The notes under the pieces were generated by a model. The model was not told where the DNA came from and did not search any database. It was given only the letters and a program-made list of their open reading frames with translations. Shown in pieces: positions 1 through 39,693 of a stretch of DNA of 39,693 nt (the stretch's first letter is position 1; each line of letters begins with the position of its first letter). This stretch comes from Gammaproteobacteria bacterium (lineage in GTDB: Bacteria > Pseudomonadota > Gammaproteobacteria > Steroidobacterales > Woeseiaceae): assembly GCA_030425905.1 (NCBI GenBank), contig JAUHZT010000014.1, positions 1-39,693 of the forward strand, read 5' to 3'. The position numbers were made by a program, and so were the translations under genes.

Positions 1-1
1 G

Positions 2-301
2 CGCCTGCTGGCCAATCACCTTGCCACAAGTGAGGCGGAGCTGAATGTCGTGGCCCGCTCCGAGACTTATCATGTCGCCAAGGCGCTGGTCGCCGTAGGC
101 ACCGGCATAACCATTGCCGATGAGATTTCCGCGCGCTCCAACACCGGCGATGAGGTCAGAATTTTGCCCCTGTCACCCACACTGACCTTCGACATCACGA
201 TGCTGCACCTGGCGAATACGCCACTGTCGCGCGCAGCCAATGCCTTTATCGACCACCTCAAGTCCCACATTGACGCATTTCTTGGTCCCGTCGAGAACTA
301 G
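2..301 (+). CDS. LysR-family transcriptional regulator, C-terminal part (truncated by window start)
   Basis: Frame is open from base 2 (RLLANHLATSEAELNVVARSETYHVAKALVAVGTGITIADEISA...); resembles a LysR substrate-binding domain C-terminus; TAG stop at 299-301. Confidence 0.7.
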   Translation, partial: RLLANHLATSEAELNVVARSETYHVAKALVAVGTGITIADEISARSNTGDEVRILPLSPTLTFDITMLHLANTPLSRAANAFIDHLKSHIDAFLGPVEN

Positions 302-315
302 TTTGCGCAAGTATT

Positions 316-387
316 CTGTGCGCACAGACTCAAGCTTGTTATAGCCGCGAGTTATAGGCGCACAAAGAATGCCTATTTGAGCGCACA
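316..387. promoter_or_regulatory. Candidate operator cluster upstream of the DadA-like gene
   Basis: Perfect palindrome TCTGTGCGCACAGA (315-328), three copies of GCGCACA (320-326, 358-364, 381-387) and GTTATAG twice (338-344, 351-357) in the LysR/dadA intergenic gap. Confidence 0.35.
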
Positions 388-433
388 CCTCGGCGCTCAG
401 TAGACTCGTCAGGCATTCCTTGTGGGACTTAGC

Positions 434-1639
434 ATGCACGTAATTGTTCTGGGGGCCGGCGTTGTCGGCGTCACGACCGCCTACTACCTGGCAGAAAATG
501 GTTACACGGTAACCGTGGTCGATCGTGCGAGCGACGTCGCACACGGCACCAGTTTTGCCAATGGCGGGCAGTTGTCCTACAGCTTCACCGACGCGCTCGC
601 CAAACCGGGTTTCATTGCCACGCTGCCTGCCCTGCTCAGCGGCCGTGACCCGGCAAGCCGTGTAAAACTGTCGCCGGCTTTACTGTCCTGGGGCATGCGT
701 TTTCTGGCGCAATGTACATCGCGGCGCGCCGCTACCAATACGCTCGATGTGTTGTCGCTGGCCATGCGTTCGGAGCGCCTGTTGGACGAATTGCGCGACA
801 AGACCAACTTTGATTTTTCTTACCGGGCTGCCGGCAAGCTTGTTCTGCTTGCCAATAATGATCAGCTTGCCGTTGCGCGACGCGGCACAGAACTGAAACA
901 GGCACATGGCTGCGATGTCGAGCTGTTGACACGCGAGCAGGCGATTGCTCACGAGCCTGCACTGGCGCATTTGCAGCGGCCTTTTGTCGGCGCAGTGTTT
1001 TCTGCCAGCGACGAGGTGGCTGACGCGCAGTTATTCTGCCGCGGCCTGCGTGACTATCTTGCGGCCAGTGGCCGCGTCACTTTCGCTTTTGATCAGTCTA
1101 TCGAGAACCTGACAATCGACAATCGACAAGTGACTGGCATTAGCGGTGACCGGGACCTGCAGGGCGATGCCGTCGTTGTGTGTCTCGGCGCATGGAGCGC
1201 AGAACTGCTAAGGCCCGCCGGCCTCAATCCACACATTTATCCGGTGCGGGGCTACAGCGTTACGCTGCCGCTCGGTGAAAACCCGCCCAGCGTGAGCGTG
1301 TCATCGCTGGCGGACAAGATTGTCTTCAGTCGCCTGAACGGCAGCATGCGCATCGCGGGCTTCGCAGACTTCGCCGATTTCAATACGGCCAATGACAAGT
1401 CGCGCACCGACACCCTGCTCACGATTGCCAAACAGGTGGCGCCGCAGGCGGCCGACTACTCGGTTGAGAATGCACATCGCTGGGGCGGGTTCCGGCCCAT
1501 GACCCCTGATGGCCAACCGCTGGTGGGCGCGACCCGCATCAGGAACCTCTATTTGAATACCGGCCATGGCATGCTCGGCTGGACGCTCGCCTGTGCTTCG
1601 GCCTTTGATGTTACGCAGGCTATTCTTAAAACCCACTAG
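434..1639 (+). CDS. dadA: D-amino acid dehydrogenase-like FAD-dependent oxidoreductase
   Basis: N-terminal MHVIVLGAGVVGVTTAYYLAENGYTVTVVDR (GxGxxG FAD fold); FANGGQLSYS and C-terminal HRWGGFRPMTPDGQPLVGATRIRNLYLNTGHGMLGWTLA are DadA-like. ATG at 434 preferred over 422. Confidence 0.88.
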   Translation: MHVIVLGAGVVGVTTAYYLAENGYTVTVVDRASDVAHGTSFANGGQLSYSFTDALAKPGFIATLPALLSGRDPASRVKLSPALLSWGMRFLAQCTSRRAATNTLDVLSLAMRSERLLDELRDKTNFDFSYRAAGKLVLLANNDQLAVARRGTELKQAHGCDVELLTREQAIAHEPALAHLQRPFVGAVFSASDEVADAQLFCRGLRDYLAASGRVTFAFDQSIENLTIDNRQVTGISGDRDLQGDAVVVCLGAWSAELLRPAGLNPHIYPVRGYSVTLPLGENPPSVSVSSLADKIVFSRLNGSMRIAGFADFADFNTANDKSRTDTLLTIAKQVAPQAADYSVENAHRWGGFRPMTPDGQPLVGATRIRNLYLNTGHGMLGWTLACASAFDVTQAILKTH

Positions 1640-1651
1640 AGCAGCAAAGCT

Positions 1652-2836
1652 ATGACCCCGATTAAACGCACCCTGACCCTGCTTGCGCTGGCGCTGGTTG
1701 CTTCGTGTGCAAGCCAGTCCACACTTATCCCGGCTGGCAGCACCTGCACCACGACGACGTTCGCGGTGCTCGATGACTTCAGCGGTGCCCGTCGCGGCGC
1801 CTGCGAAGTCCGGGGCGACAACAGCGTGCGCATCGAGATCGTCCCGGAAGACAGCGCGGTGCAGAACCCTAGCCCGTGGTTCGCGTTCAAGCTTGTGCCG
1901 GCACGCGCAACCAGCGCCGAAGTGGTACTCGACTACCAAAGCTGGAAACACCGCTATGTACCAAAAACCAGCGCCGATGGCGTGCACTGGAGCCCGCTTG
2001 CCGCGGATGCTGTGCAGGTTTCGGCCAACGGCCGTCGCGCAACGCTGAGCATTGCGCTGGGTAATGAGACTGTCTGGGTGGCAGCCCATGAACTGATAAC
2101 GCCGACGGTGTATGACGACTGGGAGGCTCGAATGGCCGCTCGCAGCAATGCCCGCCTGTCAGTGTTTGGCGAGTCGCGAACCGGCCGCAAGATCATGCGC
2201 CTGGACGGCACCAGCGATTCACGTGACGTCGTGTTGCTCGTCGGTCGTCAACACCCGCCGGAAGTGTCCGGCGCCTTTGCCTTCTTCGGCTTCTGGGAAA
2301 CAGTATTTGGCGACTCATCACTGGCCGCGCGTTTTCGTGAGCACTTCCAGGTGATATCCATTCCGTTGCTGAACCCGGACGGGGTCGCAAACGGGCACTG
2401 GCGACACAATCTCGGCAGAACGGACCTGAATCGTGACTGGGGACCGTTTGTGCAACCGGAAACACAACTGATCAAGACGCTGCTCGACAAGCTGGACCGC
2501 GATGGTTACCGGCTGCGCGCATTCATCGACTTCCATTCGACCAATCGCAATCTCTTTTATACGCAGGCCGACACAGACCCGACGGATCCGCCCAATTTCT
2601 CGCGCGACTGGCTGGACGCCGCACGGCCGCGCCTCAACGACTACCCGTTTACCAACGAAGATCGCCCAACTTCGGATACCGCGAACGGCAAAAACTACAT
2701 GTACAAGCGCTACGGTATTCCGTCAGTGACGTATGAAGTGGGTGACGAGATCGACCGCGCTGCCACCCGCGCTGCCGCCGCGATTTTTGCCGAAGAGTTC
2801 ATGAAGCTGTTGCTTCAGCACGCGGACCAGCAGTGA
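1652..2836 (+). CDS. M14-family zinc carboxypeptidase-like lipoprotein
   Basis: Lipobox signal MTPIKRTLTLLALALVASC; M14-type motifs RQHPPEVSG, LNPDGVANGHWRHNLGRTDLNRDW, FIDFHSTN, SVTYEVGDE. Confidence 0.82.
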   Translation: MTPIKRTLTLLALALVASCASQSTLIPAGSTCTTTTFAVLDDFSGARRGACEVRGDNSVRIEIVPEDSAVQNPSPWFAFKLVPARATSAEVVLDYQSWKHRYVPKTSADGVHWSPLAADAVQVSANGRRATLSIALGNETVWVAAHELITPTVYDDWEARMAARSNARLSVFGESRTGRKIMRLDGTSDSRDVVLLVGRQHPPEVSGAFAFFGFWETVFGDSSLAARFREHFQVISIPLLNPDGVANGHWRHNLGRTDLNRDWGPFVQPETQLIKTLLDKLDRDGYRLRAFIDFHSTNRNLFYTQADTDPTDPPNFSRDWLDAARPRLNDYPFTNEDRPTSDTANGKNYMYKRYGIPSVTYEVGDEIDRAATRAAAAIFAEEFMKLLLQHADQQ

Positions 2837-5800
2837 AAAAGGCTTTCCTGTTCACTTGCCTGCTTGCCCTGACGGCCTGCGCGCCTGAGACAGCGCCCCG
2901 TTACGACGTATTGATCATTGGCGGCACCGTCTACGACGGGTCGCTCGAACCAGGCCGCATCCGCAATATCGGGATCGTGGAGGATCGCATCGCCACGCTG
3001 GATGCCGCCGCCGATGCCGATGCACGGGTCCGCGTTGACGCACAGGGCCTGATCGTTACGCCGGGCTTTATCGACCCGCATACCCACGCGACGCGGGATC
3101 TGCGTAACCCGCTGAAGAAATCCAACCTGAACTATCTCAAGCAGGGCGTAACGACTGTTTTCATCGGCAACGACGGTGCCGGTGTAAGCGGTCGCGACGA
3201 CACGCTCGCCACCTTCAGCGCAGAGGGCATTGGCAACAACGTGGCCTTTTTTTCGGGCCACGGAGCGATTCGCAGGCAGGTGATGGGCAGTGCAAACCGC
3301 GCGCCCACAGCCACCGAGCTGGCGACGATGAAAGAACGCGTGGCGGCGGACATGGAGCTTGGCGCGATCGGGCTCTCGACCGGTCTGTACTACGTGCCTG
3401 GCAACTACGCAACGACCGATGAAGTGATCGCACTGGCCAGCGTGGCGGCCGCGTACGGCGGCGTTTACGACACCCACCTGCGGGACGAAAGTTCCTACAA
3501 CATCGGTTTGCTGGCGGCGATTGAGGAAACCATTGCCATCGCACGGAGCGCCGCTATTCCCGTGCACATCTCGCACATCAAGGCATTAGGACAGGATGTG
3601 TGGGGCCAAAGCGAAGCCATCGTCGAACGCATCGACGCCGCACGCGCCGAAGGACTCAGCGTTACGGCCAACCAGTACCCATGGCGCGCTTCGGGGACAC
3701 GTTTCAGCAATGCACTGATCCCGCGCTGGGCACTCGCAGACTCCAAAGAACATATGCGCGAGCGACTCGCGGATGCCGAAACCGGCGCAGGTATTCGCGA
3801 CGAGATGCGCGCCAATCTGCGGCGCCGTGGTGGCGCAGATGCCATGCTTGTAACGGCCGCAGAAAGCCGCTGGCAAGGCCAGACGCTCGCCGAAATAGCT
3901 GCGCAAATGGAAGTTGAACCGGTGGAGGCCGCCATTCGCGTGGTGCTGGCTGAAGACCCGTCCATTGCATCTTTTGTCATGCACAGCGACGACATTGCAC
4001 GGCTCGCACAGCAAGCCTGGGTCATGACAGGCTCCGATGGCTCAGCCGGGCACCCCCGGCTGTACGGCACTTACCCGAAGGCCTGGCAGGACTTCGTGCG
4101 CAGCGACCTGCTCAGCATCCCGCAGTTTGTGCATCGCAGTACCGGCCTCGTCGCGGACACATTCAATCTTTGCCGCCGCGGCTACCTGCGCGAGGAGTAC
4201 ACGGCCGATATTGCGGTCATTGACCCGGCAAGCCGTCCACTGAAAGGTTCGACCGGGATGTTACGAAAAATCGTGCTGCGCGACGATCGCGCCTCGCACT
4301 GGCTCGTCTTCGAGAATCCTGTCGACGTGCTGTGGACGCGCGATATCAGCGAAGTCACCCACCTGCTTGCGGCGGTCGAGGCGCGCGTCAACGACGAACA
4401 ACTCATCGCGGCGGGCTACCTGAGCTACGAAGCCGCCAGTGCATTTGACCCGGCTTTGCACACGCAAACCGGTGGGCAGCTACCGCTGCTGTGCTTCGGT
4501 TTGTTTAACGAACCTCGGGTGCTGCAGGAACTACCCGAGCCCGACGTCCGGCAGCAGCAAGCGCCGCCGTGGCAGCCTGCAACCTCTTGGGCACGCTACC
4601 AGGCCTGTATTGACAAGATTCAGTCCGAGATTGCGCTCGGCAACACCTACCAGATCAACTACACCTTCCGGCAAACGGCGCACAACGTGCACGATGCCTG
4701 GCAACTGTTTCTGCACATCGCACACGCACCCTATGGCGCCTACGTGGAACTGGACACACACAGCGTCGTGTCCGCGTCCCCGGAGCTGTTCTTCCGGCTC
4801 GACGGCGACAGGATTGTTTGCAAACCCATGAAAGGCACGGCGCCGCGCGGCACCACGCTGGTCGATGATCGTGCCGCAAGGGAGACGTTGCGCAATTCGG
4901 CAAAAAATCTTGCCGAGAACGTCATGATCACGGACATGATGCGCAATGATCTCGGGCGCATCGCCGAGCCCGGTTCGGTGGTGGCCGAGTCTTTGTTCGC
5001 AATTGAGAAGTACCCGACGGTCTGGCAAATGGTTTCGACGGTCAGGGCGCGCAGTGCCGCGAGTATTGCCAGTATTTTTGCAGCGCTTTTTCCCTGCGCT
5101 TCGATCACCGGCGCACCGAAAGCGGCGAGTATGCGCCTGATTGCAGCGCTCGAGGAGGAGCCGCGCGAGGTCTATACAGGCAGCATCGGTTTTCTGCGGC
5201 CAGGGCGAGAGGCGCAGTTCAGCGTCGCGATTCGCACGAGCTGGATCGACTCCCGCAGCGGCACTGCTCGCTACGGCGTGGGCGGCGGTATCGTCTGGGA
5301 CTCCAATGCAGAAGATGAGTACCGTGAATGCGTGGACAAGTCGCGCGTACTGCTGGGCAGCTACGCAGACCGGGGCTTCGAATTACTCGAGACGCTTCGC
5401 TGGGATCCTGCCAACAGCTACTTCCTGCTGGCAGAGCATCTTGAGCGCCTGCGCGATTCAGCCGAGTATTTTGACTTTAGCTTCGATCGCGCCGCGATAG
5501 TGGAGGCGCTTGCACAACTCGAACAATCCTTTACCGATGAGCACTACCGCGTGCGCCTGTTACTCGACCGGAACGGGACAGTGCGGACGGAATCCAGGCC
5601 GCTGCAGTTGCCCGGGCCCGCGACGCAATATCGCGTGAAGCTTGCGGCCACCCCGGTTGATGCCAGTAATCCGTTTCTCTATCACAAGACGACACAAAGG
5701 GACCTTTACGAGCGAGCGCGTGCAGCGCACCCGGAATTTGATGATGTGTTGCTCTGGAATAAGGACGGATACCTCACTGAAACCACCGTCGCGAACATCA

Positions 5801-5994
5801 TTGTCGAACTCGACGGCGAGCTGTGTACGCCACCCGTGAACAGTGGCTTGCTGAACGGCACCTTCCGGCAACAGCTCGTTGACGCCGGCCGGCTTATCGA
5901 ACGCCCGATCCATCGCGACGAACTGGGCACACACACTTCATTGCGCCTGATCAACTCTGTGCGCGGCGAATTCACGGCCGAACTCCATCGATGA
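2833..5994 (+). CDS. Composite ORF: N-acyl-D-amino-acid deacylase lipoprotein (C-terminally truncated) fused in frame to PabB-PabC
   Basis: GTG start overlaps the previous stop. Lipobox MKKAFLFTCLLALTAC; D-aminoacylase motifs PGFIDPHTHATRD, STGLYYVPGNYAT, IPVHISHIKALG, MTGSDGSAGHPRLYGTYPKAW. PabB motifs MKGTAPRG, NVMITDMMRNDLGRI, ASITGAPKAASM, YGVGGGIVWDSNAEDEY. PabC motifs YHKTT, GYLTETTVANI. Confidence 0.85.
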   Translation: MKKAFLFTCLLALTACAPETAPRYDVLIIGGTVYDGSLEPGRIRNIGIVEDRIATLDAAADADARVRVDAQGLIVTPGFIDPHTHATRDLRNPLKKSNLNYLKQGVTTVFIGNDGAGVSGRDDTLATFSAEGIGNNVAFFSGHGAIRRQVMGSANRAPTATELATMKERVAADMELGAIGLSTGLYYVPGNYATTDEVIALASVAAAYGGVYDTHLRDESSYNIGLLAAIEETIAIARSAAIPVHISHIKALGQDVWGQSEAIVERIDAARAEGLSVTANQYPWRASGTRFSNALIPRWALADSKEHMRERLADAETGAGIRDEMRANLRRRGGADAMLVTAAESRWQGQTLAEIAAQMEVEPVEAAIRVVLAEDPSIASFVMHSDDIARLAQQAWVMTGSDGSAGHPRLYGTYPKAWQDFVRSDLLSIPQFVHRSTGLVADTFNLCRRGYLREEYTADIAVIDPASRPLKGSTGMLRKIVLRDDRASHWLVFENPVDVLWTRDISEVTHLLAAVEARVNDEQLIAAGYLSYEAASAFDPALHTQTGGQLPLLCFGLFNEPRVLQELPEPDVRQQQAPPWQPATSWARYQACIDKIQSEIALGNTYQINYTFRQTAHNVHDAWQLFLHIAHAPYGAYVELDTHSVVSASPELFFRLDGDRIVCKPMKGTAPRGTTLVDDRAARETLRNSAKNLAENVMITDMMRNDLGRIAEPGSVVAESLFAIEKYPTVWQMVSTVRARSAASIASIFAALFPCASITGAPKAASMRLIAALEEEPREVYTGSIGFLRPGREAQFSVAIRTSWIDSRSGTARYGVGGGIVWDSNAEDEYRECVDKSRVLLGSYADRGFELLETLRWDPANSYFLLAEHLERLRDSAEYFDFSFDRAAIVEALAQLEQSFTDEHYRVRLLLDRNGTVRTESRPLQLPGPATQYRVKLAATPVDASNPFLYHKTTQRDLYERARAAHPEFDDVLLWNKDGYLTETTVANIIVELDGELCTPPVNSGLLNGTFRQQLVDAGRLIERPIHRDELGTHTSLRLINSVRGEFTAELHR
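4258..5994 (+). CDS. pabB: Candidate independent PabB-PabC start inside the composite ORF
   Basis: In-frame ATG at 4258 (MLRKIVLRDDRASHWLVFENPVDVLW...), AAAGG Shine-Dalgarno-like sequence at 4243-4247. Yields 578 aa, the expected size for a stand-alone PabB-PabC fusion. Confidence 0.6.
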   Translation: MLRKIVLRDDRASHWLVFENPVDVLWTRDISEVTHLLAAVEARVNDEQLIAAGYLSYEAASAFDPALHTQTGGQLPLLCFGLFNEPRVLQELPEPDVRQQQAPPWQPATSWARYQACIDKIQSEIALGNTYQINYTFRQTAHNVHDAWQLFLHIAHAPYGAYVELDTHSVVSASPELFFRLDGDRIVCKPMKGTAPRGTTLVDDRAARETLRNSAKNLAENVMITDMMRNDLGRIAEPGSVVAESLFAIEKYPTVWQMVSTVRARSAASIASIFAALFPCASITGAPKAASMRLIAALEEEPREVYTGSIGFLRPGREAQFSVAIRTSWIDSRSGTARYGVGGGIVWDSNAEDEYRECVDKSRVLLGSYADRGFELLETLRWDPANSYFLLAEHLERLRDSAEYFDFSFDRAAIVEALAQLEQSFTDEHYRVRLLLDRNGTVRTESRPLQLPGPATQYRVKLAATPVDASNPFLYHKTTQRDLYERARAAHPEFDDVLLWNKDGYLTETTVANIIVELDGELCTPPVNSGLLNGTFRQQLVDAGRLIERPIHRDELGTHTSLRLINSVRGEFTAELHR

Positions 5995-6053
5995 AGTGGG
6001 CAAGCAGCACTCGCTCGGGCTATGGTAAGTAAAGTTAACGGCAGGATAACTCT

Positions 6054-7595
6054 ATGACTGAACACACAGACCCGGACTCTCCGCTGCAATTTCTGCGGCG
6101 TCACGCCTGGCTCGTCATTCTGGCCGTTTGCGCATTGATCGGCTGGTACGCGGCGACGCGTGATCACTCCGTGTTTGCAGCGCAAATGCATTTTGGTTTT
6201 CTCTCAATCATGCCGGCACTCGCGGCGCTTGTGATCTGCTTTGTCACGCGCAATGTGATTCTCGCGTTGTTTATGGGCGTGGTCATGGGCGGCCTGATCA
6301 CAACCGACTACAACATCGTGCAGGCCTTTCTTATTCCCAGCATCGGCACCACCCGCTTTGCAGAAATTCTGCTGGTGTATCTCTGGGCACTCGGCGGCCT
6401 GCTCGGCATGTGGAACCGCAATGGTGGCGCCTGGCACTTTGCAACCTATGTTTCCGAGAACTTCGTCAAGTCACGCCGTTCGGCCATGTTTTTTACCTGG
6501 CTGATGGGCGTATTGTTTCATCAAGGCGGCACCATCAGCACCGTGCTCACGGGTACCACCGTCCGCCCGGTCGCCGACCGGGAAAAGGTGGCCCACGAAG
6601 AGCTCGCCTATATTGTGGATTCAACCGCTTCGCCGATTGCCACCATTATTCCGTTCAACGTGTGGCCCGTTTACGTTGCCGGGCTGATCACGATTCCGGC
6701 AATGAGCGCCTACATCCCCGATCGCGATGCGGGCGTTGACTGGTTTCTCGCGGCCATTCCGTTCAACTTTTACGGCTGGTTCGCGATTACCTTCACGCTG
6801 CTGTTTGCGCTGGGCAAACTGCCGTTTATGGGCAAGCCCATGCGCCGCGCGCAGGAACGGGTGCTGGCCACGGGCGAACTCGATAGCCCGACGGCGGAAC
6901 CGATGATCTCCAAGGAGCTGACAACGGTCGCGGTCGCGCCCGGTTACCAGCCTTCGCTGCTCGATTTCTTTGTCCCTATCCTCGTGCTGCTCGGCGTTGC
7001 GGTTACGCCCTACCTGATTACCGGCAAACTCATGATCTTCGAAGCATTCGGCCTCGCGCTGGTAAGCGCGGTGGTGCTGTCGGTGCTGCGCGGCATGCCG
7101 GTCAAGGAGGCATTCGATGCCGTGGTGGACGGCATCAAGGGGGTCACGGTCGGGGCCATTATTCTGGGCCTTGCCGTCACGCTGGCCACGGTCTCGGAAA
7201 CACTGGGCGCCTCGAACTGGGTGATCGAGACGAGCGCAGGCAACCTGACGGCCGTGCCCTATATTCTGCCGGGCCTGCTGATGATCATCTGCATGCTGGT
7301 GTCATTCTCGGTTGGCTCGTCCTGGGGCACCTATGCGGTCGTATTTCCGATTGCCCTGCCGCTGGCGTTCACGCTCTCGACCGATCCCACCTACGTGTCG
7401 CTGTGTTTTGCGGCAATCATGGGCGGCGCGGTCTTCGGCGACCAGTGCTCACCGATCTCGGATACCACCATTTTGTCGTCACTGGCTTGCGGCGCCGACC
7501 TTATGGACCACGTCGTATCGCAGCTCCCGATCGCCCTCACGGCCGCCGGAATGGCGATCCTGCTGTACACGGGCATCGCTTTCGTCATTATGTAG
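6054..7595 (+). CDS. NhaC-family Na+/H+ antiporter-like membrane transporter
   Basis: Multi-TM protein with STASPIATIIPFNVWPVYVAGL, GSSWGTYAVVFPIALPLA and GAVFGDQCSPISDTTILSSLA motifs. Confidence 0.85.
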   Translation: MTEHTDPDSPLQFLRRHAWLVILAVCALIGWYAATRDHSVFAAQMHFGFLSIMPALAALVICFVTRNVILALFMGVVMGGLITTDYNIVQAFLIPSIGTTRFAEILLVYLWALGGLLGMWNRNGGAWHFATYVSENFVKSRRSAMFFTWLMGVLFHQGGTISTVLTGTTVRPVADREKVAHEELAYIVDSTASPIATIIPFNVWPVYVAGLITIPAMSAYIPDRDAGVDWFLAAIPFNFYGWFAITFTLLFALGKLPFMGKPMRRAQERVLATGELDSPTAEPMISKELTTVAVAPGYQPSLLDFFVPILVLLGVAVTPYLITGKLMIFEAFGLALVSAVVLSVLRGMPVKEAFDAVVDGIKGVTVGAIILGLAVTLATVSETLGASNWVIETSAGNLTAVPYILPGLLMIICMLVSFSVGSSWGTYAVVFPIALPLAFTLSTDPTYVSLCFAAIMGGAVFGDQCSPISDTTILSSLACGADLMDHVVSQLPIALTAAGMAILLYTGIAFVIM

Positions 7596-7629
7596 GCGCC
7601 ACACGACTGGAAGCGGCGGCGAACTGTTA

Positions 7630-7635
7630 TATAAT
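7630..7635 (+). promoter_or_regulatory. Candidate sigma-70 -10 box (TATAAT) for the cytochrome gene
   Basis: Exact TATAAT 60 bp upstream of the cytochrome start; no convincing -35. A small hairpin GTCCGG(7647-7652)/CCGGAC(7661-7666) lies in the putative leader. Confidence 0.4.
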
Positions 7636-7694
7636 GCCGCCCGCCCGTCCGGCCCGTCTGCCGGACACCCTTACAACCGCTCCGGAGCCTTACC

Positions 7695-8207
7695 TTGAAT
7701 CGGGATCAGAAGTTTTTCGACATGTACTCACTCGTTATCGGAGTACTGGCCGCCATCGCTATTGGCATTCTTGTGCTGGCTTTGAAGGTTTCCGACCTGA
7801 CACAGGGCGTCTACACACAGGACGTTGCGGAATTTCAGGCCGCGGTGAATGAGCGCATCAAGCCGGTAAGTGATGTGTACCTGCCGGGTGAAGAACATGC
7901 CTCGGCCGGCCCCACTGTTGCGCCGGCGGCGGAACCGGAGCCGGTAGCCACGGTTATGAGCGGACCGCAGGTATACAACAGCGCCTGCATCGCCTGTCAC
8001 GGGACCGGCGTGGGCGGCGCACCGAAGGTGGGTGATGTGGCAGCCTGGGAACCGCGCATTGCGAAGGGCCTGGAGGTCCTGCACGATCACGCGATCAATG
8101 GCTTCACCGGCGACGCGGGCGTGATGCTGGCCAAGGGTGGCCGCATGGACCTGTCGGACGCCGAAGTTGAAGACGCCGTCGACTACATGGTCGGCGAGTC
8201 TCAGTAA
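7695..8207 (+). CDS. Cytochrome c5-like membrane-anchored c-type cytochrome
   Basis: N-terminal TM anchor; single haem motif CIACH in VYNSACIACHGTGVGGAPKVGD; C-terminal MDLSDAEVEDAVDYMV. Confidence 0.85.
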   Translation: MNRDQKFFDMYSLVIGVLAAIAIGILVLALKVSDLTQGVYTQDVAEFQAAVNERIKPVSDVYLPGEEHASAGPTVAPAAEPEPVATVMSGPQVYNSACIACHGTGVGGAPKVGDVAAWEPRIAKGLEVLHDHAINGFTGDAGVMLAKGGRMDLSDAEVEDAVDYMVGESQ

Positions 8208-8222
8208 GCCCGCCGGCACCGG

Positions 8223-9161
8223 TCACTGCCTGCGCGGCTTGCCGGGCACCCCGTAAGCACATTCGAGATCCTGGCGCGGCCACTCGCCCGCGTCAGCGGC
8301 CGCCGCATACGTTGATTGCAGGAATTCAAGCAGCGTCGCTTCAGGCTTGCTAGAGCGTCGTACGCTGTCGTAGCTCAGCACGAACTCGCCCAGTGCCGAA
8401 TTAAAACTTGCGTCCGCTGGCAGGACGCTGGCCTCGGCAAATCCCGGCGGCGCCGGATACGCGTAAGAATAAAATGAAGGTTCATCGATACCCCCGCCAC
8501 CGGGCCAGAAGCCGGCCGAACTCACTTCGTGACTGTAGGCTTCGCGGGTGACTTCGTCCGGAAGGTTCACAATGCCACCTGGGTGCGGCGGCGCTTTACG
8601 CCCGGAAAAACGCGTCACCGCCAGGTCGAAACTACCCCAGAACAGGTGCACCGGGCTCACCTTGCCGATGAAACCGGTGCGAAATTTCCTGAATACGTTA
8701 TCGATGAATACCAGGGCCCGGCTATAGCGCGTCACCGCGCTTCGGTCCCAGGGCCGCTCCTCGACATCTTCAGCAAAGGGAATGGCATCCGCGATCTCGT
8801 TCGGTCGACCGTGATAATTCGCATCCCCTCCGAGATCGCTGATCACGCGGCGAAAGCGTTCCTCGAATTCAGCAACCGAACGTTTGCGGAGTTTGAAGAC
8901 GCTCGTCTCGCCAAATGCGTTTCGGCTGATCAATCGATGGTCGACGAGATCCAGCCGAATTTCGATGCCGCCGGCATCGGGCACGACGCCGGTGCTCAGA
9001 CCGGTCGGGCTGACGTAAAGGGTTGCGTGCCAGGCGTGGTTTACCCAGGGTGTGTGGGCCAGCCGGTACTTGCCAATGATTTGGCAGTAGAGATGCAATG
9101 CCGTACAGCTATCGGACCACAAGTCGTAGGGAATCTCGGGCCAATGCTTGCTTGAAGCCAT
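8223..9161 (-). CDS. DUF5996 family protein
   Basis: KHWPEIPYDLWSDSCTALHLYCQIIGKYRLAHTPWVNHAWHATLYVSPTGLST matches the DUF5996 N-terminus as remembered; 312 aa. Confidence 0.75.
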   Translation of the reverse strand: MASSKHWPEIPYDLWSDSCTALHLYCQIIGKYRLAHTPWVNHAWHATLYVSPTGLSTGVVPDAGGIEIRLDLVDHRLISRNAFGETSVFKLRKRSVAEFEERFRRVISDLGGDANYHGRPNEIADAIPFAEDVEERPWDRSAVTRYSRALVFIDNVFRKFRTGFIGKVSPVHLFWGSFDLAVTRFSGRKAPPHPGGIVNLPDEVTREAYSHEVSSAGFWPGGGGIDEPSFYSYAYPAPPGFAEASVLPADASFNSALGEFVLSYDSVRRSSKPEATLLEFLQSTYAAAADAGEWPRQDLECAYGVPGKPRRQ

Positions 9162-9252
9162 CGAAAAGCTCCTCTAGTCCGCTTGTGCCACAGCCGACGA
9201 TCGACTCGTCGCTCAAGTTCGGTCCATCATACTGTAGCGCATTGGAAAGTTT

Positions 9253-9282
9253 TTGCACTCGATTGCGCTCGATTGCACTCGT
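9253..9282. repeat. Three tandem 10-bp repeats (TTGCRCTCGW)
   Basis: TTGCACTCGA TTGCGCTCGA TTGCACTCGT at 9253-9262, 9263-9272 and 9273-9282. Confidence 0.6.
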
Positions 9283-9300
9283 TACGCCAGGCGCAACATT

Positions 9301-9633
9301 TCACGCGTGCTCGGCCGCATTTTCGGTCGCCCATTGCTCCATCGCCTGCAGCACCGGTTGCAGGCTTCTGCCACGCGCGGTGAGCGTATAGTCAACGCGC
9401 GGTGGAATTTCACCGTAGTCGCAACGCGTCAGGAGCTTTGCGGCCTCCATCTCTTTAAGTGTTTTGGACAGCGTACGGTGGGTAATCGCGCCGAGCCGGC
9501 GCTGCAACTCGTTGAACCGCATCGGGCCTTGCAACAACCAGTAAATAATCATCGGCCGCCATTTTCCCACCAGCAGATCAAGCGTCAGTTCAGCCGGGCA
9601 GTGGCGTTCGTACTCAGGTACCTGGTCACTCAT
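9301..9633 (-). CDS. HxlR-family winged-helix transcriptional regulator
   Basis: HCPAELTLDLLVGKWRPMIIYWLLQGPMRFNELQRRLGAITHRTLSKTLKEMEAAKLL...PPRVDYTLTARG is diagnostic of HxlR, with the conserved N-terminal Cys. Confidence 0.92.
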   Translation of the reverse strand: MSDQVPEYERHCPAELTLDLLVGKWRPMIIYWLLQGPMRFNELQRRLGAITHRTLSKTLKEMEAAKLLTRCDYGEIPPRVDYTLTARGRSLQPVLQAMEQWATENAAEHA

Positions 9634-9640
9634 TTACAGT

Positions 9641-9677
9641 ATCCTTTAGGATCGTACTTGCAGAATTCTCGTACGAG
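9641..9677. promoter_or_regulatory. Candidate HxlR operator in the divergent hxlR/pirin intergenic region
   Basis: ATCCTTTAGGAT (9641-9652, 5-bp arms) and the perfect palindrome CTCGTACGAG (9668-9677) between divergent genes. Confidence 0.4.
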
Positions 9678-9740
9678 CATATATTCAGCGGCATCGCAAA
9701 ACAACACCCTCGACGCGACCTGTCGGGGCGAGGAGATGAC

Positions 9741-10616
9741 ATGAAAAAATTCGTCGGCATTATCGAGAACCAGCAACGTCACTGGGTAGGCGACGGTTTT
9801 CCTGTCCGATCACTGTTCAGCTACCACGGCGATACAGAGGCGATCAGTCCGTTCCTGCTGTTCGACTACGCTGGCCCCTGGAATTTCGACCCCAAGCAAG
9901 GACAACCACGCGGCGTCGGCCAGCACCCGCATCGCGGCTTCGAAACCGTCACCATCGTTTATGACGGTGAGGTCAGCCATCGCGACTCGACGGGAAGCGG
10001 CGGCACGATTGGTGCGGGCGACGTGCAGTGGATGACCGCCGGCAGCGGCATCCTGCACGAGGAATATCACTCACCAGGCTATTCGAAAACGGGTGGACCA
10101 TTCCGCATGGTGCAGCTATGGGTCAACCTGCCTGCGAAAGACAAAGGCACACCGCCCGCTTACCAGGCGCTCACCGCGGCAATGATTCCGACCGTCACAT
10201 TCGACGGTGGCAAGGCGCGGATTATCGCCGGCACGTTTGCAGACACGCGCGGCCCGGCACGGACGTTCACACCGGTTAACCTGTGGGACGTACGCCTCAA
10301 CGCCGAGGCCGACACCGTGTTGCCATTGCCGGCAGGCCACACCAGCCTGATTGCGGTCCTGTCCGGGCATGTCACAATCGGTCCGCGTGCAGCCGGTGAA
10401 GGCGTTGGCGAGGGCGAGATTGCGCGGCTCTCTACAAACGGAGAGGGTGTACATATCCGTGCTAACGGCGATGCTATGTTACTCGTACTGACAGGCGAGC
10501 CGATTGACGAGCCTGTGGTCGGCCACGGGCCGTTCGTCATGAACACTGAAGCGGAAATTCATGAGGCAATCCTGGATTTCAATGCGGGTCGCTTTGGCCA
10601 GATGGCGCCAGCCTGA
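9741..10616 (+). CDS. Pirin family protein (copy 1)
   Basis: GVGQHPHRGFETVTIVYDGEVSHRDSTG...GDVQWMTAGSGILHEEYHSP; cupin metal ligands HxH...HxE retained; GAGGAG Shine-Dalgarno. Confidence 0.93.
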   Translation: MKKFVGIIENQQRHWVGDGFPVRSLFSYHGDTEAISPFLLFDYAGPWNFDPKQGQPRGVGQHPHRGFETVTIVYDGEVSHRDSTGSGGTIGAGDVQWMTAGSGILHEEYHSPGYSKTGGPFRMVQLWVNLPAKDKGTPPAYQALTAAMIPTVTFDGGKARIIAGTFADTRGPARTFTPVNLWDVRLNAEADTVLPLPAGHTSLIAVLSGHVTIGPRAAGEGVGEGEIARLSTNGEGVHIRANGDAMLLVLTGEPIDEPVVGHGPFVMNTEAEIHEAILDFNAGRFGQMAPA

Positions 10617-10622
10617 ACAGCC

Positions 10623-10660
10623 GTCGCCGCGGCGCGAGCAAGCGCTGCGGCGACTCTTTA
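10623..10660 (+). terminator. Strong hairpin terminator between the two pirin genes
   Basis: 13-bp stem GTCGCCGCGGCGC (10623-10635) / GCGCTGCGGCGAC (10642-10654), one G-T pair, loop GAGCAA, then TCTTTA. Confidence 0.65.
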
Positions 10661-10736
10661 TCCGTTACGTGCAAACGACAGCATGCAAGCGCCCGGCCTT
10701 GTCAGCCACACAGTTCAACAACGAGGAGCTCGGCAC

Positions 10737-11618
10737 ATGATTGAAAGAATTATTGATAAGCAGACGCATGATCTGGGTGGCGGCTTTGAAGTTGGGCGCG
10801 TCCTGCCTTTCGCCGCACGCAAGATGGTCGGTCCGTTCATCTTTTTCGATCACATGGGGCCCAAGTCGCTCGCCGCCGGCATACCGAAGGAACTGGATGT
10901 ACGCCCGCACCCGCATATCGGAATTTCAACCGTTACCTATCTTTACGACGGCGCGCTAACGCACCGTGACAGCCTTGGTTTTCACCAGGAAATCCGGCCC
11001 CAGGAAGTCAACTGGATGGTCACGGGCAGCGGCATTACGCATTCCGAGCGTTTCGACTATGCACGCGAACACGGCGCGCACATGCACGGCATCCAGGCCT
11101 GGGTGGCCCTGCCCGATGGCGAGGAAGACGTTGCTCCGGCTTTTTACCATCACGAAGGTGCTGACCTGCCCGAGTGGGAAGAAGCCGGCTTGCGCGGACG
11201 TCTGATCGCCGGCACTGCAGAAGGCATGAAAGCGGCCGTTAAAACGCATTCGCCGATGTTCTACATGCACTGGAACATGGACAAGGCCGCCGCACGCACT
11301 CTGCCGGCCGAGTATGAAGAGCGCGCCATCTACGTCGCGACCGGCGCCGTCGAGATTAACGGCCAGACTATCAGCGCGGGACAGATGGCCGTGCTGGATT
11401 CCGGCAAGGAAGTGCGTATTACAGCGCTCGCCGATGCCATTGTGATGGCTCTCGGCGGCGCCCCGATCGGGGAGCGCTACCTGCTCTGGAATTTTGTCTC
11501 GTCGTCGAAAGACAAACTGCGTGCCGCAAAAGAGGACTGGGTTCAGGGCCGCATGAAACTGCCGGACGAGGACAATCTCGAATTCATACCGTTCCCCGAG
11601 AAGCGGACCATCAAGTGA
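10737..11618 (+). CDS. Pirin family protein (copy 2)
   Basis: DVRPHPHIGISTVTYLYDGALTHRDSLG...EVNWMVTGSGITHSERFD; metal ligands retained; ATG at 10737 with good RBS. Confidence 0.93.
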   Translation: MIERIIDKQTHDLGGGFEVGRVLPFAARKMVGPFIFFDHMGPKSLAAGIPKELDVRPHPHIGISTVTYLYDGALTHRDSLGFHQEIRPQEVNWMVTGSGITHSERFDYAREHGAHMHGIQAWVALPDGEEDVAPAFYHHEGADLPEWEEAGLRGRLIAGTAEGMKAAVKTHSPMFYMHWNMDKAAARTLPAEYEERAIYVATGAVEINGQTISAGQMAVLDSGKEVRITALADAIVMALGGAPIGERYLLWNFVSSSKDKLRAAKEDWVQGRMKLPDEDNLEFIPFPEKRTIK

Positions 11619-11625
11619 TGGTGGC

Positions 11626-13119
11626 TCAGGTTAATCCACGCAGGTTCAGCGCTTCGCCAACATGCCCGGGCGAGATGGATTCCTGCGCTGCAAGATCTGC
11701 GATGGTTCGTGCAACGCGCAGCACTCGCTGATAGCCGCGCACCGAGAGTGCGAATTTATCGGCGGCCTCTTCAAGAAGCTGCCAGCCCTGCTTGGTCAAT
11801 TCGCAACTCGACTTCAGCATGTCGCCTTGCAATCGCGCGTTACAGATCGCTGCGCGTTTGAGTTGCCGCTTGCGCGCCGCAATGACGCGCTGCTGCACAT
11901 CGGCACTGGACTCACCTGGCTCACCACCCCTGCGCAACAACTCCCTGGGCGGCCGCCCGACTTCGACATGCAAGTCGATCCGGTCCAGCAACGGTCCTGA
12001 AATCTTGCTTCTGTAAGCCGCGACTTTTTCACTGCTGCAGCCACAGTTGCCCATGACATCGCCCAGGTAACCGCAAGGGCAGGGGTTCATGGCGGCGACG
12101 AGCTGAAACGCTGCCGGAAAGTCATCCTGTCGCCGTGCGCGCGAGATAGTAATGCGCCCTGCCTCGATCGGTTCGCGCAGCACCTCAAGCACGTTGCGAT
12201 TAAACTCCGGCAGTTCATCAAGAAACAGCACGCCGTTGTGTGCCCGCGACACTTCGCCGGGGCGCGGTTCCGCACCACCGCCAACCAGTGCCGGCGCAGA
12301 AGCCGTATGATGCGGTGCGCGAAACGGGCGCGCGCACCAGCGTTCGAGGTCCACCGGCACGCCGAGCACCGAGTCAATCGCCGCCGTTTCGATGGCCTCA
12401 GCCTGGGTCATCGGCGGCAAAATGCCGGGCAGACGCGCCGCCAGCATGCTTTTGCCGGTGCCCGGCGGACCCACCATCAGCAGGTTGTGACCGCCAGCGG
12501 CGGCTACTTCGAGTGCACGCTTGGCATGCGACTGGCCGCGAACATCAGCGAGGTCCGGGCGCGTTGCATCGGCGGGCACGGGTGCAGTGCGCGGTAACGA
12601 TTCGAGTACGAAAGCCGCCCGCAAAAAACCACTGACATCATTAAGCGTGTCTGCAACGAAAACACGATCACTCACCAATGCCGCTTCGCGCCCGTTCTCG
12701 CGCGGCACGAGTACTTTTCGGCCAGCGGCCTCGGCCTTGAGTGCGGCGGGAAGAATGCCGGGTACGCGTCGCAGGTCACCATTGAGTGCGAGTTCGCCGT
12801 AGAACTCGAAGTCATCAAGCACCTTGCCGGGCAATTGTTTGCTCGCCGCCAGAATGCCGAGCGCGATAGCGAGATCGAAGCGGCCGCCGGTCTTGCGCAT
12901 ATCGGCCGGACCGAGACTCACGATGATGCGCTCGAGTGGAAACTTGAAACCCGAACTTAAGATCGCCCCGCGCACCCTGTCCTTGCTTTCGCGGACCGCG
13001 GTTTCCGGCATGCCAACCACGGAAAAACCCGGCAGGCCGCCCGAGAGAAACACCTCGATGGTAACGGGTGGCGCATCCGTGCCGAGCTGGGCACGGCTGC
13101 GCAAGATCGCAATGCTCAT
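11626..13119 (-). CDS. comM: YifB/ComM-family Mg-chelatase-like AAA ATPase
   Basis: MSIAILRSRAQLGTDAPPVTIEVFLSGGLPGFSVVGMPETAVRESKDRVR; GPPGTGKSMLAARLPGILPP; RPFRAPHHTASAPALVGGG; AMNPCPCGYLGD. Confidence 0.96.
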   Translation of the reverse strand: MSIAILRSRAQLGTDAPPVTIEVFLSGGLPGFSVVGMPETAVRESKDRVRGAILSSGFKFPLERIIVSLGPADMRKTGGRFDLAIALGILAASKQLPGKVLDDFEFYGELALNGDLRRVPGILPAALKAEAAGRKVLVPRENGREAALVSDRVFVADTLNDVSGFLRAAFVLESLPRTAPVPADATRPDLADVRGQSHAKRALEVAAAGGHNLLMVGPPGTGKSMLAARLPGILPPMTQAEAIETAAIDSVLGVPVDLERWCARPFRAPHHTASAPALVGGGAEPRPGEVSRAHNGVLFLDELPEFNRNVLEVLREPIEAGRITISRARRQDDFPAAFQLVAAMNPCPCGYLGDVMGNCGCSSEKVAAYRSKISGPLLDRIDLHVEVGRPPRELLRRGGEPGESSADVQQRVIAARKRQLKRAAICNARLQGDMLKSSCELTKQGWQLLEEAADKFALSVRGYQRVLRVARTIADLAAQESISPGHVGEALNLRGLT

Positions 13120-13172
13120 TACTGCCCTCCCTGGCCGAATGAGACGCTATGGCGGTTGCGTGTCAGACCATC

Positions 13173-13439
13173 CTAGGACTTCGCTTCCTCAAACTCCCTG
13201 ACGCGTTGCTCCAGCGCTTCAAGTTTCTCGCGTGTGCGTAACAACACGGCCTCCTGCACTTCGAACTCCTCGCGCGTCACGAGATTCATTTTGGCCAGGC
13301 CTGAGCGCAGCACCGAACGAAAATTATCTTCCAGCTCGCCGCGCATCGACTTGATACCCGATGGCACCGCGTCCGCCAGCCGGGCTGCCAGTTGCTCCAG
13401 TTCTTCCTTGCTCATTCCAGCCATCCTCAATCGCTCCAA
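13173..13439 (-). CDS. ubiK: UbiK (YqiC/BMFP) ubiquinone biosynthesis accessory factor
   Basis: Short coiled-coil protein with ELEDNFRSVLRSGLAKMNLVTREEFEVQEAVLLRTREKLEALEQRV; adjacent to comM. True start may be 13421 or 13415. Confidence 0.88.
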   Translation of the reverse strand: MERLRMAGMSKEELEQLAARLADAVPSGIKSMRGELEDNFRSVLRSGLAKMNLVTREEFEVQEAVLLRTREKLEALEQRVREFEEAKS

Positions 13440-13537
13440 TTGGCCTGCACCATAAATAAGCGCCCGGCGACCTACAAGCCAGCCACGTTTATTCGCAACA
13501 CCGGCAGTTTCTTCGGTAACTCATCGAAACAGAGCAT

Positions 13538-13567
13538 GCACCGCCTCAGTGCGCACCCCTATGGTGC
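13538..13567 (+). promoter_or_regulatory. Two adjacent NtrC-like binding sites
   Basis: GCACC-GCCTC-AGTGC (13538-13552) and the perfect dyad GCACC-CCTAT-GGTGC (13553-13567), resembling NtrC sites GCACC-N5-GGTGC. Confidence 0.65.
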
Positions 13568-13621
13568 AGCCACAGCGGGCAAAAATCTCTAACACCTTGT
13601 TATTTAAACACTAAATGAAGT

Positions 13622-13637
13622 TGGCATGAATGCTGCT
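13622..13637 (+). promoter_or_regulatory. Sigma-54 (RpoN) promoter upstream of torF-glnK-amt
   Basis: TGGCATGAATGCTGCT versus consensus TGGCACG-N4-TTGCW; invariant GG and GC separated by the required 10 nt. Confidence 0.75.
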
Positions 13638-13693
13638 CTATACAGGTCACACCGGCCAGCCGGGCCATCATTCAAAAAGGGAGCATTTCGACA

Positions 13694-14326
13694 ATGAAAG
13701 CAGCAAACATCACATCTCCGGTCAAATTTGGGCTTATTGCCAGCCTGTTGCTTGCCAGCGGTTTCGCGCAAGCCGACTGGTCCGCCAATCTTGGCTACGC
13801 CAGCGAGTATCACTACCGCGGCATCTTCCAGAAAAATTCGTCAGCCAGCGGCGGTGTGGATTATGAATCCGGCGGCTTCTCGGCGGGTACCTGGGCTGCC
13901 GATGTAGGCGATGGTCTCGAAGTTGACGGCTACTTCGGTTACGGCGCGGATGTCGGTGATGTGTCACTGAGCATTGGCTACACGGGCTACTTCTATACAG
14001 GCGACTTCGATGACACCTACCAGGAGATCAACCTGGGTGCCGGATTCGGGTTGCTGTCGCTCGACGTGGCGATCGGTGAGTACGAAAACTTCAGCGGACC
14101 GACGCAGGACTACACCTACTATTCGCTGACCCTCGAGAAAGATGGCTTCTACGGCAAGTATGCCGGCTTCTCACAGGACTTCGAAGGCAGCTACCTCGAA
14201 CTCGGCTACGGCACCACCGTGTCGGATATCGACCTTGGCATCGTCCTGCTGTTCTCGGACTCGGACCTTGTTGGCGACAGCGACGAAAACATCATCTTCA
14301 CGATCGGCAAATCCTTCGATCTGTAA
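13694..14326 (+). CDS. TorF family putative porin (TIGR02001-like outer-membrane protein)
   Basis: Signal peptide ...LLLASGFAQA; DWSANLGYASEYHYRGIFQ; beta-rich; GCYG-type motifs GYTGYFYTGDFDDTYQEINLG; adjacent to glnK-amt. Confidence 0.85.
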   Translation: MKAANITSPVKFGLIASLLLASGFAQADWSANLGYASEYHYRGIFQKNSSASGGVDYESGGFSAGTWAADVGDGLEVDGYFGYGADVGDVSLSIGYTGYFYTGDFDDTYQEINLGAGFGLLSLDVAIGEYENFSGPTQDYTYYSLTLEKDGFYGKYAGFSQDFEGSYLELGYGTTVSDIDLGIVLLFSDSDLVGDSDENIIFTIGKSFDL

Positions 14327-14740
<414 letters not shown>

Positions 14741-14764
14741 ACGTATTCCATAGGGAGTAATAAA

Positions 14765-16051
14765 ATGGAAGACCAAATTACACAGGTTTCGGCGCAGGTC
14801 ACTGAGTTGGCTTACGCGCTCGATACTTTCTACTTTCTCGTCATGGGCGCACTGGTCATGTGGATGGCCGCCGGGTTCACGATGCTCGAAGCCGGCCTCG
14901 TACGCGCCAAGAACACGGCCGAAATTCTTACCAAGAATGTCGGTCTCTATTCGATCGCCTGCTTGATGTACATGCTCTGCGGTTACTCGATCATGTACCC
15001 GGGAGCCTACGAAGGTGGCGTCTTTGGCAGCCTTGCGACGCTGGGCTCCGGCTTGCTGACATCCGCCGACAACTCGGCCGCTGATGTCATCGCAAGTGGC
15101 GGCGACACCTACTACTCGAATCTGTCCGACTTCTTCTTCCAGGTTGTGTTCGTTGCAACGGCGATGTCGATTGTCTCGGGCGCTGTCGCCGAGCGCATGA
15201 AGCTCTGGTCGTTTTTCCTGTTTGCAGCCATCCTGACAGGCTTCATTTACCCCGTGCAGGGTTTCTGGAAATGGGGCGGCGGCTTCCTCGATGCAGCCGG
15301 CTTCCTCGACTTCGCAGGCTCAGGTGTTGTGCACATGACTGGCGCGGCAGCCGCGCTGGCGGGTGTCCTGTTGCTTGGAGCTCGCAAGGGCAAGTACGGC
15401 CCGAACGGACAGGTGAACGCGATACCGGGCTGCAACTTGCCGCTCGCAACGCTGGGCACCCTGATTCTGTGGCTTGGCTGGTTTGGCTTTAACGGCGGTT
15501 CGGAACTGGTGGTTTCGAACGTCGGCGAAGCAAACGCCGTTGCGCTCATCTTCGTAAACACCAACATGGCAGCCGCTGGCGGCCTGGTTGCAGCGCTCCT
15601 GCTGTCGCGTGTCTGGTTCGGCAAAGCTGACCTCACGATGGCCCTGAACGGTGCGCTCGCCGGCCTGGTTGCCATCACAGCAGAACCGCTGACACCCGAA
15701 CCTATCGCCGCAACGCTAATCGGCGCCGTGGGTGGCCTGCTCGTGGTTGGCTCGATTGTGACGCTCGACAAGCTCAAGATAGATGACCCCGTCGGTGCCA
15801 TCTCGGTGCATGGCGTGGTGGGCATCTGGGGCCTGCTGGCTGTCTGCTTCACGAATCCCGATGCATCCCTGCTGGCACAGCTCATGGGCATCGGCTCGAT
15901 ATTCGTCTGGGTCTTCGGTGCCAGCCTGCTGGTCTGGTTCCTGATCAAACTGGCGATCGGTATCCGGGTATCCGAGGAAGAGGAATACGAAGGCGTCGAT
16001 TTATCCGAATGTGGCCTGGAGGCCTATCCGGAATTTTCATCGGCGGACTGA
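14765..16051 (+). CDS. amtB: Ammonium transporter
   Basis: ALVMWMAAGFTMLEAGLVRAKN; LGWFGFNGGSEL; PVGAISVHGVVGIWGLLAV. Confidence 0.97.
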   Translation: MEDQITQVSAQVTELAYALDTFYFLVMGALVMWMAAGFTMLEAGLVRAKNTAEILTKNVGLYSIACLMYMLCGYSIMYPGAYEGGVFGSLATLGSGLLTSADNSAADVIASGGDTYYSNLSDFFFQVVFVATAMSIVSGAVAERMKLWSFFLFAAILTGFIYPVQGFWKWGGGFLDAAGFLDFAGSGVVHMTGAAAALAGVLLLGARKGKYGPNGQVNAIPGCNLPLATLGTLILWLGWFGFNGGSELVVSNVGEANAVALIFVNTNMAAAGGLVAALLLSRVWFGKADLTMALNGALAGLVAITAEPLTPEPIAATLIGAVGGLLVVGSIVTLDKLKIDDPVGAISVHGVVGIWGLLAVCFTNPDASLLAQLMGIGSIFVWVFGASLLVWFLIKLAIGIRVSEEEEYEGVDLSECGLEAYPEFSSAD

Positions 16052-16154
16052 CCCCCCCGCCGGGTGGCTGTTCGTCATTTGCCATAAGGGCAAGGCGAGC
16101 AGTCCCCCGGTTTTTCTAGAAACTTGCTTTTTCCCCCGGAAAAGCAGTCACTTA

Positions 16155-16189
16155 GCGGGTACTGACGAGAGTCGGCACCCGCTTTTTTT
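16155..16189 (+). terminator. Rho-independent terminator after amtB
   Basis: GCGGGT-A-CTGAC-GAGA-GTCGG-C-ACCCGC (16155-16182), GNRA tetraloop, followed by TTTTTTT. Confidence 0.9.
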
Positions 16190-16225
16190 GTGCCGGCTGG
16201 CAAGCGTCAAATTCGCATTTTTCGC

Positions 16226-16241
16226 TGTGATCGGTATCACA
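16226..16241. promoter_or_regulatory. CRP/Vfr-type binding site
   Basis: TGTGATCGGTATCACA: exact TGTGA-N6-TCACA core, extended to TGTGAT-N4-ATCACA. Confidence 0.65.
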
Positions 16242-16323
16242 CCAAGTGCGCGCCTCACGTGATCTAATAGGCATATTCCCCCCCGACCTCATTCCGGGGC
16301 CCCGTTCAACGACAGGAAGTCCG

Positions 16324-16806
16324 ATGCAGCGCACCAGAAAACAGATCATATTCACGATCGCCGCGACGCTGATGGCAAGTGCCGGCGTTAATACCGCTAA
16401 GGCCAGTGAGATATATCGCTATGTCGATGCTGAAGGCGAAGTCCACTACGTTGACCGGCCGACGGGCGCACCCAGCGAAGAACGTCTGTCGATTGCCTCA
16501 AAGCCGACAAGTTCTTCCCAGGTACAGGCGCGTGTAAATCAGCGCCAGCCTGCCAACACGACATCGGCCGACCAGGCCACGCAGGAAGAAGAGAAAGCGG
16601 CCGAGCTGACCCGCGCACAGAAAAGAGCGCAGGCAAAGATTCAGGAACAAAAATGCCAGAAGTACCGCGACCAGCTTGAGACCTACGTAACGTCTCGACG
16701 CTTGTATCGCGAAGATGATCAGGGCGAGCGTGTCTATCTCGACGAAAACGAGGTGCAGGAAGCGCGCAGCAAGATGGAAGAAATGATCGTCAAGGATTGC
16801 AGCTAA
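16324..16806 (+). CDS. DUF4124 domain-containing secreted protein
   Basis: Signal-like N-terminus, then IYRYVDAEGEVHYVDRPTG (DUF4124 signature); coiled-coil C-terminus. ATG at 16324 preferred over 16246. Confidence 0.82.
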   Translation: MQRTRKQIIFTIAATLMASAGVNTAKASEIYRYVDAEGEVHYVDRPTGAPSEERLSIASKPTSSSQVQARVNQRQPANTTSADQATQEEEKAAELTRAQKRAQAKIQEQKCQKYRDQLETYVTSRRLYREDDQGERVYLDENEVQEARSKMEEMIVKDCS

Positions 16807-16938
16807 GCCGTCGGCGCTGCCTGCCCGCCAAGACCTGAGCTGGTTGCTGCCACCAGCGCCCCGAGTGTGACCCCGAATACAGTTTGCTGTGGCCTTGTCA
16901 CGTTACAATGCGCATCCTGACCAATCGGAGCACCCGGC

Positions 16939-17997
16939 TTGAGCGCAATCGAGGCCCCAGCGAGCAAGGACACCCAAGCATTCCTGCCGGACTTTTGTGC
17001 CGCCGGGACCGTGTTTGTGGTGGTACTCATCGCCGAGCTGGTCGCGATTGTTCTTACTCTCGCCTCGCACACGCCGGGCGGCTTTTTCCTGACCCTGTAC
17101 AAGACTTCGTTTTTCATTCTGTGGTTTGCCCTGCTGGGCTGCGCGATCATGTGCCGTCTGCGACGCCAGCTCGAAGGTGCCGGCAAGACCCGTGCGTTCG
17201 TGGTCAGCTTTTTTATTCTGTTATTGCTGTGCCTCGTCCTGGCCGAAATTGCCTGGCAACTGACGACACGCTTCAGCGATTTCTTCTACATTGAGAACAC
17301 GCATTTCGTATTCGTTGCCCGTACGCTGGCGATCGGCGGCATTGTTATTGCCCTGGCCATGCGCTATCTGTACGTCGCAAGTGAATGGCGTCGAAGCGTG
17401 CAACTCGAAGCCCAGTCGCGGATCAGTGCACTGCAGGCGCTGATCCGGCCGCACTTTCTGTTTAACAGCATGAACACTATCGCCTCGCTGACTCGTTCGG
17501 ACCCACGGCAGGCCGAGGAGGCCGTCGAGGATTTGTCCGACCTGATGCGCGCAAACCTCGGAGGTTCGAAGGACAAGACCTCCCTCAAACAGGAACTCGA
17601 ACTGGCGGCTATTTACCAGCGCATCGAGAAACTCCGTCTTGGCGAGCGGCTGCAGGTTCGCTGGAATGTCGATGAATTGCCAATGCGCGCCCTGATCCCG
17701 AGCCTGACTATCCAGCCGCTGCTTGAGAACGCGATTTACCACGGCATCGAACTGCTGCCCGACGGCGGACAGGTTACGGTCAATGGCAAACGCGACGGCA
17801 AGTTCCTGCAAATCGATATCTGCAATCCGGTCGCCGCCGGCGCAAAGCGCGAGAAGGACGGCAACAAAATGGCCTTGTCGAACATCCGGCAACGCTACGA
17901 ACTGGCCTATGGCAGCAAGGCCAGCGTGGATGTGCAGGAAAGTGACGACGAATACCGGGTGCGCCTGCGTTTTCCCGCTGACGAGAATGACGTATGA
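16939..17997 (+). CDS. algZ: LytS/AlgZ-type sensor histidine kinase
   Basis: Four TM-like segments then ALIRPHFLFNSMNTIASLTRSDPRQAEEAVEDLSDLMRANLG and IQPLLENAIYHGIE; TTG start; adjacent to a LytTR regulator and hemC. Confidence 0.88.
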   Translation: MSAIEAPASKDTQAFLPDFCAAGTVFVVVLIAELVAIVLTLASHTPGGFFLTLYKTSFFILWFALLGCAIMCRLRRQLEGAGKTRAFVVSFFILLLLCLVLAEIAWQLTTRFSDFFYIENTHFVFVARTLAIGGIVIALAMRYLYVASEWRRSVQLEAQSRISALQALIRPHFLFNSMNTIASLTRSDPRQAEEAVEDLSDLMRANLGGSKDKTSLKQELELAAIYQRIEKLRLGERLQVRWNVDELPMRALIPSLTIQPLLENAIYHGIELLPDGGQVTVNGKRDGKFLQIDICNPVAAGAKREKDGNKMALSNIRQRYELAYGSKASVDVQESDDEYRVRLRFPADENDV

Positions 17998-18740
17998 AGG
18001 TGCTGGTGGTTGATGACGAAGCACCCGCACGCGAACGGCTGGCGGCCCTGCTGGAGGAGATGGCGGACTATGAACTCAGTGGCAGCGCCGCCAATGGCCG
18101 CGAAGCGCTTGCGGCAGTTTCAGAAAGCAGGCCCGATATTGTCCTTCTCGACATCCGCATGCCCGGCATGGACGGCATCGAGACGGCCCACCATCTGAAC
18201 CGGCTCGAGCCGGCGCCGGCGATTGTTTTCACGACGGCCTATGACGAATACGCGATCGACGCATTCGATGCGCGCGCCATCGGCTATGTTCTGAAGCCCG
18301 TTCGTGCGCGCAAACTCGCGGCTGCCCTCGGCCAGGCGGCACGACTGGTAACGGCAAGCCTGGATGAGGCGGCCGCTGCGGCAGGCCTCGCCAGCAAACG
18401 CAAGCACGTCTGTTGCAATGCGCGCGACAAGATCACACTAGTGCCGATCGACACGATAAATTTCTTTCGCGCCGACCAGAAGTACACGGCTGTGCACCAC
18501 GACGACGGTATCAGCCTGATCGACGATTCACTCAAATCCCTTGAGCAGGAATTCGCCGACGAGTTTGTGCGTATTCATCGCGCCGCGCTCGTCGCCGTGC
18601 GGCGCATCGATTCGATTCGCAAAACCAGCGACGGAAAATTACGCGCCGTATTGCGCGACGGCTCGCATACGGACGACAAAGAGCTGATAATCAGCCGCCG
18701 GCATGTCGCCGAGGTACGTCGCCGGCTCAAGGGAGGCTAA
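17994..18740 (+). CDS. algR: LytTR-family response regulator (AlgR-like)
   Basis: MKVLVVDDEAPARERL...IVLLDIRMPGMDGIE...FTTAYDEYAIDAF; C-terminal LytTR DNA-binding domain (FFRADQKYTAVHHDDG...FVRIHRAALVAVRRI). Confidence 0.92.
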   Translation: MKVLVVDDEAPARERLAALLEEMADYELSGSAANGREALAAVSESRPDIVLLDIRMPGMDGIETAHHLNRLEPAPAIVFTTAYDEYAIDAFDARAIGYVLKPVRARKLAAALGQAARLVTASLDEAAAAAGLASKRKHVCCNARDKITLVPIDTINFFRADQKYTAVHHDDGISLIDDSLKSLEQEFADEFVRIHRAALVAVRRIDSIRKTSDGKLRAVLRDGSHTDDKELIISRRHVAEVRRRLKGG

Positions 18741-18746
18741 AGCCTT

Positions 18747-19688
18747 TTGAAAATTCGAATTGCAACGCGCAAGAGCGCGCTCGCGCTCTGGCAGGCTGAA
18801 CACGTCGCAGAGAAACTTCGCAGGCTCACCGCCGTAAGCACGGTCGAACTATTGCCATTGTCCACCCGTGGCGATGAAATTCTTGATCGCAGCCTGCAGA
18901 AAATTGGCGGCAAAGGCCTGTTCATCAAGGAACTCGAGGTCGCGATGAGCGAAGGCCATGCGGACATCGCGGTGCACTCAATGAAAGACGTGCCGGTACA
19001 CATGCCGCCGGGCTTCATGATTGGTGCAGTCCTTGAACGGGCAAATTCGGCGGACGCGCTGCTCGGGCGCAACGGTATGCGGCTCGAGGCACTCGACGCC
19101 GGCTCCAGAATCGGCAGCTCCAGCCTCCGGCGGCAGGCACAACTCAAGCGCCTGCGGCCCGATCTCAAGGTGGAGCCGTTGCGCGGCAACGTCAACACGC
19201 GGCTCAAAAAACTGCAAGACGGTGAGTACGACGCAATCGTGCTGGCCGCGGCCGGCCTTGAGCGGCTCGGCCTGGATGAACACATCAGCCAGCTCTTCAT
19301 GCCCGAAGAGATCTTGCCTGCTGCGGCGCAGGGCGTTCTGGGCATCGAATGCCCCGATGACCGGCCCGAGCTGGTTGAACTGCTGGCGAGCCTGAATCAC
19401 GCGGCCACCGAACGTACGACGCTTGCAGAACGCGCCATTGCGCGCGTATTCGGCGCGAGCTGCCAGTCGCCGGTCGCGGCGCACGCCTTGCTGTCCGGCA
19501 CTGAGCTCACTGTCACCGGACTTGTCGCACTACCGGACGGCAGCGAGGTATTGCGCGATGCGCTTTGCGGCCAGTCAAGCGACGCCACCGAGTTGGGGCA
19601 AAAGCTGGCAAAACGCATGCTCGGCAACGGTGCACGCGAGATTCTGGACCGCGCCGATGCCATGTTGGCCGACTCGACGAATGGCTGA
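18747..19688 (+). CDS. hemC: Hydroxymethylbilane synthase
   Basis: MKIRIATRKSALALWQAEHVAEKL; GKGLFIKELEVAM; GSSSLRRQAQLKRLRPDLK; TTG start with GGGAGG RBS. Confidence 0.97.
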   Translation: MKIRIATRKSALALWQAEHVAEKLRRLTAVSTVELLPLSTRGDEILDRSLQKIGGKGLFIKELEVAMSEGHADIAVHSMKDVPVHMPPGFMIGAVLERANSADALLGRNGMRLEALDAGSRIGSSSLRRQAQLKRLRPDLKVEPLRGNVNTRLKKLQDGEYDAIVLAAAGLERLGLDEHISQLFMPEEILPAAAQGVLGIECPDDRPELVELLASLNHAATERTTLAERAIARVFGASCQSPVAAHALLSGTELTVTGLVALPDGSEVLRDALCGQSSDATELGQKLAKRMLGNGAREILDRADAMLADSTNG

Positions 19689-20472
19689 CCGACTGCCCGC
19701 CAACTTTGGCGTTTTGGTGACACGACCTCGACGACAGGCCGCAGAACTTGCCGAGGAGATTCGGGCGCGCGGCGGCAACCCCATCCTGTTTCCCTGCATC
19801 GAGATTCAGTCGCGACCCACTGATGAGATTGAACGAGACCGCGCGAGCCTGCCGGACCCCGACATTACCGTCTTCGTCAGCCGCAATGCCGTTGAATTCG
19901 GCATTGCCTATGCCGGCGGCGAACTCGCCGCAATCGGGCCCGCTACGGCGGCGGCCATTCGCGATGCTGGCAGCGCCGTGAGCATTTGTCCGGCAAGCGG
20001 TTTTGACAGCGAGCACCTGCTCCGCGAACCCGCTTTCAGTGATATGGCGGGCAAGACTGTACGCATCATTCGTGGCAACCCCGGGCGCGAAAAGCTGGCT
20101 ACCGAACTGCGCGCGCGCGGCGCACGTGTGGACTACCTGTCAACCTACGAACGGCAATTGCCACAGTACGATGACGAGGCACTCGCGGCGCTGAGCCAGG
20201 ACTGGGCGGCAGGCAACATCAACGCCGTTGTTGTAATGAGCGTACAGTCGCTGGAATGCCTTAAACTACTGTTACCGGCAGATTGTCGCGACGCGCTGGC
20301 CCGTACGTTACTGGTGACCCCGGCGGCTCGTGTGTTAAAAGAAGCGCATAGTCAGCACCCGGATTGCCCGGCAATTCTGGCCGCCGGACCCGCGCCAGAC
20401 GCCATCGTCGACTGCCTTGCACACGCGGCGGGAACCCCGTCAGCGACACCACCGTCACCCGGATCAAATTGA
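19681..20472 (+). CDS. hemD: Uroporphyrinogen-III synthase
   Basis: FGVLVTRPRRQAAELAEEIRARGGNPILFPCIEI; follows hemC with an 8-bp overlap. True ATG at 19681, not 19423. Confidence 0.93.
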   Translation: MADRLPANFGVLVTRPRRQAAELAEEIRARGGNPILFPCIEIQSRPTDEIERDRASLPDPDITVFVSRNAVEFGIAYAGGELAAIGPATAAAIRDAGSAVSICPASGFDSEHLLREPAFSDMAGKTVRIIRGNPGREKLATELRARGARVDYLSTYERQLPQYDDEALAALSQDWAAGNINAVVVMSVQSLECLKLLLPADCRDALARTLLVTPAARVLKEAHSQHPDCPAILAAGPAPDAIVDCLAHAAGTPSATPPSPGSN

Positions 20473-21669
20473 ATGCCTGAAAACGATAAGCACGACCCAA
20501 CAGCAACTTCCGCGCAGGAAGATGCGAATTTTCTGCCTGCCGCGAGCGACGCAGAGCAGGCCGAGGCCGCCGCAGAGAACCCGGCACCGCCTCCCGCCAA
20601 GGCTGCAAAACGCGGTGTCGTCGCCAGTGTCGCCTGGCTGGCACTCTTGCTGTCGCTGCTCAGCGTTGCAGCGCTGGGCTACCTGCTGTTTGAAAAGTTC
20701 CGCGCCAGCCCGGTGGACGAGCAATACAGCAGCGCCATCAGCGAAGTAACCCGGCAGTCAGAACAACAGGCGGCGGCTATGCGCAGCGCACTTGCCGCGC
20801 TCGAAGAGGATGTCGCTGGTCTCGACGCGAAGCTGGGCGACAAAGACGCCGAACTCCGCAACCTGCAGAATGACGTAACGCGATTTGACAGCAGCGTAGA
20901 CCTGTTCGACTCCGTCGCTCCCCGCCTCGGTAACCTCGAACGCTCTCTCGCCGCCTTGCAGGGCGTATCGGTGGATGCGCGTAACACCTACCTGCTTGCC
21001 GAAGCCGAGTACTACATGCAGATTGCAAACGCCCAGTTGCAGCTCGCAGGCAACCCGTACCTGGCCAAACTGGCCCTCGAACAGGCCGACGACCGTCTGC
21101 TGCAACTTGCGGACCCGGCGCTGACGCAGACGCGCCGCGAGCTCGCCAATGAGATCGCCGCGCTGGAAGTCATGGAGCAGCCTGATGTGGCCGGCGTAAC
21201 ACTGACGCTCGCGAGCCTCGCGCACGTTGTCGAGTCGCTGCCGATGAAACAAACCAGCGCAGAAGCCGCAGAGCAGGCCGCGGCCGCTGAAACAGGTGGC
21301 GTCAAGCGAGCATGGAATGCGGTCAAGGGTGCTGTTTCAGGCCTGGTCACGTACACCAAACCGACCGACGAGGACGCTCCCCTGCTAACACCTGAAGCCG
21401 AACCCATGATTCGCAGCAACCTGGCGTTGCAGTTGCAGGCGGCAAGACTGGCGTTGTTACGTGGCGAGCAGGTGATCTTCGAGCAAAGCCTCGACGACGC
21501 TGACGGCTGGATAGCGCGCTATTTCGACACCACGGCAGAACCCGTGCAAAGCGCCAGGCAGACAATCAGCGAAATTCGTTCCGACTACCGGAAAGCCGCA
21601 CCACCCGATATCTCGCAATCGCTGCGCCTCTTGCGTCAGTACCGGACCCTCGCGGAAGTGGCCGAATGA
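20473..21669 (+). CDS. hemX: HemX-like uroporphyrinogen-III C-methyltransferase family protein
   Basis: Single TM plus coiled coil; AEAEYYMQIANAQLQLAGNPYLAKLALEQADDRL; position in hemCDXY. Confidence 0.88.
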   Translation: MPENDKHDPTATSAQEDANFLPAASDAEQAEAAAENPAPPPAKAAKRGVVASVAWLALLLSLLSVAALGYLLFEKFRASPVDEQYSSAISEVTRQSEQQAAAMRSALAALEEDVAGLDAKLGDKDAELRNLQNDVTRFDSSVDLFDSVAPRLGNLERSLAALQGVSVDARNTYLLAEAEYYMQIANAQLQLAGNPYLAKLALEQADDRLLQLADPALTQTRRELANEIAALEVMEQPDVAGVTLTLASLAHVVESLPMKQTSAEAAEQAAAAETGGVKRAWNAVKGAVSGLVTYTKPTDEDAPLLTPEAEPMIRSNLALQLQAARLALLRGEQVIFEQSLDDADGWIARYFDTTAEPVQSARQTISEIRSDYRKAAPPDISQSLRLLRQYRTLAEVAE

Positions 21670-22868
21670 AGCTAGGCATCATCATCATCGTTGTCGCACT
21701 GCTCAGCGCAGTCGCGGCGCAGCTCTTGTTTACTGACCCTGGCTACGTCGTTATCCAGATACGCGGGCACATGCTGGAAATGTCGGTACCCGCGCTGGCC
21801 TTGTTTATCGTACTGCTCATTGCCGCCATTTTTTTCCTGCGCGCCCTGATTCGCGCGCCGCGAAAACTCGGCGAAGCCGCAGGGCGCTATCGCTCCGGTC
21901 GGGCCGGGCAGAAGCTGACGCGCGGCATGATCGAAGTAGCAGAAGGGAATCTTGCACGAGGCGAAAAATTGCTGGGCCGCGCGGCGCGCAGCAGCGATTC
22001 CCCTCTGTTTAATTACCTGCAAGCGGCGCGGGCCGCGCATCTGCAAGGGCAAGACGAGCGCCGCGACGAGTGGCTGCGTATCGCCTATACCGAAACTCCC
22101 GAGGCGAGCAACGCCGTATTGCTGACGCAGGCCGAGTTCCAGCTCGATCGCGGTCACTACGAACAGGCGCTGGCCACCTTACAACGCATCGAAGACACAT
22201 CGCGTGACCATAGCTATGCGGCCGACTTGCTGGGGCGCATCTACTACCGCCTCGAAGACTGGGACAAGCTGGGTGAACTGCTGCCGCGCCTGCAAAAACA
22301 CGGGCGCGTAAATGCCGAAACCCTGCGGCTGTGGTCAGTGCGCGTGCATCGCGAACGCCTGGAGCGCGCTGGCGACATTGAGTCGCTGACCGCGGCCTGG
22401 AATGGCGTAGCAAAGCGGCTGCGCTCGGACCTCACGCTACTGAATGCCTATTACGCGACCATGCTCCGCCTGGGACTGCATGAGCGGGCCGAAAAGGAGC
22501 TGGTATCCGCCCTGAAGTCCGAGTGGCGCGGGCCGCTCGTGCGCCTGTTCGGGCTCGTCGAGGGCAAAGACGCCAGCAAGCAGCTCAAACGGGCCGAAGG
22601 CTGGCTCGCGGGGCACGGCGAAGACCCGGACCTGTTGCTCGCAGCCGCACGCTTGTGCCTGCGCAATGAACTGTGGGGCAAGGCACGCAGCTACCTGGAG
22701 TCGGTCATCGCGCTGCGGCCGACACCGGAGGCTTACCAGGAATATGGCCGCTTGCTGACCCGGCTCGGTGAAACCGATGCGGCCGCCGATGCGTATCGCG
22801 ACGGCCTGGAGTTGCTCAACGAGAAACCGCGTACCGCGATACCGCATTTGAAGCCGGACCCGGCCTAA
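21666..22868 (+). CDS. hemY: HemY family TPR membrane protein
   Basis: Two N-terminal TMs followed by TPR-like helices; ATGA overlap with hemX. Confidence 0.88.
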   Translation: MKLGIIIIVVALLSAVAAQLLFTDPGYVVIQIRGHMLEMSVPALALFIVLLIAAIFFLRALIRAPRKLGEAAGRYRSGRAGQKLTRGMIEVAEGNLARGEKLLGRAARSSDSPLFNYLQAARAAHLQGQDERRDEWLRIAYTETPEASNAVLLTQAEFQLDRGHYEQALATLQRIEDTSRDHSYAADLLGRIYYRLEDWDKLGELLPRLQKHGRVNAETLRLWSVRVHRERLERAGDIESLTAAWNGVAKRLRSDLTLLNAYYATMLRLGLHERAEKELVSALKSEWRGPLVRLFGLVEGKDASKQLKRAEGWLAGHGEDPDLLLAAARLCLRNELWGKARSYLESVIALRPTPEAYQEYGRLLTRLGETDAAADAYRDGLELLNEKPRTAIPHLKPDPA

Positions 22869-22872
22869 GGTT

Positions 22873-23736
22873 TTGCCAGCGAGCGCGTTGCCGCACTGCC
22901 TTGTTGTCGGCACCGGTTATACCGGCCAGCGGCTGCTGGCACGTCTTGCCACCGACCGGGCTACAGGACTCAGCCGCACGCACGGCGTCAATGTCCTTGA
23001 GCTCGATCTCGATACCGGCACGCCCTGGCCGACACGCGCTCACTTACCCGGCCAGAAGACAACGATTGTTTACACCGTGCCACCCGCGAAGCAAGCGGCG
23101 AACGATCGCCGGCTCGAACGCTTCCTGGGCCTGCTGCCGGGGCTGCCGGGCCGTTTCGTTTACCTCAGCACCTCCGGTGTGTATGGCGATTGCCGCGGTG
23201 AGCTGGTCAGCGAGACCGCCGCACCCGCGCCAGCTACCGAACGTGCGCAACGCCGCTGCGCCGCCGAACAGCACCTTCAGCAATGGTCAGCGGCACAGGG
23301 CGTTAGTACGATCATCCTCCGGGTGCCGGGGATCTACGGGCCAGGGCGCCTGGGGCTGGAGCGCATCCGGCGGGGCGAGCCTGTGCTGCACCTCGATGAG
23401 GCGCCGCCCGGCAATCGCATTCACGTTGATGACCTGGTCAGTTGTTGCCTGGCCGCACTCGCCGACGACGTACCGGCCGGCATTTACAACGTCGGCGACG
23501 GAGACAACCGAAGCGCGAGCTGGTTTAGCGGGGAAGTCGCACGTCAGGCAGGTTTGCCCGCACCGGCAATGATCACGCGCGAACAGGCGGCCGCACAGTT
23601 CTCGCCGATGCGCCTGTCGTTTCTGAACGAATCGAGACGACTCGATCTGTCGAAGATGCACACCGTGCTACAGCCAGCCATCCGCTACCCGAACGCCGCC
23701 GACGGCATTGCTGCCGCGCTGACCAGCCAGCTATAA
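22873..23736 (+). CDS. NAD-dependent epimerase/SDR-family protein
   Basis: VVGTGYTGQRLLARL Rossmann motif; FVYLSTSGVYGD; ILRVPGIYGPGR; RIHVDDLVSCC. TTG start. Confidence 0.82.
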   Translation: MPASALPHCLVVGTGYTGQRLLARLATDRATGLSRTHGVNVLELDLDTGTPWPTRAHLPGQKTTIVYTVPPAKQAANDRRLERFLGLLPGLPGRFVYLSTSGVYGDCRGELVSETAAPAPATERAQRRCAAEQHLQQWSAAQGVSTIILRVPGIYGPGRLGLERIRRGEPVLHLDEAPPGNRIHVDDLVSCCLAALADDVPAGIYNVGDGDNRSASWFSGEVARQAGLPAPAMITREQAAAQFSPMRLSFLNESRRLDLSKMHTVLQPAIRYPNAADGIAAALTSQL

Positions 23737-23756
23737 CAGGGGTGAGGCAGCGCTCT

Positions 23757-24395
23757 TTAGGGCTGACTGCGCTTGCTGCGCAGCCACGCTGTCAGCGGTT
23801 CCCACTCTTCCTGATCCGGCCACGCCAGGTATTCCGGCAACTCGAAGATGCTGAGGCCGCGACTGTAGGCACGGATATAGTTCTGTGCCTCGCGCAATGC
23901 CGCAACATAGGGCACGCGGGTTTCCTCGAGGTATTCATCCAGCTCATCCCAGATCAGCGTGTTGTCGCGCACCCGGTTGGCAACCGTCGCGATCTTCACT
24001 TTCTTGCGGCTGACCTTGCTCACTTCCATGAGCTCGTCGAGAAAACGGGCCGTGGCCTGCATGTCGATGGTGGATGGCAGCACCGGTACGACAATCGTCT
24101 CGGCATGCTTGACCAGATCGGTTAGCTCAGCGCCGTGGGAACGTGCCGGCGCGTCAATCACCAGGATGTCGGCCGACCGGGGCGCATGCTTCAGTCCGTC
24201 TTCGAAGCCGGCTACGGCGTGAATCTCCGGACGGTCTTCCGGACGTCGTTCCAGCCAGTCCAGACTGGAGCGTTGCGGGTCGTAATCAGCGAGGGCAACA
24301 GACGCGCCCTCATTCGCAAAGTAAGCTGCAATATTCGTGGCCAGCGTGCTCTTGCCGCAACCACCTTTCGCGTTCAGAACCATTATGTGCCGCAT
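23757..24395 (-). CDS. Orphan ParA-family ATPase
   Basis: MRHIMVLNAKGGCGKSTLATNIAAYFA (deviant Walker A), LADYDPQRSS, DILVIDAPA; no ParB homologue next to it. Confidence 0.9.
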   Translation of the reverse strand: MRHIMVLNAKGGCGKSTLATNIAAYFANEGASVALADYDPQRSSLDWLERRPEDRPEIHAVAGFEDGLKHAPRSADILVIDAPARSHGAELTDLVKHAETIVVPVLPSTIDMQATARFLDELMEVSKVSRKKVKIATVANRVRDNTLIWDELDEYLEETRVPYVAALREAQNYIRAYSRGLSIFELPEYLAWPDQEEWEPLTAWLRSKRSQP

Positions 24396-24430
24396 GATTT
24401 CCCTCGAGCTTTTATCGTTGTTAGATGGGC

Positions 24431-24444
24431 AGTTTATGTAAACT
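24431..24444. promoter_or_regulatory. Candidate operator in the divergent parA-like/dapF region
   Basis: AGTTTA-TG-TAAACT perfect dyad (6-bp arms) 36 bp upstream of the ParA start and 79 bp upstream of dapF. Confidence 0.35.
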
Positions 24445-24523
24445 ACAGAGGCCGCAAGAAAAAGTCCATTCAACTGTAAGCAGACAAACCGGCATGCGTT
24501 CTGCTCCTGTTAGACTCCGCACG

Positions 24524-25357
24524 ATGCAACTCGACTACTTCAAAATGCAGGGCACCGGCAACCAGATTCTGGTGGTCGATAACCGCGCTGAAAATTGCGC
24601 GCCACCGAGTGTCGATGCACTGCGTCGACTCGGCAATTCCGCCACCGGGCCCGGCTTCGATTCACTCATGTGGATTACCCCCGCTCGTCGCGACGATGCG
24701 CTGGCAAGTTACCGCGTATTCAATTGCGACGGCAGCGAAGTGGAACAGTGCGGCAACGGTATTCGTTGCGTCGCACAAGCGCTGGCGAGTGACCTCAAGG
24801 CCGGCCAGGACAGCATGTTGCTCGATAGCCCGGCCGGGCCTGTTACCGCCCGGCTGGTGGCGCCCGGTCAGGTTGCGGTCAATATGGGCACGCCTGAGTT
24901 TCGCCCCGAACGTGTACCCTTTGTCGCCGAAAAACAGCAAAGCGCCTACGATCTGGATGTGGCCGGTGAGCACTACGAAGTGCGGGTAGTGTCCATGGGC
25001 AACCCGCATTGCGTACTCGACGTGGCGGACGTGGCAAGCGCAGAGGTCGCGCGACTCGGGCCGCTGATCGAGTGCCATGAGCGCTTTCCGGCACGCACCA
25101 ACGTCGGCTTTATGCACATCGTGAACCCAGGGTCGATAGATCTGCGGGTGTTCGAGCGTGGCGTCGGCGAGACAGCCGCCTGCGGCACCGGTTCCTGTGC
25201 GGCGATGGTCGTGGCACGCCAGCGTGGGTTGGTCGACGAAGAGGTCACGGTACACCTGCCGGGCGGGCAAGTCGTGGTAAGCTGGCGCCACGCTGCGGAC
25301 AGCGTTTGGCTGACCGGCAACGCCGAACTGATTTCTCAAGGAACGATCGATTTATGA
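24524..25357 (+). CDS. dapF: Diaminopimelate epimerase
   Basis: MQLDYFKMQGTGNQILVVDNR; NCDGSEVEQCGNGIRC; GVGETAACGTGSCAA. Confidence 0.97.
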   Translation: MQLDYFKMQGTGNQILVVDNRAENCAPPSVDALRRLGNSATGPGFDSLMWITPARRDDALASYRVFNCDGSEVEQCGNGIRCVAQALASDLKAGQDSMLLDSPAGPVTARLVAPGQVAVNMGTPEFRPERVPFVAEKQQSAYDLDVAGEHYEVRVVSMGNPHCVLDVADVASAEVARLGPLIECHERFPARTNVGFMHIVNPGSIDLRVFERGVGETAACGTGSCAAMVVARQRGLVDEEVTVHLPGGQVVVSWRHAADSVWLTGNAELISQGTIDL

Positions 25358-26058
25358 GCACACAGCGTAAGCCGGATTACGTCGCGAATGAAATTTCGGA
25401 AGATGCCATTCACGACTATCTTGATGTGCACCCCGATTTTTTTGAACGTCACCCCTCTTTACTGAGTTCTCTGCATTTGCCGCACGCTACGGGTGGCGCA
25501 GTGTCACTCGTCGAACGCCAGGTATCGGTATTGCGTCAAAAAGACCTCAAGCTCGAGCGCCAGCTCAAGGACCTTATCGACGTTGCACGCGCCAACGACG
25601 TGCTGGCGGCAAAGATTCATGCCCTGTCGCTACAGCTGCTGGCCACAACTGACCTCAATTCAACGGTCGCCGCTATCGAGGAAGCGGTCCGTGCCGGTTT
25701 CGCCGCCGACCAGTCGGTGCTGATCCTGTTTGGCAAAGAAAGTGAGTTCGAAGATGTCCGCGTGGGCCGGTTTTTTCGGGTCATCCAGCGCGACGACGAC
25801 GCGCTTAAGCCCTTTGCGACCTTTCTCGGCAGCAAGGTACCGCGCTGCGGGCGCGCCCGTGACTCGCAACTCGATTTCCTGTTCAAGGCCGATGCCAGCG
25901 AGATTGGCTCGGTTGCACTGGTGCAGCTTGGCGAGAATTCCGACATTGGCTTTTTGGCCATTGGCAGCACCAGCGCCGACCGCTTCCACCCCGGCATGAG
26001 CATGGATTTCCTGTCACGCGTGGGCGACCTGGTCGCGGCTGCCCTGAAACGCTATTGA
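25354..26058 (+). CDS. DUF484 family protein
   Basis: DAIHDYLDVHPDFFERHPSLLSSLHLPHATGGAVSLVERQVSVLRQ is the DUF484 signature; between dapF and xerC. Confidence 0.94.
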   Translation: MSTQRKPDYVANEISEDAIHDYLDVHPDFFERHPSLLSSLHLPHATGGAVSLVERQVSVLRQKDLKLERQLKDLIDVARANDVLAAKIHALSLQLLATTDLNSTVAAIEEAVRAGFAADQSVLILFGKESEFEDVRVGRFFRVIQRDDDALKPFATFLGSKVPRCGRARDSQLDFLFKADASEIGSVALVQLGENSDIGFLAIGSTSADRFHPGMSMDFLSRVGDLVAAALKRY

Positions 26059-26087
26059 ACACAGCTTAAAGGCCCGGAGCCGCTGCC

Positions 26088-26996
26088 GTGGATAGTGCCG
26101 AGCGACTGTGGATAGACCGCTTCATCCAGCACCTGGCACTGGAACGGCGATTATCCGAGCTCACCTGCAAGCATTATCGCCGTGACCTCAACTCGCTTGC
26201 CGACTGGTGCGAAGCAGCCGCCATCAGCCAGTGGCGCGGCCTCGACAGCGAGCACATTCGCAACTGGGCGGCAGCCTGCTACCGGCGCGGCCTTTCCAGC
26301 AAGAGTATCCAGCGCCAGTTATCCGCTTCGCGCACCTTCTTTCGTTACCTGATCCGCGAGCAGGTACTCGGCAAGAACCCGATCACGTCAGTGTCAGCGC
26401 CCAAGGGCAAGAAGCGCCTGCCCGGCAATCTGGATGCCGACACGATGGCGCGACTGCTCGACATCCGGGGTGAGGGGCCGTTGTACGACCGTGACCGGGC
26501 CATACTCGAGCTGCTGTATTCCTCCGGCTTGCGGCTGGCTGAGCTCACCGACCTCGATCTTGGCGAGGTCGATCTCGCCGACGCGACCGTGCACGTGACC
26601 GGCAAGGGCAACAAGGACCGCATCGTGCCCGTTGGCCGCCATGCCCTGAGCGCCTTGCGCGCCTGGCTCAAGAGCCGGCCGGAACTTGCCCGCGGCGACG
26701 AAACGGCCCTGTTCGTCAGCAACCGCGGCCAACGGCTCAGCAAACGCTCGGTGCAGGCCCGCGTCAAGCACTGGGCGCGCGAACAGGGGATCGACTCCAA
26801 TGTCTATCCGCATCTGTTCCGCCATTCCTTCGCGACGCACCTGCTCGAATCGAGTCACGATCTGCGCGGCGTACAGGAATTACTGGGGCACGCAAATATT
26901 TCGACTACCCAGGTATACACACACCTTGATTTCCAGCATCTCGCCCAGATTTACGATCGGACGCACCCCCGCGCCAAACTGAAAGCAAAGGATTAG
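26088..26996 (+). CDS. xerC: Tyrosine recombinase XerC
   Basis: LYSSGLRLAEL, VTGKGNKDRIVPVG, HLFRHSFATHLLESSHDLRGVQELLGHANISTTQVYTHLDFQHL; GTG start. Confidence 0.97.
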   Translation: MDSAERLWIDRFIQHLALERRLSELTCKHYRRDLNSLADWCEAAAISQWRGLDSEHIRNWAAACYRRGLSSKSIQRQLSASRTFFRYLIREQVLGKNPITSVSAPKGKKRLPGNLDADTMARLLDIRGEGPLYDRDRAILELLYSSGLRLAELTDLDLGEVDLADATVHVTGKGNKDRIVPVGRHALSALRAWLKSRPELARGDETALFVSNRGQRLSKRSVQARVKHWAREQGIDSNVYPHLFRHSFATHLLESSHDLRGVQELLGHANISTTQVYTHLDFQHLAQIYDRTHPRAKLKAKD

Positions 26997-27029
26997 CTCC
27001 GCCACCGGGGCGCTTCACAGGACACCAGC

Positions 27030-27560
27030 ATGGAACAATACAGAGGGACGACCATCGTCTCCGTGCGACGCAATGGCAAAGTGGCCATCGCCGGAGATGG
27101 CCAGGTCTCATTGGGTAACACGGTCATGAAAGGCAATGCCCGCAAGGTCCGACCACTTGCAGGTGGTCGCGTGATCGCCGGCTTCGCTGGCGGTACAGCC
27201 GACGCCTTTACACTGTTCGAACTGTTCGAGGCCAAACTCGAGCAGTACGGGAACATGACCCGCGCTGCCATTGAACTCGCCAAAGACTGGCGCACCGATC
27301 GGCGCCTGCGCCGGCTTGAAGCGCTGCTGTGCGTTGCCGACAAGGAGTCATCGTTCATTATTACGGGCAACGGCGACGTTATTGAACCCGAAAATGACCT
27401 GATGGCAATTGGCTCAGGTGGCCCCTTTGCGCAGGCTGCTGCACTCGCCCTTTTGCGCAACACCGATCTCGAAGCCCGCGACATTGTCGAGCAGGCGCTC
27501 ACTATTGCCGGCGATATCTGTGTCTACACAAACCAGAACATCGTCATCGAAGAACTATAG
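27030..27560 (+). CDS. hslV: ATP-dependent protease subunit HslV
   Basis: [38 protein letters not shown], catalytic N-terminal Thr. Confidence 0.98.
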
Positions 27561-27568
27561 GCCCCCAC

Positions 27569-28903
27569 ATGTCCCAAATGACCCCCCGCGAAATTGTCCA
27601 GGAGCTGGACAAACACATTATTGGCCAGGATGAAGCCAAGCGCGCTGTGGCGATTGCCCTGCGTAATCGCTGGCGCCGCATGCAGGTCGATGAACCGCTG
27701 CGCAACGAAATCACGCCCAAGAACATTCTGATGATCGGGCCTACCGGTGTCGGCAAGACTGAAATCTCCCGACGGCTCGCCAAGCTCGCCAAGGCGCCTT
27801 TTATCAAGGTAGAAGCGACCAAGTTCACCGAAGTCGGCTATGTTGGCCGCGAAGTTGACTCGATCATCCGCGATCTCATGGATGTCGCCATCAAGATCAC
27901 GCGCGAGGAGGCGATGAGCAAAGTGCGCCATCGCGCCGAAGATGCCGCCGAGGAACGCGTGCTCGACGTACTTCTGCCGCCCTCGTCCGCTGCCGGTTTC
28001 ACGCCCGGCAATGAAGCGCCGCAGGACAGCGACACGCGCCAGAAATTCCGCAAGATGCTGCGCGAAGGGAAACTCGACGACAAGGAAATTGAGGTCGACA
28101 TCCAGGCCATGCCGATTGGCGTCGAAATCATGGCGCCGCCAGGCATGGAGGAAATGACCAGCCAGTTGCAGGGCATGTTCCAGAACCTGGGCGGCAACCG
28201 CAAAAAGACGCGCAAACTCAGGGTCAGTGAAGCACTCAAGCAACTGACCGACGAGGAAGCGGCGCGCATGGTCGATGAGGAAGAACTCAAGGCGCAGGCG
28301 CTTGAAGCAGTCGAACAGCACGGCATTGTGTTCCTCGACGAGCTCGACAAGGTGGCACGACGCTCTGAAACCCAGGGCGCCGACGTGTCCCGGGAAGGCG
28401 TGCAGCGTGACCTGCTACCGCTGGTCGAAGGCTCTACCGTGAACACGAAATACGGAATGGTCAAAACGGACCACATATTGTTTATCGCGTCGGGTGCTTT
28501 CCACGTATCCAAGCCGTCGGACCTGATTCCCGAGCTGCAGGGCCGGTTCCCGATCCGGGTCGAACTGAAGTCGCTCACAACCGAAGACTTCATCCGTATC
28601 CTGACTGAACCTGACGCCTCGCTCACGGACCAGTACGCCGCGCTGCTGTCGACAGAAGAAGTGGATCTCGAATTTACCGAGAGTGGCGTCAAACGCATTG
28701 CCGAAGTGGCCTACCAGGTGAACGAGAACACCGAGAATATCGGCGCACGGCGGTTGCACACGGTGATGGAGCGGCTGCTGGAAGTTATCTCGTTCGAGGC
28801 GTCCGACAAGAGCGGCTCACACGTGCAAGTCAACGCGGGCTACGTCGACGAGTACCTTGCCGAACTGGCGAAAGACGAAGACCTGAGTCGGTATATTCTG
28901 TAA
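27569..28903 (+). CDS. hslU: HslU protease ATPase subunit
   Basis: [54 protein letters not shown]-terminal DEDLSRYIL. Confidence 0.98.
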
Positions 28904-28964
28904 ACGGTACGTTGGCCGCGACGGCAGCCGCACCGGGCCAGCCTGCTAGGGTATCCTTGGCGGC

Positions 28965-29327
28965 ATGACACCGACTGAAATCAAGTTGCGTAAAGCGTCC
29001 CGGCGGCTGGCCGTCACGTTCGACGATGGCGCCCGCTTCGAATACAGCTTTGAATACCTCAGGGTCCATTCGCCAAGCGCCGAAGTTAAAGGTCATGGGC
29101 CCGGGCAGGAGCGGCTGCAGACGGGCAAGGAGCATGTCCTGATCACGGCGATCGAGCCGGTCGGGCATTATGCCGTGCGGCTGGTTTTCGATGACGGCCA
29201 TAACACCGGCCTGTTTACCTGGGCTTATCTTCGTGAGCTCGGCGAGAATATGGACGACAACTGGCAGTCCTACCTCGACCGTCTGGATGCGGCAGGGTAT
29301 GCTCGTTCGAAAAGCCAAGACCACTAG
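28965..29327 (+). CDS. DUF971 family protein (gamma-butyrobetaine hydroxylase-like N-terminal domain)
   Basis: [61 protein letters not shown]. Confidence 0.93.
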
Positions 29328-29329
29328 CG

Positions 29330-30088
29330 ATGCCAGACAATAACTCATCCGCCGACCAGACTCATTTCGGCTACAAGACCGTGCCAGCCAGTGAGAAAGC
29401 GAACCTTGTAAAAGGCGTTTTCGACTCGGTTGCGTCGCGCTACGACATCATGAACGACCTGATGTCTGGCGGCCTGCACCGCATCTGGAAGCGTTTTACT
29501 ATCGATGAGGCCGGCGTTAAACCCGGGCACCGGGTGCTCGACCTTGCGGGCGGTACCGGCGATTTGACCCGCGCGTTCGCGAAACAGGTAGGCCCCGAGG
29601 GCGAAGTGGTGCTGGCCGATATCAACCATGCCATGCTTGAGCAAGGCCGGCGGCGCCTCGTGGATGCCGGTGTCGCGGGTAATCTGTCCATTGCCCAGGT
29701 CGACGCCGAAAACCTGCCGTTCGCCGATCAGAGTTTCGATCGCATCAGCATTGCGTTCGGGCTGCGCAACGTCACCAACAAGGAAGCCGCGCTTGCCTCG
29801 ATGTACCGGGTCCTCAAGCCCGGCGGCAAACTGCTGGTGCTGGAATTCTCAAAACCAGCCGAGGCCATCAAGCCGGTCTACGACCTCTATTCCTTCAAAA
29901 TTCTGCCGGTCCTGGGCCGGCTGGTCGCCGACGACCCCGACAGCTATCAGTACCTGGCCGAATCCATCCGCATGCACCCGGACCAGGAGACGCTGCTGGC
30001 GATGCTGAAAGAGGCCGGCTTCGAACGCTGCCGTTATCACAACCTGAGTGCCGGCATCGTCGCCCTGCATACTGGCTACCGGCTCTAG
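29330..30088 (+). CDS. ubiE: Ubiquinone/menaquinone biosynthesis C-methyltransferase UbiE
   Basis: [56 protein letters not shown]. Confidence 0.98.
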
Positions 30089-30096
30089 GCCCGACA

Positions 30097-30702
30097 ATGG
30101 ATCCGCTCGAAACACTGCTGCGTCCCGTCGCGCGCGTCCTGAATCGCAACATCAGCGAGTTGAGCCCGGCGCGCAAACTCTGCGCTGAGCTCGATGGCAC
30201 GATTGCCGCAATACGTGTCCGCGATACAGCATTGAGCATGTACTTTCATGTGCTTGGCGATCGCGTCGAGCTCTCGGCAACAGCCGCGGGCGAACCTGAC
30301 GTTGTGATCACCGGCTCGTTGCTCGCATTGGCCCGTTCAGCCTCCGGCTCCGCACAAGCGGCTATCCGTGACGGTGCACTCGATCTCAGCGGCGACGCCG
30401 AAAAAGCCGAGGCGTTCCAGAAATTGCTCGCTTGCGCCCGCCCGGATGCCGAAGAAGAAATCGCACGCTTGCTCGGCGACCCGGCAGCCAACTCGATTGG
30501 TCGGATTGCTCGCCGAGCCACGCGCTGGGCCCGGGAGGCGCGCCGCACAATGTCTGACAACATCGGCGAGTACCTGCAGGAAGAAAGTCGCGATGTGCCG
30601 ACCCGTTACGAAGTCGACCGCTTTAGCGCCAACGTTGGTACCTTGCGTGACGATGTTGAACGCCTTGCGGCACGCATCGACCGACTGACGCGGGACAACT
30701 GA
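30097..30702 (+). CDS. ubiJ: UbiJ SCP2-domain ubiquinone biosynthesis accessory factor
   Basis: Small SCP2-like protein between ubiE and ubiB; EYLQEESRDVPTRYEVDRFSANVGTLRDDVERLAARIDRL. Confidence 0.92.
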   Translation: MDPLETLLRPVARVLNRNISELSPARKLCAELDGTIAAIRVRDTALSMYFHVLGDRVELSATAAGEPDVVITGSLLALARSASGSAQAAIRDGALDLSGDAEKAEAFQKLLACARPDAEEEIARLLGDPAANSIGRIARRATRWAREARRTMSDNIGEYLQEESRDVPTRYEVDRFSANVGTLRDDVERLAARIDRLTRDN

Positions 30703-30703
30703 T

Positions 30704-32275
30704 ATGGCACAGCGGCGGACACTCCTGAGAATGCTGCGTATTCAGCGGGTTCTCGTTAAGTACGGACTCGACGATGTCATTTCCGCAACGCATTTGCTGC
30801 GGCCGATGCGCTTTGTGTTCTACTTTTTTCCGCGTCGTCGCGACAGCGACGCGCCGCTGGGCGAACGTATCCGCCTGGCGCTGGAGGAACTCGGTCCTAT
30901 ATTCGTCAAGTTCGGCCAGACGCTGTCCACACGTCGCGACCTGCTGCCCAAAGACATCGCCGATGAACTGGCCAAACTGCAGGATGCCGTCCCGCCATTT
31001 CCGGCCGAGCAGGCATTGGCGATTGTCGAAGGCGCCTACGGCCAACCCGTTGATGACGTCTTCGAACGTTTTGACCGCGAGCCTCTTGCTGCCGCGTCCA
31101 TTGCACAGGTGCATACGGCGCAAATAAAAAACGGCGCCGAAGTCATCGTCAAGGTACTCAGGCCGGGCGTCCAGGAACAGATCGAACAGGACCTCGATGT
31201 GTTGCGCGTACTCGCGCGACTGGCCGCGAAGTACTGGCAGCACGGCAAACGGCTGAAACCCGAAGAAGTGGTCGCCGAGTACGAAAGCACGATTATCGAT
31301 GAACTCGACCTGATGCGCGAAGCTGCCAATACCGCTCAACTAAAACGCAATTTCCAGGGCTCCGACCTCTTGTATGTCCCTGATATTTATTGGGACTACT
31401 GCCGACCGGAAGTCATGGTGCAGGAACGCATCTTCGGCACCCCTATCAGCGATATGGACACCCTGCGTGCAACCGGCACCAACATCCAGGCGCTGGCCGA
31501 AAATGGCGTGGAGATCTTCTTCACCCAGGTTTTTGAGCACAACTTTTTCCACGCGGACATGCACCCCGGAAATATATTCGTGCTGCATACGGACCCGGAC
31601 AAGCCGAAATACGCCGCCGTCGACTTTGGCATCGTCGGCACACTGAGTCCCAGCGACCAGCGTTACCTCGCCGAAAACTTTCTCGCATTTTTCGATCGCG
31701 ACTATCACCGCATCGCGCGGTTGCACCTCGATTCCGGCTGGGTGCCGGCCGGGACGCGGATCGACCAGCTTGAATCAGCCGTGCGCACGGTGTGTGAACC
31801 GATCTTCAACAAACCGCTGGAGGAAATTTCCTTCGCGCAGGTGCTGATGCGCCTGTTCCGCGTTGCACAACGTTTCAACGTCGAGATCCAGCCGCAGATG
31901 ATCCTGCTGCACAAGACACTGTTCAACATTGAGGGGCTCGGCCGCGAACTCTACCCGCAGCTCGATTTGTGGAAGACAGCACACCCCGTCATGAAACGCT
32001 GGATGAAAGACCGCATGGGCCCGCGTGCCATGCTCGGAGACTTTCGCGACAACCTGCCGCACGTGCGCGAAGCGCTCCGCGATTTACCCGGTGCGATTCA
32101 CCGCCTGGCGGCACAGGCGGCGAGTGGCAACGTCAACATCAATATCAGGGGCGAAGAAATCGAGCGTTTGCGCGATGAGCTCGTGCGCCAGCGCAAGCAA
32201 CGCTTCTGGCTCACACTGGCTGCCGGCATCGGTATCGCGACGGCCATCACGCTGGCCCTGCTGGCGCTGCAGTAG
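30704..32275 (+). CDS. ubiB: UbiB ABC1-family kinase-like protein
   Basis: LGPIFVKFGQTLSTRRDLLPKDIADEL; AAASIAQVHTA; FFHADMHPGNIFV. Confidence 0.98.
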   Translation: MAQRRTLLRMLRIQRVLVKYGLDDVISATHLLRPMRFVFYFFPRRRDSDAPLGERIRLALEELGPIFVKFGQTLSTRRDLLPKDIADELAKLQDAVPPFPAEQALAIVEGAYGQPVDDVFERFDREPLAAASIAQVHTAQIKNGAEVIVKVLRPGVQEQIEQDLDVLRVLARLAAKYWQHGKRLKPEEVVAEYESTIIDELDLMREAANTAQLKRNFQGSDLLYVPDIYWDYCRPEVMVQERIFGTPISDMDTLRATGTNIQALAENGVEIFFTQVFEHNFFHADMHPGNIFVLHTDPDKPKYAAVDFGIVGTLSPSDQRYLAENFLAFFDRDYHRIARLHLDSGWVPAGTRIDQLESAVRTVCEPIFNKPLEEISFAQVLMRLFRVAQRFNVEIQPQMILLHKTLFNIEGLGRELYPQLDLWKTAHPVMKRWMKDRMGPRAMLGDFRDNLPHVREALRDLPGAIHRLAAQAASGNVNINIRGEEIERLRDELVRQRKQRFWLTLAAGIGIATAITLALLALQ

Positions 32276-32859
32276 TGCTCCGCTTCATCGCGCGGCAGCT
32301 ATTGAAACTTGGCGGCTGGACGCCTGTCGGTGAGATTCCGACCGAGAAAAAGGCGGTCGTCATCGCCGCACCGCATACGTCCAACTGGGACGGTATCTGG
32401 GGCCTCATATACCGGGTCGAGCGCGGCTTTGATATCCACTTTTTCGCCAAGGACACCTTGTTCTGGTTTCCACTCGGGTGGATTCTGCGTGCCCTCGGCG
32501 GTATTCCACTGGATCGAAAAGTGCCCGGCGCCGCAGTGCAACGCGCCGTAGAACGCTTCACTAACAGTGACACGTTCTACTTCGGGCTGGCGCCCGAGGG
32601 CACCCGCAGCCTCAAGCAAGGCTGGAAGTCCGGCTTCTACCGCATCGCAACCGAAGCCAACGTACCGCTCGTGCTCGGTTTCTTCGACTACAGGACGCGG
32701 CGCCTCGGTATAGGTCCAACCATGGTACTTAGTGGGGATGTCGACGCTGACATGCAGCTTATTCGCAACTACTACGCTGACTTCCAGGGCCGGCACCCCG
32801 AGAATGCGAGCCCGGTCCGCCTCATGTCCGACAAGGCCGCGTCGAGCGCCGGCACATGA
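32275..32859 (+). CDS. 1-acyl-sn-glycerol-3-phosphate acyltransferase-like protein
   Basis: APHTSNWDGIWG (HX4D), GGIPLDRKVPGA, FGLAPEGTRSL; GTG start overlapping ubiB stop. Confidence 0.86.
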   Translation: MLRFIARQLLKLGGWTPVGEIPTEKKAVVIAAPHTSNWDGIWGLIYRVERGFDIHFFAKDTLFWFPLGWILRALGGIPLDRKVPGAAVQRAVERFTNSDTFYFGLAPEGTRSLKQGWKSGFYRIATEANVPLVLGFFDYRTRRLGIGPTMVLSGDVDADMQLIRNYYADFQGRHPENASPVRLMSDKAASSAGT

Positions 32860-33548
32860 CCGAAGAACGCGAGAACCGACGCACTATTCGGAGCTTCGTA
32901 AGAAGAGCCGGCCGCCTGACGCCGTCACAGGAACGAGCACTCAGTGAGCTCTGGCCACTGTACGGCATCGAGCATTCCGATACCGCACTGGACTTTGCCG
33001 AGCACTTCGGCCGTGACGCTCCTCGCACGCTGGAGATTGGCTTCGGTAACGGCGAGACGCTCGTCGAACAGGCGCGCCTGCAACCCGACCACGACTTTAT
33101 TGGCATTGAGGTGCACGAACCCGGTGTCGGGCATTGCCTGCTCGGCATTCACGAGGCAGGCATTCAAAACCTGCGGTTGATGAGCTTTGACGCCATTGAA
33201 GTGCTGCGGCAGCAAATCCCCGAGTCGTCGTTGCGGCGAATTAACCTGTACTTTCCTGACCCGTGGCCCAAGAAACGCCATCACAAGCGGCGTATCGTCG
33301 CACCCGCTTTCCTCGATCTGTGCGCACGCGCCTTGCAACCCGGCGGCACGCTGCACATCGCCACTGACTGGGACAACTACGCCGAGCATATCGAAGCTGC
33401 TCTGGCACAAGCGCCTGATTTTGTGCTGCAGGAACACAGCCGGCACGACGGCGACCAGCCGCTTGATCGGCCGCGCACCAAATTTGAACGTCGTGGCCTG
33501 TTGCGCGGGCACAAAATCAACGACTGGATATTTACGGCAAGCAAGTAA
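32856..33548 (+). CDS. trmB: tRNA (guanine-N7-)-methyltransferase
   Basis: TLEIGFGNGETLVEQA; FIGIEVHEPGVG; LYFPDPWPKKRHHKRRIV; TKFERRGLLRGHKINDWIF. Confidence 0.97.
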   Translation: MTEERENRRTIRSFVRRAGRLTPSQERALSELWPLYGIEHSDTALDFAEHFGRDAPRTLEIGFGNGETLVEQARLQPDHDFIGIEVHEPGVGHCLLGIHEAGIQNLRLMSFDAIEVLRQQIPESSLRRINLYFPDPWPKKRHHKRRIVAPAFLDLCARALQPGGTLHIATDWDNYAEHIEAALAQAPDFVLQEHSRHDGDQPLDRPRTKFERRGLLRGHKINDWIFTASK

Positions 33549-33560
33549 CCGCGCATTTAC

Positions 33561-33588
33561 TTGCGCAATCCCCCCGGTGTTCTATAAC
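33561..33588 (+). promoter_or_regulatory. Candidate sigma-70 promoter for the DUF6763-like gene
   Basis: TTGCGC (33561-33566), 16-bp spacer, TATAAC (33583-33588). Confidence 0.45.
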
Positions 33589-33631
33589 TAAAGGTAGGAC
33601 TAGCAACAATCACCGAGAGGAGTACAGCGCT

Positions 33632-33922
33632 GTGGCCGTCTTATACCCGGTAATTGGGCAATGGTTTCGTCGTCCCGGCGGGACGCAATTTGAGGTTGTC
33701 GCGATCGACGAGGAATCCGGTACCGTCGAGATTCAACAGTTCGACGGCACCATTGACGAACTCGACATGGAAGCCTGGCCGGAGATGTTGCTCACTGAAA
33801 TCAGCGCGCCGGAAGACTGGTCAGGTTCAGTCGACATGGACCCGGTAGATTTTGTCGCCAAGAACGGCAGAGATATTCCGAGCGGCTTTCACGACCCGCT
33901 GGCCTTTCTAGACAAACTCTAG
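33632..33922 (+). CDS. DUF6763-like small acidic protein
   Basis: 96 aa, YPVIGQWFRRPGGTQFEVVAIDEESGTVEIQQFDGTIDELDMEAW; RBS GAGAGGAG upstream; family name from memory. Confidence 0.68.
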   Translation: MAVLYPVIGQWFRRPGGTQFEVVAIDEESGTVEIQQFDGTIDELDMEAWPEMLLTEISAPEDWSGSVDMDPVDFVAKNGRDIPSGFHDPLAFLDKL

Positions 33923-34266
33923 GCCGATTCCGGCCCGGACACATAGATAAGCCCGTCGCGTACCTCGGTCGTAACGGCACGCAGGCTCTGCCCACGGCAA
34001 GGCCCGGCAAAACACTTCCCTGTTTCGATATCGAACATCGCCCCGTGCGAGGCGCAGATGATTGCCGACTGGTCTTTTGTGAGAAAGGTATCGGGCCGCC
34101 AGTTGAGCGGATGCCCGACGTGCGCGCAGACGTTCTGGTAGGCGTACACCGCGTCTCCGCGACGCACGATAAAGCCACGCAGTGGCCAGTCGCCTGCTCC
34201 TATGCTGAACTCGCGACAGCCCGGGTCGTCGACCTCGGTCAGCGCCCCTACGCACAGCTCAGCCAT
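33919..34266 (-). CDS. Small Rieske (2Fe-2S) ferredoxin-like protein
   Basis: CAHVGHPLNWRPDTFLTKDQSAIICASHGAMFDIETGKCFAGPC: CxH and CxxH cluster ligands. Start at MAELCVG preferred over 34287. Confidence 0.9.
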   Translation of the reverse strand: MAELCVGALTEVDDPGCREFSIGAGDWPLRGFIVRRGDAVYAYQNVCAHVGHPLNWRPDTFLTKDQSAIICASHGAMFDIETGKCFAGPCRGQSLRAVTTEVRDGLIYVSGPESA

Positions 34267-35506
34267 TTTGCTCATTCCAGGGCGCAACCTTGAACAACAG
34301 CAACATGCCGGGAATCGCGAGCACCGTGCACAACAGGAAAAAGTGCGTCCAGCCAGTTTGCTCTACGATGAGGCCTGTCACCGCATTCGCGAGCGTTCGC
34401 GGCACAGCGGTGAGCGCTGTAAACAGCGCAAACTGTGTCGCTGCGAACACCGGGTTGGTGGTGCGCGCTATGAAAGCCGTAAACGCCGCTGTGCCAAGGC
34501 CAACGCCGAGGTATTCCAGCGTGACAACGACACCCAGCGCCCAGGGGTCAGCGCCAATCTCCGCGAGCGCCGCGAATCCCAGGATACTGACAACCTGCAC
34601 CACCCCGAACAGCCACAATGCGCGGTTGATACCCAGCTTGATCATGATCACACCGCCCGCGATACCGCCGACAATCGCGGCCGTCAGCGAGGCAAACTTT
34701 GCAATCGTGCCAATCTGCGTAAGACTGAATCCAAGATCGACATAGAACGGCGTTGACAGCGCCGTCGCCATGTTGTCGCCAATCTTGTAGAGAAACATAA
34801 ACGCGAGTATCAGCAGCGCCGAGCGGAGCCCCTTGCGCGTAATAAATTCGCGAAACGGCTCGATCACAGCCTCGTGCATTGTCCGTGGCGGCGTTGGGTT
34901 CTTGATAGCCTCCTGGATAAACAGCGTGAGCACGATTCCGACCAGCATGAACAGCGCCACGATCAGGAATACAGTGTGCCAGGGCAGAAAGTCCGCAAGA
35001 ATCAACGCCAGTGAACCGGGTACGAGCCCTGCAAGCCGGTATGTCTGGACGTGGATCGCATTGCCGATGCCGAGCTCTACATCGGGCAGCAGTTCGCGCC
35101 GGTAAGCATCGAGCACGATATCCTGGCTGGCGCTGAAAAATGCGACGGCCGCCGCGAGGTAGGCGACTGTCCAGATGGAAAGCGCGGGCTGAATGTAGCC
35201 GAGAACCGCAATGCTGAGCAGCAGACCAATCTGTGTGACCAGCATCCAGCCACGTCGCCGGCCAAGAAACGGCAGCGTGTAGCGGTCCATGACGGGTGAC
35301 CAGACGAACTTCCAGGTGTAGGGGAATCCGATCAGCGCAAAGAAGCCGATTTCCGCGAGCCCGACACCCTCAACGCGCAACCAAGCGGGCACCAACTGGA
35401 TCAGAACGTAAAGAGGCAGTCCCGAGGTGAAACCGGTGAACGCACAGATCAGGATGCGCCGGTTAAGCAGGGCTTCCCTGAACGTCGGTTTTTGCGATTC
35501 AGCCAT
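34259..35506 (-). CDS. AmpG-family MFS transporter (muropeptide permease-like)
   Basis: FREALLNRRILICAFTGFTSGLPLYVLIQLVPAWLRVEGVGLAEIGFFALIGFPYTWKFVWSPVMDRY; about 12 TMs. Confidence 0.87.
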   Translation of the reverse strand: MAESQKPTFREALLNRRILICAFTGFTSGLPLYVLIQLVPAWLRVEGVGLAEIGFFALIGFPYTWKFVWSPVMDRYTLPFLGRRRGWMLVTQIGLLLSIAVLGYIQPALSIWTVAYLAAAVAFFSASQDIVLDAYRRELLPDVELGIGNAIHVQTYRLAGLVPGSLALILADFLPWHTVFLIVALFMLVGIVLTLFIQEAIKNPTPPRTMHEAVIEPFREFITRKGLRSALLILAFMFLYKIGDNMATALSTPFYVDLGFSLTQIGTIAKFASLTAAIVGGIAGGVIMIKLGINRALWLFGVVQVVSILGFAALAEIGADPWALGVVVTLEYLGVGLGTAAFTAFIARTTNPVFAATQFALFTALTAVPRTLANAVTGLIVEQTGWTHFFLLCTVLAIPGMLLLFKVAPWNEQNG

Positions 35507-35521
35507 AGAAGCCCGGGCCGG

Positions 35522-36304
35522 TCAGTTACTCGTGGGCCAATCGTAGTCCATGATCAGGGGCGCGTGGTCGGAAAAACGCTGCGCCTTATAAATTTCTGTT
35601 CTAAGCACCTTGTCTTGCAGCCCCTTTGAGACAACCTGGTAGTCGAGACGCCACCCTACGTTGTTATCCCAGGCGCGGCCCCGGTTCGACCACCAGGTGT
35701 AGGCATGCGGCTCCTGTTCCACGGTGCGAAAACCATCCACGAAGCCGTAGTCACCGAACACCTGGTCGAGCCAGGCGCGCTCTTCCGGCAGGAAGCCTGA
35801 GTTTTTCTGGTTCTGTTTCCAGTTCTTGAGGTCAATCTCCTTGTGCGCAATATTCCAGTCGCCGCAGATAATGTATTCGGAACGTTTGCGACGCAGCTTC
35901 TTCAGATGTTCGGTGAAAGACTCCATGCAGCGAAACTTCGCCTCCTGGCGCAGCTCATGCGAAGAACCGGACGGCAGGTACAGGGATACGACGTTGATGC
36001 CATCGAGCTGCACTTCGAGATAGCGCCCTTCGCAATCGAACTCTTCATCGCCGTAACCACGCACAACCTTCTTCGGCTTGTGTTTTGTATAGACCGCGGT
36101 GCCGCTGTAGCCTTTCTTGACCGCATCTTCGTAGTAGCAGTGATAGCCTTCGGGCCTGAAGCAGTCATCGCTTAGCTGATGCTCCTGTGCTTTGGTTTCC
36201 TGTATGCAAACGACATCGGCCTCCTGTCCCGCCAGCCATTCGAAGAAACCCTTGCGTGCCGCCGCGCGAATCCCGTTCGCATTCAGGCTGATTACTCGAA
36301 ACAT
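35522..36304 (-). CDS. xthA: Exodeoxyribonuclease III
   Basis: MFRVISLNANGIRAAARKGFFEWLAGQEADVVCIQETKAQ; GDWNIAHKEIDLKN; GWRLDYQVVSKGL; SDHAPLIMDYDW. Confidence 0.96.
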   Translation of the reverse strand: MFRVISLNANGIRAAARKGFFEWLAGQEADVVCIQETKAQEHQLSDDCFRPEGYHCYYEDAVKKGYSGTAVYTKHKPKKVVRGYGDEEFDCEGRYLEVQLDGINVVSLYLPSGSSHELRQEAKFRCMESFTEHLKKLRRKRSEYIICGDWNIAHKEIDLKNWKQNQKNSGFLPEERAWLDQVFGDYGFVDGFRTVEQEPHAYTWWSNRGRAWDNNVGWRLDYQVVSKGLQDKVLRTEIYKAQRFSDHAPLIMDYDWPTSN

Positions 36305-36467
36305 TCACTACTCCCACTCTTGTTGCAGCGCATTCTTTCCTCCAGGAATCGGCTGTCATTGTGTCAATACGGCCGCACGTGGCTGACGCACAGGCTGATG
36401 CATCCGTGGCATAATCAGCTTCACGATGCCGACGCGCATCATACCTAACTATCCTGCATCGAAACCC

Positions 36468-37109
36468 ATGCGAAATTATCAACGGGAATTTATTGCCCTG
36501 GCACTGGAACTCGGCGTGCTGCGATTTGGTGAGTTCACTCTCAAGTCAGGGCGCGTCAGCCCCTATTTTTTTAACGCGGGTCTCTTTAACACGGGCGCGG
36601 CCGCCGCGAAGCTCGGGCGCTTTTATGCCGCCGCGATAGCCGGCGCCGACGTCGAATTCGACATGCTTTTCGGCCCCGCTTACAAAGGCATTCCCCTCGC
36701 AACCCTGGCAGCGGCCGCACTGGCCGACCAGCACAACCGTGACCTGCCCTTTGCTTACAATCGCAAAGAGGCCAAGGATCACGGTGAGGGCGGCAGCATT
36801 GTTGGCGCAACACTCGAAGGACGCGTATTGATCATCGACGATGTCATCACGGCCGGCACGGCCGTGCGCGAAGCCTGCGAAATAATCACAACGGCCGGCG
36901 CAAGGGTGGCCGGGCTGGTCATTTCACTCGATCGCCAGGAACGTGGCAAAGGCGAGTTGTCGGCCGTGCAGGAGCTTGAGCAGTCGCTCGGGATTCCGGT
37001 TATCAGCATCGTAAAACTGGATGATCTTATCGAAACCTTAAAAGAATCAGATACCTATGGATCAAGCCTGGACGCTGTGCAACAGTATCGCCGCGACTAC
37101 GGCGTGTGA
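36468..37109 (+). CDS. pyrE: Orotate phosphoribosyltransferase
   Basis: [62 protein letters not shown] at 36468 preferred over 36426. Confidence 0.97.
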
Positions 37110-37227
37110 GTAAAAACACCGGTTTGAGCATCTTTCTTAAGTTTACAGCCTGCAAGGCAGAGTCTAAGCTGTGAATTCGCGAACTGCGTCGCGCTACACA
37201 TTATGTGAATCGTGGCATATTTGGGCT

Positions 37228-37851
37228 ATGCGCATTCAACTCCTGGCTATCGGTCTCCTTTCTGTTGCTTTTTCGGCAGACGCTGCCGAGGGCGACAATA
37301 AACACTATAAATGGACCGATGAGGACGGCATCGTGCATTACGGTGACAGCGTGCCCGCCGAATACACGGACCTCGACAAGGAAGTGGTCAATGATCATGG
37401 TGTGACCATTGGCACTATCGAAGGGCGCAAGACCGAAGAAGAAATGGAAGCGGAGCGCCTCGAGGAAGAACTGCGCATCCAGCGAGAATTGCAGCACCGC
37501 GCCGACCAGGCGCTGCTTGCAACGTATCAGACCGTCGAAGAAATCGAGATGCACCGTGACCGACGGGTCGAATTGTTCCAGGCGCAGTCACGCGTAACCG
37601 AACTGTACCTGCGCAACCTGCAGCGCTCGCTGGAAAAGCTCGAACGCGAGTCCCTGCGCTACGCGCCTTATTCCGACGATGAAGATGCCGAGTTAATTGA
37701 TCCGGGTCTCGTTGAAGCCATCCAGGAAACCAAAGACACGATCGAACGCCACAAGGCCAACCTGAAGAAATTTCAGGACGATGAGAAAGCGATCTTTCGT
37801 CAGTTCGAAGGCGACATCAACCGCTTCATGACACTCAAGGGCATCGAGTAA
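37228..37851 (+). CDS. DUF4124 domain-containing secreted coiled-coil protein
   Basis: Signal peptide MRIQLLAIGLLSVAFSADA; HYKWTDEDGIVHYGDSVPAEYTD; long helical C-terminus. Confidence 0.85.
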   Translation: MRIQLLAIGLLSVAFSADAAEGDNKHYKWTDEDGIVHYGDSVPAEYTDLDKEVVNDHGVTIGTIEGRKTEEEMEAERLEEELRIQRELQHRADQALLATYQTVEEIEMHRDRRVELFQAQSRVTELYLRNLQRSLEKLERESLRYAPYSDDEDAELIDPGLVEAIQETKDTIERHKANLKKFQDDEKAIFRQFEGDINRFMTLKGIE

Positions 37852-37857
37852 AAACGA

Positions 37858-38313
37858 TTAGCCGGTACCCGAGTGACCGAAGCCGCCTGCGCCGCGCTCA
37901 CTGTCTGCAAAATCCTCAACAACTTTGAACTGCACCTGCTCAACGGGCACAAAGACCATTTGCGCGATGCGCTCACCGGGCTGGATGTCGTAAGTTTTTG
38001 TGCCGCGATTCCAGCAGGATATAAAGACCTGCCCCTGATAATCCGAATCGATCAGACCCGTCAGGTTGCCGAGTACCAGGCCGTGCTTGTGGCCGAGACC
38101 GGAACGCGGCAGCAGCACTGCAGCCAGCGACGGATCCGCTACGTGAATGGCAATGCCAGTCGGCACAAGATGTGTCTCACCGGGCGCCACGCTCAGCACT
38201 TCATCAATACAAGCCCGCATGTCGAGGCCGGCAGAACCCTCGGTGGCATAGTGTGGCAAGGGAATCGTATCGCCCACGCGGGGGTCGAGAATTTTCAGAC
38301 TGATGGATCGCAA
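37858..38313 (-). CDS. dut: dUTP diphosphatase
   Basis: [67 protein letters not shown]. Confidence 0.98.
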
Positions 38314-38336
38314 AATAAATTTCCTGGCGTTGGCGG

Positions 38337-39587
38337 TCAGCTCGCGATGTCATTCGTCCTGAGAACCGCAAGTTCGGTGTGTGTGCCCGTGCCACGCTCA
38401 TCTTCATAGCGTTCTGCTACGAGGGCAATCAACTCGCCGGCGAGGGTGGATTTGTCGGACACGGGAAAGGACTTCGAGCCCTTTTGCCAGTATACATCCA
38501 CAGAATTCTCATCACAGTCGAAGCCGCAGTCGGCACCAACCTTGTTGGCAATAATCATGTCGAGCTTTTTGCGCTGCAGTTTTGAGAGCGCGTATTCGCG
38601 CACATCGTGCGTCTCTGCCGCAAAGCCCACCGTGAAGGGCGCCGCGGCAAGTGCCGCAACCGACGCGAGTATGTCTTTGGAGCGCGTGAGCGCAATGCTG
38701 GTTTCGGCTGCGTCCTTCTTGATCTTGCGCGTTTCCTCGACAAGCGGCCGGTAATCGGAGACCGCTGCCGCGGCGATAAAAATATCGATATCGGCGATAC
38801 GCTCTAGCGTGGCTGCATACATCTGCTCGGCCGTCAGTACGTGCAACACCTCAATATCGCGCGGTTCTGCAAGATTAACCGGGCCGCTGACCAGAATGAC
38901 CCTGGCGCCTTCGGCCTGCGCCGCTCGCGCCATCGCATAGCCCATTTTGCCGGAGCTGCGATTGGTGATGTAACGCACCGGATCGATGGGTTCGCGCGTC
39001 GGGCCAGCCGTGACCATGACGGTCTTGCCGGCCAGGCGACCTTCGCCCGCGCGCGGGCGCAGCGCCCGGGAGAAAACACGCTCCGCGATCTCGTCCGGGT
39101 CGGTCATGCGCCCGGCACCGGTCTCGCCGCAGGCCTGCGAGCCACTGTCGGGCCCGATAACGACCACGCCCCGCTCTGCGAGCGTTTTGCAATTAGCCTG
39201 CACAGCCGGGTTATTCCACATAACATGGTTCATGGCGGGCGCGATAGCGAGCGGAGACTCGGTCGCGAGACACAGCGTTGTCAGCAGGTCCGACGCGGCG
39301 CCGCTCGCCAGCCGCGCCATGATCTCGGCCGTCGCAGGCGCTATCAGTACGACGTCGGCCCAGCGGGCCAGCTCTATGTGACTCATGGACGCTTCGGCCT
39401 CCTTGTCCCACAGATTGCTGCGAATGGGGCGGCCGGACACGGCTTGTAACGCCGTCTCGGTGACGAACTCCTCGGCGGACGCCGTCATCACGATCTGCAC
39501 ATCCGCGCCTCGCTCGCGCAAGCGGCGCACGAGCTCCGGCGTTTTGTAGGCGGCGATGCCGCCGCTGATGCCTAGCAAGATATTCAT
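38337..39587 (-). CDS. coaBC: Bifunctional phosphopantothenoylcysteine decarboxylase/phosphopantothenate-cysteine ligase
   Basis: [76 protein letters not shown]. Confidence 0.98.
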
Positions 39588-39693
39588 GGATCAAGTTTCC
39601 AATGAATCAGGGCATGCCGTCCAGATTATTTGCTTGTATCAATATGCCTGCGCGGGGGATGCTCGTCGTTCACTGGCACCCGCTGACAAGGAA

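Follow-up and report, generated by a model that had tools for sequence, protein, structure and literature searches.

The window, by which we mean the whole stretch of 39,693 nucleotides analysed here, is one entire contig out of the 240 that make up a draft genome, which is estimated to be 88.8% complete and 4.86% contaminated. It carries on its forward strand a gene for a DadA-like D-amino-acid dehydrogenase (422-1639; NCBIfam PRK00711, 386.6 bits against a cut-off of 383; ATG 434 is the more likely start), a lipoprotein M14/AstE-like peptidase gene (1652-2836; Pfam Peptidase_M14, 2.7e-10), the long frame with which this study is concerned (2833-5994), and a gene for a Na+/H+ antiporter family transporter of the NhaC type (6054-7595; Pfam Na_H_antiporter, 3.3e-29). 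Within the genus, these genes belong to a block of the order dadA–M14–aminoacylase–NhaC-type antiporter–small cytochrome–comM. Its first gene, dadA, occupies the same place in relatives (52-62% identity), the M14 gene is syntenic in G009, G012, G028 and G005, and the antiporter, conserved downstream at 64-80% identity, lies near or adjoins the aminoacylase gene. The cytochrome gene and comM directly adjoin in G093 and G009; in the window they are separated by a further segment (8223-11618) that holds one gene of unknown family on the reverse strand, a short one, also reversed, with an HxlR-like appearance by eye, and two that are pirin-like. The dehydrogenase, peptidase, deacylase and transporter together suggest that the block serves to scavenge D-amino acids; no connection of pabBC with such a role is evident.

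The frame at 2833-5994 runs for 1053 codons from a GTG start, which overlaps the stop of the M14 gene by 4 nt (GTGA), to a stop at 5994. It consists of the body of an N-acyl-D-amino-acid deacylase (D-aminoacylase; 2833-4257, fusion residues 1-475) followed by a complete pabBC (4258-5994, native ATG at 4258, 578 aa) for aminodeoxychorismate synthase component I and a 4-amino-4-deoxychorismate lyase domain. Pfam places Amidohydro_3 at residues 68-465 of the fusion, Chorismate_bind at 588-836 and Aminotran_4 at 851-1045. An open frame of this length, with both halves confirmed by profiles, is not a product of chance, and the ORF, Pfam and TIGR00553 results confirm the uninterrupted succession of lipobox, D-aminoacylase body and PabB-PabC that a sequence-only reading of this DNA had described. 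Two proteins normally found on opposite sides of the membrane are joined in one frame in the assembly of one uncultured bacterium. A search of the literature for this aminoacylase-PabBC fusion found nothing.

The PabBC half is whole. The curated equivalog model TIGR00553 (pabB) matches with 337.6 bits (cut-off 328.4), the lysine of the PxKGT motif is present (KPMKGTAPRG, K667 of the fusion), and Aminotran_4 (PF01063) matches residues 851-1045 at 1.6e-36. The lysine that binds PLP lies in YHKTT (K952) and is invariant across 13 homologues; this lysine and the class IV fold mark the segment as the PabC (ADC lyase) domain, its activity as a lyase rather than an aminotransferase being predicted. 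M476 aligns with the native starts of PabBC homologues (MLRRVVLRD, MLEKILLRN, MLTRILLRE), which bears out the earlier view that the half is complete from this methionine. It departs from the homologues at 2 of the 147 columns invariant in 12 of them, and is 56% identical to the PabBC of G093, a sister species introduced below.

The window's genome has two copies of PF00425, namely pabBC and a gene adjoining a glutamine amidotransferase. As the latter pair is read as trpE-trpG, PabBC is probably the organism's PabB and the only one in an assembly that is 88.8% complete. G093 and G123 likewise have two copies each, pabBC and one other that is read as trpE. Most other species of the genus that were checked have two separate chorismate-binding copies outside any pabBC, probably trpE and a stand-alone pabB; the pattern in the window's genome, G093 and G123, set beside these species, is as if pabBC had replaced the stand-alone gene.

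The aminoacylase half begins with MKKAFLFTCLLALTAC, in which the lipobox LTAC (residues 13-16, L-x-x-C pattern) can be read directly by eye, as had been claimed before; its sister in G093 begins with MKPLFWIVLLSQLAAC. Homology to aminoacylases ends at fusion residue 464-467 in nearly all relatives. All eight relatives compared run on for about 45-60 residues past the end of the match, through a tail containing VNG ('STGV..LLVNG..VI'), so that the absence of this tail, earlier described as a family feature, holds up. The window lacks the VNG strand that completes the small beta domain, and only 'ASRPLKGSTG' remains before M476; RPLKGSTG may be what is left of the RPxxLSTG of the tail. At the cut point, the D-aminoacylase structure 1RJP is aligned up to its residue 449 of 496.

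Upstream of the cut, the body shows every sign of constraint. H83 and H85 (the HxH of amidohydrolases), H215, H248 and D402 are invariant in an alignment of nine sequences and align with D-aminoacylase structures; we take these residues to be ligands. The window has GNDG in place of GNCG with its metal-ligand Cys. Since the Asp (residue 114) is invariant in all nine sequences, the substitution is a trait of the lipoprotein aminoacylase subgroup, not damage. Among 111 otherwise invariant positions the body keeps 110, the sole deviation being G455E, near the missing tail. Relative-rate tests against three outgroups gave fewer unique changes for the window than for the G093 aminoacylase (34 versus 58, 32 versus 54 and 26 versus 47), and its branch in the aminoacylase tree is the shorter one (0.25 versus 0.52); divergence at codon positions was too saturated for dN/dS. 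Rates not above those of the sister and a shorter branch argue against a long decay, and on this sequence evidence the truncation must be very recent, tolerated or harmless, or absent from the real genome. To call this half a deacylase remnant, as had been proposed, accordingly goes too far.

The missing tail may nonetheless damage the protein. In predicted structures, built from nine sequences, of modest confidence and comparing two different proteins, the N-terminal beta domain of the intact sister (blocks 31-90) has a pLDDT of about 71-88, while the corresponding blocks of the truncated window protein (21-90) have about 37-61; the sister model places strands of the tail at 492-497 and 500-504. 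With one strand of the small beta domain gone, these models hint at a damaged aminoacylase half.

The origin of the join is best seen in G093. The two species are sisters with 99-100% support in trees of the aminoacylase, NhaC and DadA, and in G093 the order is dadA–aminoacylase–pabBC–NhaC–cytochrome–comM, with no M14 gene upstream of the aminoacylase. There, the aminoacylase is intact: it has about 50 extra C-terminal residues and a stop, followed by a 30-nt spacer and the ATG of pabBC (stop at 8231-8233 and ATG at 8264 of locus L066), and the two genes share a frame with two stops between them. This contig matches the UBA1844 contig DDIS01000147.1 in gene spacing (L066/L087). From the conserved 'IDP' to the ATG of pabBC there are 201 nt in G093 versus 30 nt in the window (junction, 4228-4257, from the conserved ..ADIAVIDP), a net loss of 171 nt that keeps the frame. 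What the window has lost is the VNG tail, the stop and the spacer, while pabBC is whole from its native start. As pabBC lies at the same place in G093, its position behind the aminoacylase predates the split of the two lineages and goes back to their common ancestor. Given this arrangement, an in-frame deletion across the stops yields the fusion. Elsewhere in the genus, G009, G012 and G005 have an intact aminoacylase and the antiporter with no pabBC, the antiporter being the next gene after the aminoacylase in G009 and G005. Species differ in what lies between aminoacylase and antiporter (4228-6053 in the window; 10704-11273 in locus L034): the window and G093 have pabBC there, G012 a gene for a small exported protein with a CxxCH motif, and G009 and G005 nothing.

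The fusion itself was found in the window alone. In none of 60 related genomes do the aminoacylase and PabBC halves fall in one frame; their matches lie in separate places. A scan of 107 genomes of the family yielded 15 with a full-length or nearly full-length pabBC, among which only the window has a frame above 640 codons (1082 codons as open frame, against 578-639 for the others). Among about 90 pabBC loci checked (about 80 further loci from named genomes), no true upstream fusion was found other than that of the window. Long frames upstream of pabBC in L118, L139 and L140 looked, by eye, like read-through of non-coding or antisense sequence. Right behind the pabBC stop, the letters 'VNGRI' resembled a split-off aminoacylase tail, a reading set aside because the tail of G093 lies upstream of pabBC. 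When the junction was used to scan viral contigs, no relatives came up, and its peptide had no match among genome contigs, so that a second genome of the species was not found. Relatives in which the two genes are intact and separate do exist; they had been expected to speak against the join, but do not make the join in the window false.

The join is probably an ordinary accidental fusion and possibly an assembly error. Among the options offered earlier, a deletion fusion fits best: in the sister, the two intact genes are neighbours in the same frame, separated by two stops. We consider it somewhat probable that neighbouring genes were fused by deletion, that ATG 4258 still yields PabBC and that the aminoacylase is damaged. 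A deletion (net 171 nt against the sister) would have taken the last 50 or so codons of the aminoacylase, its stop and the spacer, joining it in frame to a pabBC already adjacent. Starting translation at ATG 4258, the cell would still obtain cytoplasmic PabBC, its only PabB; the aminoacylase half, one strand short in its small beta domain, would be crippled. The join would have no designed function and be a recent by-product of genome rearrangement. Against this account stand the undecayed body, the weak site before ATG 4258 and the modest models from nine sequences. The Shine-Dalgarno-like match at that site reaches -3.5 kcal/mol, which 29% of gene positions equal or exceed; that of the unfused pabBC of G093 is also weak (-2.6), and in both species coupling may be needed for pabBC to be translated. 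The conflict of topology noted in the sequence-only reading is real on paper for the conceptual product, but vanishes if translation of PabBC begins at the native ATG.

The undecayed body would also be expected if, in the real genome, pabBC were preceded as in the sister by a full-length aminoacylase with its stop and by the spacer, and the assembler had dropped some 171 nt. The fragmented and partly contaminated draft and the restriction of the fusion to one genome point the same way, yet the gap preserves the frame, and pabBC is left intact from its native ATG. Moreover, the longest word common to the junction and the tail and spacer of the sister, found at the conserved DP codons, has 8 nt, so that no repeat that could cause a collapse is visible, the missing sequence itself being out of view. 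Such a local error we regard as the main rival and a serious possibility, though an unlikely one. A misjoin of unrelated or distant loci, also suggested before, is disfavoured by pabBC lying at exactly the same place in the sister and by synteny on both flanks. More doubtful is that selection maintains two proteins from one transcript, a membrane lipoprotein deacylase whose PabBC tail is useless or cleaved off, and free cytoplasmic PabBC from ATG 4258. Both halves are conserved, this ATG aligns with the native start and PabBC is the one PabB found in the assembly, but the aminoacylase lacks a strand, the ribosome-binding site is weak and no relative has the arrangement. We give as little credit to the idea that the only PabB gene is translated in two ways, as the C-terminal part of an exported lipoprotein and from a start inside the frame, periplasm and cytoplasm receiving different products. 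Least credible by far is a single working polypeptide coupling exported D-amino-acid deacylation with p-aminobenzoate synthesis: the fusion is in frame without a stop, but PabB and PabC use cytoplasmic chorismate and PabA/TrpG, with which a lipobox and export clash, a metabolic link is absent, and pabBC lies at this place in two species only and is fused in one.

If real, the deletion fusion would provide a clear before-and-after case of how a fusion gene is born, a single small deletion having joined unrelated neighbours whose unfused order a sister keeps, and would test how a gene required for making folate survives behind an export signal. In either case the 1053-residue product should not be named as one working enzyme; if the join is an assembly error, this caution for annotation is its only relevance.

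Compared with known systems, the aminoacylase half belongs to the N-acyl-D-amino-acid deacylase family, with predicted activity. In the PDB, 1M7J, 1RJP and 3GIP match it best in sequence and fold, and the nearest structures by fold are D-aminoacylases and N-acyl-D-glutamate deacylase, with which it has in common the amidohydrolase fold, the HxH motif and the other conserved His and Asp residues. It differs from them in its lipobox, in the Asp for Cys of GN(C/D)G, as in all close relatives, and in having PabBC fused behind it in place of the C-terminal 47 or so residues. With bifunctional PabB-PabC proteins, the second half shares the 578-residue architecture, the native start and the conserved residues, and differs solely in its in-frame upstream extension. 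The closest counterpart is the unfused pair of G093, which has the same genes at the same place, in the same order and relative frame, but with an intact aminoacylase ending in its own stop, two in-frame stops before pabBC and no M14 gene.
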